Made by a program: the position numbers and the translations under genes. Of a stretch of DNA of 64,000 nucleotides, positions 1-64,000 are shown piece after piece. Source of the stretch: Streptomyces sp. Je 1-369 (GTDB lineage: Bacteria; Actinomycetota; Actinomycetes; Streptomycetales; Streptomycetaceae); contig NZ_CP101750.1 of NCBI RefSeq assembly GCF_026810505.1, positions 7,242,515 to 7,306,514 on the forward strand, read 5' to 3'. Position 1 is the first letter of the stretch. Each line of letters begins with the position of its first letter. Under the pieces are notes generated by a model. It was not told where the DNA came from. It saw nothing but the letters and a program-made list of their open reading frames with translations, and ran no database searches.

Positions 1-745
1 CGTGAGGTGGCAGCGTGTCGGGTCGTTGGCCGGCGCTGTCGGCGGTGGCGATGGCGTTCTCGCCGCCGTTGATGTTGTGGCAGCCGATGAGGTGGGCGAA
101 GGTGAAGGTGGCGGCTGAGCCGCCGTCCTGGTGCAAGCAGTTCGGTGAGGAGACCGCCACCTGCTGCCGGCCCCGGACGGCCAGCGTGATCATGTGGACG
201 CCGATGTAGACGGGCGTGTGCTGCAAGTCCTGGAGCCACAGCGCCTGGTCGAGGTCGGCGTGGATGAGGGCGTCCAGCAGTCGGTTGCCCTGAAGCGCCG
301 GCGGGATGTCGGGCAGCCTGCGAAGGACGCGGGGGAACTCGGGGTTGTGCTCGTCCTGCCAGTACTTGGTGACGGTGCCGAACTCGGGGTCCGGAGCACC
401 GGGGACGAACGAGAGCTCGCCGCTCCAGGGGAGGTAGACGGCGTGGGAGTAGCGGCGGTAGCGGTTGGTGTCCGGCGCGTAGGGGTCAGGGGGCAGGTCC
501 TCGTAGCCCTTGGCGAGCTGGGCGAAGTCTTCGGCCAGTGCTTGGGTGTCCACTCCTAGGTCTGCGGCGCTCAGGCGGGCGTAGCCGTCGCGGCGCACGC
601 TGGTGCTGCCGACCGGGGATGCTGGGGCGGAAGCGCCGAGGGACGCTCCCAGGGTGTCCTGCGCCGTCCGGGCGGGCCGGGTCGGCGTGGAGTCCGTGGG
701 CGCGGGTGCGGTTGCCGGGCTCTGCGCGGATCGGATGTCGTCCAT
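1..745 (-). CDS. 2OG-Fe(II) dioxygenase (PF10014-like), 3' end cut by window edge
   Basis: The minus strand is open from an ATG at 745 to the window edge (248 codons seen). GGAAGGA just upstream of the ATG is a good ribosome binding site. The first 55 residues are Pro/Ala/Ser-rich and probably disordered. A folded domain follows. Near the edge are LHQDGG (His205, Asp207), the HxD metal-binding pair expected of the 2OG-Fe_Oxy_2 family, and then TFAHLIGCHNINGGEN, the typical continuation of that family. Known members include bacterial free-amino-acid hydroxylases such as isoleucine dioxygenase, so hydroxylation of an amino acid or small peptide with 2-oxoglutarate and O2 is a reasonable expectation; the substrate cannot be told. 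The distal metal His and the 2OG-binding Arg lie outside the window. It lies 242 bp downstream of a carboxylate-amine ligase on the same strand. Confidence 0.8.
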   Translation of the reverse strand, partial: MDDIRSAQSPATAPAPTDSTPTRPARTAQDTLGASLGASAPASPVGSTSVRRDGYARLSAADLGVDTQALAEDFAQLAKGYEDLPPDPYAPDTNRYRRYSHAVYLPWSGELSFVPGAPDPEFGTVTKYWQDEHNPEFPRVLRRLPDIPPALQGNRLLDALIHADLDQALWLQDLQHTPVYIGVHMITLAVRGRQQVAVSSPNCLHQDGGSAATFTFAHLIGCHNINGGENAIATADSAGQRPDTLPPH

Positions 746-987
746 GGTTTCCTTCCAGCGCCTGCGAGTGGCCGTCGGCACCGGGGCCTGGGCCCCGGCT
801 TTTCGCCTGTCTCTTTGAACCGCCGTACGACGGTCTTTGCGTTCCCCAGCGTGGCACGGTCGATTGGGGGGCGTCGTGGTGGAGTCGGCCAGACAGGCGA
901 AGCCGGCTTCGAGCAGGTGGTGACGTCTTCGCTGCAGGATGGCTCTGTCGCACCCACCAGGCGCAGGGTTTCGGCCGGGGTCCGTGC

Positions 988-2184
988 TCAGACAGGAGCT
1001 TGTGCTCGGCTCGTTCCCGGCCGGGTGCCGGTGGTGCGGGGGGAGGGGGCAGAGCCGGGGTCGGTCGTGCAGGTGACCAGGTCGTCCACGACCGCGTGAA
1101 GGCCGCCCGCCCGGTGGGCGGCGCGCTGACGGTCCGCGCCGGTGCCCCGGGCGGCCAGCCGGTCGAAGAAGGCGGTAGCCCGTTCGAGGTCTCCCAGCTC
1201 CTCCAGGGCCGCACCGATGTGGTCCACGAGCCGCCGTCCGCGCTCGGGCGCGGACAGCGTCAGCCCGGACAGCGGATCCACACCCTGTCCTCTCCAGCCG
1301 TCACGTGTCGCGTACCAGTAGGCCGCACGGAGCAGTTCGCCGCTGCTCCGCGGGCCCGGATCACCGTGCTCCACCAGACGGGCGGAGGTCACCACCAGCG
1401 CCCGCACGATGGCGGCGATCGCCGCGGAGTCGCCGGGATCCGCGGGTACGTCCATGCACCGCACCTCCAGGGTCGGCAGGCTCGGATGCGGACGGATGTC
1501 CCAGAACGGCAGGTCGGCAAAAGACATCCCGCCCACGTCGGCCATGGCCACGGCGGTGCGGCGGTAGTCGTCGAAGGACTCGACGTACGGGGGCGGCCCC
1601 AAGCTCGGAAAGCGCAGGCGCATCACCGACCGCCAGCTCGCGAACCCGGTGTCCCGTCCGTCGTGGAAGGGCGAATTCGCGCTCATCTCCACCAGCAGCG
1701 GCAGCCACACACGCAGGTGGTTGCCCGTCAGGGCTGCCACCTCCCGATCCGGCAGGAACACATGAACGTGCAGTGCGCACACCGCGAAGTCGTCCATCAT
1801 CGACCGGAACAGCTCCACACCTACCCGATAGCGGTCGTGATCTCCTACGGGCACATCCGTGCCACTGCCGACCACCGGCGTCCCGGACGGGCATGCTCGT
1901 ACACCCTCCGCTACTGCGGACGCGGCCAGCGCCAGGCGTAGCCGGACCAACTGGGCGTGCAGCTCGTCCACCGTCGCGCACGGTGGCGTCCGCACCTCGA
2001 CCTGAAGATCGGTGAACTCCCGGGCCACCAGATCACCCAGTTCCCCGGCGGCCCGGTCCGCCACCCGCGGTCCGACCGGCACCACGGCGCGGGTATCGGC
2101 ACGCACGAGAAAGTACTCCTCCTCCACCCCCACCGTGACCGCCCCGCCGTCGGCTCCCGGGCACATCTCGCTGCTGTCGTCCAT
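988..2184 (-). CDS. YbdK-type carboxylate-amine ligase (glutamate-cysteine ligase 2 family)
   Basis: A 398-residue protein starting MDDSSEMCPG, with the family signature GVEEEYFLV near residue 22. Later blocks are also typical of the family: HVHVFLPDREVAAL, ANSPFHDGRDTGFASWR, and FWDIRPHPSLPTLEVRCMDV. Family members use ATP to join a carboxylate (often glutamate) to an amine; some make gamma-glutamylcysteine weakly, others work in secondary metabolism. The open frame extends upstream to 2328, but that part lacks family sequence, so the ATG at 2184 is preferred. No convincing ribosome binding site is visible there (only GGGTGG directly before the ATG). The C-terminal 50 residues are low in family similarity. 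It may form a unit with the downstream dioxygenase gene, but the 242-bp gap leaves that open. Confidence 0.8.
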   Translation of the reverse strand: MDDSSEMCPGADGGAVTVGVEEEYFLVRADTRAVVPVGPRVADRAAGELGDLVAREFTDLQVEVRTPPCATVDELHAQLVRLRLALAASAVAEGVRACPSGTPVVGSGTDVPVGDHDRYRVGVELFRSMMDDFAVCALHVHVFLPDREVAALTGNHLRVWLPLLVEMSANSPFHDGRDTGFASWRSVMRLRFPSLGPPPYVESFDDYRRTAVAMADVGGMSFADLPFWDIRPHPSLPTLEVRCMDVPADPGDSAAIAAIVRALVVTSARLVEHGDPGPRSSGELLRAAYWYATRDGWRGQGVDPLSGLTLSAPERGRRLVDHIGAALEELGDLERATAFFDRLAARGTGADRQRAAHRAGGLHAVVDDLVTCTTDPGSAPSPRTTGTRPGTSRAQAPV

Positions 2185-2987
2185 CCACCCAGACTCGTCC
2201 CAGTCTCCGACCCTGTCACCCCGGCTGCCTCGCACATGGCCGGCCTTCGCACGAACGGGCCCACGACCAACGGCACGGCTCACGCAACGCGGCCACTGAC
2301 GCACCTCGACGGCTGCAGACGCGAACACGAGGACCCGAAACGTTCGGCAGCAACACGCGTGGAGGAGGGAGGTGGTGTCCGCAGCTCTCCTCGTGCAGCT
2401 GGTTGATGTTCATCGCCGTGCGCCCAGGCTGACTGAGCCAGTGCGCACGGCGATGACGGCGGTCCCGGCGACGGCGAGGCTCATGTGCCCGGCCAGGATC
2501 GACCAGCACATGGCCCCCGTAGGTCGCCGCCATCGCCGGCCCGCCATCGCCGGCCCCGACAATGGCGGAGGCCACCCACTCGGTCAGGGCCTTGCTGGAG
2601 GCGAGGCGTTCCTGTTCGGCCTCGGCGTTCCCGGCCATGCGCTCGTAGCGGCTTCTCGGATGGAGACTTGCTGGGTGACATGAAGAAAGGAAGTATTGGA
2701 TGACCTCGCTCTATTAGAGCGTTGTGGTCGTTCAATGGGCCTTGCAGGGTGGCCACTGATCGAGTGCCGGCCGTGCCTGCAACGTACCCCTACCTCTGCG
2801 CCTTGCCGCCCTGGACAGTGCTTGGGTGCCGGGCGCCACCGTGGCTGATCTGCCCGCCGGGCAGGTCTAACGTGCTCCCGCTCTCCTGATCGACTTCCCG
2901 GAAACCGTCTCCGGAGAGCAATTCCACCCACGACACTGATGTCTACGCCTTGAAGCATGAGGATCCATGGCCAGGAGGGCGAGCAGC
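2185..2987. other. Long intergenic stretch, no supported gene
   Basis: About 800 bp between the ligase and the EACC1 gene. Open frames exist on both strands but none has a recognisable domain or a good ribosome binding site. A minus-strand frame near 2640-2480 (AEAEQERLASSKALTEW) looks protein-like and could be a gene remnant. The 3' half is less GC-rich than the surroundings. A perfect 6-bp-arm inverted repeat, CGCTCT-ATT-AGAGCG, lies at 2707-2721 and might be an operator or a short hairpin. Confidence 0.4.
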
Positions 2988-3365
2988 ATGGACGTAGTGC
3001 TAGGACTGACGCCGGACGGCGACGCGGAGGCGGAAGAAGTCGAGCGGCTGCTGACCCGGCTTCGTGCGGAGCTGCGCGGGCTCGACATCGACGCGCTGCA
3101 CCTGCGACCCGACAGCACACTGCCCGAAGGCGCCAAGGCGGTCGATCCCGTCACTGTAGGCGCCGTTGTGCTGGCGCTGAGTGCTCCCGGTGGAGCGCTC
3201 GTTGCGCTCGTTGGGACGCTGCAGGACTGGCTCAGCCGACAGTCAGCCGCCAACCGCATCTCGATCACGATCGACGATGACACCGTGGAGTTGGAGCACG
3301 CGACCCCGGATGAACGGCGGCAGCTTATTGAGCTCTTCGTGCACCGTCACCGGTCAGGTGAGTAG
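2988..3365 (+). CDS. Effector-associated constant component 1 (EACC1) protein
   Basis: A 125-residue protein with the EACC1 pattern described for NTP-dependent and caspase-based bacterial conflict systems. It has an N-terminal beta strand followed by acidic TPDGDAEAEE, a helix (LLTRLRAELRGLDID), the loop LPEGAKAVDPV, a hydrophobic Gly/Ala-rich segment (GAVVLALSAPGGALVALVG), LQDWLSRQ, a strand ISITIDDDTVEL, and a closing helix ending in VHRHRSG. EACC1 is thought to link a sensor or scaffold to an effector; its biochemical role is not established. Start: ATG at 2988 has GGAGGG nine bases upstream and places the first strand at the N-terminus as in relatives; an upstream in-frame ATG at 2967 is the alternative. 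It ends two bases before the caspase gene, so the two are surely co-expressed. Confidence 0.85.
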   Translation: MDVVLGLTPDGDAEAEEVERLLTRLRAELRGLDIDALHLRPDSTLPEGAKAVDPVTVGAVVLALSAPGGALVALVGTLQDWLSRQSAANRISITIDDDTVELEHATPDERRQLIELFVHRHRSGE

Positions 3366-3367
3366 CC

Positions 3368-5218
3368 GTGGGACGGAAGCTCGCCCTGCTGATTGCGACC
3401 TACGCGTACGAGGATGAGGGACTGCGGCAACTGACCGCTCCTGGTCATGACGCGGTGGCGCTGGCTGAGGTGCTGCGCGACCCGGACATCGCTGGGTTCG
3501 AGGTGACGATTCTTGTTAACGAGCCGCTTCACAGAGTTGGCGCAGTCCTCGGCGAGTTCTTCCACGACTGCCGTCACGACGACCTCACCCTGTTGTACTT
3601 CACCGGTCATGGTCTAAAGGACGATGAGGGCCGGCTCCACCTGGCCACGGCCGATACTCGCCGCACCAACCTCGCGTTCACCTCGCTATCCGCCGAGCAG
3701 ATCGACCGGGCTATGAGCGGGTGTATGTCGCGGCAGCAGGTGCTGATCCTCGACTGCTGCTACAGCGGCGCTTTCCCAGCCGGCTGGCTTGCCAAGGGCG
3801 ATGCCGACGTGCACACCTTGGAGCGGTTTCAGGGGCGCGGCCGTACTGTGCTGACTGCTTCAGACGCCACTCAGTACTCGTTTGAGGGTGACCATGTCAG
3901 TGGCAGCGCCGCGCGGTCAGTTTTCACCAGGCACCTGGTGCACGGGCTGCGCGAGGGTACTGCCGACCTCGATGACGACGGCAACATTACGCTCGACGAA
4001 CTGTACGTCTACGTCCACGACAAGGTCGTTGATGAGATGCCGCAGCAACGGCCCAAGAGGCAGGACAACGTTGAGGGCCGAATCGTGATCGCCCGGAACG
4101 TGAACTGGGCCCCACCGGTCCATCTGGGCGAAGAGCCGACTGCTCGGGCTAGCGCACCAGAGCAGATGCCTTTACTTCAGGTCACGCCTCTTTCTGTGCC
4201 AACTCCCGTCCCCCTAGTTGCCGGCCGTATGCGCTGGGTTTTCCGGACCGGCGGCTGCGTCCGTTCCGTGCCGGCTGTCGTAGACGGAGTCGTGTACGTC
4301 GGTAGTGACGACGGTGCTCTGTATGCGATCGATGCCACCACCGGGGAGGAGAGGTGGCGTCGCATGCTCAACGCAGAGGGAGTAGTCCGGTCGACACCGA
4401 TCGTCAACGGTGCCGTCGTGTTCACCACGGCGGACCGGTCGCTGTACGCAGTGGATGCCCGCACCGGAGCGTTGCGCTGGGAACGTCTCCTGGGCTCTCA
4501 GACGACCTTGACCGTTGGGATCGTGGGCAGCCTGGTGTATGTCGGAGCGAGTAACGGGGTGTACGCGTACAACGCTGAGGACGGGCAAGAGCGATGGAGG
4601 AACGTCGGGCAGGGCATGACGAGCTATCAATGGATGGTGCTGACTGAAAGACTGGTCATCGTCGGAAATACGGGCAGCCATGTGTATGGGCTGCCGCAGG
4701 CTGATTCAGGCAAGACATGGGCCACTCGAATTCCTCATAGGTCCGTCTCTGGCCCGTCGGCTCTCAGTGATGACATGAGTTTGCTCTACGTCGGCAATAG
4801 CCGGGGCGAATTGCGTTGCGTTGGCACATCCGATGGGGAAAGACTTGGCGAGCATGGTGTTACCGGCAAGGCCATTTACTCCGCTCCCACGTACGTTTCC
4901 GGATCGACTGAAAGCCCCGGAACAATCTATGTCGGCAACGACGATGGCCACCTATATGCACTGGAGGACTTCTCCTACGAGCGCAAGTGGCGGTTCGTGA
5001 CCGGCGCTCCTGTCCGCACCTCACCCGCCGTCGATGACGCAACTGTCTACTTTGGTAGTGACGATGGCATTGTCTACGGTGTGGACGTCACCACCGGCCT
5101 TGAGCGGTGGCGGTTCTCCTCGGGTGGCCCTGTGCGGTCGTCACCCACCGTTATGCATGGTCTGGTGTACGTGGGGAGCGACGACAAAGGGCTCTACGCC
5201 CTCCAGGCCACATATTAG
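3368..5218 (+). CDS. Caspase-like (C14) protease fused to a PQQ-type beta-propeller
   Basis: A 616-residue protein with a GTG start; AGGTGAG lies just upstream. Residues 1-245 are a caspase/metacaspase fold: LALLIATYAYED opens the first strand, the catalytic His is in LYFTGHGLKD (His81), and the catalytic Cys is in LILDCCYSGAF (probably Cys131). A linker follows, then residues about 285-616 hold PQQ/quinoprotein-like repeats of the form VxSxPxVxxGxVYVGSDDGxLYAxDxxTGxxRW; at least five are clear and seven blades are likely. No signal peptide or membrane segment is seen, so it should be cytoplasmic. In bacterial conflict systems such propellers are taken as sensors or scaffolds and the protease as the killing effector; that role here is inference. 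The gene carries a TTA codon (4172-4174), rare in Streptomyces and dependent on the bldA tRNA. Confidence 0.9.
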   Translation: MGRKLALLIATYAYEDEGLRQLTAPGHDAVALAEVLRDPDIAGFEVTILVNEPLHRVGAVLGEFFHDCRHDDLTLLYFTGHGLKDDEGRLHLATADTRRTNLAFTSLSAEQIDRAMSGCMSRQQVLILDCCYSGAFPAGWLAKGDADVHTLERFQGRGRTVLTASDATQYSFEGDHVSGSAARSVFTRHLVHGLREGTADLDDDGNITLDELYVYVHDKVVDEMPQQRPKRQDNVEGRIVIARNVNWAPPVHLGEEPTARASAPEQMPLLQVTPLSVPTPVPLVAGRMRWVFRTGGCVRSVPAVVDGVVYVGSDDGALYAIDATTGEERWRRMLNAEGVVRSTPIVNGAVVFTTADRSLYAVDARTGALRWERLLGSQTTLTVGIVGSLVYVGASNGVYAYNAEDGQERWRNVGQGMTSYQWMVLTERLVIVGNTGSHVYGLPQADSGKTWATRIPHRSVSGPSALSDDMSLLYVGNSRGELRCVGTSDGERLGEHGVTGKAIYSAPTYVSGSTESPGTIYVGNDDGHLYALEDFSYERKWRFVTGAPVRTSPAVDDATVYFGSDDGIVYGVDVTTGLERWRFSSGGPVRSSPTVMHGLVYVGSDDKGLYALQATY

Positions 5219-5410
5219 GACGTTGTCCTATGTGGTGAGGTCACCGGTGAACCGCAGCATCGCCGGAGTTGAGGGCCTCATGTCCGGAGCCGGACGGGAA
5301 GCCGGTGTCAGCTTCCGGAGTCGGCTGCGCTGATGTCCGAAGCCGCTTGCACGTGTTCGTGGGCTGACTGAGCGGCCATCTCCGCGAGTCGCCGCTGTCG
5401 GCCGAGTCGG

Positions 5411-6109
5411 TCACGGGCTGTCGTGGACGCCCGGAGTTATCAGGGCGGATTCGTAGGCCAGGACTACTGCTTGGACGCGGTCGCGGAGGTGGAGTTTGGT
5501 GAGGATCCGGGTGACGTGCGTCTTGACGGTTTCGATGCTGAGGGAGAGGTCGGCGGCGAGTTCGGCGTTGCTGAGGCCGCGGGCGAGGAGGCGTAGGACT
5601 TCGAGTTCGCGGGGGGTGAGGGCGGTCAGGTCGCCGGTGGGGGGCGGTTTGCCGGCGGCCGGGCGGGCGAAGCGTTCGACGAGGCGGCGGGTGATGGTGG
5701 GGGCGAGGAGGGCGTCGCCCGCGGAGATCAGGCGCACGGCGGCGACGAGTTGCTCGGGGGTGACGTCCTTGAGGAGGAAGCCGCTCGCGCCCGCGTTGAG
5801 TGCCTCGTAGACGTAGTGGTCGAGGTCGAACGTGGTCAGGATGATGACGCGGCACGGGCGTCCGTCGAGGGCCGGTGAGGGGTCGGCCATGATGCGGCGG
5901 GTGGCGGCGAGGCCGTCGAGACCGGGCATGCGGATGTCCATCAGGACCACGTCGGGCCGGGTCCGGCGCACGGCGGCACATGCGTCGTCGCCGTCCGCGG
6001 CTTCGGCGACGACGTCGACGCCGTCGGCGGCGGCGAGGATCATGCGGAACCCGGAGCGTACGAGCGCCTGGTCGTCGGCCACGACGACGCGCAGCGGGGT
6101 GCCGGTCAC
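5411..6109 (-). CDS. NarL/LuxR-type response regulator
   Basis: A 232-residue two-domain response regulator. The receiver has the acidic pair ADDQ near the start, the phospho-acceptor Asp58 in VVLMDIRMPG, and the conserved Lys in FLLKDV. The C-terminal LuxR helix-turn-helix runs from LTPRELEVLRLLARGLSNAE to TVKTHVTRILTKL. The GTG start overlaps the stop of the upstream kinase gene (GTGA), so the pair is translationally coupled. Pairs of this sort usually regulate a divergent ABC transporter; here the divergent ATPase gene is broken, so the natural target may be lost. About 190 bp downstream, before the caspase gene end, holds only weak inverted repeats. Confidence 0.93.
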   Translation of the reverse strand: MTGTPLRVVVADDQALVRSGFRMILAAADGVDVVAEAADGDDACAAVRRTRPDVVLMDIRMPGLDGLAATRRIMADPSPALDGRPCRVIILTTFDLDHYVYEALNAGASGFLLKDVTPEQLVAAVRLISAGDALLAPTITRRLVERFARPAAGKPPPTGDLTALTPRELEVLRLLARGLSNAELAADLSLSIETVKTHVTRILTKLHLRDRVQAVVLAYESALITPGVHDSP

Positions 6110-7413
6110 GGCGCCGGCACCGGGATCGACGCCTGGACGCGGTAGCCGCCGGCCGGCCGGTGCCCGGCCCGCAGGCCGCCGCCGTGCAGCGTGACGCGCT
6201 CGGTCAGGCCGAGCAGCCCGCGCCCGGCGCCGAGGGGTTCGGGGCGCCGTCCGTCGACCGGCCCGTCGTCGGCGACCTCGATGCGTATGGTGTCGGGGGC
6301 ATAGGTCATCGTGACTTCGGTGTGTGCGCCCGGGGCGTACTTCAGGGCGTTGGTGAGTGCTTCCTGGACGACGCGGTACGCGGTCAGTTCGATGCCGGGC
6401 GGCAGCGGGCGCGCGTCGCCGCGGGTGTGCAGGTGCACGTCGAGGCCCGCCGTCCGCACGCGGTCAAGCAGTACCGGCAGGCGGGTCAGGTCGGGTTGCG
6501 GCGCGAGCGGCGGCCCGAGAGCGTCGCCGTCCGGCGCCACCGACCGGCCGGGGTGCGGCGGCGCCTCCTGGGCGCTGAGGACGCCGAGCAGGTGCCGGAG
6601 TTCCGCCATGGTCTCCCGTCCACTGGTCTCGACCGCGCGCAGCGCCTCGGTCGCGCCGTCGGGATCCGAGCGCAGGACCATGCGGGCCGCCCCGGACTGG
6701 ATCACCATCACGCTGACATTGTGGCTGACGACGTCGTGCAATTCGCGGGCGATACGGGCACGTTCGAGGGCGACCGCGACTTCGCGCTCGCGTTCCGCGC
6801 GCAGGGCGCGGCCGTGGAAGGCACCCGCGCGCGTGCGCCACGTGCCGATCGTGCGGCCGGTGACCCACATCGTCGCCATCACCGCGAGCGGGACCAGGCC
6901 GGGCGGGCCCTCTTCGTCCCCGGGGAACCTCGCCGCGAGCGCGAGTGTCGCCACGCCGAACACCCCCGCCGCGACCGGGAGTCGCCGAACGTGAGCCGCG
7001 ACCGAATACGCGCCGATGGCCACCGCCATGATTCCGGCGACGTTGCCGTCGTTCCCGTCGGTGATCAGCATGATGCAAACCTGTGCGGTGAACACCGCGA
7101 TGGGGCGGGTGCGTCGCCACGTCAGTGACGCCGTGATCAGGATGAGCGATACGACCGCCCAGACCTCAGGCGTGGTCCCGGTGTCCGGCTCCAGGTACGA
7201 AACGCCGTCGAATCGCTGGGGCGGCTGCGGACCGTCCTCGGGGTCGATGACGTACGCGAGCAGGTAGAGACCGACCGCCGTCATCGCCGCCGAGAGCAGC
7301 CCGTCGCCGCCGCGCGGACCCGGTCGGCGCAGGAACGCCGCGAGCCGGCCGGATACCTGAGAGGGCGTCAGTCCGGGACTCCGTGCGGGCGTCGGGGGCG
7401 GTGGGGCGGTCAC
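6106..7413 (-). CDS. DesK-type sensor histidine kinase
   Basis: About 435 residues from a GTG at 7413; an in-frame ATG pair at 7449/7452 is an alternative start with no better ribosome site. The N-terminal part carries several hydrophobic membrane segments (such as AAMTAVGLYLLAYVI and VSLILITASL). The HisKA_3 dimerisation helix contains the phospho-acceptor His in ARIARELHDVVSHNV. A HATPase domain follows, with EALTNALKYAP (N box) and later ADDGP and GRGLLGLTERV (G boxes). It is coupled to the downstream response regulator by a GTGA overlap. The membrane location suggests sensing of envelope or antibiotic stress, which is inference from the family. Confidence 0.92.
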   Translation of the reverse strand: MTAPPPPTPARSPGLTPSQVSGRLAAFLRRPGPRGGDGLLSAAMTAVGLYLLAYVIDPEDGPQPPQRFDGVSYLEPDTGTTPEVWAVVSLILITASLTWRRTRPIAVFTAQVCIMLITDGNDGNVAGIMAVAIGAYSVAAHVRRLPVAAGVFGVATLALAARFPGDEEGPPGLVPLAVMATMWVTGRTIGTWRTRAGAFHGRALRAEREREVAVALERARIARELHDVVSHNVSVMVIQSGAARMVLRSDPDGATEALRAVETSGRETMAELRHLLGVLSAQEAPPHPGRSVAPDGDALGPPLAPQPDLTRLPVLLDRVRTAGLDVHLHTRGDARPLPPGIELTAYRVVQEALTNALKYAPGAHTEVTMTYAPDTIRIEVADDGPVDGRRPEPLGAGRGLLGLTERVTLHGGGLRAGHRPAGGYRVQASIPVPAP

Positions 7414-7576
7414 CCGGGCATTCTCGCCGGATCGGCGTGCCGCGTACATCATGCGTGCGAACCGTCCGGTGTCCCTCGCAAGCGCTACCCGCCACGGTGT
7501 ACCTCGCACGAGGGACGCCAGGTTGGCTCGCCGTGCGGACGCCCCGGCACCGGGCCGCCACCTAGCGTCCCGGGCC

Positions 7577-7885
7577 ATGACACACGTGATCCGGCTCGAA
7601 GCCGTGACCAAGCGGTACGACGCGCCAGGCCCCACCGCACTCGACCAAGTGGGCCTGACCGTCGGGGAACGCGAGGCGGTGGCCGTCAGGGGTCCGTCCG
7701 GCAGCGGCAAGTCCACGCTGCTCGACCTGATCGCGGGCCCGGACCGGCCGACCTCGGGCGATGTGACGGTGGCCGGGGTCCGGCTCGGCGGGCTCTCAAA
7801 GACCGGGCTCGCCAAGTTCCGCCGCCGGCACATCGGCATGATCTTCCAGTTCTTCAACCTGCTCGCCGACCGCCGAACGGCCTGA
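7577..7885 (+). pseudogene. Truncated ABC transporter ATPase (LolD/MacB-like)
   Basis: Starts with MTHVIRLEAVTKRYDAPG and a normal Walker [14 protein letters not shown], and reaches the Q-loop (IGMIFQFFNLL). Family sequence then stops abruptly; six unrelated residues and a TGA follow. The signature LSGGQ, Walker B and H-loop are all missing, as is the FtsX-type permease gene that normally follows. The break is near 7861. The upstream divergent histidine kinase/response regulator pair is the usual partner of such a transporter. This is a remnant that cannot hydrolyse ATP, made by a deletion or an insertion of the following AT-richer DNA. Confidence 0.88.
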
Positions 7886-7908
7886 TTGCAAACAAGGAGA
7901 AACCCCTG

Positions 7909-8271
7909 ATGGACAACCTCAAGAAAATAGCGATGTGGACAGGAATTGCCTTCACCGGTTTGTGCGGCGTGATGCTGCTCGGCGGTGGCAAGGTGATGTC
8001 AGGAACTCTCCTGATTGCCACGACGTTTATCATGGTTCTACCGGTCAGGCGACCCAAGCTCCCCCGTTGGGGTCGAGTCGGATTGATCTGCGCAGTATTC
8101 GGGGTTGTGGCATGGAACGTTTCCACCACCGACCTTCCGAATCCTTCGACTGGGGTGGCGATGAGCTGCGCCAATGAACACGCTGACACATATACGTCAA
8201 CTGGATTCAAGTTCTTGGACCAGGTGACGTATATCTTTAGCGACTTTCTATCCCAAGCCGCGCCTTCCTGA
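7909..8271 (+). CDS. Small membrane protein of unknown function
   Basis: A 120-residue protein with AAGGAG nine bases before the ATG, so it is probably expressed. Three hydrophobic segments lie at about residues 8-25, 30-46 and 56-72, followed by a polar, probably external tail with a single Cys (SCANEHADTY). No family is recognised. Base composition and codon use are clearly AT-richer than the neighbours (for example AAAATAGCG near the start), pointing to transfer from elsewhere. It begins right after the broken ABC ATPase, so it marks the left edge of foreign DNA. Small membrane proteins of this kind often serve as immunity or accessory factors in toxin regions, but nothing here proves that. 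Confidence 0.65.
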   Translation: MDNLKKIAMWTGIAFTGLCGVMLLGGGKVMSGTLLIATTFIMVLPVRRPKLPRWGRVGLICAVFGVVAWNVSTTDLPNPSTGVAMSCANEHADTYTSTGFKFLDQVTYIFSDFLSQAAPS

Positions 8272-8371
8272 TACGGGTCCGATCGCCACGATTCAGCCAG
8301 CTGTCTCCGGTGTCGCGAAGGCGATTCCCGCAAAGGCACACCGACACAGCGCGGGGAGCACCCGAAAGGGC

Positions 8372-10477
8372 TTAAGCCGGGGTGAGGTTGCCGTCTGGGG
8401 TGGTTGGCAAGGCAGCGAGCCAGTCCTGCAGTTCCCGGTGGCGGAACTGGTAGGCGGTACCGGCAACTCGCAGCAGGCCGGCTTCGGTCGCCCACTGCAG
8501 AAACCGACGTAGACGCCAAGGCAGGGCCTGACGGCCGCGGCGGGTACACACCAGAAGAGCGATATAGCGTGTCCCCGTCCCACCGAGCCCGCACAGCAGC
8601 CCGATCGCGACCCCGGCCAGGACTCCGAATGCGGGCCGCACCATGGCCCCGTACAGCACGCCGATCGGGAGCCCGAACAAGAGCGCGGCGCTGAGTTCGG
8701 CACGGACGACGGTGTGCGGCGAGTCCATGATGTCGAGCGCATCCACGCTGTTCCCGGGCCGGACCACCAGCCACAGCAAGAGCCCGAACAGCAGACAGAA
8801 CGAGATCCCCATCACCGCGGGTTGGACCTTCACCAGGAGCAGGTAGCCGAGTCCCACCAAAGGCGCAAAAGTGAGCAGCACGGCTGTTCTGCGCTGAGTC
8901 TGCGGAGTACGTAGCTGCCTCGGGCCGATCTGTGGACGATCTGGCCACGCCCGGAGCCAATCGTGGCCGTTGGCCCTCAACAACGCAATGAATACGGGCA
9001 GGATGAGCGCGATGAAAACGGGCGCGGAAGCGAATCCCCAGTCGGACACCCACATGCCCAGGGCACAGACTCCCAAGAGCGTTACGGCGACGAGGGCAGC
9101 CTCGACAATGCGAGGGCGGCGAGTGCCTATCAGGGGCCACAGTTCGTGCGGTACCAGGTCAGTGCCGGAGAGGGGTCGGCCGGCCACCGTGCGGCCGGTG
9201 ACAGTGTTGCTGCAGAGATAAGTGGCCAGAACACCCAGCCAGGCCCGAACTTGCCCAGGAGCGTAGGTTCTGCCCCGCGGAGCGAGATGCCGAGTGGTGG
9301 CGTCCTGAAGGAACAGCCCGAGCAGGTGATCGCGGACCGCTTGGTCAGTGCTTAAGGCGGGGCTGAGCAGGTCCTGAGGTTCCCGCAAGTAGTCACCCGT
9401 GACTGCATCACGCTGCTCGTAGGTGGTCACGGCTATGGTCAGCCTCCAAGGAGTGCACAGTGCCCGCACCAGCGTCGAGGACGGCGCCCGGTCGAGGGCG
9501 TCCAACAGGCACTCCCAGCGCGTCATGTCGGCCACACGTCCGTGAACGAACTGACGGACCTGGGCAGGGCTGACCTGGGTGATCTCAATCCGGGCGGCGT
9601 CCTGAGCCCACACCTGGACGGCTTCCAGCGCTTCGTACTGTTCACTGCGGCAGGTCAGCACCATATGTGCCTTCGATCGGCCTTGCTGGAAGGCGTTGAG
9701 CATGGACAGCGCCTGCCGGGCCGGGGAACCGTATCCGGGAGTGTCCTCGGCGGCCATCTCATCCAGTCCGTCGAGTACCGGAAGGATGAGCCCAGCATCC
9801 ATCAACGCGGCGGCGGTCGTGAAGGAGATCCCTGAGTAGGTATCGACCAGGTGCCGGCATATCCACGCTCGTACGGCATGGGCTCCCGCGGCCGTATCAC
9901 GGCTCGCGGCTACGCGCCCGACGCCGACGGGTGGGGCAGGCAGCGTGGACCAGGAGGTCAGTGGCAGCCGTACCGGAACGGGGTCCTCGGGCTTGCGGTT
10001 CTCCAGCAGGGCAAGAATGAGCTCGACGGCGAGGACGGTCTTACCCGCTCCCGGCGCGCCGGTGATCACCAGGCGTCCCGGACGTAGCCGCTGGTAATAG
10101 CTCGCCACCTCACTCAGCCGTCCCTCGGTGGCAGCGCCTGTGGCGTTGCGTGTCGTGGCGGGACGGGAGACGAAGCGCACATCGATCGTCGTCGTGTCCT
10201 CGCCGAGCAGCTGTGCGCGTGCGCGGCTCTCGGCCTGGATCACCGCTCGGGCCAGCAGGCCCGCCATCGCCGACGCGTCACGCTCCTGGTGGCGCAGCGC
10301 CCGCCAGGACATCCACCCCGACCAGCCAGCGACGATGAGCCCCGCCAAGCCGATGCATGCCCCCACCGGATCTACATCGCCCCGTTTCGCTGCCGGCAAG
10401 CCCCACACCGCTACCACGCCCAGCGCAACCGCGCACACGAGCACCCAAAACCATGCGACCCCTCTTTGCACACCCAT
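8372..10477 (-). CDS. Membrane-anchored NACHT NTPase (STAND family)
   Basis: A 701-residue protein. Residues 8-28 and about 38-56 form an N-terminal membrane hairpin. The NACHT domain has Walker A at 140-147 (GAPGAGKT) and Walker B at 235-240 inside LILPVLDGLDEM, with the paired acidic residues typical of NACHT rather than AP-ATPases. A sensor-type Arg follows in MVLTCRSEQYEAL. The C-terminal third carries several more membrane segments (around 450-500 and 530-620), then a winged-helix-like end, AYQFRHRELQDWLA. This arrangement is common in Streptomyces. NACHT proteins act as ligand-triggered switches and some protect against phage; a defence role is inference, supported only by the neighbourhood of caspase and toxin genes. 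No obvious separate effector domain is seen, so the membrane part may be the output. Confidence 0.88.
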   Translation of the reverse strand: MGVQRGVAWFWVLVCAVALGVVAVWGLPAAKRGDVDPVGACIGLAGLIVAGWSGWMSWRALRHQERDASAMAGLLARAVIQAESRARAQLLGEDTTTIDVRFVSRPATTRNATGAATEGRLSEVASYYQRLRPGRLVITGAPGAGKTVLAVELILALLENRKPEDPVPVRLPLTSWSTLPAPPVGVGRVAASRDTAAGAHAVRAWICRHLVDTYSGISFTTAAALMDAGLILPVLDGLDEMAAEDTPGYGSPARQALSMLNAFQQGRSKAHMVLTCRSEQYEALEAVQVWAQDAARIEITQVSPAQVRQFVHGRVADMTRWECLLDALDRAPSSTLVRALCTPWRLTIAVTTYEQRDAVTGDYLREPQDLLSPALSTDQAVRDHLLGLFLQDATTRHLAPRGRTYAPGQVRAWLGVLATYLCSNTVTGRTVAGRPLSGTDLVPHELWPLIGTRRPRIVEAALVAVTLLGVCALGMWVSDWGFASAPVFIALILPVFIALLRANGHDWLRAWPDRPQIGPRQLRTPQTQRRTAVLLTFAPLVGLGYLLLVKVQPAVMGISFCLLFGLLLWLVVRPGNSVDALDIMDSPHTVVRAELSAALLFGLPIGVLYGAMVRPAFGVLAGVAIGLLCGLGGTGTRYIALLVCTRRGRQALPWRLRRFLQWATEAGLLRVAGTAYQFRHRELQDWLAALPTTPDGNLTPA

Positions 10478-10559
10478 GACCTAAGAGCATGCAACGGGTG
10501 GGAAGTGAAAGCGGGCAGGTCTGGGAAACGCGCTGAGCAAGGGTGAGGAAATTCAAAGA

Positions 10560-10990
10560 GCCCCAACACGTGCAGATGGGCGTGGGTTGCCGGGGTGTGC
10601 CGGGACCTGGTGAACCGGCCCGCCGCACCAGCTGCGGCAACCGCGCGCAGCGATCGGCGGTGCCCTGGCGGGAGTCGGCGACCCGCACGGCGAGCACCAC
10701 CACTTCCCCCCCGATAGCCCGACTGCCGGTACAGCATCGCGGCATTGACGAACGCGGCCGCGCTCAAGGGGGCGATCTCGAGTGCGGGCTCCTCCTGCAG
10801 GTGGGCTTACCGCGCAGGGAGCGCAGGATCATCCGCGGCATGGTCGTCCTGCCGGACCCGGGCCGACCCAGGAGGTGGACCACGAAGGGCTTCTCCTGCG
10901 GGCTGGTGCGCGCGGCGAGGTCCGGCAGGATCAGGTTGTCGAAGATCCACCGGTGTTCCTCTCCGGTCAGCCGGTGGTAGTCGACGCCGG
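10560..10990 (-). pseudogene. Decayed zeta-toxin-like gene, copy B
   Basis: Reading from 10985 downward on the minus strand gives YHRLTGEEHRWIFDNLILPD, then EKPFVVHLLGRPGSGRTTMP, which is the start and P-loop of an actinobacterial zeta-toxin-like kinase. After LRSLRGKPT the family sequence breaks off. It resumes in a second frame with SAAAFVNAAMLYRQSGYR, then in a third with GEVVVLAVRVADSRQGTADR, and finally with RFTRSRHTPATHAHL, matching the middle and end of the same family. So the gene has an internal deletion of the substrate-binding region and at least two frameshifts. Zeta toxins phosphorylate UDP-N-acetylglucosamine; this copy cannot. Boundaries are approximate. Confidence 0.7.
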
Positions 10991-11034
10991 GCGCCTCACT
11001 CCTGGGCTGGGCGATCCGCCGGACAGGCTCAGCC

Positions 11035-11114
11035 GGTGCGGCGGTGCGGCGGTGCGGCGGTGCGGCGGTGCGGCGGTGCGGCGGTGCGGCGGCGCGGCGG
11101 CGCGGCGGCGCGCT
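11035..11114. repeat. 8-bp tandem repeat, about 10 units
   Basis: Seven perfect units of GGTGCGGC are followed by two of GGCGCGGC and a partial third. The unit is not a multiple of three, so each gain or loss shifts the frame. It lies between the two zeta-toxin remnants and reads as repeated PPHRRTAA on the minus strand. Such arrays grow and shrink by strand slippage. Confidence 0.95.
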
Positions 11115-11129
11115 CCGCGTTCCGCCGCA

Positions 11130-11560
11130 CCGCCGGGGCCCAGTCCTGGGGAAGAAGCGGGGCGTGGGCGCGCCGGTCGGCCAGGTGCCCGGCCTCGATG
11201 TCCCCCAGGACATCGGTCAGGGCACTGGCGCAGGCGTCATGGTTGTTCCAGGTCACGTACCGGGCCCGGCCTTCTTCGGCCAGATGCAGCTAGCGGTCCA
11301 GCACCCCGAGCCGGCTGACCGCCTCCGGCACGGCCAGGGCCACGAACTCGATCCGGTACCCGGTCTCGCGGTAGGCGGGGGCCGCGGCTTTGAAAGCGGC
11401 CGGGTCGGCCGGCGCCTCCTCAACCACCACGTGGTAGCGGTGTCCACGGGCATGGCCCTCGATCTCGGCCTGCCACCGGTAGGTCTCGGGCCGCACCCGC
11501 ACATCGGCCGTCCGCACATCCTCCGCCAGAAGCCTGCGGTAGACCGGTTGCCTGGCGCTG
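11130..11560 (-). pseudogene. Decayed zeta-toxin-like gene, copy A
   Basis: From about 11545 downward the minus strand reads YRRLLAEDVRTADVRVRP, then YHVVVEEAPADPAAF, YRIEFVALAVPEAVSRLGVL and DR, followed by TAG (11290-11292). The same frame then continues as LHLAEEGRARYVTWNNHDAC and GDIEAGHLADR. This is the centre and C-terminus of a zeta-toxin-like kinase, with a stop where relatives have Tyr, so TAC to TAG is a likely point mutation. The P-loop N-terminus is missing; instead the frame runs into a different fragment upstream. No matching epsilon antitoxin is seen nearby. Confidence 0.7.
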
Positions 11561-11749
11561 ATGAAAGGTGAGGACGGTGCCCGGCTTCAACAGTTCGGCC
11601 TGCATCAGTGCGGCGAGGGGCCCGTGCGGGATGACTGGTGCGGTCGGCCCGGTGGGGGAGTCGCCGCCGAGGGACAAGGTGACGTGGATGGTGTCGTCGC
11701 CGGTCGCGCTCGTGAGACGGGCGACGACGGCGGGATGGGGGGCGGACAT
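11560..11749 (-). pseudogene. Fragment resembling a RAMA-type domain
   Basis: Reads MSAPHPAVVARLTSATGDD, then GPLAALMQAELLKPGTVLTF. The latter resembles the RAMA domain (restriction enzyme adenine methylase associated), whose pattern is L..L...GLLKPGT.L.F. The fragment stops where the zeta-toxin remnant begins, so it looks like the 5' part of another broken gene fused by deletion. The assignment rests on one short motif and is tentative. Confidence 0.3.
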
Positions 11750-11841
11750 ACGGCTCCGAGTCCCGTGGACCGGCACCTGTTCAGGGCCGAAACAGCCTAT
11801 CCAGCCGAAAACTCATGCCGACGCCAGGTCTTGAGTCGGGA

Positions 11842-12939
11842 TCAGGCGGTGGGCGAGGCGGTGATCATCCAGTGGGTGAAGGCGGCGTAGCGCTCGGCGG
11901 ACTCGGCGGCTCCGTCGGCGTGCTCGATCGCGGCGGAGTGCTGACGCACCTCTTCGAACCGGGACCGGCGTACGCTCTCGTAACGGGCGAGGGCAGTAGC
12001 CGTGGCGGATCCCCTCACCAACTCGGCGCGCAGCACTCCGGCGTCCTCCATGCCCAGGGTGCCGCCCGCCGCGATGTGCGGGGACAGGCCATGTGCGGCG
12101 TCCCCGATCAGGGCGACCCGGTCCGTGGTCCAGCGTCGCAGCTCGGGGACGAGCATGATCTGGTTCTCCAGGATGGATTCCTCCGGCGTCGCGGCGATCA
12201 TCTCCAGGAGCTCGTCGTGCCAGCCGGACTCGGCCACGTTGCGGGCCCGAAGAAGTGCCCGGTCCCTCTTGTTGCCGACCAGTTGACCAGCGTTGAACTG
12301 GCCCACCCACCACATGGTTTGGCCCGGCGCCACCCGGGTGTAGCCGCCTCGGGTCCGCGCGTGCCCGATGGTGACAAACGTGCCCTCCGTCCGCTCGTCC
12401 CCGGAGGGCAGCACTGCCCGCCAGGCGAAGTTGCCGGTCTGCGCGACTGCCGCACTGCCGGGCACGAGAGCGGTGCGCACGTCGGAGTGCACACCGTCCG
12501 CACCGATCAGCAGATCCGCCCGCAGCGGCGCACCGTCGGCGAGGTGCACTTCCACGTGTGTGTCGTGCTCGGTGAAGCCGGTGACGTGTGTTCCCAGCCG
12601 GATCCGGTCCCTGCCGACGGTGTCGGCGAGGAGGTTGTTCAGGTGCGGCCTCGGCACCATGAGAAACCGGTGGGCGGCCGGATCGTAACCGGCCGCACGC
12701 ATCGGGTGTCCGGCGGCGTCAAGGAAACGGGCCTCAACGGTCTCACCCATCCGCCGGACGTCGTCACCGACGCCCAGGGTGTCCAACTCCCGCAGCGCGT
12801 TGGGCCACAGGGCAATGCCGGCCCCGGCGGCCCGCACCCGCGTCGCGTGCTCCAGCACGATGACCTCATGCCCGATCAGCTGCAGCGAAGCCGCGGTGGT
12901 GAGCCCGACCAGGCCCGCTCCCACGATCACAGTGCGCAT
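11842..12939 (-). CDS. FAD-dependent monooxygenase (PHBH family)
   Basis: A 365-residue flavoprotein. The N-terminal dinucleotide-binding motif is VIVGAGLVGLTTA, the DG motif is in LLIGADGVHSDVR, and the GD motif is in RVALIGDAAHGLSP, all in the expected order and spacing for class A aromatic hydroxylases. It should use NAD(P)H and O2 to hydroxylate an aromatic or related small molecule. The start at 12939 has GGGAGGA at the right distance; the frame extends further upstream without family sequence. The C-terminus is short, without the thioredoxin-like extension of larger members. A pair of CTAACGGTTA boxes about 120 bp upstream suggests control by a TetR- or MarR-type repressor, but no regulator gene is adjacent. 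Confidence 0.9.
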   Translation of the reverse strand: MRTVIVGAGLVGLTTAASLQLIGHEVIVLEHATRVRAAGAGIALWPNALRELDTLGVGDDVRRMGETVEARFLDAAGHPMRAAGYDPAAHRFLMVPRPHLNNLLADTVGRDRIRLGTHVTGFTEHDTHVEVHLADGAPLRADLLIGADGVHSDVRTALVPGSAAVAQTGNFAWRAVLPSGDERTEGTFVTIGHARTRGGYTRVAPGQTMWWVGQFNAGQLVGNKRDRALLRARNVAESGWHDELLEMIAATPEESILENQIMLVPELRRWTTDRVALIGDAAHGLSPHIAAGGTLGMEDAGVLRAELVRGSATATALARYESVRRSRFEEVRQHSAAIEHADGAAESAERYAAFTHWMITASPTA

Positions 12940-13059
12940 CGTTCCTCCCCTTGCCATCCAGTACTGCCGTGGCGAGATCAGCCGACGACTGCGAGGACGG
13001 GCAACCAGGCGCTCGCCTGCCGGACGCGGCAAAGCTCATCCTCTTCACCGAAAGTAACA

Positions 13060-13086
13060 CTAACGGTTAGCTTTTCCTAACGGTTA
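13060..13086. promoter_or_regulatory. Paired palindromic operator CTAACGGTTA x2
   Basis: CTAAC-G-GTTAG at 13060-13070 and CTAACGGTTA at 13077-13086, 17 bp apart start to start. Each box is a near-perfect palindrome and the spacing puts both on about one face of the helix. They lie upstream of the monooxygenase (minus strand), over the 3' end of the truncated NUDIX frame, a typical place and form for a TetR- or MarR-family site. Confidence 0.6.
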
Positions 13087-13483
13087 TGTTTGTGTGTGGG
13101 ATGCAGTCCGTCGCGCAGGGCCGGCAGGGCGCGATGAGGGTCGATGTCTGCAGGGGGTCTTCGCCGGGTGCGTCCGGATTGCCGCCGGGGAACTGCCAGA
13201 GTCTCGAGCCGTAGACCGAGCGGAGCTGGCCGGGCCGGGCAGGGCGGGGGTCGAATGCGAGGGCAAGAACGCCGATGTCTTCTTTGGCCGGCGGATAGAT
13301 GCTGCGGAGGTTGGCGAGCAGTTCGCCGGGCGGGCTGTCCGGGTCGATGTGCGCGGTTTCCTCCGAGTTGAGCAGATCGTCGAAGGAGGCGTAGTACCGC
13401 CCGAGCAGGTGCATGTGGCGCTCAGGGGCTACGTCTCTGGCCGCCGGGAGGGCTGGGATTGTCTGCTGGGAGTTGTCAGGCAT
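13067..13483 (-). pseudogene. Truncated NUDIX hydrolase gene
   Basis: Start at 13483 has GGAGG at a good distance. The product (138 residues) contains HMHLLGRYYASFDDLLN, then IGVLALAFDPRPARPGQ and LWQFPGGNPDAPGEDPL, which is the front of a NUDIX domain up to the first Gly pair of the NUDIX box. The REUXEEXGU half is absent; the tail (LIAPCRPCATDCIPHTN) is unrelated. Catalysis is therefore impossible. The frame is open further upstream to 13612 but without support. The break coincides with the operator region of the monooxygenase gene, so a deletion probably joined the two. Confidence 0.65.
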
Positions 13484-13983
13484 ACGTGCCTCCGTGCAGC
13501 CGTAATGGGGAGCGGTCATCCGACCAGGGGCGGGGTTTGCGGCCAGGGACAGACGGATCTCGTGCACCGTGTGGGCCTTGGGAGGAATTGCTCTGGGCGG
13601 GGCCGTGTTCATGGCCGGGCATACTCCTGGTTAATCGCGCGAAGAACAGGCCACCTCTTCCCCTGCTGTCCTAACCAGTAAGCCGAGCGCCAGCGCAGGA
13701 CGGCGGCGCCTGGGCCGAGAGGGATGTCTCACCGCGGCGAGGCCCGAGCCCTCGTTCGTCCTCGTCCCCGGGCCCAACCCGCTCGCCTTTCGGGCCGCCG
13801 AGGAACAGGTGTTTGGGAATCTGAGGGAGGGACAGGCGTAGTGAAATCGCCGCGGACCCCACTTGACCCGGCGGTTCGGCATGGCTACGTCTCAGCCGAA
13901 GCCCGACCCGCTCTCATCGTCACCGGGTGGTCACAGATAGCGTTGCTTCGCTCGGGCTAACCCTCATCTCACCGGAGACAACA
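13484..13983. other. Intergenic stretch, no supported gene
   Basis: About 500 bp between the divergent NUDIX remnant and the lipoprotein gene. Short open frames on both strands show no recognisable domain. The last 60 bp before the lipoprotein start probably hold its promoter; no clear consensus was identified. Confidence 0.5.
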
Positions 13984-14625
13984 GTGACTCGCTCGCCCCG
14001 GCTCGTCGCGGCCGCGCTCACCGCATCCGCGGCCCTCTTGCTGACCGCCTGCGGCGGATCGGACGACAGCAAGGACAACGACAAGGTCGCCGGCGCTGAC
14101 GCGGGCAGCGAGAAGTCGGCTTCGTCGTCGCCGTCCGCGTCGACAGATGGGGCCGATCGGCCGGAGATCAAGCTGCCCAAGACGTTCCAGGCGAACTTCG
14201 AAGGTTGGACGAACAGTGATCCGAAGCTGCAAGCAATCCTGGACGATGGGAAGGGCCGCCTGCGGGCCGGATATGCCGCCATTATGGCGGGCGATCCGCA
14301 GTTCAGCGCGATGAAGTTCTACAACACGGGCACAGCCCTCAAGTCCGGACCCGAGTGGGTAAAGACGTACAAGAATCTCACCCTCAAGGGAAGCGTCCGC
14401 GTCTTCCACCCCCAAGTGCATGTGAGCAATGAAGGGTTCGGCGTCCTCTTCTACTGCGTGGACGAGGCCAAGGGCTACACCCGGAATCTCAAGACGGGCA
14501 AGGTTTCAGGTACGCCGGAAGGCGAGAACCCCAAGATCCAATACCGAACACGACTGGACAGGAACGCCCAGGGTGTTTGGCAGACCTCGACCGTGGAGAC
14601 CGACGAGGGAGGTTGCGACCGGTGA
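13984..14625 (+). CDS. Secreted lipoprotein of unknown function
   Basis: A 213-residue protein from a GTG with GGAGA six bases upstream. The signal peptide VTRSPRLVAAALTASAALLL ends in the lipobox LTAC, so the protein should be lipid-anchored on the outer face of the membrane. A Ser/Asp/Lys-rich linker follows, then a folded domain of about 150 residues with AGYAAIMAGDPQFSAMKFYN and a likely disulphide pair (FYCVDEAKG and GGCDR). No family is recognised; similar lipoproteins are frequent in Streptomyces. Its stop overlaps the start of the next gene (GTGA), so the two were one translational unit. Confidence 0.85.
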   Translation: MTRSPRLVAAALTASAALLLTACGGSDDSKDNDKVAGADAGSEKSASSSPSASTDGADRPEIKLPKTFQANFEGWTNSDPKLQAILDDGKGRLRAGYAAIMAGDPQFSAMKFYNTGTALKSGPEWVKTYKNLTLKGSVRVFHPQVHVSNEGFGVLFYCVDEAKGYTRNLKTGKVSGTPEGENPKIQYRTRLDRNAQGVWQTSTVETDEGGCDR

Positions 14626-15509
14626 CATCCCTCCGGCGTTCCGTCCCTGGAACCTTGGTGCTACTCGCTGCCGCAGCTATCGGGTTCCCCTCACCAGCAC
14701 TGGCCATCGGCGACGGAGGGAAGGAGTCACCATGAGGCGGAGGGACACATGACTCCGTGGAGGGCGACGCCTCCGGCAAGGATCTGATGGCATCGGTGTC
14801 CAACTCGAAGATCAAGCTCACGTACCCCGGCGGCCAGACGGCGAAGGCGTCGGTGGGCGAGCTGAAGTCCGTGGACCCCACCTGGGAGCCGCCAGCCTGC
14901 TGGTACGAGCCGGTCTTCTCTCCGAAGCACCAGGACTCCAAGGCGTGGGACTGCGGCCGGATCATGTTCTGGCAGGACGCCGGCACCATCCCCAAGGACA
15001 AGAACGCCCCCACGCCTGAGACTCTCGCCACGTTCGCGTACGACAAGGTCAAGGTCCCCGACACCGAGGTCGAGCTGAAGCCCGAGGGCAAGTCGACGGT
15101 GAAGCTGCCCACTTGGGCGTGGCTGGACAAGGCGACCTTCAAGGACGTCACAGTCCGCGCGGACCTGCCCGGCACCGGCCTGTGGGCGGTGACCACGGCC
15201 AAGCCCGTTGCCCTCCATCTGGAGCCGGGCACCGAGGATGCGAAGACCTTCCCCGCTTCCGGCGACTGCCCGGTCAATGAGGATGGCTCCATCGGTGACC
15301 CGTACAAGAAGGGCAATGCCGGGCAGGATCCGCCGTGCGGGATTCAGTACCTCGGCGCCACGAGCGGCGAGCCGTACGAGCTGAAGGCGTCGATCACCTG
15401 GGAGATCTCCTGGGAGGGCACGGGCGGCGCAAAGGGCGATCTGCCGGATGGCACCTTCGAGACCACCCAGGATATGAACGTCCAGGAGATCCAGTCCATC
15501 AACCGCTGA
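14622..15509 (+). pseudogene. Secreted protein gene interrupted by an in-frame TGA
   Basis: Translation should begin at the GTG at 14622, which overlaps the lipoprotein stop and has GGGAGG upstream. It gives a classical signal peptide (VTSLRRSVPGTLVLLAAAAI and then SPALA), but TGA at 14733-14735 stops it after 37 residues. The same frame then continues without interruption to 15509, encoding about 250 residues with VDPTWEPPACWYEPVFSP, GLWAVTTAKPVALHLEPG and several Cys. The frame agreement shows one gene with a nonsense mutation. Restart at the GTG at 14757 would make a cytoplasmic fragment without signal. The domain itself is not recognised. A sequencing error is possible. Confidence 0.75.
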
Positions 15510-15610
15510 CCGAGACTGCAGGCCGGTCCGGTCTGCACGCGTCGGCGCATCACGCGTAGAACCATCTCGGCCAACGGGGGCGGGCAGGCATGTCGGACCT
15601 GAAGAAGGAC

Positions 15611-15690
15611 GCAGTACCGCTTTGACGGGCCGGAAGACGCCCCAGTCCTTAATTTGGGTTCCTCCCTCGGGACAACATGGCACAGGTGGG
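15611..15690 (+). pseudogene. Decayed fragment of the 5' end of pcaL
   Basis: This 80-bp stretch aligns without gaps to the start of the intact pcaL gene near 26847-26926, with about 70 of 80 bases identical by hand count. Its conceptual translation, QYRFDGPEDAPVLNLG then SSLGTTWHRW, mirrors QYRFDGPEDAPVLILG, ASLGTTWHMW of pcaL. Upstream similarity is weak and frameshifted; downstream it ends sharply. It is a second, non-functional copy on the same strand, about 11.2 kb from the first. Confidence 0.85.
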
Positions 15691-15803
15691 CGAATGCGTC
15701 TCGCGGTGTCTAGGTAGTCCAGGTCAGGGGCGTAAGTGCAGGTCAGGGCCTTGTGGTCCGGGTGCATCTACATGGTTGGTGACTTATTTGTGACTGGTGT
15801 GAC

Positions 15804-16049
15804 TCACAGAAGCCCCCGCCGGATCGAGTCCGGCGGGGGCTTCTGCGTGCACGGGGTCACGCTGGTGGGCTGGCTCGGTAGATTCGCTTGCGCCCCACCG
15901 AGACGGCCCACCATCACCCATCCGAAAATCCGAAGTTGGCGTGGCGAAGACCTCTCCCCAGGGCCAGGGAGTGAGGTCAAAAGGAACGCGAAGAATCGGT
16001 CGGCGAGATCTGCGACGTTGCGCGCGATAAGGATTCCGATAGCGATCAT
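15804..16049 (-). CDS. Second small membrane protein, candidate immunity protein (decaying)
   Basis: The ATG at 16049 overlaps the stop of the displaced Rhs tip (ATGA). The product starts MIAIGILIARNVADLADRFF and later has RQLRIFGWVMVG, which aligns with the small membrane protein directly after the Rhs gene (VIGFILAANV..., TLRIIGAGIVML). It is thus a paralogue with the same two hydrophobic segments. After VMVG the sequence becomes charged and runs into a terminator hairpin, so the second membrane segment seems lost and the copy may be inactive. The frame is open further upstream to 16184, within the Rhs tip remnant. Confidence 0.45.
   Translation of the reverse strand: MIAIGILIARNVADLADRFFAFLLTSLPGPGERSSPRQLRIFGWVMVGRLGGAQANLPSQPTSVTPCTQKPPPDSIRRGLL
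15808..15844. terminator. Strong bidirectional hairpin terminator
   Basis: A perfect 16-bp stem, AGAAGCCCCCGCCGGA and its complement, with a 5-base loop (TCGAG). It lies at the end of the small-protein frame read leftward and downstream of the pcaL remnant read rightward, so it can stop transcription from both sides. Confidence 0.8.
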
Positions 16050-16279
16050 TGCCGCATAGAAGATCCATTGCTGCTCATGATGGAGATACCGCCGTTGAAG
16101 CCGACAGATGGTGTCTCTGATCCTTTGCTGAGGCTGACTCCGAAGTCGCTCTTTCCGTCCGGCCCAGCCGATCCGCTGAGGCACATGTCAGTCGTGTCCC
16201 CGCTGAAGCTCTGGGCTAGCTTCTTACGCTTGTCCGTGATCCAACCGCCCGCCTTCTTGTGCCCTTCCTGAACTACGTG
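16046..16279 (-). pseudogene. Displaced (orphan) Rhs C-terminal tip
   Basis: The minus strand reads, without a start codon, HKKAGGWITDKRKKLAQSFS, then GDTTDMCLSGSAGPDGKSDF and GVSLSKGSETPSVGFNGGIS, ending at TGA 16046. This parallels the end of the Rhs protein (KKVGGWFADKGKKVWEAYMG, GDTNGVCLSGS, RPDGKSDYGFSFSRGSETPS) with about 18 residues missing in the middle and the last 65 absent. A stop lies just upstream of the fragment. Start-less toxin tips followed by their own immunity gene are a hallmark of Rhs loci, where tips are swapped by recombination. Confidence 0.8.
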
Positions 16280-16385
16280 TGCTCAACACGTACGGGCCGA
16301 CCGAGCGGCGGGCCGGGCCGGTCCGGGGCGTACGGCGCGGCCCACCGCGAGGTGCTAATTATAAAAGGCTGACAGCTCTTCAAGC

Positions 16386-16598
16386 TCAACTCGCGAAAAG
16401 CTCCAGCGAGATCCCCAGTACAGACAGCATCACGATCCCTGCACCGATGATCCGCAGAGTTCCCGCCTTCGATCCGTCAGCATGACCGAATAGAGTCTGC
16501 GCCACGAATATCGAGAACCATTCAGCAGCACCCTTCACATTCGCAGCCAAAATAAAGCCGATGACTCCGAAGATCGAAAGGAAGAACATTAACCACAC
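16386..16598 (-). CDS. Small membrane protein, candidate immunity protein of the Rhs toxin
   Basis: A 67-70 residue protein; GTG at 16598 or, better by its AGGTG ribosome site, ATG at 16589. It has two hydrophobic segments (FFLSIFGVIGFILAA and IIGAGIVMLSVLGIS) around a short polar loop. It starts about 50-60 bp after the Rhs stop codon on the same strand, exactly where the immunity gene of a polymorphic toxin sits, and a paralogue sits in the same place after the displaced tip. No known immunity family is recognised. Its DNA is clearly AT-richer than the Rhs core. A membrane immunity protein would fit a toxin that acts on the cell membrane; this is inference. Confidence 0.7.
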   Translation of the reverse strand: MWLMFFLSIFGVIGFILAANVKGAAEWFSIFVAQTLFGHADGSKAGTLRIIGAGIVMLSVLGISLELFAS

Positions 16599-16648
16599 CT
16601 AACCTGTAAGACTTCGCCACGAGTGCAGCGCCAACCATGCCCGGACCA

Positions 16649-19600
16649 TCACCAGGTGAACCACTTCCAGGCTTTGGTTTTACTCGTGGTGACACCGGCT
16701 TCCGCACCTGCTGCTGCGCCGACGCTCAAGGATGTCGAGCCTACAGGTCTTCCGTAGTCATTGGTCGTCCCGATTCCTCGCTCGTGGGCGAGGTAAGCGC
16801 CGGGCCCCCAACCGCCACCAATGCTTCCACCCCACCCATCTCCTTCAAGTTGTTTGAGTGACGTCGCATTGCTGCCCATCATTCCCACCGTCAGGCTTCC
16901 TCCAACTGAGGGCGTCTCCGATCCCCTGGAAAAGGAGAATCCGTAGTCACTCTTCCCGTCGGGTCGCTTGGTTCTGACGAAGCATCCGGTCGCTGCTCCA
17001 CCAAATCCAACACCGATAGAGCCACTGAGACATACTCCGTTGGTATCTCCCATGTACGCCTCCCACACCTTCTTGCCCTTGTCCGCGAACCATCCGCCCA
17101 CCTTCTTGTACAAGGGCTGGGACGCCTTCTTGACCTGGTCCGCCTTGCGCCGTTGTTCGTCCGCGCGCTTCTGGGCGGCACGTGCGGCGGCATCGGCGCG
17201 TGCCCTGGCCTTCTGGGCTTCGTAGGCTCGGCTGCTGGATTTGTTATAGGCGGAGTAGGAGAAGCTTGAGCGGCTGCGTTCCGCACGTGACTGCTTGCTG
17301 TATGCCCGTCCGAAGGGGGTCCGGGTCCAGGCGATGTACCGGCGCACCGTCTTCACCACGTACTTGACGGCTTTAACCATCTTCATCAGGCCGAAGAAAA
17401 ACTTGCCGTCAGGATCGGCGTGGATGACCGGGTTGTTGTTGCCGTACGTGTAGCCGTGCATCTGCTGCGGATCGGCCGCGTCGATGACGGGGTCGACCGA
17501 GATGAACCGGCCGAGTGTGGGGTCGTATTCGCGGGCTCCGAGGTGGGTGAGTCCGGTGTTGTCGATCGTGCCACCGACGAAGCCTCGGGTGCCGGGCCAG
17601 TTGACGTTCTGTTCGCCGCGCGGTGTGCCGAAGATGTTCATCTTGCGGCGGGTGACCGCCTGGCCTGCGGCGAGGAGGACGGCTGCGGTGGCGGTGCCGG
17701 TGTGGTCGTTGAGGAGGATGCTGGTCTGGTTGCTCGCCTTGACCGCGACCGTGTCACCCCCCGCCGCGTAGTGGCGGGTCGATGATTTCGTGCCGTTCGC
17801 TTCGGCGGTCAGTTCGTTGCCGCCCGGCAGGTAGAGCGTGTTGCGTGCCGGTGTCTTCGCGATGAGACGATTGCCGTCGGCGTCGTAGACGTATTCCGTC
17901 TTCTGGCCCGACTTGGTCGCCGTTTCCAGGTGGCCTTCCTCGTCCCAGGTCATGTCCTGGGTGGTGCCCGCGAGGGTGCGCTTGGTGGTGTTGCCGGTCT
18001 TGTCGTACGCGTAGGTGTCGGTGGTCTTCTTGCCTGCCTCCTCGGTCGACACCCCGGTGAGCTGGCGCTTGGTCGCGCCGTTCTGGCCGTAGTGGTAGGT
18101 GCGGGTGATGTCGTTGGCCGTCAGGACGCTGCCTTCGACCTTGTGCTGGGTCTCGGTCTGGCGGTTGCCGATGGCGTCGTAGGTGTAGGAGTGCCAGTAG
18201 GCGTCGGGACCGCCGACCTTGGGCTTCTCGCCGCCGGTGCCGCCGTCAGCGTCGGGCTTGGCCTTGCAACTGTCGGTGGCGGTCCAGGCGTTGGTGATGC
18301 GGCGCAGCGCGTCGGTGGTGAAGCACTGCGTGTCCTTGGAGCGTGCCTCGTCCTGGCCGATGGCCGTGTCGAGGCGGGTGATGTTGCCCGCCAGGTCGAA
18401 GGTGTAGTGGATGTCGTCGACGCGCGACGGCCCGGTCTCGCGGTCGGTGGTGGTACGAGCCACGTTGCCCGTGTGCTCGTCGTACTCGTTCGTCTGCCAC
18501 ACCTTCTGGCCCTTGCGCCCGTACTCGGTGCGCAGGACCTGGCCGTACGGGTTGTATGTCCTGTTGTTGATCAGGACTGAGGCGGTGGTGCCTGCGCCGA
18601 CGAGTTGGTCCTGGGGGCCGTAGCGGTAGGTGAGGTTCTCGAATATCTGGCCGGGCAGGGCGGGTTGGCGGATCCAGTCCTGCAGGCCGGTCTGCGCGTT
18701 GTACCCGGAGGTGAAGGCGTACGTGCCGGCCAGAGTGCCCTCGCGGGCGGGGACGGTGACCTTGGTGCCGGTCGGCTGGTAGCGGTCGTTGAGTGCGGTG
18801 ATCTCGTTGGTGTAGTCCTGGCCGCCCTCGTGGCGGACCGACTTCGTCAACTGGCCCTTCGCCAGGGTGTCGTAGGTCCAGGTGGCCCGGGTCGTATTGC
18901 CTTGCTTGAGGGTCGTCTTGCGGCCCAGCGCGTCGTAGCCCGTCGTCAGGGCCTTGCCGGCGGCGTCGGTGACGGTCGTGGGGCGGTCGAGGCTGTCGTA
19001 GGCGGTGGTGTAGGTGTCCTTGTCCGGGTCGTCGACCTTGACCGCGCGGTCGCGGTGGTCGTAGTGATACGTCCACTTCGCGCCGGTCGGGTCGGTGACC
19101 GTCTTCTGCTTGCCCGACGGCGTGTAGGTGTACTTCGTCGACTGGGACTTGGTGCGGTCCGCGTTCGTGTACTGGATCAGCTCTGTGGTCTGGTCGCGTA
19201 CGTCGGTCACGGTGGTGGTGGCGGTGTCGCCCTTGGGCGGGATCACCGTCACCCGGTCGCCGCCGTACTGGGTCGTCGTGCGCGAGACCTCGTCCCCGTA
19301 CTTCTCCTTGATCTGCGCCGTGGGCCGTCCCGCGCCGTCGTAGGTAGTGCGGGTCGCCTTCGGGGTCTTGGTGTCGTCGCCCGTCACCAGTTCGCCGGAC
19401 GGGTCCCCGTTGGCGTAGTAGCCGTCGTAGGACTTCCACTCCAGGCCGCGGGAGTCGTAGAGCTTCTCGGCGATGATCCGGCCCTGGCCGGTCGCAGCGG
19501 GTGTCTGAACCTCACGTTCGCGGCCCAGACCGTCGGCGAAGGCGTAGTCGGCGCGGTAACTTCCGTTGCGCTGCAGCGTCTTGGTCTCGGTTACGTTCGG

Positions 19601-22600
19601 GCCGGTCTTGGTCACTGTGTAGGCGAACTGCCGGCTCGGGGCGTCGGCGTGGTCCTTCTTGGGCCAGCCCGGCTCCCATACCTTCACGGTGCGGCCGAGG
19701 CCGTCCAGGACGGCCTCGGTGCGCTTGCCGTTCGCGTCGACCGACGCCACCGGCGCACCGCGGCCCGCGTCGTTCTCCGCGGTCTCGGTGTGGCCGAGCG
19801 GGTTGGTGGTCACCTTCTTGGCCGCCGCGTACAGGGTCGAGGGGGTGTACGCGGTGGTGGTCTTCTGATCGGCGGCGTCGAGGGTCTCGGTGACGCGACC
19901 GTGCTGGTCTACCTTGTTCCGCTCCACCGTGACGAATCCGGTTCCGGCGGCGTTCTGTTCGTCGACCCGGGTGACGTCGCCCTTGTCCGGGGCGGCCCCC
20001 AGGGTCTTGTCGTCGAAGTAGGTGCGCGTGTCGGAGATCAGGTCGTCGGGGAGTTTGGGGTCGGTGCCGCACACCTTGGCCACGGTCTTGACCGCGGAGC
20101 TGAACTCCAGCATGTTCTTGGCCGTGTTGCGGGCGTAATTGGTGAACGTGCAGGTCTCGTCACCGGACTTGGCGGTGTCGCCCAGGTCGGACTCGCGAGA
20201 GAGCATGCCGTAGGAGTCGAAGGCCCGCTCGACCTTGGTGCGCTGCCAGTCCGTGCCGACCTGGGTGCGCCCGGCCTCGATCCGGGCCTCCTGGACGTGG
20301 AACGCCTCAAGGTCCGGCAGGCCGTCGCCGCGCTTGTGGGTGGCCGTCGCGGCCGACTTCCACGGGGTGGAGGCGGACGCTTCGATGATCTTGCTGTCGT
20401 TGAGCGTGGCCTCGTCCCGGGTCATCCCGGCGAAGGCGGGGTGATCGTCGACCTCGTTACCCTCGCTGTCGGCGACCTTCGCGCCGGGGATGCCACGGAA
20501 GAAGCGGGCCTCACTGACCTGCTTGGCTCCGTCCGTGCCAGCGCCGACCGAGGTCTTCACGCGGGCGTAGCCGCGGAAGTCGGAATGGGTGCGGTACTTG
20601 GCCTCGGTGAAGGCGTCGTCGCTCTTGGCCCAGGCCACGCCACCGGTGTAGGTGTAGTCGGTCTGCTTCGCGATGGCACCGCCGACCTTGTCCTCCTCGC
20701 GGACCTGGGTGACGGCGTAGGTGTGGAACCAGTCCTTGACCGGCTTGTAGTCGGCGCCGGGGGAGTCCGGCGAGGACCAGTACACCGGGTAGCAGCGCTT
20801 GGTGTTGCCCTGCTCGGACGGCAGGCTGCCGCGCGTGCACTCGGGGTCGCTGTAGGTGGCGGCGATGGTGCCGCCCATCTCGTTGTGGATCGCCTGTACC
20901 CGGTAGCGGATCAGCGGAGGGATACCGTCGCCGGTCGCATCCACCCGGTTGGCGAGCTGCTTGCCGATGAACGTGATCGGCGGCAGCGCTGTGGCCGTGC
21001 CACCGGTGTAGCCGGTTCGTTTGATCGACTTCAGCCACAGGGCGGGGGAGGAGCCATCTCCGGTGGAGGGGAAGCTGTGGCCGAAGGCCCAGGTGTCGAC
21101 CTTCTGGTACGTGTTCCCGACGCGGACCTCACTGGTGATGGACGCGATGCGCTTACGCGACCAGAACGAAGGGCTGTAGCGGTTCTTGCACTCGATACCG
21201 GGCGCGCAGTACTGGTCGAACGGCACGTCCGGCCAGTGCTTGGCGTTGGCGGCGGTGAACTTGTCGGCCGCGCAGTCGAACGAGCCGGACTTCACACACC
21301 GCTCCGCCGCCCTGAAGGTGACCTTCGCCGCAGGAGTGCCGGTGTAGAGGTTGTTGGAGCGCAGCCCGTACTCGATGCGCTTGAGGTAGCCGCCGCGCGT
21401 GTACGGGGTCGCCGTCGACTTGCCGGTGGAGAGCTGGACGTTGCGGCCGTAGTGGTTCTGTTCCTTGGACCAGTAGTAGGCCATGGCGTCGCCGTGCGGG
21501 TTCACCACGTAGTCCAGATTCCAGCGCCACGCCTGCTGGCACCACGCGGAGGCGAAGTCGGCCTTGTGGCAGGGCTCGCCGGAGTGGTTGCCGAACACCG
21601 GCACCGTCCAGGTCGAACCGGTCGTCTCCTTGCCGTCGGCGTGGCCGGGCAGCTTGTGGCGGCCGAAGAAGTACTGCACACCGGCGGTGTCGGTGACCTT
21701 CCAGTACTCGCCGTCATTGTCGCCGTTGCCGAGGGAGGCGTCCTTGAGGTGTTCGACCTTGCTGCCGTCGTCCTGCTTGAGCTTCCAGGCGCTGGTCTTG
21801 TCGTCCTTCACCAGTTCGTTGGTGGAGCCGCCCAGTGAGAGAACGGCGTTGTCTCCGGCCCAGCAGAGGTCGCCGTTCTTGGCCTTGTTCGTGCCGCCCG
21901 CCATGTCGGCGCTGCATGCCTTGTAGCGGCGCTCGATGAAGCCGGGCTCCAGGGTGAAGCCGTCACCGACGTTGTTGGCCTGGTTGTTGGTGGCCGCGGT
22001 GCGTCCATCCACGGCGGACGAGTTGTAGGCCAGTGACAGCTCTGGACCCAAGTCGCCTGCGGCGTCGGGGGTTTCGAGGTCGTAGGACCAGGTGAAGGCG
22101 CCCGAGGAGTCGCCGGCCTGCCAGTTGCCTGAGGGCGACAGCGAGGTCGCTTTATAGTCGCCGCTGGAGCCCGCCGGCTTCGAGGTCACGGCGAAGAGGG
22201 ACCGGACCTTGAGGGGCTTGGACACCGACTGTTCGGACGCCGACTGTTCGGACGCCGACTGTTCGGGTGTCGGCGGTTCGGACGCCGACTGCTTCTGCGG
22301 CGGCTCTGCCTCGCCCGGCTCCTTGTCCATCTCCGAGGCAGAGTCGCCCTCAAGGGCTACCCGGGCCGTCAGCTGGGACTTGTCGCCGTCGTTGTCGACT
22401 GCCTTGAGCGGGGTCGGTGTGCAGTCACCGTTGCCCTTGCCCTTGCTCCCGTCCTTGTCCTTTTCTTTGCTGGTCTTGGACAGGGCGCACTCGGGCAGCT
22501 CCACGAGCGTCAGGCGGGAGGCCCAATCTCCGCCCATGGCATTGCGGAACTCGCTGTAATCGATGGACAATTGGGCGTCGCCGCCTGTGGAATCGACGGC

Positions 22601-23110
22601 CATAACCAGTCCGTCGATTCCGGCCCGTTCGGCGGCATTTCGATCCAAGACCTCGACGCCGACCTCGCCTGCCACGGGATTCGCATTCTCGGCGCTGCGT
22701 GGGGTGGGGGTCTTCGATACGCGGACCGGAAGCGCACCGGCCTTCAGGCTGACTTCACGCTTGTCAGTCATGTTTGCCTTGGCATTGCCAGGCCTGGGCC
22801 AGGCTGCGTCAGGGATGGACTTCCATTCCTTGCCCGCCGTCTCATCCTTGGCGACCCCTGGCGCCGCCGCCTTCGCTGTGTCGCCCACCTTTGTGACCGG
22901 CACCGGCGGAGTCTTCTGCAGTTCCGGCAGCGCCAGCGGAGAGAAGGCCAGCGCTTCGGCAGAAACCGTCCCCACCAGGAGAGTTGCTGCGGTGAACGAC
23001 GTGACCGTTCGTACCGCGCCCCGACGCCACCATGCCCGTCTTGAGGGCTTGACTGTCGAGAACGCGCCTGGTGGCTCGTCGACTTCCCCGCGGACAGCAG
23101 TACGTGACAC
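16649..23110 (-). CDS. Secreted Rhs/YD-repeat polymorphic toxin
   Basis: A 2153-residue protein from a GTG with GGGGAGAGG upstream. A long signal peptide (hydrophobic FTAATLLVGTVSAEALAF, about residues 38-55) directs export. A Ser/Glu/Pro-rich linker with short repeats (QSASEQSASEQ) follows, then an actinobacterial Rhs N-terminal beta domain (GDLGPELSLAYNSSAVDGRT). Dozens of YD repeats (xYDxxGRxxxxxD) cover roughly residues 950-1800. The Rhs core ends with GAREYDPTLGRFISVDPVID, YGNNNPVIHA and the cleavage-type motif DPDG. The last 251 residues (16652-17404) are the variable tip. The YD shell is known to encapsulate the tip in relatives. The gene is divergent from a secreted FG-GAP protein and followed by a small membrane protein, giving a toxin-immunity layout. 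Confidence 0.93.
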   Translation of the reverse strand: MSRTAVRGEVDEPPGAFSTVKPSRRAWWRRGAVRTVTSFTAATLLVGTVSAEALAFSPLALPELQKTPPVPVTKVGDTAKAAAPGVAKDETAGKEWKSIPDAAWPRPGNAKANMTDKREVSLKAGALPVRVSKTPTPRSAENANPVAGEVGVEVLDRNAAERAGIDGLVMAVDSTGGDAQLSIDYSEFRNAMGGDWASRLTLVELPECALSKTSKEKDKDGSKGKGNGDCTPTPLKAVDNDGDKSQLTARVALEGDSASEMDKEPGEAEPPQKQSASEPPTPEQSASEQSASEQSVSKPLKVRSLFAVTSKPAGSSGDYKATSLSPSGNWQAGDSSGAFTWSYDLETPDAAGDLGPELSLAYNSSAVDGRTAATNNQANNVGDGFTLEPGFIERRYKACSADMAGGTNKAKNGDLCWAGDNAVLSLGGSTNELVKDDKTSAWKLKQDDGSKVEHLKDASLGNGDNDGEYWKVTDTAGVQYFFGRHKLPGHADGKETTGSTWTVPVFGNHSGEPCHKADFASAWCQQAWRWNLDYVVNPHGDAMAYYWSKEQNHYGRNVQLSTGKSTATPYTRGGYLKRIEYGLRSNNLYTGTPAAKVTFRAAERCVKSGSFDCAADKFTAANAKHWPDVPFDQYCAPGIECKNRYSPSFWSRKRIASITSEVRVGNTYQKVDTWAFGHSFPSTGDGSSPALWLKSIKRTGYTGGTATALPPITFIGKQLANRVDATGDGIPPLIRYRVQAIHNEMGGTIAATYSDPECTRGSLPSEQGNTKRCYPVYWSSPDSPGADYKPVKDWFHTYAVTQVREEDKVGGAIAKQTDYTYTGGVAWAKSDDAFTEAKYRTHSDFRGYARVKTSVGAGTDGAKQVSEARFFRGIPGAKVADSEGNEVDDHPAFAGMTRDEATLNDSKIIEASASTPWKSAATATHKRGDGLPDLEAFHVQEARIEAGRTQVGTDWQRTKVERAFDSYGMLSRESDLGDTAKSGDETCTFTNYARNTAKNMLEFSSAVKTVAKVCGTDPKLPDDLISDTRTYFDDKTLGAAPDKGDVTRVDEQNAAGTGFVTVERNKVDQHGRVTETLDAADQKTTTAYTPSTLYAAAKKVTTNPLGHTETAENDAGRGAPVASVDANGKRTEAVLDGLGRTVKVWEPGWPKKDHADAPSRQFAYTVTKTGPNVTETKTLQRNGSYRADYAFADGLGREREVQTPAATGQGRIIAEKLYDSRGLEWKSYDGYYANGDPSGELVTGDDTKTPKATRTTYDGAGRPTAQIKEKYGDEVSRTTTQYGGDRVTVIPPKGDTATTTVTDVRDQTTELIQYTNADRTKSQSTKYTYTPSGKQKTVTDPTGAKWTYHYDHRDRAVKVDDPDKDTYTTAYDSLDRPTTVTDAAGKALTTGYDALGRKTTLKQGNTTRATWTYDTLAKGQLTKSVRHEGGQDYTNEITALNDRYQPTGTKVTVPAREGTLAGTYAFTSGYNAQTGLQDWIRQPALPGQIFENLTYRYGPQDQLVGAGTTASVLINNRTYNPYGQVLRTEYGRKGQKVWQTNEYDEHTGNVARTTTDRETGPSRVDDIHYTFDLAGNITRLDTAIGQDEARSKDTQCFTTDALRRITNAWTATDSCKAKPDADGGTGGEKPKVGGPDAYWHSYTYDAIGNRQTETQHKVEGSVLTANDITRTYHYGQNGATKRQLTGVSTEEAGKKTTDTYAYDKTGNTTKRTLAGTTQDMTWDEEGHLETATKSGQKTEYVYDADGNRLIAKTPARNTLYLPGGNELTAEANGTKSSTRHYAAGGDTVAVKASNQTSILLNDHTGTATAAVLLAAGQAVTRRKMNIFGTPRGEQNVNWPGTRGFVGGTIDNTGLTHLGAREYDPTLGRFISVDPVIDAADPQQMHGYTYGNNNPVIHADPDGKFFFGLMKMVKAVKYVVKTVRRYIAWTRTPFGRAYSKQSRAERSRSSFSYSAYNKSSSRAYEAQKARARADAAARAAQKRADEQRRKADQVKKASQPLYKKVGGWFADKGKKVWEAYMGDTNGVCLSGSIGVGFGGAATGCFVRTKRPDGKSDYGFSFSRGSETPSVGGSLTVGMMGSNATSLKQLEGDGWGGSIGGGWGPGAYLAHERGIGTTNDYGRPVGSTSLSVGAAAGAEAGVTTSKTKAWKWFTW
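16652..17404 (-). other. Rhs C-terminal toxin tip, unrecognised domain
   Basis: The 251 residues after DPDG contain a hydrophobic/basic start (FFFGLMKMVKAVKYVVKTV), an Ala/Arg/Lys-rich coiled coil (residues 60-95 of the tip), then KKVGGWFADKGKKVWEAY and a long Gly-rich part with alternating hydrophobic residues (CLSGSIGVGFGGAATGCF, GGSLTVGMMG, GGSIGGGWGPGAYLAHERG, STSLSVGAAAGAEAGV). No nuclease, deaminase or ADP-ribosyltransferase motif was recognised. The repeating Gly-rich strands resemble amphipathic beta hairpins, so a membrane-inserting toxin is one possibility. Confidence 0.6.
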
Positions 23111-23210
23111 GGCGCAGACCTCTCCCCAAGGCGTAATCAGATGAACCGCGCCGACATTACACAGGCTTTACCTAGGTGCTTGACTGTTTCTAAGAGAGTT
23201 CTTACCTGCG

Positions 23211-23245
23211 AGGACTTTCGCCTGCCAGGTAGTTACCAAAGTCCT
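23211..23245. promoter_or_regulatory. Inverted repeat in the shared Rhs/FG-GAP promoter region
   Basis: AGGACTTT at 23211-23218 and AAAGTCCT at 23238-23245 form perfect 8-bp arms 19 bp apart. They lie in the middle of the 280-bp, AT-richer gap between the divergent Rhs and FG-GAP genes, where a common regulator could act. A related AAGGACC follows at about 23252. Confidence 0.4.
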
Positions 23246-23388
23246 GAAAGTTAAGGACCAAAGACACTTTGAGCATCCGAACCACGATGCGGGGAATGGG
23301 ATGTGACGGGTGTACGGGTGTGGGGTACGTTCCGCTGTGCTGATCCCAGGCGTCACGCCCTGGTCGAATTTCTGTGAAGGGACCCCTG

Positions 23389-26300
23389 TTGAGAACAGGC
23401 CGTCAACCCCGAAACTCCCGGCGTACGTTGCCTCGTATATCGTTGGCCTGCGCTCTGGCCACGGCCCTCGCCATTCCGGTTCTGGCCGTGTCGCAAGCTT
23501 CCGCGGAGCCCGGGCCAACCAGCCAGGAGCAGGCGAGGCAGGCAACCGGCGCGGAACCGGAGACGGCCGCATCGCGCAAGGCCGCACAGACAGGCGAACG
23601 GGTCGAAGTGCTCGCCCACCGCACCCAGTTCGACACGGTCTACGCCAACCCCGATGGCACCTTCACGGAGGAGACGGCGGCGGCGCCGGTCCGCGTGAAG
23701 CAGGACAACTCTCTGGTCGACGTCGACACCACCCTGCGTCTGCGGGACGGCGCGGTCCGTCCGAAGGCAGTCGACGTCGGCCTGGAGTTCTCCTCCGGCG
23801 GCGACGCGCCGTTGGTGACGATCACCCGCAACGATCGTTCCCTGACAGTCGATTGGCCGGGCCGGCTGCCCACCCCTCGCCTGGAGGGTGACACCGCCGT
23901 CTACCCGGAGGTGGCGCCGGGCATCGACCTGCGCATGCAGGCGGGCGTGGACGGCTATCAGCAACTGCTCGTGGTCAAGACCCGCGAGGCCGCCGACAAC
24001 CCCCTGCTCAAGCAGGTCCGCTACGGTCTCGATGCCGACGGGGTGAGCGTCAGCACCGATCAGGCCGGCAACCTCACCGCGGTCAACCCCGCCGGGCAGG
24101 AGGTGTTCACCGCCCCGGCGCCCGAGATGTGGGACTCGGCCGGTGTCCCCGACACACAGCTGTCCACGGCCAAGACCAAGGCCGCCAGGACCAAGGACGT
24201 CGCCGCCCTGCTGAACGAGCAGGCGGACAAGCCCGCCACGCGCAGCGAGGACGTCTTCGAGCCCCGCTACGGCGCCACCACCACCCGTATGCCCCTCAAA
24301 GCGGGCAGCGATGAACTGGTCGTGACGCCGGATCAGAAGGTGCTGTCCGACCCGGACACCGTCTTCCCCGTCTACATCGACCCGACCGTATCCAGCCCCC
24401 GCCTGGGCTGGACCGCGGTCAGCAAGAAGCACCCCAGCACCTCGTACTGGAACCACTCCTCCAAGGTCGCCCGGGTCGGCCACGAGTCGGAGACCAGCGG
24501 CACCTGGCGCTCCTTCGTCCAGTTCGACCCGCGCAAGCTGCACGGCAAGCAGATCACCAAGTCCACCCTGCGCATCAAGAACACGCACTCCTGGTCCTGC
24601 ACCAAGAAGCCCGTCGAGGCATGGCTGACCGGGGAGATCTCCTCGGCCACGACGTGGAACAAGCAGCCCGGTTGGTGGAAGAAGTACGCCACGGTCACCG
24701 ACGCCAAGGGCTGGTCGTCCTCGTGCCCGGCCGGGAACCTGGAGTTCAACGTCAAGGGCGCCACCGCGGACGCCGCGGCCAAGAAGTGGAAGAAGATCTC
24801 CTTCGGGCTGCGCGCCAGCGAGAGCGACGTGCACGCGTGGAAGAAGTTCGACGCCTCCACCGCCGTGCTGTCCACCGAGTACAACTCGGTGCCGAACAAG
24901 CCCTCGAACCTGGACACGGTGCCCAGCATCCGAGTCAACAACACCTGCGGTGACAAGGGCACCTATGTCACCGTCGGCAACACCGACGTACAGCTGACCG
25001 CGAAGGTCTCCGACCCCGACGGCGGCAGCGTGACCGCACGCTTCCATCTGTGGCCCACCGGCAAGCACGACACCAGCCCTGGCATCGTCGTCAACCGCGA
25101 CGTGAAGGTCACCTCCGGCAATGTCGCCCGCACTACCGTCTCCAAAGCCCTGCTCACCCAGCACCTCGGCGCTGCGAAAGGCAGCTACTCGTGGAAGGTG
25201 CAGGCCCGTGACGGCAAGGCCAACTCCGCCTGGAACCCCACCCAGGGTGCGCCCGGCTGCCGCTTCGCCTTCGACCCGAACCGGCCCAGCAACCCGCCCA
25301 GTATCACCTCCACCCAGTTCCCCGACGGACAGGACGGCTGGCCCGGGAACACCTCCCCCGCCCGCACCGAGGGCACCTTCACGCTGTCTTCCGCAGGCAT
25401 CAAGGACGTCGTCAAGTACGAGTACTGGACCGACTGGGATCCCAAGGTCCGCTCCGTTAACACGCCTTCCGCAGGCGGCAGTACGAAGGTCAAGCTCACC
25501 CCGCCCTCGACCGGCCCCCAGCGCATCTTCGCCCGCTCCCTGGACAGGGCGAACAACAAGTCCGACACCCGCACCTACCTCTTCTACGCCAACCCCACCG
25601 GCAAGACCGATGAGCCCGGCGACCTCAACGGCGACGGCAACCCCGACCTGCTCGCCCTGCGCGACACCGGACAGCTGCGCATGTACGCGGGACAGGGCAA
25701 TGGCCACATCGGCACCACCAGCGACGCCAGCACCCAGAACTTCACCGGCTCCCTGATCACCCGACGCGGCGACTGGACCGAGGACGGCTACGAAGACCTC
25801 GTCACCACCACTGGCGCCAAGGGCAGCCGACAACTGCACGTTCACCCCAACAACGGCTTCGGCTACGCCTGCACCAGTTACGGCGAGGAGGCGAACGGCT
25901 CCGCGTGCGGCGACGGACGCCGGGACCTGAGCCTGTACGACCCGGCCAACGACCACATCAAGAACGCCGACCAGATCCTGGCCATCGGCGACGTCGACGG
26001 CCCCACCGACCTGGACGGCAACGGCAAGATCGACGAATGGGACCTGCCCTCCTTCCCCGACCTGCTGGTCAAGGAAGGCAACCACCTGTGGCTCTACTTC
26101 GGCCATGCCACGGGCTACCTCGACGAATACGCCGAACCCGTCCTCGTCGGCGACGGCGGCTGGTCCGGATATGACCTCGCCGCCCCCGGCGACGTCACCA
26201 AGAACAACCACGTCGACCTGCTCGCACGTAAGCGCAGCACCGGCGAACTGTTCACCTACGAAGGCACCGGCCCGGACGGCGAAGGGCTCGGCTCCGGGGC

Positions 26301-26514
26301 ACGCAAGCTGACGGCCACCGGCTTCACCCCCGCCGCCCGCCCCCTGCTCACCTCGGCCACGGACGCCGACAACGACGGCGTCCCTGACCTGTGGGCCACC
26401 ACGAACGACACCAGCCGGGGGCTGCACTTCTACCCACGCCTGACGGCCGGTGGCCTCGGTGCTCCGGCCACGATCGGCACGGGCGGCTGGGACAAGATGA
26501 CCGCCCTCGGCTGA
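23389..26514 (+). CDS. Secreted DNRLRE/FG-GAP repeat protein
   Basis: About 1041 residues. The TTG at 23389 has GAAGGGA upstream; a GTG at 23374 in the same frame lacks a ribosome site. A signal peptide (SLACALATALAIPVLAV, then SQASAEP) leads it out of the cell. A DNRLRE-type beta domain covers roughly residues 320-520 (around FVQFDPRKLHGKQITKSTLR and AWLTGEISSATTWN). Ig-like segments follow. The last third has FG-GAP/VCBS-type repeats with Ca-binding loops (GDLNGDGNPDLLALRD, GDVDGPTDLDGNGKID, DADNDGVPDLWATTND). Such proteins commonly sit next to Rhs genes in Streptomyces and may aid their surface display, delivery or adhesion; the precise role is unknown. It is divergent from the Rhs gene and shares its promoter region. 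Confidence 0.88.
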   Translation: MRTGRQPRNSRRTLPRISLACALATALAIPVLAVSQASAEPGPTSQEQARQATGAEPETAASRKAAQTGERVEVLAHRTQFDTVYANPDGTFTEETAAAPVRVKQDNSLVDVDTTLRLRDGAVRPKAVDVGLEFSSGGDAPLVTITRNDRSLTVDWPGRLPTPRLEGDTAVYPEVAPGIDLRMQAGVDGYQQLLVVKTREAADNPLLKQVRYGLDADGVSVSTDQAGNLTAVNPAGQEVFTAPAPEMWDSAGVPDTQLSTAKTKAARTKDVAALLNEQADKPATRSEDVFEPRYGATTTRMPLKAGSDELVVTPDQKVLSDPDTVFPVYIDPTVSSPRLGWTAVSKKHPSTSYWNHSSKVARVGHESETSGTWRSFVQFDPRKLHGKQITKSTLRIKNTHSWSCTKKPVEAWLTGEISSATTWNKQPGWWKKYATVTDAKGWSSSCPAGNLEFNVKGATADAAAKKWKKISFGLRASESDVHAWKKFDASTAVLSTEYNSVPNKPSNLDTVPSIRVNNTCGDKGTYVTVGNTDVQLTAKVSDPDGGSVTARFHLWPTGKHDTSPGIVVNRDVKVTSGNVARTTVSKALLTQHLGAAKGSYSWKVQARDGKANSAWNPTQGAPGCRFAFDPNRPSNPPSITSTQFPDGQDGWPGNTSPARTEGTFTLSSAGIKDVVKYEYWTDWDPKVRSVNTPSAGGSTKVKLTPPSTGPQRIFARSLDRANNKSDTRTYLFYANPTGKTDEPGDLNGDGNPDLLALRDTGQLRMYAGQGNGHIGTTSDASTQNFTGSLITRRGDWTEDGYEDLVTTTGAKGSRQLHVHPNNGFGYACTSYGEEANGSACGDGRRDLSLYDPANDHIKNADQILAIGDVDGPTDLDGNGKIDEWDLPSFPDLLVKEGNHLWLYFGHATGYLDEYAEPVLVGDGGWSGYDLAAPGDVTKNNHVDLLARKRSTGELFTYEGTGPDGEGLGSGARKLTATGFTPAARPLLTSATDADNDGVPDLWATTNDTSRGLHFYPRLTAGGLGAPATIGTGGWDKMTALG

Positions 26515-26574
26515 CGCCCGCGGACTGCGGTCTGCCTCTGCCGTCCGCGGTACGACGCGCAACTCGCATGACGA

Positions 26575-26604
26575 GTGGGGAGGCCCCGCGATGGGCCTCC
26601 CCAC
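26575..26604. terminator. Hairpin terminator after the FG-GAP gene
   Basis: A perfect 12-bp stem GTGGGGAGGCCC with complement and a 6-base loop, 60 bp past the stop codon. There is no T tract, as is usual in Streptomyces. The remaining 190 bp before pcaL holds no recognisable gene. Confidence 0.75.
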
Positions 26605-26795
26605 CTCCTCGAGCTGCGCGCCGCCACGCCCTCGGATCCCGGATCTTGCCGCGCGCACCCTAGTACCACCTCGACTCAGGACTTCACCCCGTGCACCACC
26701 GTCCCCACTCCCGCCACCGTCGCCTCCGCCCCCGCCCGAGAGGTCTTCAACCTGGTCAAGTCGGTCTCTACCGACCCCCTGTTATAGGGGCTGTC

Positions 26796-28127
26796 GTGAC
26801 TGATGAGAGGGTCGGGCGGGTGAGCGAGACACCGAAGAACACCCTGCAGTACCGCTTCGACGGGCCGGAGGACGCCCCAGTCCTGATCTTGGGTGCCTCA
26901 CTCGGTACCACATGGCACATGTGGGACCGCCAGATCCCCGACCTGATCCGGCAGTGGCGGGTGTTCCGCTTCGACATGCCCGGGCACGGCGGCGCGCCCG
27001 CGCACCCGTGCGGGTCCGTCGGGGAGCTCGCCGACCGGCTGCTCGCCACGCTCGACGAGCTCGGCGTGCACCGCTTCGGGTACGCGGGCTGCGCCTTCGG
27101 CGGTGCCATAGGGGCCGAGCTCGCGCTGCGGCACCCGCACCGCGTCGCCTCGCTCGCGCTGATCGCCGCGTCGCCGCGGTTCGGCACCGCCGACGAGTTC
27201 CGGCAGCGCGGTGTCATCGTGCGCAGCAACGGGCTCGACCCCATCGCACGCTCCGCCCCCGACCGCTGGTTCACGCCCGGTTTCGCCGCCGCGCAGCCCG
27301 CGATCACCGACTGGGCCGTGCAGATGGTGCGCACCACCGATCCCGGCTGCTACATCGCCGCCTGCGAGGCACTCGCCGCCTTCGACGTGCGCGCCGAGCT
27401 CGGTCGGATAGGCGTGCCCACCCTCGTGCTCGTCGGGTCCGAGGACCAGGTCACCGGGCAGGGGGAGGCCCGTACGCTCGTCGCCGGGATTCCGGATGCG
27501 CGGCTCGCCGTCGTACCCGGTGCCTCGCACCTCGCCCCCGTCGAGCAGCCCGCCGCCGTCACGGACCTCCTCGTACGGCACTTCTCCACCGCCTGGCAGC
27601 CCGCCCCCGACGCCACCATGGGCGGCCAGTCCGCGCTCGCAGCCGCGCCGCCGAAGCCCGTCCTCGGCCCGTCGCCCGCGCCCGTCTCGCCCGTCGCCGA
27701 GATCGGCCCCGTGGAGCAGCCCGAGGCCGTGCCGGGGAACGCGGGACCCGACCTGTACGACGCGGGGATGAAGGTGCGCCGCGAGGTCCTCGGCGACGCG
27801 CATGTCGACCGCGTGCTCGCCGCCGCCGACGACTTCTCGGGGGACTTCCAGGAACTCGTCACCCGCTACGCGTGGGGCGAGATCTGGAACCGGCCCGGCC
27901 TGGACCGCCGCTCCCGCAGCTGTGTCACGCTCACCGCGCTCGTCGCGGGCGGCCACCTGGACGAGCTGGCGTTCCACATCAGGGCGGCGCTGAGGAATGG
28001 TCTCACTCCGGCCGAGATCAAGGAGGTGCTGCTCCAGGCCGCCGTGTACTGCGGCGTTCCCGCGGCCAACGCCGCCTTCAAGATCGCTCAGGCCGTGATC
28101 CGTGAGGAAACCACGCCGCAGGAGTAG
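26796..28127 (+). CDS. pcaL: 3-oxoadipate enol-lactonase / 4-carboxymuconolactone decarboxylase fusion
   Basis: A 443-residue fusion of two steps of the protocatechuate branch of the beta-ketoadipate pathway. Residues 1-265 are an alpha/beta hydrolase (PcaD): GASLGTTWHMW near the oxyanion site, a nucleophile-elbow position in GYAGCAFGGAIG (Cys where many hydrolases have Ser, with family variation), and a His in VVPGASHLAPVEQP. A Pro/Ala-rich linker leads to the C-terminal PcaC domain (residues about 320-440) with MKVRREVLGDAHVDRV and EIKEVLLQAAVYCGVPAANA. GTG at 26796 has AGGGG five bases upstream; GTG at 26820 is an alternative. The other pca genes are not in the window, so it stands alone here. 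Confidence 0.9.
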   Translation: MTDERVGRVSETPKNTLQYRFDGPEDAPVLILGASLGTTWHMWDRQIPDLIRQWRVFRFDMPGHGGAPAHPCGSVGELADRLLATLDELGVHRFGYAGCAFGGAIGAELALRHPHRVASLALIAASPRFGTADEFRQRGVIVRSNGLDPIARSAPDRWFTPGFAAAQPAITDWAVQMVRTTDPGCYIAACEALAAFDVRAELGRIGVPTLVLVGSEDQVTGQGEARTLVAGIPDARLAVVPGASHLAPVEQPAAVTDLLVRHFSTAWQPAPDATMGGQSALAAAPPKPVLGPSPAPVSPVAEIGPVEQPEAVPGNAGPDLYDAGMKVRREVLGDAHVDRVLAAADDFSGDFQELVTRYAWGEIWNRPGLDRRSRSCVTLTALVAGGHLDELAFHIRAALRNGLTPAEIKEVLLQAAVYCGVPAANAAFKIAQAVIREETTPQE

Positions 28128-28140
28128 CAGGATGGGAGGC

Positions 28141-28824
28141 ATGACGACATCTCCCGAATCTCCCGACAGCAGGGCCGGGCGCACGCCGCGCATGACGTTC
28201 ACGAAGAAGTCCCACGCGTGCGTGCGGCTCGAAAAGGACGGGCGCACGCTCGTCGTCGACCCCGGCGGCTTCAGCGAGGAGGACGCCGCTCTCGGCGCCG
28301 ACGCCATCCTCGTCACGCACGAGCACCCGGACCACTTCAACGAGGACCGGCTGCGGGCCGCCATGGAGGCCCGCCCAGGAGCCGAGATCTGGACTCTGAA
28401 GTCGGTCGCGGACCAGATCTCCGCGGCCTTCCCCGGACGCGTGCACACCGTCGGGCACGGCGACACGTTCACGGCCGCCGGGTTCGACGTCCAGGTCCAC
28501 GGCGAACTGCACGCGGTCATCCACCCGGACATCCCGCGCATCACCAATGTCGGCTACCTCGTCGACGGCTCCGTGTTCCACCCCGGCGACGCGCTGACCG
28601 TCCCCGACCAGCCCGTCGAGACGCTGATGCTGCCCGTCATGGCCCCCTGGAACAAGATCTCCGAAGTGATCGACTACGTCCGGGAGGTCAAGCCGCAGCG
28701 CGCCTACGACATCCACGACGCGCTCCTCACCGACCTCGCCCGGCCGATCTACGACAACCAGATCGGCTCCCTCGGCGGGGCCGAGCACGTGCGGCTGACG
28801 CCGGGGGAGTCCGCGGATCTGTGA
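28141..28824 (+). CDS. Metallo-beta-lactamase-fold hydrolase (UlaG-like)
   Basis: A 227-residue protein. The metal motif is ILVTHEHPDHFNEDRL (HxHxDH), with further ligands likely in GELHAVIHPDIP and FHPGDALTVP. The family (UlaG/RNase Z-like small MBL-fold hydrolases) includes lactonases and phosphodiesterases; substrate unknown. Start at 28141 has GGGAGG immediately upstream; an internal ATG at 28192 has none. It follows pcaL by 13 bp and may be co-transcribed with it. Confidence 0.88.
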   Translation: MTTSPESPDSRAGRTPRMTFTKKSHACVRLEKDGRTLVVDPGGFSEEDAALGADAILVTHEHPDHFNEDRLRAAMEARPGAEIWTLKSVADQISAAFPGRVHTVGHGDTFTAAGFDVQVHGELHAVIHPDIPRITNVGYLVDGSVFHPGDALTVPDQPVETLMLPVMAPWNKISEVIDYVREVKPQRAYDIHDALLTDLARPIYDNQIGSLGGAEHVRLTPGESADL

Positions 28825-28854
28825 CTGTCAGTGCCGCCCGGTAGGTTGTGAGGC

Positions 28855-29634
28855 ATGCGCATTGCGACCTGGAACGTGAACTCGATCACCGCTCGTCTGC
28901 CGAGGCTCCTGGCATGGCTGGAGGCCACCGGCACGGACGTGCTGTGCATCCAGGAGACCAAGACGACGGCCGAGCAGTTCCCCGCCGAAGCGCTCCGCGA
29001 GCTGGGGTACGAGTCGGCGGTGAACGCGACGGGGCGGTGGAACGGCGTCGCGCTGGTCTCCAAGGTCGGCCTCGACGACGTGGTCAAGGGCCTGCCGGGC
29101 GGGCCGGGGTACGACGGCGCGGAGGAGCCCCGCGCGGTCTCAGCGACCTGTGGCCCCGTCCGCCTCTGGTCGGTGTACGTGCCGAACGGCCGCGAGGTCG
29201 ACCACGCCCACTACGCGTACAAGCTCCAGTGGTTCGAGGCCCTGAAGGCGGCGATCGCCGAGGACGCGGCGGGCCCCCGCCCCTTCGCGGTCCTCGGCGA
29301 CTTCAACGTGGCACCGACCGACGACGACGTCTGGGACCCGGCGCTCTTCGTCGGCGCCACGCACGTCTCCGAGCCCGAGCGTGCCGCCCTGGCGGCCCTG
29401 CGCGAGACGGGCCTCACCGACGTCATGCCCCGCCCCTTGAAGTACGCCCACCCGTTCACGTACTGGGACTACCGCCAGCTCGGCTTCCCCAAGAACAGGG
29501 GCATGCGCATCGACCTCGTCTACGGGAACGAGCCGTTCGCGAAGGCCGTCTCCGACTCGTACGTGGACCGGGAGGAGCGCAAGGGCAAGGGCGCGTCCGA
29601 CCACGCGCCTGTCGTGGTCGACCTCGACGTGTGA
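28855..29634 (+). CDS. xthA: Exodeoxyribonuclease III / AP endonuclease
   Basis: A 259-residue protein of normal length for the family. Motifs in order: MRIATWNVNSITARL, LCIQETKTT (metal Glu), WSVYVPNGREVD, VLGDFNVAPTDDDVWD (Asp/Asn), RIDLVYGNEPF and GASDHAPVVVDLDV (catalytic Asp-His). It cuts DNA at abasic sites and removes 3' blocks in base-excision repair, in the cytoplasm. A weak AG-rich site precedes the ATG. It is 30 bp after the UlaG-like gene, on the same strand. Confidence 0.95.
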   Translation: MRIATWNVNSITARLPRLLAWLEATGTDVLCIQETKTTAEQFPAEALRELGYESAVNATGRWNGVALVSKVGLDDVVKGLPGGPGYDGAEEPRAVSATCGPVRLWSVYVPNGREVDHAHYAYKLQWFEALKAAIAEDAAGPRPFAVLGDFNVAPTDDDVWDPALFVGATHVSEPERAALAALRETGLTDVMPRPLKYAHPFTYWDYRQLGFPKNRGMRIDLVYGNEPFAKAVSDSYVDREERKGKGASDHAPVVVDLDV

Positions 29635-29650
29635 GCTTTCCGCGTACGGG

Positions 29651-31423
29651 TCACGGCACGAGCAGGCGCAGGTCCACCGACTCCGCGAGCGCCGCGAGCC
29701 CCGTGTCGCCCGGGTGCAGATGGTCCCCGCTGTCGTAGGCGGGGAGGATCCGCGCCGGGTGCGCGGGGTCCCGCAGCACGGCGTCGAAGTCGAGCACCGC
29801 GTCGAAGTCGGCACCGCCCCGCAGGTAGGCGTTGACGGCCTCCCGCTGCTGGTTCGCGGCCGCCGTGCACAGGGACTCGCCCTCGCACGGCGCGATCGTC
29901 GCCGCCACGGTCCGCAGCCCGCGTGCCCGCGCGCGGTCCGCGACCTCCCGGAGCCCCGCGATCACCTGGTCCGCCGAGGCGCCCCAGCGCACGTCGTTGA
30001 TGCCCTCGAAGACGACGACGGTACGCGCCGATGTCTGAGCGAGGACGTCGCGGTCCAGGCGGTGCAGGGCGCTCACACCGCCCGTGTCCGTGGAGACGCC
30101 GTCCCCGGGGTAGCGGTCGGCGACCACGCGGTTCGCGGAGATGCCCTGGTTGAGGACGCCATAGGCCGGTACGTCGGACTGGTTCAGGAGCCGCGTCGCC
30201 AGGACGTTGGGCCAGCGCCGGTTGGCGTCCTGCGTCGACTTCACGCCGTCGGTGATCGAGTCGCCGAGCAGCACGACCGAGCCGGGCCCGCCGCCGACGT
30301 CGACGCCGGTGAGCAGCGGCCAGGACGTGATCGTCGAGGTGTACGCCGCCGGGGAGCCGTCCGCCGTGTGGTCGCCGGGGCCGCTGAGGTACGAGCGCTG
30401 TATGGCCTGGCTGTGCACGGGCGCCGCTGCTACGGGTCCCGGCAGGTGGAAGCTGACCAGGAGGTTCGCGTCGGCCGGCACGTCGAAGTCGAGAGGGTCA
30501 CTGAACGCCTGCGCGCCGGCCGGGAGCTCCGTGCCCGGGGCACCGCGGAAGGACAGCGGCCGCGGCGCGCCCCGCGCCCCCGCTCCGGCCTCCTGCATCG
30601 CCACCGTGGCGCCGCCGATCCGCACCGGTGCCGCCGCGAAGGTGTTGTCGAGCCGGATGCGCACCCGCGGCCCGCCCGTACTCGTGTGGACGACGAGCCG
30701 CACGGTCCGGTCGGCCCAGGGCCCGAGCGCCGTGTAGCCCGCGGTCGACGCCGACCAGGTGCCTGTCCAGCCCTTCGCCCCGCCCCGCACCGACAGGGCG
30801 AACACATGCAGGTCCGGGACGCCCGGGTCGCGCGGCAGGTGCACCGAGGCGACCTCGCGCCCGCGGGCGAGCGGCACCGTCACCACGTACAGCCGCGCCT
30901 TCTCGGCGAGTTGGCCGCCGGGCGTGTTGATGTGCGGCAGGGCGACGGACTTCGTGGCGAGCGGGCCCGAGCGCCAGTCCGGGGCGGTGAGCCGGTAGGT
31001 GCCGCGCGAACCGTCCCGGTAGCGGACGGTTCCCGTGCCGCTCGCCTCGCCGCCCGTCCCTGCGACCAGGAAGGCGAGGGCGTCGCCGCGGCCGTGGACC
31101 CGTACCGACTGGCCGTCGGCGCGCACGTTGTCCGGCGTGCCCGGTGCGGCCCGCGGCCAGGTGAGCCGGGCTCCTTCGACGCCGAGGGTCCGTCCGGGCG
31201 TCCAGCCCGCGGCTGTCAGGTCCCGCGCGGACAGGGAGCCGCCCGAGCCGTCGAAGTCCGCGGCGGCGGGCCGGGCGTCGTCGCTGACCGCGCGGTTGTC
31301 GAAGAGCCGCTCCAGGGGGAGCGGCCCGGGTCTGTGCGGTGCCGCGGCCTGCGCCGAAGTCACCGGCACGAAGCCCGTGAACAGGGCGAGCACGGCGGCC
31401 GTTCCCCAGATACGTCGGCGCAC
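29651..31423 (-). CDS. Secreted SGNH/GDSL hydrolase
   Basis: A 590-residue secreted protein. GTG at 31423 has GGGAGGGG upstream; an in-frame start further up has no ribosome site. Signal peptide: RRRIWGTAAVLALFTGFVPV ending at AQAAA. The N-terminal 350 residues are beta-rich and probably bind substrate. The C-terminal esterase domain carries block I SVVLLGDSITDGV (catalytic Ser), NQGISANRV, the block III EGINDVRWG (Asn) and the Asp-His pair in YDSGDHLHPGDTGLA. It should act on esters, most likely of polysaccharides or lipids, outside the cell. It faces xthA convergently. Confidence 0.9.
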   Translation of the reverse strand: MRRRIWGTAAVLALFTGFVPVTSAQAAAPHRPGPLPLERLFDNRAVSDDARPAAADFDGSGGSLSARDLTAAGWTPGRTLGVEGARLTWPRAAPGTPDNVRADGQSVRVHGRGDALAFLVAGTGGEASGTGTVRYRDGSRGTYRLTAPDWRSGPLATKSVALPHINTPGGQLAEKARLYVVTVPLARGREVASVHLPRDPGVPDLHVFALSVRGGAKGWTGTWSASTAGYTALGPWADRTVRLVVHTSTGGPRVRIRLDNTFAAAPVRIGGATVAMQEAGAGARGAPRPLSFRGAPGTELPAGAQAFSDPLDFDVPADANLLVSFHLPGPVAAAPVHSQAIQRSYLSGPGDHTADGSPAAYTSTITSWPLLTGVDVGGGPGSVVLLGDSITDGVKSTQDANRRWPNVLATRLLNQSDVPAYGVLNQGISANRVVADRYPGDGVSTDTGGVSALHRLDRDVLAQTSARTVVVFEGINDVRWGASADQVIAGLREVADRARARGLRTVAATIAPCEGESLCTAAANQQREAVNAYLRGGADFDAVLDFDAVLRDPAHPARILPAYDSGDHLHPGDTGLAALAESVDLRLLVP

Positions 31424-31559
31424 GACAGTCCCCTCCCGCGGTGGCAGCTGCGCCATGAAGCTAAGGAGACACGGGGGGCGAGTCAATGAGGGGCGCGTGA
31501 ACACGACGCGAACTCACCGGACCGGGCCGCGGAACTCGTCGAACCGCGGCGACACTCCG

Positions 31560-32219
31560 TCAGGACGTCGCCGACACCAGCCCCTTCTCGTACGCGATGA
31601 TCACCAGCTGCACCCGGTCCCTGGCGTCGAGCTTCGCGAGCAGCCGGGTCAGATACGTCTTCGCCGTGGCGACGCTCAGACAGAGCTCCGCGGCTATCTC
31701 GGTGTTCGAGAGACCGCGGCCCACCAGGGTGAGCACCTCGCGCTCGCGGTCCGTGATGCCGGAGATCGACACCTCGCGCGGCGGCACCGTCTCGGGGCGC
31801 CCCGCGAACTCCCTGATCAGGCGGCGCGTCACGCTCGGCGCGATCAGCCCGTCGCCGGTCGCGACGGTGCGCACCGCCGCGAGGATGTCGTCCAGGGCCA
31901 TGTCCTTGACGAGGAATCCGGCGGCGCCCGCGCGCAGCGCCCCGTACACGTAATCGTCGTCGTCGAACGTGGTCAGGACGACGACGTGTGCGGGCGTGGT
32001 GCCCGACGTGATCCGGCGGGTCGCCTCGATGCCGTCCATCCCGGGCATCCGGATGTCCATCACCACGACGTCCGGGCGCAGTTCGGCGCAGAGCCGGACC
32101 GCCTCGTCGCCGGTGGCCGCCTCACCGGCGACCTCGATGTCCGGGGCCTCGGTGATGACCATGCTCAGGGCGGTGCGGACGAGGGGCTGGTCGTCGACCA
32201 GCAGGACGCGGATCGTCAC
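31560..32219 (-). CDS. NarL/LuxR-type response regulator
   Basis: A 219-residue regulator. Receiver with acidic pair LLVDDQP, phospho-acceptor Asp55 in VVVMDIRMPGMDG, and conserved Lys in FLVKDM; LuxR-type helix-turn-helix from ITDREREVLTLVGRGLSNTE to TAKTYLTRLLAKLDARDRVQ. The GTG start overlaps the stop of the upstream kinase (GTGA), so the two are translationally coupled. The target genes are not evident from the neighbourhood. Confidence 0.93.
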   Translation of the reverse strand: MTIRVLLVDDQPLVRTALSMVITEAPDIEVAGEAATGDEAVRLCAELRPDVVVMDIRMPGMDGIEATRRITSGTTPAHVVVLTTFDDDDYVYGALRAGAAGFLVKDMALDDILAAVRTVATGDGLIAPSVTRRLIREFAGRPETVPPREVSISGITDREREVLTLVGRGLSNTEIAAELCLSVATAKTYLTRLLAKLDARDRVQLVIIAYEKGLVSATS

Positions 32220-33472
32220 CGGGCACCCGCCGCGGCCGGTACGGGCAGTCTGGCGCTGACCAGGAAGCCGCCGCCGGGGCGCGGTTCCGCGCTGAACTCG
32301 CCGTGCAGCAGGGCGACCCGTTCGCGCATGCCGACCAGGCCGTATCCGGTGCCGTGGGCCGACCCGTGGGCCGGTCCGGCGCCACCCCGTCCCGCGTCCT
32401 CGATCTCGATGGTCAGCTCCTCCTCGCTGAAGTCCACGGACACCGTGCAGGACGCCGTGCCCGCGTGCCGCACCACATTGGTGACGGACTCCTGGATGAT
32501 GCGGAACGCCGACAGGTCGATGTCCGCGGGCAGCGGTCGGCGTTCGCCCCGCCACACCACGTCGACGCGCACCCCGGCGGCCGTCGTCGACGTGGCCATC
32601 CTGTCGACGTCCGCGAGACCTGCGGCGGGCCCGCGCGGCACGGGTTCCCGATCCGGGCCCCGCTCCCGGTCCTCGTCCGTCTCGCTCTCGCGCAGCGCGA
32701 CGACCATCCGCCGCAGCCCGGCCAGCGTCTCCCTGCCCGCCTTCTCCACCGCGGTCATCGCCTCGCGCGCCCCGGCGGGCTGGGTCTCGACGACCCGGGC
32801 CGCCGCGCCCGCCTGCAACGCGATGATGCCGATGCTGTGGGCCACCGTGTCGTGCATCTCCCTGGCGATGCGCAGGCGTTCGGCGGTGACGGCCTGCGCG
32901 GCGGCCTGCGCGCCGAGCCGCTCCGTGTAGGCGCGGGTCCGGCGCACCGAGTCGCCGACCAGCCAGGCGACGACGGCCATCAGGACGGCGATCTGCCAGT
33001 CGGACCAGCTGGAGGTGACCGTGTGGGGGAGGCGGAGGGGGAGTCCGAGCAGCTGCCTGAGGAGCGCGTGGACCGGCTGGACGCAGAGCGCCAGGACGAC
33101 GGCGGCGACGCGGGTGCCGCGCGCCGCGGTCGCCACGACGGAGCCCATCGCGATGTCCACCGCCGCGTACTGCAGGAATCCGATGGTCGTCTCGCCGATC
33201 GCATGCGTCGCGGCGTACGAGGCGATGGTCAGCAGCCCCAAGGACACCAAGGGGCATCGGCCCAGCAGCCGTCCTGCCCACAGCGCCGTCCCGGTGGCAA
33301 CGGCCACCAGCAGCCACTCCCACGGTCCCGGCCCCGGCACCGCCCTCGTCGGCAGCCACGAGATGCCGTAGTCCGCACGCGCGGCGAACACCACGCCGGA
33401 GCACCAGCACACGGCCACCCACAGGCCGGGCGGCGCATGCTTGAGCAGGGGGAACGACGGGGCGGCTGGCAT
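32216..33472 (-). CDS. DesK-type sensor histidine kinase
   Basis: A 418-residue membrane kinase. The first 185 residues hold about five hydrophobic segments (for example VAVCWCSGVVFAA, WLLVAVATGTALWAG and VAAVVLALCVQPV). The HisKA_3 helix has its phospho-acceptor His in REMHDTVAHSIGII. The ATPase domain has N box QESVTNVVRHAG and G boxes in EIEDAGRGG and GYGLVGMRERVALL. It is cognate to the downstream regulator by overlap. The signal is unknown. Confidence 0.93.
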   Translation of the reverse strand: MPAAPSFPLLKHAPPGLWVAVCWCSGVVFAARADYGISWLPTRAVPGPGPWEWLLVAVATGTALWAGRLLGRCPLVSLGLLTIASYAATHAIGETTIGFLQYAAVDIAMGSVVATAARGTRVAAVVLALCVQPVHALLRQLLGLPLRLPHTVTSSWSDWQIAVLMAVVAWLVGDSVRRTRAYTERLGAQAAAQAVTAERLRIAREMHDTVAHSIGIIALQAGAAARVVETQPAGAREAMTAVEKAGRETLAGLRRMVVALRESETDEDRERGPDREPVPRGPAAGLADVDRMATSTTAAGVRVDVVWRGERRPLPADIDLSAFRIIQESVTNVVRHAGTASCTVSVDFSEEELTIEIEDAGRGGAGPAHGSAHGTGYGLVGMRERVALLHGEFSAEPRPGGGFLVSARLPVPAAAGAR

Positions 33473-33591
33473 GCGGTGATCGTAGCCAGGGGGGATCGCT
33501 CAGGTAATCGGTCCACGGGTGTACAACCACGGTCGACAGCCGCCCCGGCAGGTGTCGTGCCGACGTTCCGACAGATTCAGTGGGACCTCCG

Positions 33592-34017
33592 TCAGACGCG
33601 CACCACCACGGCGTACGAGCCGACGCCGAGCAGGTGATGGCCGGGTATGCGCTCGCCGCGTGAGGTGTGGAGGGTGTCTATGCGGCCCGACTCCGGGTCG
33701 AAGGCGACGTCGGTGAGGGTTCCGGCGGCATCGCCCAGCTCCGTCAGCAGCCGCTTGCCGAGCAGGTCCTGGCTCCCCGACGAGTCCGTGGACGCGAACC
33801 GGGCCGCCGACGCCGCCCCTATGACCACCGCGTCCGGCCCCACCGCGTGCACGTCCGCCCAGGCCACGACGTCGCCGCCGTCCTTGACCCCGTCCAGCCG
33901 TACCGCGGTGATCAGAGCTTCCTCCGGGGCGAGGACGAGACCGCCCACCGTGCCCACCTGCGCGGCGTCCGACGAGCTCACGACGGGGCGGCCCACGGCC
34001 TGGCTGAGCAGCATCAC
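33592..34017 (-). CDS. PRC-barrel domain protein
   Basis: A 141-residue protein with two PRC-barrel-like halves: residues 1-75 (SQAVGRPVVSSSDAAQVGTV) and 80-141 (LLGKRLLTELGDAAGTLTDV, then IPGHHLLGVGSYAVVV). PRC barrels serve as small binding or scaffolding modules in photosynthesis, RNA processing and other settings; function here unknown. The ATG overlaps the stop of the upstream gene, and it is the last of three coupled genes. Confidence 0.8.
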   Translation of the reverse strand: MMLLSQAVGRPVVSSSDAAQVGTVGGLVLAPEEALITAVRLDGVKDGGDVVAWADVHAVGPDAVVIGAASAARFASTDSSGSQDLLGKRLLTELGDAAGTLTDVAFDPESGRIDTLHTSRGERIPGHHLLGVGSYAVVVRV

Positions 34018-34625
34018 GAGGTCCGCCCCTCACCCGTCGCGCCCTGTCGGCCGGGGCCGGCGAGCCGCTTGCGCCACAACGCCGTGGCCAGTTCGCCGAG
34101 TTCCTCGACGGCGTGCTCGGTGTCCTGCGCCGGTACCAGCAACGTGTCGCCGGTCATGGCGGGGCACTCGCCGAGCGGCAGGAACACCGTGCGCTCGTGC
34201 CGGCCGAGCGCCTCCGTGGACGACATCTCCACGCCGACCACCCGGCCCTCGCGGCCCGCCTCGACCACCACGTCCAGGACGGTGCCCACCTCCACCCCCC
34301 GGTCCGTCAGCACGCGCGCCCCGCGGACCAGACCGCCCGACGCCTCCTCCCCGGACGCGACGGCCGACTTGTCCTCGAGGGCCTCCGCCGAGGTGATCAT
34401 CACCGCGTCCAGACCCAGCGCGTGCACCGCCGCCCATGGCAGGCTCTTGCGCAGCGGGCCGGACAGCAGCCCCCGCCCGGCCAGCGTGAACCCGGCGATC
34501 CGGCCGCCCGCGCCGTCCAGCACGACATCCTTGACCTGGGCGACCGCCTCGCCGCCCAAGGTGACCACCGGGCGCTTGGTGAGGTCGCCCGCCGACATCA
34601 GCGCCGCGGGGACGGACGAATTCAC
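34014..34625 (-). CDS. PRC-barrel domain protein
   Basis: A 203-residue protein from a GTG at 34625. Two PRC-like halves are visible: LTKRPVVTLGGEAVAQVKDV in the first and VRGARVLTDRGVEVGTVLDV in the second, followed by a helical tail (EHAVEELGELATALWRKRL). The start overlaps the stop of the 48-residue membrane protein (GTGA) and its stop overlaps the next PRC gene, so all three are made together. The open frame upstream of the GTG lacks support. Confidence 0.82.
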   Translation of the reverse strand: MNSSVPAALMSAGDLTKRPVVTLGGEAVAQVKDVVLDGAGGRIAGFTLAGRGLLSGPLRKSLPWAAVHALGLDAVMITSAEALEDKSAVASGEEASGGLVRGARVLTDRGVEVGTVLDVVVEAGREGRVVGVEMSSTEALGRHERTVFLPLGECPAMTGDTLLVPAQDTEHAVEELGELATALWRKRLAGPGRQGATGEGRTS

Positions 34626-34768
34626 CGCACCCGCCCCCGTCCGGGCCGTCGGCCGCGCCGCACCACGATCACGCCGCCGCTGCGCCGCCGGGCCTGCACG
34701 CCGAGCACCGCGGCGCCCAGCAGACCCACCACGACGACCACGGCGATCAACCACACCCACCACACCAT
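34622..34768 (-). CDS. 48-residue single-pass membrane protein
   Basis: MVWWVWLIAVVVVVGLLGAA forms one membrane helix, followed by a strongly basic tail (RRRSGGVIVVRRGRRPGRGR). GGGAGGTGG lies at ideal distance from the ATG, and the stop overlaps the start of the PRC-barrel gene (GTGA). These two facts support a real gene despite its size. It may anchor the PRC-barrel proteins to the membrane; that is inference from the coupling alone. Confidence 0.75.
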   Translation of the reverse strand: MVWWVWLIAVVVVVGLLGAAVLGVQARRRSGGVIVVRRGRRPGRGRVR

Positions 34769-34845
34769 CGTCCACCTCCCGGAGCGACCAGGACCGAACC
34801 CATGGGACCGAACCCACGGGGACCGGATACCCGCTGCCCGCCGGG

Positions 34846-35256
34846 CTACCGCGCCAGTTCCGCCCGTATCGTCTTGCTGGACGCGTCCAGGGTCACGGTC
34901 ACCACCCGGGCCAGCCGCTGGACCATCGGCCAGCCGAACCCGCCCGTGTTGCCCATGAGGTCGGGCGTGCGCTCCTGCGGGGGCCGTGGGTCCGCGTCGG
35001 ACACGGCGATCGTGACGACGTCTTTGCGGGCCTGAAGGCGCAGGCAGCACAGGGTGCCGCGGGCATGCCGTACGACGTTGGTGACGAGTTCGGAGACGAC
35101 GAGTTCGATGCTCGACGCGGTTCGGTCCTCCACCGCCGGGGAGAGCCCGGCGACGAAGGCGCGGGTGAGGTCCCGTGCGTCGGCGACCGCTTCGGGTCTC
35201 TTGTCGAAGGTGGCCGTTGCCGGCGGTCGGGTGAGCGGTGCGCGCTGCGTCCGCAT
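34846..35256 (-). CDS. RsbW-like ATP-binding regulator (HATPase_c_2)
   Basis: A 136-residue stand-alone GHKL ATPase of the anti-sigma/anti-sigma-antagonist kinase type that Streptomyces carry in large numbers. N box: ELVVSELVTNVVRHARG. G1: VSDADPRPP. G2: GGFGWPMVQRLARV. It should bind and phosphorylate a STAS protein or hold a sigma factor; partner unknown. It precedes the PRC operon by 78 bp on the same strand and follows a SpoIIE phosphatase gene. Confidence 0.87.
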   Translation of the reverse strand: MRTQRAPLTRPPATATFDKRPEAVADARDLTRAFVAGLSPAVEDRTASSIELVVSELVTNVVRHARGTLCCLRLQARKDVVTIAVSDADPRPPQERTPDLMGNTGGFGWPMVQRLARVVTVTLDASSKTIRAELAR

Positions 35257-35365
35257 GAGACTCCTCCTCCCGTGGGACGGCCGTCCCGTCCGGAAAGAAC
35301 ATCTGCCCGAGGAACAGCGTGTTCAACGCCTTCGTTCCGGCCGATGTGCGCGGCGCGCCCCCCCC

Positions 35366-36520
35366 TCAGGGGCGGCCCCGCCAGTCCAGGCAGAGGATCA
35401 TGGCGTCGTCGTCGGCGGTGCCGGGGCCGCGATGGCCGGAGAGTTCGTGCAGCACCGCGCGCGGGACCTGGGAGGGCGGCAGGAGGCGGGTGCTGGTCAT
35501 CGCCCGGGTGAGGGCGCGTTCGCTGTAGCGCTCACCCGTGGGGGACGCCACGTCGTAGACCCCGTCACTGACGAACAGCAGCCGGTCGCCGGGCTCGGCG
35601 CGGAAGTGCTCCGCGCTGTAGGGCGTGTCCTCGGACATGCCGAGCGGCAGCTGCGCGTCCAGCTCTATGGGCTCGGCCTTGCCGCCGCGTACGCGCCACA
35701 TCCGCGGGGAGCCCGCGTCGATGATCTCCGTCTCGCCCGTGGCGAGGTCGAAGCGCAGGAGCAGCATGGAGAGGTGGACGGCGCCCTGGTAGTGGCCGTA
35801 GACGGCCTGGTCGGCCAGGCAGGCCTGGTCGGTCAGCGACAGTCCGGCCCGGCGGGCGTTGCGCAGCGCGTTGATGGCGAGGCTGGTGAGGAGCGCCGCC
35901 TCGATGCCCTCGCCCATGCCGTTGGTGACGGTGAGGGTGAGGTGGTCGGCGGAGGCCGACCAGTCGAAGTTGTCGCCGTGGATCGCGTACGCGGGTTCGA
36001 GCTGGGCGCCGATGTCGTACTCGGGACGGGAGCAGGAGCGGCCCGGCAGCAGCTCCCACTGCATCTCGGCGGCGAGGGTGAGGCGGTCGGCGCGCCGCGC
36101 CTGGAGGTAGAGGTCGGTGTCCCGTTCGGCCACGACGATCTCGTGCCCGAGGACCTCGGCGATGTCGCCGAGCTCGCGCACGGTCGCGGCGTCGCAGTTC
36201 TCCGCGGGGAGGCGGACGCTGAGGATGCCGGTGCGGTCGCCGCGCACGCTCACCGGGAGGTGCACGGTGACGGGGTCGCCGTGGGCGCCGGTCTCGACGT
36301 GCGGCTCCTGTGCGCCGAAGGCGCGTCCCGCGGGGCTGCCGTTGATCGCCACGGGGGCCGCCGTATGCGGCAGCGCGTCGACCGGTTGGAGTATGGTCAT
36401 CGCGTAGTCGGCCATGAGCAGGTCGACCGAGCAGGCTGTGTAGCGACCGATGAGCGCGTTCCGCACTGTTTCGAGAAGAGCGTGCGGTGCTGAGGTGCGC
36501 AGGGCTCGCTCCACAGCCAT
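35366..36520 (-). CDS. GAF-SpoIIE-type PP2C phosphatase
   Basis: About 384 residues from the ATG at 36520; a GTG at 36532 and an ATG at 36595 are alternatives and none has a clear ribosome site. The N-terminal half looks like a GAF sensor (ALLETVRNALIGRYTACSVD to DIAEVLGHEIVVAERD). The C-terminal half is a PP2C-like SpoIIE domain: AEMQWELLPG, GDNFDWSAS, GMGEGIEAALLTSLA, LLFVSDGVYDV and GTADDDAMILCLDW. The first metal site has GDNFDW where active relatives have GDxxD, so activity is plausible. Such phosphatases dephosphorylate STAS anti-anti-sigma proteins. It is divergent from the MarR gene. Confidence 0.85.
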   Translation of the reverse strand: MAVERALRTSAPHALLETVRNALIGRYTACSVDLLMADYAMTILQPVDALPHTAAPVAINGSPAGRAFGAQEPHVETGAHGDPVTVHLPVSVRGDRTGILSVRLPAENCDAATVRELGDIAEVLGHEIVVAERDTDLYLQARRADRLTLAAEMQWELLPGRSCSRPEYDIGAQLEPAYAIHGDNFDWSASADHLTLTVTNGMGEGIEAALLTSLAINALRNARRAGLSLTDQACLADQAVYGHYQGAVHLSMLLLRFDLATGETEIIDAGSPRMWRVRGGKAEPIELDAQLPLGMSEDTPYSAEHFRAEPGDRLLFVSDGVYDVASPTGERYSERALTRAMTSTRLLPPSQVPRAVLHELSGHRGPGTADDDAMILCLDWRGRP

Positions 36521-36641
36521 GAATCTGTCCACGTGTTGGGTACCACCTGTTCCGGTTCGGGTCGGGAGTGCGGGAAGGGGCCGGGTCTCCGCCATGCCTC
36601 AGCGACTGACAGGGCCATTGCGAAGTGTCACAGTTGAGGGC

Positions 36642-37142
36642 ATGGACTCGGAAACTTCCGTAAGGGGCGGGCAGGATGCGGCCACGCATGCTGCCCGGGA
36701 AGTCATCGAACTGCTCGAGGTGCTGTGGAGCAGGGGCAGGGACATCGCCCCGACAGCACCCGTTTCGTCGTCACAGCTGCGTGTGCTGTACGTCCTGGAC
36801 GGCGCTCAGGGCATCAACCTGCGGACGCTCGGTGAGTGTCTGGGGTCGGCTCCGTCCTCGGTGAGTCGTATGTGTGACCGCCTTCATGCCCTGGGCTTCA
36901 TTGAGCGATCCCTCAGTTCAGCCAGTCGCCGTGAGCTCGAACTGCGCTTGTCGAGCCGGGGAGAAAATTACCTCAACGAACTGCGGGCCCGCCGGGAGAG
37001 TGCGTTGCTTGACGCCATTTCGGCGATGCGGCCCGCGGAGCGCTCCGCGTTGGTGCGGGGTCTGAGCGGCTTCCAGCGGGCGGTGGACGGCACTGTCCCC
37101 GGGCGGCCCCCCGCGCGTGAGGGCACTGCCGAGTCCGCTTGA
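36642..37142 (+). CDS. MarR-family transcriptional regulator
   Basis: A 166-residue winged-helix protein. The recognition part is INLRTLGECLGSAPSSVSRM then CDRLHALGFIERSLSSASRR, with the wing in LELRLSSRGENYLNEL, as in MarR proteins. The ATG at 36642 fits the family; frame upstream of it has no similarity. It is 180 bp upstream of the rsbR operon and may control it or the divergent phosphatase gene; no palindrome of note was found. Confidence 0.85.
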   Translation: MDSETSVRGGQDAATHAAREVIELLEVLWSRGRDIAPTAPVSSSQLRVLYVLDGAQGINLRTLGECLGSAPSSVSRMCDRLHALGFIERSLSSASRRELELRLSSRGENYLNELRARRESALLDAISAMRPAERSALVRGLSGFQRAVDGTVPGRPPAREGTAESA

Positions 37143-37322
37143 CGCGAGGTGCGGTCGGGGCGCGGAGCTCTGCCGTAACGGTTCGCCCGATCACGTGAGT
37201 TTACTCCTGGCCCACCCCGGTACTCGCGTAGGTCCGGCAGTGACGAACCCGACTTCCGCCTTCGAAGATCGCATACCTCGGCTAACATTTGCCGTGCGAC
37301 AACAATTGCTAAGGTGGATGGA

Positions 37323-38204
37323 ATGAACTCCAGTGAGTCCGAAGCCCGGTTGCGCGTCAGTGCCGCCCTGCGCGAGCAGGGGGAGAAGGTGGCCGACCGT
37401 TGGGTCGAGCTCCAGTCGGAACAGGCGGTCCTGCAGACCGGCATCACCGAGGCGGAGCTGAACGAAGAAGCCGATTCCTTGGTCGAAGCGCTGCTCGCCG
37501 GCCTGGAGACCGACCTGCCCGCGCAGGACGTGGTGGCCTCCCACCCCGGCCTGCGCCAGTGCGTCACCGACCTGTCGCTGCGCCGCGCCAGAGGCGGAGC
37601 CACCCCCACGGCGACCTCGCAGGCCGTACTGGCGCTCAAGGAAGCGCTGTTGGAGGCGGTGCAGCAGGAGACGCGGGACGTGAGCGCGCTCTACCACGCC
37701 GCGCTCTTCATCAACCGCCTGCTCGACACCGCCGGCGCCATGTCCTTCGACATCTACGTGGACGGCCGCGAGGAGATCATCCGGCGGCAGAGCCGCCAGC
37801 TCCTCGAAGTGTCCACCCCCGTGGTGCGCCTGTGGGACCACGTGCTCGCCGTACCGCTGATCGGGACGCTCGACACGACCCGCACGCAGGTCGTGATGGA
37901 GAACCTGCTCGAGGCCATCGAGCGCGACGAGGCGCAGGTCGCGATCATCGACATCACCGGTGTGCCCACCGTGGACACCGCCGTGGCGCATCACCTGATG
38001 CAGACGGTCAACGCCGTGCGGCTGATGGGCGCCGACTGCGTGATCAGCGGCATTCGCCCGCCGATCGCCCAGATCATCGCGCAGCTCGGCATCGACCTGT
38101 CGGCCATCCTGACGCGCTCGACGCTGGCGGACGCGCTGGCCGCCGCCATCCCGCTGCTCACGGATCAGCCGACGCAGCGTGCCTCTCTCGCGGATGCGCG
38201 GTGA
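37323..38204 (+). CDS. RsbR-type stressosome protein (STAS domain)
   Basis: A 293-residue protein. The N-terminal 160 residues are helical like the RsbR globin-fold sensor half (EKVADRWVELQSEQAVLQTG). The C-terminal STAS domain has IIDITGVPTVDTAVAHHLMQ, with the phosphorylatable Thr/Ser positions of RsbR proteins. ATG at 37323 is preceded by AAGGTGG; a GTG nine bases earlier is an alternative. First gene of a run in the order rsbR-rsbS-rsbT-phosphatase-phosphatase, all with 4-bp overlaps or close. In Bacillus the three form the stressosome that senses environmental stress; here the output sigma factor is not in the window. Confidence 0.92.
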   Translation: MNSSESEARLRVSAALREQGEKVADRWVELQSEQAVLQTGITEAELNEEADSLVEALLAGLETDLPAQDVVASHPGLRQCVTDLSLRRARGGATPTATSQAVLALKEALLEAVQQETRDVSALYHAALFINRLLDTAGAMSFDIYVDGREEIIRRQSRQLLEVSTPVVRLWDHVLAVPLIGTLDTTRTQVVMENLLEAIERDEAQVAIIDITGVPTVDTAVAHHLMQTVNAVRLMGADCVISGIRPPIAQIIAQLGIDLSAILTRSTLADALAAAIPLLTDQPTQRASLADAR

Positions 38205-38605
38205 GCGCTTTGAGCGGCGTCCCGATCCTGCGCCTCGGCGATGTGCTGGTCACCGGCCTCCTCAACGAACTCGACGACAAGGCGGCCATCGCCGTCACCG
38301 AGGAGCTGACCGAGCGCATCGTCGCCGACCGTGCGCGCGCGATCCTCATCGACATCTCGCGGCTCGAGATCATCGACTCGTTCGTGGCTCGTACGCTGAT
38401 GGAACTGACCACCACGGCCCGGCTGCTCGGCGCCCGGGTGATCGTGGCCGGCATGCGGCCGGCCGTCGCCATCACCCTGGTGGAACTCGGCCTGGAGCTG
38501 TCCGGTGTGGAGACGACCCTCAACGCGGAGCAGGGCATGATCGCGTTGGGCTGGCAACCGGCTCCTCGACCCCCAAAGGGGGCCCCCGTTGTCCCTCTAC
38601 GGTGA
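38201..38605 (+). CDS. rsbS: RsbS-type STAS domain antagonist
   Basis: A 134-residue single STAS domain. GVPILRLGDVLVTGL opens the fold and LIDISRLEIIDSFVARTLME contains the target Ser phosphorylated by RsbT. The GTG overlaps the rsbR stop (GTGA). It should sit with RsbR in the stressosome core and hold RsbT until phosphorylated. The tail overlaps the next gene by 17 bp. Confidence 0.92.
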   Translation: MSALSGVPILRLGDVLVTGLLNELDDKAAIAVTEELTERIVADRARAILIDISRLEIIDSFVARTLMELTTTARLLGARVIVAGMRPAVAITLVELGLELSGVETTLNAEQGMIALGWQPAPRPPKGAPVVPLR

Positions 38606-39068
38606 TCTCGACAAGGCGACCGCCCTGTCCGCCCCCAAGCGTTCCGGGAGCACCCCGGAGAGCGATGTCCGTACCGTCCACGCCATCCGCTCGGAGGAGG
38701 ACCTCCTCACCGTGCGGCACGCGGTGCGGGACGCGACGCAGCGGACCGGCTTCGGACTCGTGGACCAGACGCGCATCGTCACCGCCGCCAGCGAACTGGC
38801 CCGCAACGCCTACGTGCACGGCGGGGGTGGCACCCTGTCCCTGGAGGCCGTAGGACAGGGCGACCGGCGCGGGCTGCGGCTGGAGGTGAGCGACCAGGGT
38901 CCTGGCATCGCCGACCTCGACCAGGCGTTCACCGACGGGTACACGACTGGTGCCGGCCTGGGGCACGGCCTGGGCGGCGCCCGTCGCCTCATGCACGAGT
39001 TCCACGTGGATTCGTCGCCGGGCCTCGGCACCACCATCACGGCCCTGCGCTGGAACGAACGACGATGA
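38589..39068 (+). CDS. rsbT: RsbT-type switch kinase
   Basis: A GHKL kinase of up to 159 residues. N box: TAASELARNAYVHGGGG. G1: VSDQGPGIADL. G2: GLGHGLGGARRLMHEF. The most likely start is TTG at 38589 with AAAGGGGG upstream; no ATG or GTG in frame precedes the kinase core. The first 25 residues are not conserved. It should phosphorylate RsbR and RsbS and, once free, activate a downstream phosphatase. Overlaps the next gene by ATGA. Confidence 0.9.
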   Translation: MSLYGDLDKATALSAPKRSGSTPESDVRTVHAIRSEEDLLTVRHAVRDATQRTGFGLVDQTRIVTAASELARNAYVHGGGGTLSLEAVGQGDRRGLRLEVSDQGPGIADLDQAFTDGYTTGAGLGHGLGGARRLMHEFHVDSSPGLGTTITALRWNERR

Positions 39069-40075
39069 ACACCGGCTCGACGGTACGCACTCTGCACATC
39101 GCCATAGACCATCCGAGCGCCGTGCAGAGCGCCGCCGACCAGGCCCGCTCGCTCGCTGCCGCCTGCGGGATGCCGGGTGCGCTGCCCGACCAGGCGGCGG
39201 TCCTGGCGAGCGAGCTGGCCAGCAACATCATCAAGCACGCGCGCAACGGTTCCCTGTTCGTCCAGCGCTCGCCCCTCGTGGGCGGCCTGGACGTCGTCGC
39301 CGTCGACAGCGGGCCCGGCATGCCCGACATCGGACTGAGCCTCAGGGACGGGTACAGCACCACCAAGACGATGGGCGCGGGTCTCGGCGCCGCACGCCGG
39401 ATCGCCACCGACTTCGCCATCCGCTCCACCGCGGAACTCGGCACCCTCGCCCACGCCCGCCTCGCCCCGCCCGGCGCCGCACGGTCCGCGGCCGCCACCG
39501 GGGCCCTGTGCCTGCCCGCCGACGGGGAGGACGCCAGCGGCGACGGATACGCCGTCGCCGAACAGGACGGCATACGCACCGCGCTGGTCATCGACGGCCT
39601 CGGCCACGGACCCGAGGCGGCGGCGGCGACCCAGCGGGCCGAGCGCACCTTCCTCGCCCACCCCCACGCCCCGCTGGCCGAGATCGTCACCGCGCTGCAC
39701 AAGGCGCTGCGACACACCCGCGGCGCGGCCGTCGCGGCCCTCCGCGTCACCCCCGGACGCGCCGAATTCTGTGGCGTGGGCAACGTCCGCGCTGTGACGC
39801 TGACCTCGGAAGGCGTCAACCACCAGCTCACCGGGCAGGCGGGCATCGTCGGATACACCCTGCCCGCGCCGAGGAGCCGGTTCGTGGACCTGTCCCCACA
39901 CACCAGCGTCGTTCTGCACACCGACGGCATCGACCACCGGTGGGCGTACGCCCCCACGGCCGCGCGCCTCACCCTGCCCCCGGCACTCCTCGCGGCCTCG
40001 CTGGCCCACACGCACCGACGTCGCCGCGACGATGCCACCGTCCTCGCTCTTGGCCCCCACCTGGGAATGAGATGA
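39065..40075 (+). CDS. RsbT-like ATPase fused to PP2C (RsbX-like) phosphatase
   Basis: A 336-residue two-domain protein. Residues 1-135 are a GHKL ATPase (N box VLASELASNIIKHARNG, G1 VDSGPGMPDIG, G2 GAGLGAARRIATDF). Residues 145-335 are a short PP2C domain like RsbX: VIDGLGHGPEAAAATQRAER, AEFCGVGNVRAV and VVLHTDGIDHRW, ending RRRDDATVLAL. In Bacillus RsbX resets the stressosome by dephosphorylating RsbR/RsbS. Having kinase-like and phosphatase parts in one chain suggests a reset or switch enzyme. Coupled by ATGA on both sides. Confidence 0.88.
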   Translation: MNTGSTVRTLHIAIDHPSAVQSAADQARSLAAACGMPGALPDQAAVLASELASNIIKHARNGSLFVQRSPLVGGLDVVAVDSGPGMPDIGLSLRDGYSTTKTMGAGLGAARRIATDFAIRSTAELGTLAHARLAPPGAARSAAATGALCLPADGEDASGDGYAVAEQDGIRTALVIDGLGHGPEAAAATQRAERTFLAHPHAPLAEIVTALHKALRHTRGAAVAALRVTPGRAEFCGVGNVRAVTLTSEGVNHQLTGQAGIVGYTLPAPRSRFVDLSPHTSVVLHTDGIDHRWAYAPTAARLTLPPALLAASLAHTHRRRRDDATVLALGPHLGMR

Positions 40076-41328
40076 CCCGCGAAACCGTCCGTACGCTCGC
40101 GGCGCTGCGGCACACCGTACGAAGCATCGCCCTCGGGCACCGCCTGCCCGCCGAAGAGCGCGCCCGCCTGGTCCAGTCCCTCAGCGAAGTCGCCGCCCCC
40201 GTCCTCGGCGGCGGCCGCCCCGTCACCCTGCTCAGCGGACGCGGCACCGACGAGGACGGCGAACGCCGGCTGACCCTCGCCCTGCGCCTGCCCCGCCAGG
40301 CCACCGGCACGGAACCCGCGACGGACCCGCTGCCGCACGGCGCACAGGCCCGCCCCGACGGGACGGTCGTGTGGAACCTCCCCCTGCCCGAGGGACAGTC
40401 CACGAGCCGTCCCGCGGCCCTGCGCGCGGCGGCGATGCGGCACGACGACGCCGACGTCGCGCTCCTGGAGGAGGAGCTCCGCGCGGCGCTGGCCCGCGCC
40501 GACGCCCTCGCCGACGAGCACCGAAGGCTCAAGGACGAACTGGCCGAGACCAACAGCGGGGTCCTGGCCCTGTACGTACAGCTCGAAGAGCGCGACGAGC
40601 AGTTGCGCACGGCGCACGGACGCACCCTGCGCGCCCTGGAGGACGCCCTGCGCCCCAGGCCCCTGCACGTCGCCGGCCTCGAACTCGCGGTGCACTACGC
40701 GCCCGCCAGCGACGACGCCCCGACCGGCGGCGACCTGTACGACTGGTTCACCCTTCCGGACGGCACCGTCCACATCACCGTCGTCGACGCGCTCGGGCAC
40801 GGCATCGCCAGTACGCGCACCGCCCTGACCGTCACCCACGCGGTGCGCACCCTCGCCCTCGAAGGCCACCCGCTGGAGAGCATCGTGGCCCGCACCGACA
40901 GCATCCTGGCGCCCTTCGACCAGAGCGTCATGGCGACCCTCCAGCTGGCCCGCCTGAACCCGGCCGACGGCCGCCTCGACCTGGCCAACGGCAGCCACCC
41001 GCCGGCCCTCCTGTGCCACGGCGACGGCACCGCGACCTATCTGGAGGTGCGCGGGCGCGGCGTCGGCTTCCCCCTGCCCGGCAGCGAACGCGTCCTGACC
41101 ACGCACCTCGGGCCCGACGACGTGCTGCTGCTCTACACGGACGGCCTCACCGAGAGCCGCAGGGACCCGTGCGAGGGCGAGGCCCGGCTCAAGGACGCCC
41201 TGTGCCGCCACCGCGTCGAGCCGACCGAACGCATCCCCGGTCTGGTGGCCGAGGAGCTGGTCAGCGGGGTTCTCCACCAGGACGACACCCTGGCGATCGC
41301 CGTGCGGCGCACTTCCCGAGTAGGGTGA
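40072..41328 (+). CDS. SpoIIE-type PP2C phosphatase (RsbU-like)
   Basis: A 418-residue protein. The first 130 residues are an ATPase-like remnant without clear nucleotide motifs. A coiled coil follows (residues about 138-185, EEELRAALARADALADEHRR). The PP2C domain has GGDLYDWFTL (metal Asp), VVDALGHGIASTRTAL, GSHPPALLCH, LLLYTDGLTESR and HQDDTLAIAV. This is the RsbU layout with a coiled-coil linker that receives RsbT. Start ATG overlaps the previous stop (ATGA). It is the probable output of the stressosome: a phosphatase acting on an anti-anti-sigma factor coded elsewhere. Confidence 0.88.
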   Translation: MTRETVRTLAALRHTVRSIALGHRLPAEERARLVQSLSEVAAPVLGGGRPVTLLSGRGTDEDGERRLTLALRLPRQATGTEPATDPLPHGAQARPDGTVVWNLPLPEGQSTSRPAALRAAAMRHDDADVALLEEELRAALARADALADEHRRLKDELAETNSGVLALYVQLEERDEQLRTAHGRTLRALEDALRPRPLHVAGLELAVHYAPASDDAPTGGDLYDWFTLPDGTVHITVVDALGHGIASTRTALTVTHAVRTLALEGHPLESIVARTDSILAPFDQSVMATLQLARLNPADGRLDLANGSHPPALLCHGDGTATYLEVRGRGVGFPLPGSERVLTTHLGPDDVLLLYTDGLTESRRDPCEGEARLKDALCRHRVEPTERIPGLVAEELVSGVLHQDDTLAIAVRRTSRVG

Positions 41329-41394
41329 TACGCCCGATTCCGTGATCAACTGATGCAGGAAACTTCTTGGCCAAGGGACACGGAGAGGTCGACC

Positions 41395-41838
41395 ATGAAC
41401 ATCCCGTTCCTCGACAAGTGGCGCAGGCGGCACTCCGCGACGGACCCGGCCCAGGGGCTCGCGGCCGTGTTCGAGGAAGACCCGGACGGCGTGGCCGCCC
41501 TGCTGTCCGAGTGTGAGCTGCTGCGCTCCCAGGCCAGTGGGGCGGGGCTCGAACTCGATGACTCCCCGGCTTCGTTGGCCGCTCTCGACCAGCTCCTGCC
41601 GCGCTGGCGCGACGACCCCGAGCTGCTGCCGTGGCTCGGCAACGACGCGGGTCTCTATCTGGGCACCGTGGTGGTGCGGACGGTGCCGGGCGCGACCTGG
41701 CACGTGTGGCCCGGCGGCAGTCCCGTCGTACGGCTGAAGACCGGGCGGGACATCCAGGTGGTCGAGGCGGGGCTCGACTGGGCGGTGCACGGCGCGCCCG
41801 AGCTGTCGCAGGTCTACGGCGAGGCGTCGGAGACGTAA
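41395..41838 (+). CDS. Streptomyces-type conserved protein (DUF6278-like)
   Basis: A 147-residue protein; ATG at 41395 has GGAGAGG upstream. Recognisable features are IPFLDKWRRRHSATDPAQGL, LLPWLGNDAGLYLG, and ATWHVWPGGSPVVRLKTGRD, typical of a short conserved Streptomyces family with no known function. No signal or membrane segment. It follows the phosphatase gene by 66 bp. Confidence 0.75.
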   Translation: MNIPFLDKWRRRHSATDPAQGLAAVFEEDPDGVAALLSECELLRSQASGAGLELDDSPASLAALDQLLPRWRDDPELLPWLGNDAGLYLGTVVVRTVPGATWHVWPGGSPVVRLKTGRDIQVVEAGLDWAVHGAPELSQVYGEASET

Positions 41839-41986
41839 CCCTCGTAGGCGCCCGTAGGCGTAACTCTCGTAACCCGAATTGCCTCAAATACGGTTAATGC
41901 CCATAAGTGCGTGTCGTCCATTAAGTCCCGTTTCCACGTGGATAGTTTGCGCGGACGAACACAGCTGAGAGTGGGCAGGTCTTGCC

Positions 41987-42730
<744 letters not shown>

Positions 42731-42743
42731 CGGGGGAGGGGAC

Positions 42744-43664
42744 GTGAAGAGACACTCCATGCGGACGACACGCCTGCTCGCGGCGCTCGTGCTCGCCGCC
42801 TGCGCCGCCGCCGCGTGCGGCAAGGAAGGCAGCCCGCCCACCAAGGGCCCCGCGGCCGAGGAACTGCCGAAGTACCGGGTGGCGACCGGCTTCCAACTGC
42901 CCGAGTCGGGGACCTGGAAGCAGGCGAAGCGCCGCGGCCGCTTCGTGGTCGGCGCCAAGGAGGACCAGCCCTACCTCGGCGAGAAGGACCCGGCGAGCGG
43001 CGCCTACTCGGGCTTCGACATCGAGATCGCCAAGATGGTCTCGGCCTCGCTAGGCCTCGACCCCAAGAGGATCGAGTACAAGACCATCGCGTCGGCCAAC
43101 CGCGAGACCGCCCTGCAGAACGGGCAGATCGATTTCTACGTCGGCACCTACACCATCAACGACAACCGCAAGAAGCTCGTCGGGTTCGGCGGCCCCTACT
43201 ACATGGCGGGCCAGGGCCTGTTGGTGCGCAGCGACGAGGAGGACATCAGGGGCCCGCGGGACCTGGCGGGCAAACGCGTCTGCTCCGCCGCCGGATCCAC
43301 CCCGTACCAGCGCATCCAGGCGGACCATCCGAAGGCCACCCTCGTCGCCTACGACACGTACTCGATCTGTGTCGACAACCTGCTGACCTATCAGGTGGAC
43401 GCCGTCACCACCGACGACGCGATCCTGATCGGCTACGCGGCCAAGGTGCCCGACGAGCTCAAGGTGGTCGGCAAGCCGTTCTCCGAGGAGCCGTACGGCA
43501 TCGGGGTGCCCCGCGGCGACAACGCCCTCCGGTTCGCCGTCGACGACGCCCTCGCCGCCCGCGAGAAGGACGGCGACTGGAAGAAGGCCTACGACGCCAC
43601 CCTCGGCCTCTCCGGGGTCCCGGCGCCGAAGCCGCCCGCCATCGACCGCTACCCGGCGAGCTGA
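42744..43664 (+). CDS. gluB: Glutamate ABC transporter, substrate-binding lipoprotein
   Basis: A 306-residue solute-binding protein of the SBP_bac_3 family. GTG start with GGGGGAGGGG upstream. Signal peptide RLLAALVLAAC forms the lipobox. Family blocks: FVVGAKEDQPYLGEKDP, YSGFDIEIAKMVSASLGLDP, ETALQNGQIDFYVGTYTIND and YGIGVPRGDNALRFAVDDAL. Thirteen bases after gluA; part of one operon. Confidence 0.93.
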   Translation: MKRHSMRTTRLLAALVLAACAAAACGKEGSPPTKGPAAEELPKYRVATGFQLPESGTWKQAKRRGRFVVGAKEDQPYLGEKDPASGAYSGFDIEIAKMVSASLGLDPKRIEYKTIASANRETALQNGQIDFYVGTYTINDNRKKLVGFGGPYYMAGQGLLVRSDEEDIRGPRDLAGKRVCSAAGSTPYQRIQADHPKATLVAYDTYSICVDNLLTYQVDAVTTDDAILIGYAAKVPDELKVVGKPFSEEPYGIGVPRGDNALRFAVDDALAAREKDGDWKKAYDATLGLSGVPAPKPPAIDRYPAS

Positions 43665-43673
43665 GGAGGCGTC

Positions 43674-44318
43674 GTGGACGTACTGACAGACAACTTCTCC
43701 ACGTTCGGCAAGGGTTTCCTCGGCACCGTCGAACTCACCGTCTACGCCTCGCTCCTGGCCCTCGTCCTCGGCTTCGTCATGGCGTCGTTCCGCGTGGCGC
43801 CCGTCGGGTCCTTCCGGGCGTTCGGCACGGCGTGGGTCACGGTCCTGCGCAACACCCCGCTCACGCTGCTCTTCTTCGCGGTGCTGCTCGGACTGCCGCG
43901 CTTCGGCCTCGTACTGCCCTTCAAGGTGTTCGCCGTGCTCGCCCTCGGCTGCTACACCTCCGCCTTCATCTGCGAGGCGCTCAGGTCGGGGATCAACACC
44001 GTGCCCAAGGGGCAGGGCGAGGCGGCCAGGAGCCTCGGCATGAGCTTCGGCCAGACCCTGTCGATGGTCGTGCTGCCGCAGGCCTTCCGGTCCGTCATCG
44101 CGCCGGTCGGCTCCAACCTCATCGCGCTCGCCAAGAACTCGGCGATCGCGGGCGCGTTCAGCGTCACCGAACTGCTCGGCTCGTACAAGACGCTCAGCGA
44201 GCTGGGCTACAACATCATCTGGACCTTCGTCTGGATCGCCGTCGGCTACCTCATCATCACCCTCGCCATCAGCGCGATCTTCAATGTCCTCGAAAAGCGC
44301 TGGGGAGTCGCCCGATGA
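43674..44318 (+). CDS. gluC: Glutamate ABC transporter, permease
   Basis: A 214-residue membrane protein with five predicted helices and the EAA loop (INTVPKGQGEAARSLGMSF) of amino acid permeases. GTG start with GGAGG upstream. It pairs with GluD to form the channel and overlaps gluD by ATGA. Confidence 0.93.
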   Translation: MDVLTDNFSTFGKGFLGTVELTVYASLLALVLGFVMASFRVAPVGSFRAFGTAWVTVLRNTPLTLLFFAVLLGLPRFGLVLPFKVFAVLALGCYTSAFICEALRSGINTVPKGQGEAARSLGMSFGQTLSMVVLPQAFRSVIAPVGSNLIALAKNSAIAGAFSVTELLGSYKTLSELGYNIIWTFVWIAVGYLIITLAISAIFNVLEKRWGVAR

Positions 44319-45184
44319 AAGCCCTCTCCCACGATTCGACCGCCCTCTACGACATCCCGGGCCCGAAGACCGTGCGCCGGCACAAGCTGTACGGCGTCAT
44401 CTCCACCTTGATCGTGCTGGCGCTCATCGGGTGGATCCTGTACCTGCTGTTCGACACCGACCAGTTCACGGCCACGAAGTGGACGCCCTTCGAGTACAAG
44501 GGCATCCAGGAACTGCTTCTGCGGGGCCTCGGCAACACGCTCAAGGCCTTCGCCATCTCCGCGGTCCTCGCGCTCGTGCTCGGCGGACTGCTCGCGATGG
44601 GGCGGCTCTCCGACCACCGCCCCATTCGCTGGCTCGCCACGCTCGTCGTGGAGTTCTTCCGCGCCATGCCGGTGCTCGTGATGATCTTCTTCGTCTTCGT
44701 GGCGCTGAAGGTCCAGCCACTGCCCGCGCTGGTCGCCGGACTCACGCTCTACAACGGCTCCGTACTCGCCGAGGTCTTCCGATCCGGCGTCAACTCCGTC
44801 GAGAGGGGGCAGCGGGAGGCGGCCTACGCGCTCGGAATGCGCAAGACACAGGTCATGGGACACGTCCTCGTACCGCAGGCCGTGCGGGCCATGTTGCCCG
44901 CCATCATCAGCCAGTTGGTGGTGGCCCTGAAGGACACCTCGCTCGGATATCTGATCACCTACGAGGAGTTCCTCCATGCCGGGAAGCTCATCGCGTCGAA
45001 CCTCGACTACGATTTGCCCTTCATCCCCGTTGTCATGGTGATCTCACCGATCTACATCGGGATGTGCATGTTGCTGTCGTGGTTCGCCCAGTGGGTGTCG
45101 AAGCGGCAGCGGCGCAGTCCCAAGACCGAGGCCGCGGACGTGGCCCCGGCGGAACCAGGGACGCTGCTGCCAGGTACGCAGTAG
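44315..45184 (+). CDS. gluD: Glutamate ABC transporter, permease
   Basis: A 289-residue permease. An N-terminal cytoplasmic stretch and a first helix (GVISTLIVLALIGWILYLLF) are followed by the permease core with EAA loop VERGQREAAYALGMRKTQVM and further helices (VMVISPIYIGMCMLLSWFA). Start ATG overlaps the gluC stop. The polar C-terminus is variable. Ends convergent to a secreted hydrolase gene with a 38-bp gap. Confidence 0.93.
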   Translation: MKALSHDSTALYDIPGPKTVRRHKLYGVISTLIVLALIGWILYLLFDTDQFTATKWTPFEYKGIQELLLRGLGNTLKAFAISAVLALVLGGLLAMGRLSDHRPIRWLATLVVEFFRAMPVLVMIFFVFVALKVQPLPALVAGLTLYNGSVLAEVFRSGVNSVERGQREAAYALGMRKTQVMGHVLVPQAVRAMLPAIISQLVVALKDTSLGYLITYEEFLHAGKLIASNLDYDLPFIPVVMVISPIYIGMCMLLSWFAQWVSKRQRRSPKTEAADVAPAEPGTLLPGTQ

Positions 45185-45222
45185 CCAACAGGGCCAACGC
45201 CCAACCCGGCAGCAGCCGGGGA

Positions 45223-46839
45223 TCACTGCTCGCGCAGGGGAACGGACACGTACGACGGGTCCGCCGCCGGTGAGGAGAAGGTCAGCTGCGCGCCGGACGG
45301 GTTGTGCTCGATGTAGAGCGGGTCGACCGTGTCGACGACCAGGGCGAGCCTGTGCCCTGCCGGAACGTCGTAGGCCGTGGAGAACAGCTCCAGGTCCACG
45401 CCGAACGGCTTGCCGGGCGTCTTGCCGTGGAAGGTGTACGGCGCGTTGCTGACCAGCTTGCCGAGGCCGAGCGGGCCCACGTCGTAGAGGTACGCGACGA
45501 GGGTGCCGCTCTCCTTGGTGCTGGAGAGCGTCGTGTGCAGCTTCGCGGTCCCGCGCACCCGCTGGGCGGACGTGTACCTCTCCGACTGCCAGACGCCCGT
45601 GTAGCGGCGCGGGAGCAGCGGCACCGAGGCCGTCGGCGGGATCTTCAGGAACTGGTCGAGGGCGTTGGACAGGATGGCGATGCCGCCGTTGGCGCCCGAG
45701 TCGACGTTCGTACGGATGGTGGTGGAGCCCGCCATGTCGATCTTCTTGCGGGTGGGGCCGACCGACTTCCAGTCCGGGTAGCCCTCGTAGCCGCCCGTCG
45801 ACCGCGACTTGAGCTGGACCGGCTGCTCCTTGTCGATGCCGTTGTCCGCGCCCTTGAGGTAGTGGTCGAACCACCGCTGGGTGGAGGTCCAGGTGTCGTT
45901 GGGCAGGCCGAGGAGGCCGGTCGCCTCCGCCGTCGCGTGGTCGCCGGGGCGGAACTCCAGACGCTTGGGGCCCGTCAGGCGCTCGTAGAACTTCGCGTAC
46001 TGGTTGGGCGGGAAGAGCGTGTCGCCCCAGGCGTTGCCGAGCATGATGGCCGCGCCGTTCTTGTTGATCCGGTCGAGATGCGTCACGGGGGAGCGCTTCG
46101 CGCCCCAGGCGATCATCTCGTCCTCCTTGTCCAGGTTGGACCCGAGGAAGTCCTTGAGGGTCTGCTGGAGCTCCGCGCTCGGGCGGCCCGTGAGCGCGCC
46201 CGCGCCGCCGAGCAGCGCGGCGGCCTGCGCGTGCTGGGTGCGTCCGCTGTAGATCGAGTCGATGAGGTCGGCCCAGCCGCTCATGGCGGCGACGGCCTTG
46301 ACCCGCTTGTCGTGCCCGGCGGCGAGCAGGCTGATGCCCGCGCCGTAGGAGACGCCCGCCATGCCGACCTTCTCCGGGTCGGCGGGGGTGTTCGCCAGGG
46401 TCCAGTCGATGACCTTGGAGGCGTCCGCGATGTCCTTGGGGCCCGCGGTCTCGATCTCGCCGCCGGACTGCCAGAAGCCGCGCGAGTTGTAACTGACCAC
46501 GACGTAGCCGGAGTTCGCGAGCTTCTGGGCCTGGGCGACGTACTCGATCTGGGGCATGGCCCAGCTGGTGGGCAGCACGATGGACGGATACTTCGTGCCC
46601 GCCTTCGCGCCCTCGGGGGTGAAGACGTTGGCCTTGAGGACCGTGCCGCCGTCGCCGGGAATGTCGACGAAGCGGACGTCGGCGTCGGACGGGGCGGCGG
46701 AACCCGCGGCTCGCGGCGCGGCGGCCGGTGCCGCCTGCGCCGCGGGGGCGAGACCGAGGGCGGCGCCGGCGACGAGGGTCGCGGAGACGGCGCCGACGGT
46801 GGTCGTGCGCAGGGCGCGGTGGGGGTGCGGAGCTCTCAC
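45223..46839 (-). CDS. Secreted CocE/NonD-type (S15) alpha/beta hydrolase
   Basis: A 538-residue secreted protein. Signal peptide with basic start (RAPHPHRALRTTT) and AGAALGLAPAAQAAPAAAP cleavage region. The catalytic Ser is in VGMAGVSYGAGISLLAAGH, the Asp and His are expected around GNAWGDTLFP and FRPGDHATAE. The C-terminal 170 residues are a jelly-roll (YTGVWQSERYTSAQ, LVAYLYDVGPLGLGKL, VPAGHRLALVVDTVDPLY) as in X-Pro dipeptidyl peptidases and cocaine esterase. Substrate may be a peptide or an ester. The GTG start has AGGAAG at about 8 bases. The upstream 60 bp carry four GGTAA(C/G) boxes. Confidence 0.9.
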   Translation of the reverse strand: MRAPHPHRALRTTTVGAVSATLVAGAALGLAPAAQAAPAAAPRAAGSAAPSDADVRFVDIPGDGGTVLKANVFTPEGAKAGTKYPSIVLPTSWAMPQIEYVAQAQKLANSGYVVVSYNSRGFWQSGGEIETAGPKDIADASKVIDWTLANTPADPEKVGMAGVSYGAGISLLAAGHDKRVKAVAAMSGWADLIDSIYSGRTQHAQAAALLGGAGALTGRPSAELQQTLKDFLGSNLDKEDEMIAWGAKRSPVTHLDRINKNGAAIMLGNAWGDTLFPPNQYAKFYERLTGPKRLEFRPGDHATAEATGLLGLPNDTWTSTQRWFDHYLKGADNGIDKEQPVQLKSRSTGGYEGYPDWKSVGPTRKKIDMAGSTTIRTNVDSGANGGIAILSNALDQFLKIPPTASVPLLPRRYTGVWQSERYTSAQRVRGTAKLHTTLSSTKESGTLVAYLYDVGPLGLGKLVSNAPYTFHGKTPGKPFGVDLELFSTAYDVPAGHRLALVVDTVDPLYIEHNPSGAQLTFSSPAADPSYVSVPLREQ

Positions 46840-46955
46840 GGATCACTTCCTCACTCGTTGAAAGTGCAAAGTGACCCGACGGTAACCGCGAACCTTTACC
46901 GGGGGTAACCCGTCGGTAAGTTACGCCCCGGTAACGATCGTTGAAGCGTGCACGG

Positions 46956-48173
46956 TTACTTCAGCGCGCTCTTCGCCTGCCAGTCCGACCAGGAGATGTT
47001 CCACTCGCCGTAGCCGTTGCCCGGGTCCGGGTTGCCCTTCGAGCCGCTGCCGGTGACCTCGAAGGGGTCGCCTATCTGGGCCTGGCCGTAGAGCCAGCCC
47101 GCGTTGCCGTCGCTCATGCCGACACAGCCCGAGCTGTGGTTGGTGTTGCCGAAGTACGAGGCGTTCCAGGGGGCCGCGTGCGCGTACATGCCCGACCAGG
47201 TCAGGCGCATCGAGTAGTCGACCATCTTGTCGTAGGAGTCGCCGAGGCCGACCGTCTCGGAGCGCATGTTGATCGTGCCCTCCTTCGACATCAGGACGGA
47301 GGTGCCGCCCCAGGACGCCTTGTCGCCGCCGGGCGTGCCGGCCGACATCGGCAGCGTCTTCACGGTCTTGCCGTCGCGCGTGAGCGACGCCGTCTTGCTG
47401 TCCAGGTTCACCTTGACGACCTGGCTCCTGCCGATGGTGAAGTTCGTCGCGTAGTCACGTACGAACCAGTCGTCGCCGCCCGAGTCGATGCCGTTGAGCT
47501 GGGCGTCGAGCTTCACCTTCGTGCCGGACTTCCAGTACTCCTTGGGCCGCCAGTCGACGCGGTCCTTGCCGTCGTAGTTCTTGATCCAGCCCCAGGAGCC
47601 CTCGGTGTCGTCAGAGGTCGTCACCTTCAGGTGCTTCTCGACCTCGGCCTTGTTGCGCACCGGGTTGTCGAAGGTGATCGACAGGGGCTGGGCGATGCCG
47701 ACCGTGGTGCTCTTGCCCGGGGCGAGGGTCACCTTGTTGACCTTCTCGGGCGCGGCCGTCCTGAAGGACGACTTCGCGCTGCCGCCCTCGGCGGTGGTCG
47801 CCTCCACCTCGTACGTGGTGCCGGGCGCCGCCTTGCGCTCCGACGTCCAGGTGGTGCCGTTCGCCGACACCTCGCCGGGCAGCGCGGCGCCCTTGTCGTC
47901 GGCGACCGTGACCTTCTTCAGCTTGCCGTCGGCGAGGCTGACCTTGACGGGCTTGCCCGCCTCGGCCTGCTTGCCGGAGAGGTTCACCTTGATCTGCGGC
48001 TTCTCGGCGGCCTCGGCGGAGGACGAGTCGCCGCCGCCCGAGCAGGCGGTCAGGGCGGCGGTGAGCACCGCAAGGCCCGCGGCTGCCGCGTGGCGGGTGC
48101 GAAGCGGGCGTCGGCGGCTCGTGGAGCTCTGGGGGGTCAAGGAACGTACCTCCGTGCGAATGTGGAACTGCAC
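46956..48173 (-). CDS. L,D-transpeptidase lipoprotein (YkuD family)
   Basis: A 405-residue envelope enzyme. Signal peptide with lipobox LTAC (residues about 40-44). Two Ig-like domains of the actinobacterial Ldt type follow (AEKPQIKVNLSGKQAEAGKP; AAPEKVNKVTLAPGKSTTVG). The YkuD domain ends with HAAPWNASYFGNTNHSSGCV, in which His and Cys are catalytic. It forms 3-3 crosslinks in peptidoglycan or links proteins to it, on the outer face of the membrane. GTG start at 48173; a perfect 8-bp-arm palindrome lies 10 bp upstream of it. Confidence 0.93.
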   Translation of the reverse strand: MQFHIRTEVRSLTPQSSTSRRRPLRTRHAAAAGLAVLTAALTACSGGGDSSSAEAAEKPQIKVNLSGKQAEAGKPVKVSLADGKLKKVTVADDKGAALPGEVSANGTTWTSERKAAPGTTYEVEATTAEGGSAKSSFRTAAPEKVNKVTLAPGKSTTVGIAQPLSITFDNPVRNKAEVEKHLKVTTSDDTEGSWGWIKNYDGKDRVDWRPKEYWKSGTKVKLDAQLNGIDSGGDDWFVRDYATNFTIGRSQVVKVNLDSKTASLTRDGKTVKTLPMSAGTPGGDKASWGGTSVLMSKEGTINMRSETVGLGDSYDKMVDYSMRLTWSGMYAHAAPWNASYFGNTNHSSGCVGMSDGNAGWLYGQAQIGDPFEVTGSGSKGNPDPGNGYGEWNISWSDWQAKSALK

Positions 48174-48182
48174 GGAGAGAGT

Positions 48183-48200
48183 CCTGAAGGTGCCTTCAGG
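48183..48200. promoter_or_regulatory. Palindrome next to the L,D-transpeptidase start
   Basis: CCTGAAGG-TG-CCTTCAGG, perfect 8-bp arms with a 2-bp centre, ending 10 bp before the GTG start on the minus strand. It may be an operator or a mRNA hairpin that covers the ribosome site. Confidence 0.45.
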
Positions 48201-48274
48201 TTGCCCGATGTGCGGAAATTGCCTGCTAGGTCACAGAAGAGCCCCGAACGTGTCGGCGCAGGGTGAGCGCGGAG

Positions 48275-49030
48275 TCACTTGGCGCGATGGGAGGTACGGG
48301 CCGACGGCGTGGGGAGCGGGGTCTGGGCGGCGCGTGTCACGTCCGCGACGAGCTCGACGACGTCGGGACCGTACGCCTGTGAGTTGACGACCTTCAGGAG
48401 CAGGACGAAGGAGTTGTTGCCGTGCTTGCGGGCGAGCTTCTCGTGGTGGCGGGCCAGATAGCGGGTGGCCGCCTGGCTGGTGACCGCGCGCTGGCCGCAG
48501 AAGAGGAAGACGGGTCTCGCCTCCTGGCCCTGGTCGGCGGTGAGGCGGGCGAGGATCACGTACTCGGTGAGACCGGCCTCCAGGCGGTAGCGCTCACTGC
48601 CGATCTGGAAGGCCCCGCGGTCGGGCACCGGATCCGGTTCCGAGTTCACGCGGACGCCGGGCAGCAGGGAGTGCATGTGCGCGGCCATCCGGCGGTTCGC
48701 CACCGGGTTGCCCACGCAGAACTCGGTGCGCTCGCCGAAGCCCTGCTGGGCCGCGTCGTGCGCGACGACCTGGGCGTGCCCTCCGCACTCCTTGATCACG
48801 GCGGACAGCTCGATGAGCGCGAACACGTCCTGGCGCACCACGGTCAGCTCGGGGCCGCCCGCGTCACGGTTCACCACGAGCAGCGACTCGGAGTTGTGGG
48901 GCAGCCCGAAGAAGGCCTGCTTGCGGCGGAGCCTGCGCTTCCACAGGTAGCCGCGGGCGAGCCAGCCAAGGACGGCACTGATGCCGACCGCGATCAGGCC
49001 GAGGACGAGGTTGCGCACGTCTTCAGTCAT
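48275..49030 (-). CDS. Membrane-anchored protein of unknown function
   Basis: A 251-residue protein with one N-terminal membrane helix (VLGLIAVGISAVLGWLARGY) followed by basic KRRLRRKQ, so the bulk is probably cytoplasmic. The soluble part has alternating strands and helices (SLLVVNRDAGGPELTVVRQD, EFCVGNPVANRRMAAHM, YVILARLTADQGQEARPVFL, FLFCGQRAVTSQAATRYLA). The GNPxxN and FCGQRA motifs look like a nucleotide-binding Rossmann-like fold, but no family is named with confidence. Start ATG at 49030 without a clear ribosome site. It lies between the Ldt gene and the divergent ggt gene. Confidence 0.7.
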   Translation of the reverse strand: MTEDVRNLVLGLIAVGISAVLGWLARGYLWKRRLRRKQAFFGLPHNSESLLVVNRDAGGPELTVVRQDVFALIELSAVIKECGGHAQVVAHDAAQQGFGERTEFCVGNPVANRRMAAHMHSLLPGVRVNSEPDPVPDRGAFQIGSERYRLEAGLTEYVILARLTADQGQEARPVFLFCGQRAVTSQAATRYLARHHEKLARKHGNNSFVLLLKVVNSQAYGPDVVELVADVTRAAQTPLPTPSARTSHRAK

Positions 49031-49134
49031 GGGGGCGCATGCTAGCGGGCCGCCGGACCCGTGTTCGAGGAGGTCCTGACGTGACGGGCACCGCGAAGTT
49101 ACGCTGCGCAGACGCTTGTTGACTGGAGGTACGA

Positions 49135-50997
49135 ATGCGTCGCGCTGTCGTACGGAATCTGACGCTATTGGCGGTCGGAGGGGTATTGGTGTCGGTGGGT
49201 GCGGCCGCGCCCCCTTCGCCTACGCGCTCGGCGGAACCGGCTTCGCCTACGCGCTCGGCGGAACCGGCTTCGCCCACGCGCTCGGCGGAACCGGCCGCAC
49301 CGGAGAAGGCGCCGGTCGCCGTCGGCCACGGCGGTGCCGTCGCCAGCGTCGACCCCGACGCCTCGGCGGCCGGTATCGAGGCCCTCAGGAAGGGCGGCAA
49401 CGCCGTGGACGCGGCCGTCGCCACCGCCGCCGCGCTCGGCGTCACCGAGCCGTACTCGGCAGGCGTCGGCGGCGGCGGATACTTCGTCCACTACGACGCG
49501 AAGACCCACAAGGTCAGCACCATCGACGGCCGCGAGACCGCCCCGCGCACCGCCGACTCCGGCCTCTTCCTGGAGAACGGCAAGCCGATCCCCTTCGACC
49601 AGGCCGTCACCAGCGGCCTCGGCGTCGGCACCCCCGGCACGCCCGCCACCTGGCAGTCGGCGCTCGACGCCTGGGGCAGCAGAAGCCTCGGCACCCTGCT
49701 GAAGCCCGCCGAACGGCTCGCGCGCGACGGGTTCACCGTCGATCCGACCTTCCGCTCGCAGACCGAGTCCAATGAGAAGCGGTTCAGGGACTTCCCCGAC
49801 ACGGCGAAGCTCTTCCTGCCCGGCGGCAAGCTGCCCGTGGTCGGCTCGACGTTCAAGAACTCCGACCTGGCGCGCACCTACCGTGAGCTCGGCCGCAAGG
49901 GCGTCGGGACGCTGTACCGGGGCGACCTCGCCAAGGACTTCGTACGGACGGTGAACAAGCCGCCGGTCGACCCGTCGGCGGACCGCGAGGTGCGGCCCGG
50001 CGACCTCTCCCTCAAGGACATGAAGGCGTACGCGGTCAAGCGCCAGGCGCCCACGAAGACCTCGTACCGCGGGCTCGACGTGTACTCCATGGCGCCCTCC
50101 TCCTCCGGCGGCACGACCGTCGGCGAGGCGCTCAACATCCTGGAGCGCACCGACCTGTCCAAGGCCTCGAAGGCCGAGTACCTGCACCGTTACATCGAGG
50201 CCAGCCGCATCGCGTTCGCCGACCGCGGGCGCTGGGTGGGCGACCCCGCCTTCGAGGACGTACCGACGAAGGAACTCCTCTCGCAGCGGTTCGCCGACTC
50301 GCGGGAGTGCCTGATCAAGGACGACGCCGTACTCAAGAGCCCGCTCGCGCCCGGCGACCCGCGCCACCCGGAGGCGTGCGGGAAGGGAGACGAGGCGGCC
50401 CCGACGACGTACGAGGGCGAGAACACCACGCATCTCACGGCCGCCGACAAGTGGGGCAACGTCGTGGCGTACACCCTCACCATCGAGTCGACGGGCGGCA
50501 GCGGCATCACCGTCCCGGGCCGCGGCTTCCTGCTCAACAACGAACTCACCGACTTCTCGTTCGCGCCCGCCGACCCCGCGGTGCACGACCCGAACCTGCC
50601 CGGCCCCGGCAAGCGGCCGCGCTCCTCGATCGCCCCGACGATCGTGCTGAAGCACGGCAAGCCCGTGGTGGCCCTCGGCTCGCCCGGCGGCGCGACCATC
50701 GTCACGACCGTCCTGCAGACCCTGACGGGCTTCGTCGACCGCGGCCTCCCGCTGGTCGACGCGATCGCCGCGCCGCGCGCGAGCCAGCGCAACGCCGCGC
50801 AGACCGAGCTCGAACCGGGCCTCTGGAACAGCCCGTTGAGGGGCTCGCTGGAGGCGCTCGGGCACTCCTTCAAGCAGAACCCGGAGATCGGCGCGGCCAC
50901 GGGCGTGCAGCGGCTGCCGGACGGCAAGTGGCTCGCGGCGGCGGAGAAGGTCCGCCGGGGCGGCGGCTCGGCGATGGTGGTGCGGCCCGAGAAGTGA
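49135..50997 (+). CDS. ggt: Gamma-glutamyltransferase, secreted
   Basis: A 620-residue protein; GGAGG precedes the ATG. A signal peptide (LTLLAVGGVLVSVGAAA) is followed by three identical nine-residue repeats (SPTRSAEPA). The catalytic chain starts at VAVGHGGAVASVDPDASAAG. The autocleavage Thr is the first of ENTTHLTAADKWGN, giving the N-terminal nucleophile of the small subunit; PSSSGGTTVGEALNIL and GSPGGATIVTTVLQTL are also family blocks. The enzyme cleaves gamma-glutamyl bonds of glutathione and similar compounds outside the cell. It has normal length apart from the repeat linker. Confidence 0.95.
   Translation: MRRAVVRNLTLLAVGGVLVSVGAAAPPSPTRSAEPASPTRSAEPASPTRSAEPAAPEKAPVAVGHGGAVASVDPDASAAGIEALRKGGNAVDAAVATAAALGVTEPYSAGVGGGGYFVHYDAKTHKVSTIDGRETAPRTADSGLFLENGKPIPFDQAVTSGLGVGTPGTPATWQSALDAWGSRSLGTLLKPAERLARDGFTVDPTFRSQTESNEKRFRDFPDTAKLFLPGGKLPVVGSTFKNSDLARTYRELGRKGVGTLYRGDLAKDFVRTVNKPPVDPSADREVRPGDLSLKDMKAYAVKRQAPTKTSYRGLDVYSMAPSSSGGTTVGEALNILERTDLSKASKAEYLHRYIEASRIAFADRGRWVGDPAFEDVPTKELLSQRFADSRECLIKDDAVLKSPLAPGDPRHPEACGKGDEAAPTTYEGENTTHLTAADKWGNVVAYTLTIESTGGSGITVPGRGFLLNNELTDFSFAPADPAVHDPNLPGPGKRPRSSIAPTIVLKHGKPVVALGSPGGATIVTTVLQTLTGFVDRGLPLVDAIAAPRASQRNAAQTELEPGLWNSPLRGSLEALGHSFKQNPEIGAATGVQRLPDGKWLAAAEKVRRGGGSAMVVRPEK
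49215..49295. repeat. 27-bp tandem repeat x3 inside ggt
   Basis: Three adjacent 27-bp units beginning TTCGCCTACGCGCTCGG; the third differs at one base (T to C). They encode SPTRSAEPA three times in the linker after the signal peptide, in frame, so copy number changes would only alter linker length. Confidence 0.95.
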
Positions 50998-51033
50998 GAC
51001 GGCGCCGCTCGAGTTCTTTTACGCCAATTACTT

Positions 51034-51055
51034 TACCGGTATTTTAATGCCGGTA
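51034..51055. promoter_or_regulatory. 22-bp palindrome upstream of the XRE regulator
   Basis: TACCGGTATT-TT-AATGCCGGTA: 10-bp arms with one mismatch in AT-rich DNA, 30 bp before the start of a small XRE-type regulator and just upstream of a TATACA box. The position fits an autoregulatory operator. It could instead help terminate ggt transcripts, though no T tract follows. Confidence 0.5.
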
Positions 51056-51085
51056 TACAAATGGGGTTCAGGGTAGGGTGGGGGC

Positions 51086-51337
51086 ATGGTTCGGACTCCT
51101 TTGACCCCGGAAGAGCGCGAGCGCGGCGAGCGTCTCGGGATGCTTCTCCGTGAGGCCCGCGCGGAGCGGAGCATGGTCTCGGTCGCCGCGGAGGCGGGTC
51201 TCTCCGCGGAGACGCTGCGGAAGATCGAGACGGGGCGCGCGCCGACGCCCGCGCTGTTCACCGTGGCGGCACTGGCATCCGCGCTGGGGCTCTCGCTTGA
51301 CGAGCTGGTGCGCCGGTGCGAGCTGGTGGTGGCCTGA
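51086..51337 (+). CDS. Small XRE-family DNA-binding protein
   Basis: An 83-residue protein that is little more than a helix-turn-helix: ERLGMLLREARAERSMVSVA, AEAGLSAETLRKIETGRAPT, and VAALASALGLSLDELVRR. Start ATG follows a G-rich site. It is probably a dimeric repressor, with the palindrome 30 bp upstream as a candidate own site. No toxin partner or target gene is evident beside it. Confidence 0.85.
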   Translation: MVRTPLTPEERERGERLGMLLREARAERSMVSVAAEAGLSAETLRKIETGRAPTPALFTVAALASALGLSLDELVRRCELVVA

Positions 51338-51372
51338 GTGAGGCCGGTGCAAAACTGCATGTAGTCGTCCCG

Positions 51373-51389
51373 TAACACGTCTGGTGTTA
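51373..51389. promoter_or_regulatory. Inverted repeat TAACAC-N5-GTGTTA
   Basis: Perfect 6-bp arms in the 98-bp gap between the XRE gene and the following long gene, 47 bp before the latter's start. A candidate operator or part of its promoter region. Confidence 0.35.
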
Positions 51390-51435
51390 TCTTCCGGGCG
51401 GAAGACTCCAGGCTTCACGGGACGGTGCTGGTCAG

Positions 51436-52701
51436 ATGGCAGTGGGACAACTCCCGGTTCAGGTCAGGGAGTTCGCGAGATACCTGAGTGAGCTGTTGGG
51501 ACGGCTCGACCAGTCGGCGGGCTGGTGCGGCGTGTTCTGGCAGCGCGACCCGGACGGCATGCGGGCCTGTCTGGAAGGCGCGGAGGTGCCGCCCTGGGAC
51601 GTGGTGCAGGCGCTGCTCCACGACCTCGCGGCCGACCGCGGCATCCCGGAGGCCGAGCGCGAGACCGACACGGCACGCGCGCTGCACCGGGCATCCGTCG
51701 CCGCGTACGACGCCCGGCCCGGCGGCCGCGAGCTGCTCAGCGACCGGCTCGACATGATGCTCACGGAGCAGCGGATCGCCCTGGAACGGCAGGCGGACCT
51801 GACGCGGCAACTGGGCGCGGCGGCCGACCCCGACGACATCGAACGCATCAACCTGGACCTCGCCTGGGTGCGCGACGACCACGACCGCGCGACGGCGCGC
51901 TGCGCCGAGATCCAGGAGCGGATGGACCGCCTCGCCGACGCGGAGCGCCCGTCGTGGGTCGACCTGGGCACGGCGCCGTCGAGCGACGGGTTCGGGGTGT
52001 TTCCGGCCGTGTCACCCTCCGAGGGCCCGGACCCGCACCCGGAGTCGTTCCCCGGCTCGTTCCCGGACGACGGACCGCACGTACCCCGCCAGGACCCCGC
52101 GCCCGCCGCGGAGGCCCTTTACGGCGCGGCGGCCCTTTACGGAGCGGAGGCCCTTTACAGAGCGGAGCCCGAGTCCCGTCCCGAGCCCGTGTCCGACGCC
52201 GTGCGAGAGCTCATCAAGCTGCGCGGCGAGGGCCGCAGCGGCGAGGCGCACGGCGTGCTCGTGGAGGCCGCGGGCTGGCCCGCGGACCGGCTGCCCGAGT
52301 TCGCCGTCGAACTGCACCGCGCGGGCCTCTCCGCCGACTGGGCGACGCTGCTGTGGGAGGCCGCGTCGCTGCCGCCGGACCGGCTCGTCGCCCTGGCGGA
52401 CGCGCTTGCGGGATCCGGCCGCGCCGACGACTGCAGGAAGCTGCTGCGGCAGGGCGTCGCGCGCCCCGCGCCGGAGATCGCCGAGTCGATCGTCGCGCTG
52501 CTCGACGCGGGCCGGGAGCGCGAGGCCCGCGCCCTCCTCGACTCCTACCTGCGCGTCCGCACCCCCGAGGACGTGGCCCGCTGCGCGCACACCAACCCGC
52601 ACCGGCTCATACCCCTGCTCCTGGAGACGGCGCGGGGGGTCTCCGAGGAGCACCACTGGGATCTGGTGCACGCCCTGCGCGTGGCCGGATTCAGCGCCTG
52701 A
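51436..52701 (+). CDS. Streptomyces conserved protein with helical repeats
   Basis: A 421-residue cytoplasmic protein. The N-terminal 110 residues (LLGRLDQSAGWCGVFWQRDP, PPWDVVQALLHDLA) are a conserved domain found in many Streptomyces proteins. A coiled coil follows (residues about 108-170). A Pro-rich spacer holds three short repeats (LYGAAALYGAEALYRAE), and the last 180 residues form alpha-helical repeat units (LIKLRGEGRSGEAHGVLVEA, DRLVALADALAGSGRADDC). Function unknown. It directly precedes the pyrimidine catabolism operon, as in other Streptomyces, but has its own gap of 194 bp. Confidence 0.7.
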   Translation: MAVGQLPVQVREFARYLSELLGRLDQSAGWCGVFWQRDPDGMRACLEGAEVPPWDVVQALLHDLAADRGIPEAERETDTARALHRASVAAYDARPGGRELLSDRLDMMLTEQRIALERQADLTRQLGAAADPDDIERINLDLAWVRDDHDRATARCAEIQERMDRLADAERPSWVDLGTAPSSDGFGVFPAVSPSEGPDPHPESFPGSFPDDGPHVPRQDPAPAAEALYGAAALYGAEALYRAEPESRPEPVSDAVRELIKLRGEGRSGEAHGVLVEAAGWPADRLPEFAVELHRAGLSADWATLLWEAASLPPDRLVALADALAGSGRADDCRKLLRQGVARPAPEIAESIVALLDAGREREARALLDSYLRVRTPEDVARCAHTNPHRLIPLLLETARGVSEEHHWDLVHALRVAGFSA

Positions 52702-52839
52702 CCGGGTCCGGTACGTGGCCCGGCCGGGAGCGGCTGTCGCCCGCACGGGTGCGAAACATGATCGTCTCCACCGGTTGACGGCGATGGTCTTGCTCAGCCC
52801 CTCGGGGGAGGCTTACGTTTTCCTGATCCACGCAGCAGG

Positions 52840-52853
52840 TCTACGTGCGTAGA
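52840..52853. promoter_or_regulatory. Palindromic operator TCTACG-TG-CGTAGA
   Basis: Perfect 6-bp arms and a 2-bp centre, 43 bp before the start of the pyrimidine catabolism operon, so it would overlap or follow the promoter. Its place fits repression by a substrate-responsive regulator that is not coded next to it. Confidence 0.55.
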
Positions 52854-52895
52854 GGCTCTCTGACGTCCTCTCAAGGGCATACGAAGGAGCAGCTC

Positions 52896-53738
52896 ATGGT
52901 CAACGTCGTACGCGCCGCACTGGTCCAGGCGACCTGGACAGGCGACACCGAATCCATGATCGCGAAGCATGAGGAACACGCCCGCGAGGCGGCCCGGCAG
53001 GGCGCGAAGGTGATCGGCTTCCAAGAGGTCTTCAACGCCCCCTACTTCTGCCAGGTCCAGGAGGCCGAGCACTACCGCTGGGCCGAGCCCGTACCCGACG
53101 GCCCCACCGTCACCCGCATGAAGGAACTCGCGCGCGAGACCGGCATGGTCATCGTCGTCCCCGTCTTCGAGGTCGAGCAGTCCGGCTTCTACTTCAACAC
53201 CGCCGCCGTCATCGACGCCGACGGCAGCTACCTGGGCAAGTACCGCAAGCACCACATCCCCCAGGTCAAGGGGTTCTGGGAGAAGTACTACTTCAAGCCG
53301 GGGAACCTCGGCTGGCCCGTCTTCGACACCGCCGTCGGCAAGGTCGGCGTCTACATCTGCTACGACCGCCACTTCCCCGAGGGGTGGCGCCAGTTGGGCC
53401 TGAACGGCGCCCAGCTCGTCTACAACCCCTCCGCCACCTCCCGCGGCCTCTCCGCCCACCTCTGGCAGCTCGAACAGCCCGCGGCCGCCGTCGCCAACGA
53501 GTACTACATCGCCGCGATCAACCGCGTCGGCCAGGAGGAGTACGGCGACAACGACTTCTACGGAACCTCGTACTTCGTCGACCCACGAGGCCAGTTCGTC
53601 GGCGAACCCGCGAGCGACAAATCCGAGGAACTCGTCGTCAGGGACCTCGACTTCGGCCTCATCGAGGAAGTACGCCAGCAGTGGGCGTTCTACCGCGACC
53701 GCCGTCCCGACGCCTACGAAGGGCTGGTGCAGCCGTGA
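52896..53738 (+). CDS. Beta-ureidopropionase / nitrilase-family amidohydrolase
   Basis: A 280-residue carbon-nitrogen hydrolase; GGAG upstream of ATG 52896. The Glu-Lys-Cys triad is visible: Glu in VIGFQEVFNAPYF, Lys in KYRKHHIPQV, Cys in VGVYICYDRHFPEGWRQL. It should hydrolyse N-carbamoyl-beta-alanine to beta-alanine, CO2 and ammonia, the last step of reductive uracil breakdown. The neighbours (aminotransferase, dihydropyrimidinase) support this over a generic nitrilase. Stop overlaps the next start (GTGA). Confidence 0.9.
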   Translation: MVNVVRAALVQATWTGDTESMIAKHEEHAREAARQGAKVIGFQEVFNAPYFCQVQEAEHYRWAEPVPDGPTVTRMKELARETGMVIVVPVFEVEQSGFYFNTAAVIDADGSYLGKYRKHHIPQVKGFWEKYYFKPGNLGWPVFDTAVGKVGVYICYDRHFPEGWRQLGLNGAQLVYNPSATSRGLSAHLWQLEQPAAAVANEYYIAAINRVGQEEYGDNDFYGTSYFVDPRGQFVGEPASDKSEELVVRDLDFGLIEEVRQQWAFYRDRRPDAYEGLVQP

Positions 53739-55018
53739 CCGATCTGTACGACCGCCACCGGGCCGTGCTGCCCGACTGGCTCGCGCTCTACTACGAGCGG
53801 CCCATGGAGCTCACCCACGGCGAGGGACGCCACGTCTGGGGCGCCGACGGCAGGAAGTACCTCGACTTCTTCGGCGGCATCCTCACCACCATGACAGCCC
53901 ACGCCCTGCCCGAGGTCACCAAGGCGGTGAGCGAACAGGCCGGACGGATCATCCACTCCTCGACGCTCTACCTCAACCGCCCGATGGTCGAACTCGCCGA
54001 GCGGGTCGCGGCGTTGTCCGGCATCCCCGACGCCCGCGTCTTCTTCACCACCTCGGGCACCGAGGCCAACGACGCGGCCCTGCTCCTCGCCACCGCGCAC
54101 CGCCGCTCCAACCAGATCCTGGCGATGCGCAACAGCTACCACGGCCGTTCCTTCACCACTGTCGGCATCACCGGCAACCAGTCGTGGTCGCCGACCAGCC
54201 TCTCGCCGCTCCAGACGCTGTACGTCCACGGGGGCGTCCGCAGCCGCGGCCCGTACGCGGCACTGAGCGACGCCGAGTTCACCGCGGCCTGCGTCGCCGA
54301 CCTGCGGGACATGCTCGGGCAGGGCCGCGGGGGAGTGGCCGCGCTCATCGCCGAGCCGGTCCAGGGCGTCGGCGGCTTCACCTCGCCGCCCGACGGCCTT
54401 TACGCCGCGTTCAAGGAGGTCCTGGACGAGCACGGCATCCTGTGGATCGCCGACGAGGTGCAGACGGGCTGGGGCCGCACGGGCGACCACTTCTGGGGCT
54501 GGCAGGCCCACGCCGAGAACGGGCCGCCGGACATCCTCACCTTCGCCAAGGGCATCGGCAACGGCATGTCGGTCGGCGGCGTCGTGGCCCGCGCCGACGT
54601 CATGAACTCCCTCGACGCCAACTCCATCTCGACGTTCGGCGGTTCACCGGTCACCATGGCGGCCGGCCTCGCCAACCTCGCGTACCTCCTGGAGCACGAC
54701 CTCCAGGGCAACGCGCGGCGCGTCGGCGGGCTCCTCATCGAGCGGTTGCGCGCGATCTGCGCCCAGCTGCCCGTCGTGCGCGAGGTGCGCGGGCGCGGCC
54801 TGATGATCGGCATCGAGCTGGTCGAGCCCGACACCGGCCGGCCCAACCCGCAGGCTGCCGCGGCCGTGCTCGAAGCGGCCCGCGAGGGCGGACTGCTCAT
54901 CGGCAAGGGCGGCGGACACGACACCAGCGTGTTGCGCGTGGCCCCGCCGCTCTCGCTGACCGTCGCGGAGGCGGAGGAGGGCGCGTCGATCCTGGAACAG
55001 GCCCTGCGCAGCGCCTAG
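53735..55018 (+). CDS. Class III PLP aminotransferase
   Basis: A 427-residue omega-aminotransferase. Key blocks: YLDFFGGILTTMTAHALPEV, SGTEANDAALLLAT, SYHGRSFTTVGITG, LWIADEVQTGWGRTGDHFWG (Asp for PLP nitrogen) and the PLP Lys in ILTFAKGIGNGMSVGG. In this operon it probably converts beta-alanine (or beta-aminoisobutyrate) to the semialdehyde, using pyruvate or 2-oxoglutarate. Coupled to the previous gene by a GTGA overlap. Confidence 0.92.
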   Translation: MTDLYDRHRAVLPDWLALYYERPMELTHGEGRHVWGADGRKYLDFFGGILTTMTAHALPEVTKAVSEQAGRIIHSSTLYLNRPMVELAERVAALSGIPDARVFFTTSGTEANDAALLLATAHRRSNQILAMRNSYHGRSFTTVGITGNQSWSPTSLSPLQTLYVHGGVRSRGPYAALSDAEFTAACVADLRDMLGQGRGGVAALIAEPVQGVGGFTSPPDGLYAAFKEVLDEHGILWIADEVQTGWGRTGDHFWGWQAHAENGPPDILTFAKGIGNGMSVGGVVARADVMNSLDANSISTFGGSPVTMAAGLANLAYLLEHDLQGNARRVGGLLIERLRAICAQLPVVREVRGRGLMIGIELVEPDTGRPNPQAAAAVLEAAREGGLLIGKGGGHDTSVLRVAPPLSLTVAEAEEGASILEQALRSA

Positions 55019-55079
55019 TTCACGTACGGTGCGGCCGTCCCGGTCGCCGTACAGGACCGCAGGAAAGGGAGCGCACCAC

Positions 55080-56471
55080 ATGAGTACCCGCACTCTGATC
55101 ACCGGCGGCCTGGTCATCACGGCCTCCGACGAACTGCCCGTCGACGTCCTGGTGGAGGACGGCCGCGTCGCCGCGCTCGCCACCCGCGACAGCCACGGCT
55201 GGACGGCCGACCACGTGATCGACGCGTCCGGGAAGTACGTCATCCCGGGCGGCGTCGACGCCCACACGCACATGGAGATGCCGTTCGGCGGCACCCTCGC
55301 CGCCGACACCTTCGAGACAGGCACCCGCGCCGCCGCCTGGGGCGGCACGACGACCATCATCGACTTCGCGATCCAGCCCAAGGGCGGCACGCTCGCGGAG
55401 GGCCTAGACACGTGGCACGAGAAGGCGGCCGGGCGGTGCGCGGTCGACTACGGCTTCCACATGATCATGTCCGACGTGAACGAGTCCTCGCTCAAGGAGA
55501 TGGACACCCTCGTCTCCTCCGGGGTCACCTCGTTCAAGCTGTTCACCGCCTACCCGGGCGTCTTCTTCTCAGACGACGGCCAGATCCTCCGGGCGATGCA
55601 GCGCGCGGGCGCGAACGGCGGCCTCGTGATGGCGCACGCGGAGAACGGCCTCGCCATCGACGTCCTGGTGGAGCAGGCCCTCGCACGCGGTGAACGGGAT
55701 CCGCGCTACCACGGAGAGGTCCGCAAGGCGCTCCTGGAGGCCGAGGCGACGCACCGGGTCATCCGGCTCAGCCAGGTGGCGGGCGCCCCGCTGTACGTGG
55801 TGCACGTGTCGGCGCGGGAGGCCGTCGCCGAGCTGACCCGGGCACGCGACGACGGACTGCCGGTCTTCGGCGAGACGTGCCCGCAGTACCTCTTCCTGTC
55901 CACCGACAACCTCGCGGAGCCGGACTTCGAGGGCGCGAAGTACGTCTGCTCGACCCCGCTGCGCCCCAAGGAGCACCAGGCGGTCCTGTGGCGCGGGCTG
56001 CGCACGAACGACCTCCAGGTGGTCTCCACGGACCACTGCCCCTTCTGCTTCAAGGGGCAGAAGGAGATGGGCCGCGAGGACTTCTCGAAGATCCCGAACG
56101 GCATGCCGGGCGTCGAGAACCGCATGGACCTGCTGCACCAGGCCGTCGTCGACGGGCACATCAGCCGTCGTCGCTGGATCGAGGTCGCGTGCGCCACACC
56201 GGCCAGGATGTTCGGCCTCTACCCGAAGAAGGGCACGATCGCGCCGGGCGCCGACGCCGACATCGTCATCTACGACCCGCACGCCGCACAGATCATGTCG
56301 GCGCGGACCCACCACATGAACGTGGACTATTCGGCCTACGAGGGCAAGCAGGTGACGGGACGCGTGGAGACGGTGCTGTCCCGGGGCGTTCCGGTGATCG
56401 ACAACCGCACGTACGCCGGGCGTGCCGGGCACGGGTCGTTCCTGGAGCGGGGGATCTGCCAGTACGTGTGA
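55080..56471 (+). CDS. Dihydropyrimidinase / hydantoinase
   Basis: A 463-residue amidohydrolase. Metal ligands: His62 and His64 in GGVDAHTHMEMP; carboxylated Lys153 in VTSFKLFTAYPG; further His in YVVHVSAREAV; Asp in VSTDHCPFCFKGQKEMG. It opens dihydrouracil or dihydrothymine to the N-carbamoyl amino acid, the step before the ureidopropionase. Start ATG at 55080, with AGGAAAGGGAG upstream. Last gene of the operon; 61 bp after the aminotransferase. Confidence 0.93.
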   Translation: MSTRTLITGGLVITASDELPVDVLVEDGRVAALATRDSHGWTADHVIDASGKYVIPGGVDAHTHMEMPFGGTLAADTFETGTRAAAWGGTTTIIDFAIQPKGGTLAEGLDTWHEKAAGRCAVDYGFHMIMSDVNESSLKEMDTLVSSGVTSFKLFTAYPGVFFSDDGQILRAMQRAGANGGLVMAHAENGLAIDVLVEQALARGERDPRYHGEVRKALLEAEATHRVIRLSQVAGAPLYVVHVSAREAVAELTRARDDGLPVFGETCPQYLFLSTDNLAEPDFEGAKYVCSTPLRPKEHQAVLWRGLRTNDLQVVSTDHCPFCFKGQKEMGREDFSKIPNGMPGVENRMDLLHQAVVDGHISRRRWIEVACATPARMFGLYPKKGTIAPGADADIVIYDPHAAQIMSARTHHMNVDYSAYEGKQVTGRVETVLSRGVPVIDNRTYAGRAGHGSFLERGICQYV

Positions 56472-56856
56472 GTGCCGCTGCTCGCGGGCGGATACAGGGG
56501 CGGGGGCCGGGTGACCGGTCCTCGCCTTTATCAACTTCCCGTGCGTCGACGCGACTTCACGTGATGTGACCCGGGTCACTTCGGCGTTCCCTTGGCTCGA
56601 AGGCGCCGCCCGTGTCACTATTTCCGCACGCCGACTCTGCCCAAAAACCGCCGCGAGGCCGTGGGTTGAGCGCCGTGGCCGCCGGTTGGTACAGGCGAGA
56701 CCGAGTCTCTGCTCGGTTCAGTACCGATACCCCTTCGCATTCCATGCATGCCTGCCCTGTCGCGGGTCATCACGCATGCCCTGATTGACGATCTTAAGCC
56801 GAACTGTTTGATGCGCTCTTGTTCGAAACAGACGCCAAGGTCCCAGTGGAGGAAAA
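56472..56856 (+). promoter_or_regulatory. Intergenic region with probable promoter of the prenyltransferase
   Basis: A 385-bp gene-free stretch and the border between core genes and the terpenoid cluster; its right half is AT-richer. TTGACG at 56785-56790 could be a -35 box; no good -10 follows. CTGTTT (56804-56809) and AAACAG (56826-56831) form 6-bp inverted arms about 30 bp before the start codon. GGAGGA sits 4-5 bp before the ATG at 56857. Confidence 0.45.
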
Positions 56857-57765
56857 ATGTCAGAGTTCGCCAATCTGGAAGAGCTGTACTCGATCATCGA
56901 CAAGACGGCTCAGCTGGTGGACGTCACCGCCTCGCGTGACAAGGTCTGGCCCATCCTCAACGCCTACGAGGACGTCGTCGGGCAGTCCGTCATCTCGTTC
57001 CGCGCCTCGACCGGCAGTAGCGCGGACGACCTCGACGCCCGATTCACGATGCTGCCGAAGGGCTTCGACCCATATGCCCGCGCCCTGGAACACGGCCTCA
57101 TCCCAGAGACGGACCACGCGGTCGGCAGCCTCCTGAAGGAGGTCCACGCGAACACCCCCATCACCAGCTGCGGCGTCGACTTCGGAGTCGCGGGGGGCTT
57201 CACGAAGACCTGGTCCTTCCCCAGCGCGGAGAACCTCATCAAGGTTTCCGACCTCGTCGCGCTCCCGTCGATCCCGGCCGGTGTGGCCGCCAACCTCGAC
57301 TTCTTCAAGAAGTGGGGTCTCGACGAGATGGTCAGTACCGTCGGCATCGACTACCAGAAGCGCACGATGAACCTGTACTTCGGCGGCGGCGTCGGCGACC
57401 GCGTGCCGGCCGAGGTCTTCGAGGAGAAGGGTGTCAGGGCGATCCTCGGCGAGCTCGGCCTCTCCGAGCCGAGCGAGGAGCTCCTGCGGTTCTGCGAGCG
57501 CTCGTTCGTCATCTACGTGACCCTCAGCTGGGACTCCCCGGCCATCAACCGGTTCACGTACTCGGTCATGACGCCGGAGCCGCTCGGCCTCCCGATCTCG
57601 TTCGCCGCGACCTTCGAGCGCCTCATCAAGGATGCCCCGTACGACACCACGGGCCGCAACTACATCTACGGCATCGCGGCGACGCCCAAGGGCGAGTACC
57701 ACAAGATCGCTTCGTACTACCAGTGGCAGAAGCGCGTGGAGAAGCTGCTGCGTTCCGACTCCTGA
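56857..57765 (+). CDS. ABBA-type aromatic prenyltransferase (NphB/PpzP family)
   Basis: A 302-residue soluble prenyltransferase of the CloQ/NphB family, which folds as a PT barrel without DDxxD motifs. Family blocks in order: [80 protein letters not shown] and [20 protein letters not shown]. The Lys and Arg/Tyr residues that hold the diphosphate in NphB have counterparts (KTW, QKR, KGEYHK). The end ([20 protein letters not shown]) recalls the phenazine prenyltransferases PpzP/EpzP more than NphB, from memory of those sequences. It attaches a prenyl group, probably dimethylallyl or geranyl, to an aromatic acceptor. Adjacent mevalonate genes would supply the donor. Confidence 0.92.
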
Positions 57766-57794
57766 CCACGGGTTGCCTGTCGGGTCCGAAGTTC

Positions 57795-57838
57795 AAGGGC
57801 TTGCCGGGAGGGCGTTCCACCCCTCCCGGCAAGCCCTT
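57795..57838 (+). terminator. Rho-independent terminator after the prenyltransferase gene
   Basis: An 18-bp perfect stem (arm AAGGGCTTGCCGGGAGGG) with an 8-base loop, followed by further T residues. It lies 30 bp after the prenyltransferase stop and 50 bp before mevalonate kinase, so the two probably belong to different transcripts, or readthrough tunes their ratio. Confidence 0.88.
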
Positions 57839-57888
57839 TTCTCTGGAACGGCTCATTCATTCCTAGAAATCTGGATGATGCGATCTCC

Positions 57889-58926
57889 ATGCGGAAAACA
57901 CAAAGGGAGCCGAGTGCGTTGACGACACCGAGCTCAGCGGAAGGGGTGTCAGAAATCCGTCGCGCTCGCTCCGTCGGAATCGGTCGCGCCCACGCGAAGA
58001 CCATTTTGCTGGGGGAGCACGCGGTCGTTTACGGGGCTCCCGCCCTCGCGCTCCCGGTGCCCCAGCTCGCGGTCACGGCGAGCGCCGGCTGGTCCGCGCA
58101 GTCACCGGGTGACGCCGGCGACGTGTCGCTGACAATGACCGGTTCTGCCTCCCGGCCGGTGGCCACCCAGGCCTCCGACTGGCTCCGGAGACTCAGTGCC
58201 GAGTTCCGGAAGACCATGAACGTCTCCGACGACGTGCACCTCGACGTGATCCTGGACTGCGCGATCCCGCCGGGCCGCGGCCTCGGCTCCAGCGCGGCCT
58301 GCGCACGCGCCGTGGTCTTCGCGCTCGCCGACCTCTTCGACCGCGAGGTCACGCCGCAGACGGCGTTCGACCTCGTGCAGACCGCCGAGAACGTGGCGCA
58401 CGGCCGCGCGAGCGGCGTCGACGCCACCGCCGTGGGCGCACCGGGGCCCCTGCTGTTCCAGCAGGGCCGTTCCGAGGAACTGCCCATCGGATGCGAGGAG
58501 TTGTTCATCATCGCCGACAGTGGCGAGGTGGGCAGGACCAAGGACGCGGTCAGCATGCTCCGCGAAGGCTTCCAGCGCCACGCGGGTGCGCAGGAGAGCT
58601 TCGTACGCCGTGCCACGGACCTCACCGAAGAGGGCCGGCACGCACTCGCCGACGGAAAGCCCGAGGAGCTCGGCACCCGCATGTCGGAGTATCACGAACT
58701 GCTCCGCGCCTCCGGATTGAGCACCGACCGCATCGACGCCCTGGTCGAAGGGGCGCTCTCCGCGGGCAGCCTCGGCGCCAAGATCACCGGCGGCGGCATG
58801 GGCGGCTGCGTGCTCGCACTGACCCAGTCCGAGCAGGCGAGCGCGGTCACCCGGCGGCTGCACGAAGCAGGCGCCGAACAGACATGGGTCGTACCGTTGA
58901 GGGGGTTTGCCGGCCATGGTCGCTGA
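57889..58926 (+). CDS. Mevalonate kinase
   Basis: A 345-residue GHMP kinase, first gene of a six-gene mevalonate operon in the same order as in Streptomyces sp. CL190. Motif 1 region GRAHAKTILLGEHAVVYGAP; ATP-binding loop PPGRGLGSSAACAR; Glu and Asp in VAHGRASGVDATAVG; motif 3 GAKITGGGMGGCVLAL. It makes 5-phosphomevalonate from mevalonate and ATP. ATG at 57889 is chosen because the N-terminal extension (SALTTPSSAEGVSEI) resembles the known homologue; no strong ribosome site is seen. Confidence 0.95.
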   Translation: MRKTQREPSALTTPSSAEGVSEIRRARSVGIGRAHAKTILLGEHAVVYGAPALALPVPQLAVTASAGWSAQSPGDAGDVSLTMTGSASRPVATQASDWLRRLSAEFRKTMNVSDDVHLDVILDCAIPPGRGLGSSAACARAVVFALADLFDREVTPQTAFDLVQTAENVAHGRASGVDATAVGAPGPLLFQQGRSEELPIGCEELFIIADSGEVGRTKDAVSMLREGFQRHAGAQESFVRRATDLTEEGRHALADGKPEELGTRMSEYHELLRASGLSTDRIDALVEGALSAGSLGAKITGGGMGGCVLALTQSEQASAVTRRLHEAGAEQTWVVPLRGFAGHGR

Positions 58927-59971
58927 ACGACAGGCCACGGCGGTGCGGACCGCACCGACGGGCACGACGGGCAGCGCGACCGCCGTCGCGCACCCGAACA
59001 TCGCACTGATCAAATACTGGGGCAAGCGCGACGAGCGGCTCATCCTGCCGCGCACCGACAGCCTCTCGATGACCCTGGACATCTTCCCGACCACCACCCG
59101 CGTGCGACGGAGCCCCGGAGCGGATCACGACGAAGTGACGCTCGGCGGCGCCCCCGCACAGGGTGAGGCCCAGCGGCGCATTGTCACCTTCCTCGACCTG
59201 GTCCGCGAGCGGGCCGGAATCGCCGACCGCGCCGTCGTGGACACCGAGAACACCGTCCCCACCGGGGCGGGCCTCGCCTCCTCCGCCAGCGGCTTCGCCG
59301 CCCTCGCCGTCGCCGCGGCCGCCGCCTACGGCCTCGACCTCGACGCCACCGCCCTGTCCCGCCTGGCCCGGCGCGGATCCGGGTCGGCGTCCCGCTCCCT
59401 CTTCGGGGACTTCGTGGTCTGGCACGCCGGACGCCACGACGCCACCGAGGAGGAGGCGGACCTCAGCTCGTACGCCGAGCCGGTCCCCACCGGGCCGCTC
59501 GACCCCGCCCTCGTCGTCGCCGTCGTCAACGCCGGACCCAAGGACGTGTCCAGCAGGGCGGCCATGCGCAGGACCGTCGACACCTCACCGCTCTTCGAAC
59601 CCTGGGCCGTCTCCAGCAAGGACGACCTGACCGACATGCGCAAGGCACTCGGCCGCGGCGACCTCGAAGAGGTCGGCGAGATCGCGGAGCGCAACGCACT
59701 GGGCATGCACGCCACGATGCTGGCGGCCCGTCCCGCCGTGCGCTACATGTCGCCCGCCTCGCTCACCGTCCTCGACAGCGTGCTGCGGCTCAGGAAGGAC
59801 GGCGTCCTCGCCTACGCCACCATGGACGCCGGGCCCAACGTGAAGGTGCTCTGCCGCAACGCGGACGCCGACCGGGTGGCCGGTGTCGTGCGCGGTGCGG
59901 CGCAAGGCGGCGCCATCCACATCGCCCGCCCCGGCCCGGGCGCCCGGCTGCTCAGCGGGGACGGACGGTGA
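58916..59971 (+). CDS. Diphosphomevalonate decarboxylase
   Basis: A 351-residue GHMP enzyme. Opening block AVAHPNIALIKYWGKRDERL; phosphate loop VPTGAGLASSASGFAALAVA; GSGSASRSLFGDFVVWH; and the C-terminal MDAGPNVKVLCR, all diagnostic. It uses ATP to decarboxylate mevalonate diphosphate to IPP. ATG at 58916 lies 11 bp inside the previous gene; TTG at 58907 is an alternative. Stop overlaps the next start (GTGA). Confidence 0.95.
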   Translation: MVAERQATAVRTAPTGTTGSATAVAHPNIALIKYWGKRDERLILPRTDSLSMTLDIFPTTTRVRRSPGADHDEVTLGGAPAQGEAQRRIVTFLDLVRERAGIADRAVVDTENTVPTGAGLASSASGFAALAVAAAAAYGLDLDATALSRLARRGSGSASRSLFGDFVVWHAGRHDATEEEADLSSYAEPVPTGPLDPALVVAVVNAGPKDVSSRAAMRRTVDTSPLFEPWAVSSKDDLTDMRKALGRGDLEEVGEIAERNALGMHATMLAARPAVRYMSPASLTVLDSVLRLRKDGVLAYATMDAGPNVKVLCRNADADRVAGVVRGAAQGGAIHIARPGPGARLLSGDGR

Positions 59972-61083
59972 CCGGACGGCCGACGGTCGTCCGGCGCGCG
60001 CCGGGCAAACTGTTCGTCGCCGGTGAGTACGCGGTGGTGGATCCCGGCAACCCGGCGATCCTGATCGCCGTCGACCGGTACGTCACCGTCACCGTGTCCG
60101 ACCCTGGTGACCCGGTCGTTGTCCTCTCCTCCGACCTCACCCCGCACACGGCGCACTGCCGCTGGCGGGACGGCAGGCTCGGCGGGACGCGACCGCGGGA
60201 CGAACAGCTGCTCCACGACAGCTTCGCCCACGTGGCCGCGGCGATCGAGACCGTCGGCCGGCTGCTCGCCGAACGAGGACTGCCCGCACCCGCGCTCGAC
60301 GTCTCGGTCAGCAGCGAACTGCACGACAACGGCACCAAGTTCGGATTCGGGTCGAGCGGCGCGGTCGTCGTGGCGACCGTCGCCGCCATGGCGGCCCACT
60401 GCGGCCTCCACCTGACGCGCGACGCCCGCTACCGCCTCGCGATGCTCGCCACGGCGGGCTTGGAGCCCAAGGCCTCCGGCGGCGACCTGGCCGCGGGCAC
60501 CTGGGGCGGCTGGATCACCTACCGGGCGCCCGACCGGGCCGCCGTCCTCGACCTGGCCGGCAGGGCGGGCATCGAGGAGGCCCTGCGCGTGCCCTGGCCC
60601 GGCCACGAAATACGCGCACTGCCGCGGCCCACGGGCCTCGCACTGGAAGTCGGCTGGACCGGGACACCGGCCTCCACCCCGTCCCTCGTCTCCGGCCTCG
60701 ACCGGCGGACGTGGCGGGGCAGCGCATCGCACCAGAAGTTCGTGGAGACCAGCAACGACTTCGTGCGGGCCTCGGTCGACGCACTGGAGGGCGGCGACCG
60801 CGAGGGCCTGCTGCGGCAGATCCGGCGCGCCCGGAACGAGCTGGCCCGCCTCGACGACGAGGTCGGGCTCGGAATCTACACGCCACGGCTGACCGCACTG
60901 TGCGAGGCCGCCGAAGCCGTCGGCGGCGCCGCCAAGCCCTCCGGGGCGGGCGGCGGCGACTGCGGCATCGCGCTGCTGAACGCCGAAGCGGCACAGGACA
61001 TCGCTCACGTACGGAAACGGTGGACCACGGCGGGCGTGCGGCCCTTGCCGATCCGTCCCGCCATGGAAGGGAACACAGAATGA
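59968..61083 (+). CDS. Phosphomevalonate kinase
   Basis: A 371-residue GHMP kinase. RRAPGKLFVAGEYAVVDPGN at the start, FGFGSSGAVVVATVAAMA as the phosphate loop, PKASGGDLAAGTWGGWITY, and KPSGAGGGDCGIALL near the end. It converts 5-phosphomevalonate to the diphosphate. GTG start overlaps the decarboxylase stop; its own stop overlaps the isomerase start by ATGA. Confidence 0.94.
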   Translation: MTGRPTVVRRAPGKLFVAGEYAVVDPGNPAILIAVDRYVTVTVSDPGDPVVVLSSDLTPHTAHCRWRDGRLGGTRPRDEQLLHDSFAHVAAAIETVGRLLAERGLPAPALDVSVSSELHDNGTKFGFGSSGAVVVATVAAMAAHCGLHLTRDARYRLAMLATAGLEPKASGGDLAAGTWGGWITYRAPDRAAVLDLAGRAGIEEALRVPWPGHEIRALPRPTGLALEVGWTGTPASTPSLVSGLDRRTWRGSASHQKFVETSNDFVRASVDALEGGDREGLLRQIRRARNELARLDDEVGLGIYTPRLTALCEAAEAVGGAAKPSGAGGGDCGIALLNAEAAQDIAHVRKRWTTAGVRPLPIRPAMEGNTE

Positions 61084-62171
61084 TCTCTCAACGCAAGGAC
61101 GACCACGTCCGGCTCGCTGTCGAGCACGCGCGTCAGCACAGCGGACACAACCAGTTCGACGAGGTGTCGTTCGTCCACCACGCCCTGGCCGGCATCGACC
61201 GGCCCGACGTGTCCCTGGCCACGACCTTCGCCGGCATCTCCTGGCCGGTGCCCCTCTACATCAACGCGATGACCGGCGGCAGCGTCAGCACCGGCATCAT
61301 CAACCGCGACCTGGCCATCGCCGCCCGCGAGACCGGCGTCGCCGTCGCCTCCGGGTCCATGAGCGCGTACTTCAAGGACCCGTCGTGCGCCGACACGTTC
61401 AGCGTGCTGCGCAAGGAGAACCCCGACGGGTTCGTCCTCGCCAACGTCAACGCGACGGCCTCGGTCGACAAGGTGCAGCGCGCCATCGACCTCGTACAGG
61501 CCAACGCCCTGCAGATCCACATCAACACCGCGCAGGAAACACCGATGCCCGAGGGCGACCGGTCGTTCTCCTCCTGGGTCCCGCAGATCGAGAAGATCGC
61601 GGCGGCCGTCGAGGTCCCCGTCATCGTCAAGGAGGTCGGCAACGGCCTCAGCCGTGAGACCGTCCTGCTCATCGAGAGCCTCGGCGTCCAGGTCGCCGAC
61701 CTCGGCGGCCGCGGCGGCACGGACTTCGCCCGCATCGAGAACGGCCGGCGCGAGCTCGGCGAGTACGCGTTCATGCACGGCTGGGGACAGTCCACCGCGG
61801 CCTGCCTCCTGGACACGCAGGACGTCGGCATCCCCGTCCTCGCCTCCGGCGGCGTGCGCAACGCGCTCGACGTCGCCCGCGCGCTGGCGCTCGGCGCGTC
61901 CGGCGTCGGCGCGTCCGGCGGATTCCTGCGCACCCTGAAGGACGAGGGCGTCTCCGCGCTGATCGCGCAGATCTCGACGTGGCTCGACCAGCTCGCCGCC
62001 CTGCAGACCATGCTCGGCGCGCGCACCCCCGCCGACCTGACGCGCTGCGACGTGCTCATCCGCGGTGAACTCCGTGACTTCTGCGCCGACCGAGGCATCG
62101 ACACGGGACAGTTCGCGCAGCGTTCCCGTTCCGTCGAGGCCGCCCACCAGCTGACGGGGAGCACCCGATGA
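61080..62171 (+). CDS. fni: Type 2 isopentenyl-diphosphate isomerase (FMN)
   Basis: A 363-residue flavoprotein. It starts with ISQRKDDHVRLA and has the TIM-barrel FMN blocks YINAMTGGSVSTGIINRDLA, ANVNATASVDKVQRAI, NALQIHINTAQE, VIVKEVGNGLSRETV, ADLGGRGGTDFARIE and VLASGGVRNALDVARALALG. It interconverts IPP and DMAPP with reduced FMN and NADPH; so the operon supplies both prenyl building blocks. ATGA overlaps with both neighbours. Confidence 0.95.
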   Translation: MISQRKDDHVRLAVEHARQHSGHNQFDEVSFVHHALAGIDRPDVSLATTFAGISWPVPLYINAMTGGSVSTGIINRDLAIAARETGVAVASGSMSAYFKDPSCADTFSVLRKENPDGFVLANVNATASVDKVQRAIDLVQANALQIHINTAQETPMPEGDRSFSSWVPQIEKIAAAVEVPVIVKEVGNGLSRETVLLIESLGVQVADLGGRGGTDFARIENGRRELGEYAFMHGWGQSTAACLLDTQDVGIPVLASGGVRNALDVARALALGASGVGASGGFLRTLKDEGVSALIAQISTWLDQLAALQTMLGARTPADLTRCDVLIRGELRDFCADRGIDTGQFAQRSRSVEAAHQLTGSTR

Positions 62172-63226
62172 CCGAGACCCATGCGATAGCCGGCGTCCCG
62201 ATGCGGTGGGTCGGCCCCCTGCGCATCTCCGGGAACGTCGCCACCACCGAGACCCAGGTCCCCCTCGCCACCTACGAGACGCCGCTGTGGCCCTCCGTGG
62301 GCCGCGGCGCCAAGGTGTCCAGGCTCGTCAAGGAAGGCATCGTCGCCACGCTCGTCGACGAGCGGATGACCCGCTCGGTGCTCGTCGAGGCGACGGACGC
62401 GCAGACCGCCTACGTCGCCGCGCGGGCCATCGACGCGCGCATCGACGAGCTGCGAGAAGTGGTGCGCGGCTGCAGCAGGTACGCCCAGCTCATCAACATC
62501 CGGCACGAGATCAACGCCAACCTGCTCTTCATCCGCTTCGAGTTCACCACCGGCGACGCCTCCGGCCACAACATGGCGACGCTCGCGTCCGACGCGCTCC
62601 TGAAGCACCTGCTCGAGACCATCCCCGGCATCTCCTACGGGTCGATCTCCGGCAACTACTGCACGGACAAGAAGGCCACCGCGATCAACGGCATCCTCGG
62701 CCGCGGCAAGAACGTGGTCACGGAGCTCCTGATCCCGCGTGACATCGTCACCGATGTGCTGCACACGACGGCCGCGAAGGTCGTCCAGCTGAACATCCGC
62801 AAGAACATGCTCGGCACCCTGCTCGCCGGCGGCATCCGCTCGGCGAACGCCCACTACGCCAACATGCTCCTCGGCTTCTACCTCGCCACCGGCCAGGACG
62901 CGGCCAACATCGTCGAGGGCTCGCAGGGCGTCACCATGGCCGAGGACCGCGACGGCGACCTCTACTTCGCCTGCACCCTGCCGAACCTGATCGTCGGCAC
63001 GGTCGGCAACGGCAAGGGCCTCGAGTTCGTGGAGACGAACCTCGCCCGGCTCGGCTGCCGGGCCGACCGCGAGCCGGGCGAGAACGCCCGCCGCCTCGCG
63101 GTGATCGGGGCGGCGACGGTGCTGTGCGGAGAGCTCTCGCTCCTCGCCGCGCAGACGAACCCCGGCGAACTGATGCGTGCACATGTCCAGTTGGAGCGCG
63201 GCAACCAGGAAAAGGTCGGTGTGTAG
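62168..63226 (+). CDS. HMG-CoA reductase
   Basis: A 352-residue reductase. Blocks: PLATYETPLWPSVGRGAKVS, EFTTGDASGHNMATLASDAL, GNYCTDKKATAINGILGRGK (catalytic Lys), GQDAANIVEGSQGVTMAED (Asp) and TVGNGKGLEFV. No membrane segment, so soluble as in other bacteria. It reduces HMG-CoA to mevalonate with NADPH. Starts within the isomerase stop (ATGA). Confidence 0.95.
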   Translation: MTETHAIAGVPMRWVGPLRISGNVATTETQVPLATYETPLWPSVGRGAKVSRLVKEGIVATLVDERMTRSVLVEATDAQTAYVAARAIDARIDELREVVRGCSRYAQLINIRHEINANLLFIRFEFTTGDASGHNMATLASDALLKHLLETIPGISYGSISGNYCTDKKATAINGILGRGKNVVTELLIPRDIVTDVLHTTAAKVVQLNIRKNMLGTLLAGGIRSANAHYANMLLGFYLATGQDAANIVEGSQGVTMAEDRDGDLYFACTLPNLIVGTVGNGKGLEFVETNLARLGCRADREPGENARRLAVIGAATVLCGELSLLAAQTNPGELMRAHVQLERGNQEKVGV

Positions 63227-63229
63227 GGC

Positions 63230-64000
63230 ATGGCCAGTGACTCAGGCATAGGAATCCACGATCTGTCGTTCGCGACGACCGAGTTCGTGCTGCCGCACAC
63301 GGCGCTCGCCGAGTACAACGGCACGGAGATCGGCAAGTACCACATCGGCATCGGCCAGGAGTCGATGAGCGTGCCGGCGGCCGACGAGGACATCGTCACG
63401 CTGGCCGCCGCCGCGGCCGCCCCGATCGTCGAGCGGCACGGCAGCGAGCGCATCCGCACGGTCGTCTTCGCCACGGAGTCGTCCATCGACCAGGCCAAGT
63501 CCGGCGGTGTGTACGTCCATTCGCTGCTCGGGCTGCCCTCGGCGGCGCGCGTGGTCGAGCTGAAGCAGGCCTGTTACGGGGCGACCGCCGGGCTCCAGTT
63601 CGCGCTGGGCCTGGTGGCGAGGGACCCCTCGCAGCAGGTCCTCGTGATCGCCAGTGACGTGTCCAAGTACGAACTGGACAGCCCCGGCGAGGCCACGCAG
63701 GGCGCGGCCGCCGTCGCCATGCTGGTCGGCGCGGACCCGCAGCTCATCAGGTTCGACGGCCCTTCCGGGCTGTTCACCGCGGACGTCATGGACTTCTGGC
63801 GGCCCAACTACCGGGACGCCGCGCTCGTCGACGGGCAGGAGTCGATCTCCGCCTACCTCCAGGCCGTCGAAGGCTGCTGGAAGGACTACACGGAGCAGGG
63901 CGGGCACTCCCTCGACGAGTTCGCCGCGTTCTGCTACCACCAGCCCTTCACCAAGATGGCGTACAAGGCCCACCGCCACCTGCTCAACTACTGCGGGTAC
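63230..64000 (+). CDS. HMG-CoA synthase, 3' end beyond the window
   Basis: Open from ATG 63230 to the window end (257 codons), three bases after the reductase stop. It begins MASDSGIGIHDLSFATTEFV. Catalytic Glu83 in FATESSIDQAKSGGVYVH and the acyl-accepting Cys115 in ELKQACYGATAGLQ are intact; the His region should lie near FCYHQPFTKMAYKAH at the end. It condenses acetyl-CoA with acetoacetyl-CoA. With it the window holds every step of the mevalonate pathway after acetoacetyl-CoA. Confidence 0.94.
   Translation, partial: MASDSGIGIHDLSFATTEFVLPHTALAEYNGTEIGKYHIGIGQESMSVPAADEDIVTLAAAAAAPIVERHGSERIRTVVFATESSIDQAKSGGVYVHSLLGLPSAARVVELKQACYGATAGLQFALGLVARDPSQQVLVIASDVSKYELDSPGEATQGAAAVAMLVGADPQLIRFDGPSGLFTADVMDFWRPNYRDAALVDGQESISAYLQAVEGCWKDYTEQGGHSLDEFAAFCYHQPFTKMAYKAHRHLLNYCGY

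What the first reader, a model, noticed from the sequence alone, without database searches (positions are those of the whole stretch)
15804..17404. Unclassified Rhs toxin tip with a paired membrane protein and a displaced second tip-immunity module
Order on the minus strand: Rhs core, tip 1, small two-helix membrane protein 1, start-less tip 2, small membrane protein 2. Tip 2 and protein 2 are clear paralogues of tip 1 and protein 1. This is the arrangement of Rhs loci that swap tips, and it strongly pairs the tip with the membrane protein. The tip is Gly-rich with alternating hydrophobic residues and no known enzyme motif, and its partner lies in the membrane, so a membrane-acting toxin and a new immunity family are likely. 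This is the best candidate for an undescribed system in the window.
Basis: partly seen in the sequence, partly recalled or inferred. Interest (0 to 1): 0.82.

Follow-up and report, generated by a model that had tools for sequence, protein, structure and literature searches.

The report
Streptomyces toxin tip with membrane antidote
A Streptomyces surface protein ends in what is probably a barrel-shaped toxin, whose predicted shape matches the virulence proteins of a horse pathogen, and a small membrane protein beside it is probably the antidote that protects the producer.

The parts
16649..23110 (-). Rhs/YD-repeat protein, 2153 aa, GTG start, with a signal-like hydrophobic stretch near the N-terminus (read by eye); carrier of the tip
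   Evidence: ORF; Pfam RHS_repeat E 2.9e-8; NCBIfam Rhs_assc_core TIGR03696, 54.6 bits over its cut-off of 32.5; N-terminus printed
17405..17632 (-). Rhs-associated core domain (residues 1827-1902), ending at the DPDG motif after which the variable part begins
   Evidence: TIGR03696 match; the role of the motif as tip boundary is recalled knowledge
17045..17395 (-). Variable linker (117 residues) between core and toxin domain, rich in Lys and Ala
   Evidence: 99, 85 and 66% identity to P0002, P0004, P0005, and 57% to P0003 over only 37 of 117 residues
16652..17044 (-). Toxin domain (tip 1), about 131 residues, predicted eight-stranded Vap-type beta-barrel
16386..16598 (-). Small protein 1, 70 aa from GTG (database entry P0001 is 67 aa, starting 3 codons later), two hydrophobic helices; proposed immunity protein
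16046..16261 (-). Tip 2 remnant: no start, internal in-frame deletion, ends at a stop near tip-1 residue 88; DNA homology to tip 1 begins with 41 bases at 85% identity (16220-16260)
15903..16067 (-). Small protein 2 remnant inside ORF 15804-16184: first helix and loop kept, second helix missing

Best explanation
It is a polymorphic toxin-immunity pair. A secreted Rhs shell protein carries a C-terminal toxin domain folded as a closed eight-stranded Vap-type beta-barrel. When the tip is released into or onto a neighbouring cell, the barrel binds the cytoplasmic membrane and makes it permeable to ions. The 70-residue two-helix protein sits in the producer's own membrane and blocks the tip there. 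The second module is the decayed remainder of an earlier tip-immunity pair displaced when the present tip was brought in. Shown here: the anatomy, the family, the pairing of genes, the spread over two kinds of carrier, and the predicted fold. Inferred: export, toxicity, membrane permeabilisation, and neutralisation by the small protein.
Against: No sequence-level match to the Vap family (Pfam PF05526): none of 21 tips, none of 199 genomes (where no control rang either). Identity to the Vap chains is 9-12% in the VIA alignments, and Foldseek alone is modest (best E 2.8e-3 and 6.3e-4, TM at most 0.42 by query and 0.55 by target, rmsd above 6). Both models come from overlapping shallow alignments (21 and 27 rows), so they are not fully independent. 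Not all Vaps act alike: VapB did not raise phagosome pH as VapA did, VapA binding needed acidic pH and anionic lipid, and one cited report has VapA stiffening membranes unlike known pore formers. The partner profile that gives 20 of 21 was built from those loci, whose ORFs I picked by hydropathy. Three of 9 later tips lack the partner (L034, L039, L040), as does L024 of the first set. Distance correlation may reflect linked inheritance rather than binding.
Confidence: 0.66

Rival explanations
1. The tip is a toxin, but the barrel is a binding domain rather than a membrane permeabiliser: it sequesters a lipid, a lipid-linked wall precursor or a membrane protein, and the two-helix partner shields that target.
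For: The VapD paper describes a bald nonpolar spot that binds detergent and suggests binding to ordered lipid (passages). The partner is in the membrane whatever the exact target. Vap biochemistry differs between paralogues.
Against: The function reported for the fold's best-studied member, VapA, is permeabilisation, and immunity proteins of this size and shape are known for depolarising toxins.
Confidence: 0.2
2. The Rhs-Vap protein is aimed at eukaryotes such as soil protozoa that engulf Streptomyces, and the small protein is a chaperone or anchor rather than an immunity protein.
For: Known Vap proteins act in macrophage vacuoles (passages), and VapA has been discussed for amoebae (passage of PMC11323580).
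Against: The partner exists as orphans and in tandem arrays, is a membrane protein, and its distances track those of the tip; a chaperone or anchor would not be expected as an orphan.
Confidence: 0.07
3. The resemblance to Vap is convergent; the tip's true kin are Ntox25/Tse4-type barrel ionophores, and it depolarises membranes like them. (Same mechanism as the best explanation, different descent, so not exclusive of it.)
For: Ntox25 tips are reported to disrupt membrane potential and are predicted to be tapered beta-barrels, and Tse4 was modelled likewise (passages of PMC11630599).
Against: No Pfam Ntox25 match in 21 tips or 199 genomes (where no control rang). No Ntox25 structure was compared.
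Confidence: 0.25

Closest known systems
Rhodococcus equi virulence-associated proteins (VapB, VapD, VapG by structure, VapA by function; Pfam PF05526 R_equi_Vir)
   Different: No profile match, 9-12% identity in the structural alignments; here joined to Rhs or WXG100-like carriers and paired with a membrane partner; R. equi Vaps are plasmid-encoded and act on host cells (literature passages)
Ntox25 (PF15530) CdiA tips and Tse4
   Same: Toxins said to depolarise membranes, modelled as barrels, with immunity proteins (literature passages)
   Different: No Pfam match; other carriers; fold relation not tested here
CDI helical ionophore tips, and the Rhs tip Tse5
   Same: Tip plus, for CDI, a two-helix hydrophobic immunity protein of 72-100 residues
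   Different: CDI ionophores are helical bundles; this tip is modelled all-beta without a clear membrane helix. Predicted partner topology here is loop-in (22 of 24), against N- and C-termini in for CDI immunity proteins
Rhs/YD-repeat polymorphic toxins
   Same: Rhs-associated core over the NCBIfam cut-off, variable tip after the core, adjacent partner gene, displaced module
   Different: Tip and partner families are not described in the libraries searched

Membership tests
Rhs polymorphic toxin | YD/RHS repeats and Rhs-associated core upstream of a variable tip | tested here: met
   Pfam RHS_repeat and NCBIfam TIGR03696; cores 87-94% identical to those of P0002-P0005 while tips are 98% (P0002) and 57-61% (the other three)
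Rhs polymorphic toxin | Partner gene directly downstream of the tip | tested here: met
   50-base gap here; 20 of 21 and 6 of 9 loci
Rhs polymorphic toxin | Tip is toxic and partner neutralises it | not testable with these tools
   Needs expression
Vap family (PF05526) | Match to the Pfam R_equi_Vir profile | tested here: not met
   No hit in 21 tips at E up to 10; none of 199 genomes of the genus (no positive control rang)
Vap family (PF05526) | Closed eight-stranded barrel with the transposed-strand topology | tested here: inconclusive
   [not shown]
Vap family (PF05526) | Gly-rich C-terminal segment followed by Trp | tested here: met
   Trp within the last 12 residues in 20 of 24 tips; mean Gly 20.5% over the last 131 residues
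Vap family (PF05526) | Membrane permeabilisation (VapA) | not testable with these tools
   Needs liposome assay
Ntox25 (PF15530) | Match to the Pfam profile | tested here: not met
   No hit in 21 tips at E up to 10; none of 199 genomes (no positive control rang)
Ntox25 (PF15530) | Tapered beta-barrel | not tested
Type VII (WXG100) toxin, for L015, L016 and L018 only | WXG100-like N-terminus | tested here: inconclusive
   TIGR03930 is the best NCBIfam hit in all three, E 1.5e-3, 5.4e-5, 8.9e-4, over about positions 2-83 of 90 but below the curated cut-off; Pfam WXG100 E 0.0075 for L015 and PPE E 6.2e-4 for L016, also below cut-off

The most novel reading that the evidence does not exclude
The Vap fold is at root an antibacterial, membrane-permeabilising toxin fold, carried by Rhs and type VII polymorphic toxins with two-helix membrane immunity proteins. 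The R. equi virulence proteins are secreted descendants of such a tip turned against phagosome membranes, and barrel tips of the Ntox25/Tse4 kind may belong to the same superfamily.
Probability: 0.3. Interest if true: 0.86.

Novelty: new variant of a known kind. Interest (0 to 1): 0.64.

Why it matters
It adds a barrel-shaped tip family and a two-helix immunity family to actinobacterial warfare. It also offers a testable bacterial origin and mechanism for Vap proteins, whose relatives in other bacteria had no known function when the VapD paper listed them (PMC4118825, section 3.9 read). Because a Streptomyces tip comes with a candidate antidote, it gives a system in which the membrane activity of this fold and its inhibition can be tested in harmless laboratory strains.

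Tried and rejected
Sequence profiles of tip and partner against solved structures: tip 0 hits at E <= 1, partner 6 hits at E 0.29-0.38 judged chance. Weak Pfam and NCBIfam hits (PRK10636, DUF973, OpcA, DUF5930, DUF308, YqiJ_N and others, E 0.03-1) judged chance. The protein search with partner 1 found only the window's own protein. The protein search with the tip alignment scored only part of its candidates and gave one protein, P0006, with two HTH Pfam domains and a tip fragment at its end. The helical-pore reading of the tip was dropped: highest 19-residue hydropathy in the tip domain is 1.38 for tip 1 and at most 1.71 among 24, and the models are all-beta apart from short helices. Fold tables: lipocalins, fluorescent proteins and OmpA-type barrels judged generic barrels; folds not listed are not excluded. 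The viral structure library was not searched. Literature: in the listings (2 papers; 20 of 21 shown; 3; 0; 20 of 42 shown; 3; 0; 3), no title or abstract start links Vap to Rhs toxins or immunity proteins; the library holds only open-licence PMC papers. One search (20 of 23 shown) listed papers on Streptomyces, Rhs and polymorphic toxins; of these only PMC3482391 was searched inside, and its held part has no VapA mention. PMC12169545 on Tse4 was searched inside and has no Vap mention.

Rows not counted as separate tips: L001-L004, L025, L027, L028 and L036-L038 (repeats or second pieces of loci already counted) and the repeats among L041-L061. L047, L053, L057, L060 and L062-L070 are partner hits without a tip profile hit in the fetched stretch and were treated as orphan candidates. 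Broken tips L033 and L035 count among the 9 later tips but not among the 24 pairs. L040 counts as a miss; its tip did not reach my local threshold. Alignment A2 was made with a whole Rhs protein by mistake and not used.

Full report
What is there. The window lies in an 8.8 Mb single-contig genome. On the minus strand a 2153-residue ORF (16649-23110) carries RHS repeats (Pfam, E 2.9e-8) and an Rhs-associated core over its NCBIfam cut-off. After the core come a 117-residue linker and a Gly-rich domain of about 131 residues. Fifty bases downstream a 70-residue ORF (16386-16598) has two hydrophobic segments (mean hydropathy 2.5 and 2.2).

The second module. Tip 2 (16046-16261) aligns to tip 1 residues 1-88. 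DNA homology begins with 41 bases at 85% identity; a comparison of 606 bases of module 2 with 1041 bases of module 1 found no significant match upstream of that. Tip 2 lacks an internal stretch of about 16 residues and ends at a stop in the middle of the domain. Protein 2 (15903-16067) keeps one helix and the loop. Tip 2 is nearest to the tip of another strain (P0004, 69%) and only 46% identical to tip 1. I read this as the eroded remainder of an earlier pair left behind when the tip was exchanged, not as a working second module.

The family. Four named Streptomyces proteins in the protein database carry the tip, and two loci of genome contigs. With a four-row profile, 18 of 392 genomes of the genus match, own included. 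With a 21-row profile, 9 of 297 genomes of the family sample and 3 of 296 of the phylum sample match, own included in both. Only part of the first-look candidates is scored in each genome, so these are lower bounds. Members differ down to 22% identity to tip 1. G25, N81, A82, G90 and N117 are invariant in the 21 rows. No Pfam or NCBIfam family matches tip or partner (NCBIfam was scanned with 6 tips and 7 partner sequences, Pfam with all 21 tips and with 7 partner sequences).

The partner. In the first set, 20 of 21 tips are followed on the same strand by a short ORF with two hydrophobic segments; the exception is L024. I picked those ORFs by hydropathy, and the 22-row partner profile came from them, so its 20 of 21 is by construction. 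The fair test is on tips found later: 6 of 9 have a profile hit downstream (L029-L033, L035; best local E per locus 2e-13 to 2e-3), 3 do not (L034, L039, L040). In this genome the RHS_repeat profile marks six other ORFs or clusters, one of them by a single weak repeat, but the partner profile hits only this locus. Over 24 tip-partner pairs (20 of the first set, 4 later) the distances correlate (Mantel r 0.641, 0 of 20000 permutations; thinned to 18 pairs, r 0.459, 0 of 20000). Linked inheritance could give part of this.

Orphans. The partner profile hits 65 of 392 genomes: 17 of the 18 with a tip and 48 of 374 without. Many of the weak hits are probably chance matches of membrane helices. Of 15 stretches of 17-18 kb fetched around partner hits without a tip beside them, 2 have an Rhs core by my local profile (L081, L085) and 13 do not; none has a tip hit (L086 and L087 were fetched for tips). 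My core profile was built from four close sequences and may miss remote cores. Several orphan products are plainly subtypes of tip-linked partners; for instance L071, L073, L083 and L084 resemble the partners of L009 and L010, L074 that of L012, L085 the second one of L022 (read by eye from the printed sequences). Tandem copies occur (three in L029; two each in L005, L022, L032 and L035). Orphan and tandem copies are usual traits of immunity genes (recalled knowledge).

Carriers. The local Rhs-core profile is positive upstream in 20 of 30 loci. Of the other ten, L019 and L024 have Pfam RHS repeats, and L013 and L031 show YD-type or core-end sequence by eye. L015, L016 and L018 have a WXG100-like N-terminus instead (best NCBIfam hit TIGR03930 at E 1.5e-3, 5.4e-5, 8.9e-4, all under its cut-off). 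In L018 carrier and tip lie in two frames. For L032, L033 and L040 the carrier is unresolved. A tip found on two unrelated export carriers with the same partner is good evidence for a self-contained toxin-immunity cassette.

Mechanism. VapA releases dye from brain-lipid liposomes, binds liposomes with phosphatidic acid at acidic pH, and collapses proton gradients by permeabilising membranes (passages of PMC10100859). The same passages report that VapB does not act like VapA in phagosomes and cite work in which VapA stiffens membranes, so the mode of action is open. Depolarising toxin tips are known with small two-helix immunity proteins (passages of PMC11630599) and as predicted barrels (Ntox25, Tse4; same paper). 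The partner here is a two-helix membrane protein whose loop carries more Lys and Arg than the ends in 22 of 24, counting at most 15 residues before the first helix, which predicts a cytosolic loop. So the likeliest action is permeabilisation of the target's cytoplasmic membrane, with the partner blocking it within the membrane. Delivery, toxicity and inhibition are all inferred. A ligand-binding or wall-precursor target remains open.

Verdict. The locus is a real, so far unclassified polymorphic toxin-immunity pair with a decayed second module. What lifts it above an ordinary new tip is the predicted Vap fold.

Noticed in passing
L015, L016, L018: The same tip and partner family sit behind WXG100-like N-termini, each preceded by another open frame of about 150-190 codons, suggesting type VII export in some strains.
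   Followed up: partly
L039, L040: Remote tip relatives outside the window's family are not followed by the two-helix partner but by a 148-residue soluble-looking ORF and a lipoprotein-like 225-residue ORF (by eye); different immunity types may exist.
   Followed up: no
L024 / L087 (G007): Tip without a two-helix partner; a 253-residue ORF with several hydrophobic stretches follows instead.
   Followed up: partly
P0006: A 280-residue protein with two HTH Pfam domains ends in a tip fragment, as if an insertion element had landed in a tip gene (the transposase reading is recalled, not tested).
   Followed up: no
L086 (G204:C2:698000-714000): Three Rhs core fragments with three tips (the last in two pieces) and three partners lie in tandem, apparently successive tip replacements in one locus.
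   Followed up: partly
window 23353-26658, minus: The 1101-residue ORF directly upstream of the Rhs gene has no Pfam match at E <= 0.01 and no NCBIfam match at E <= 0.1.
   Followed up: no
[not shown]
   Followed up: no
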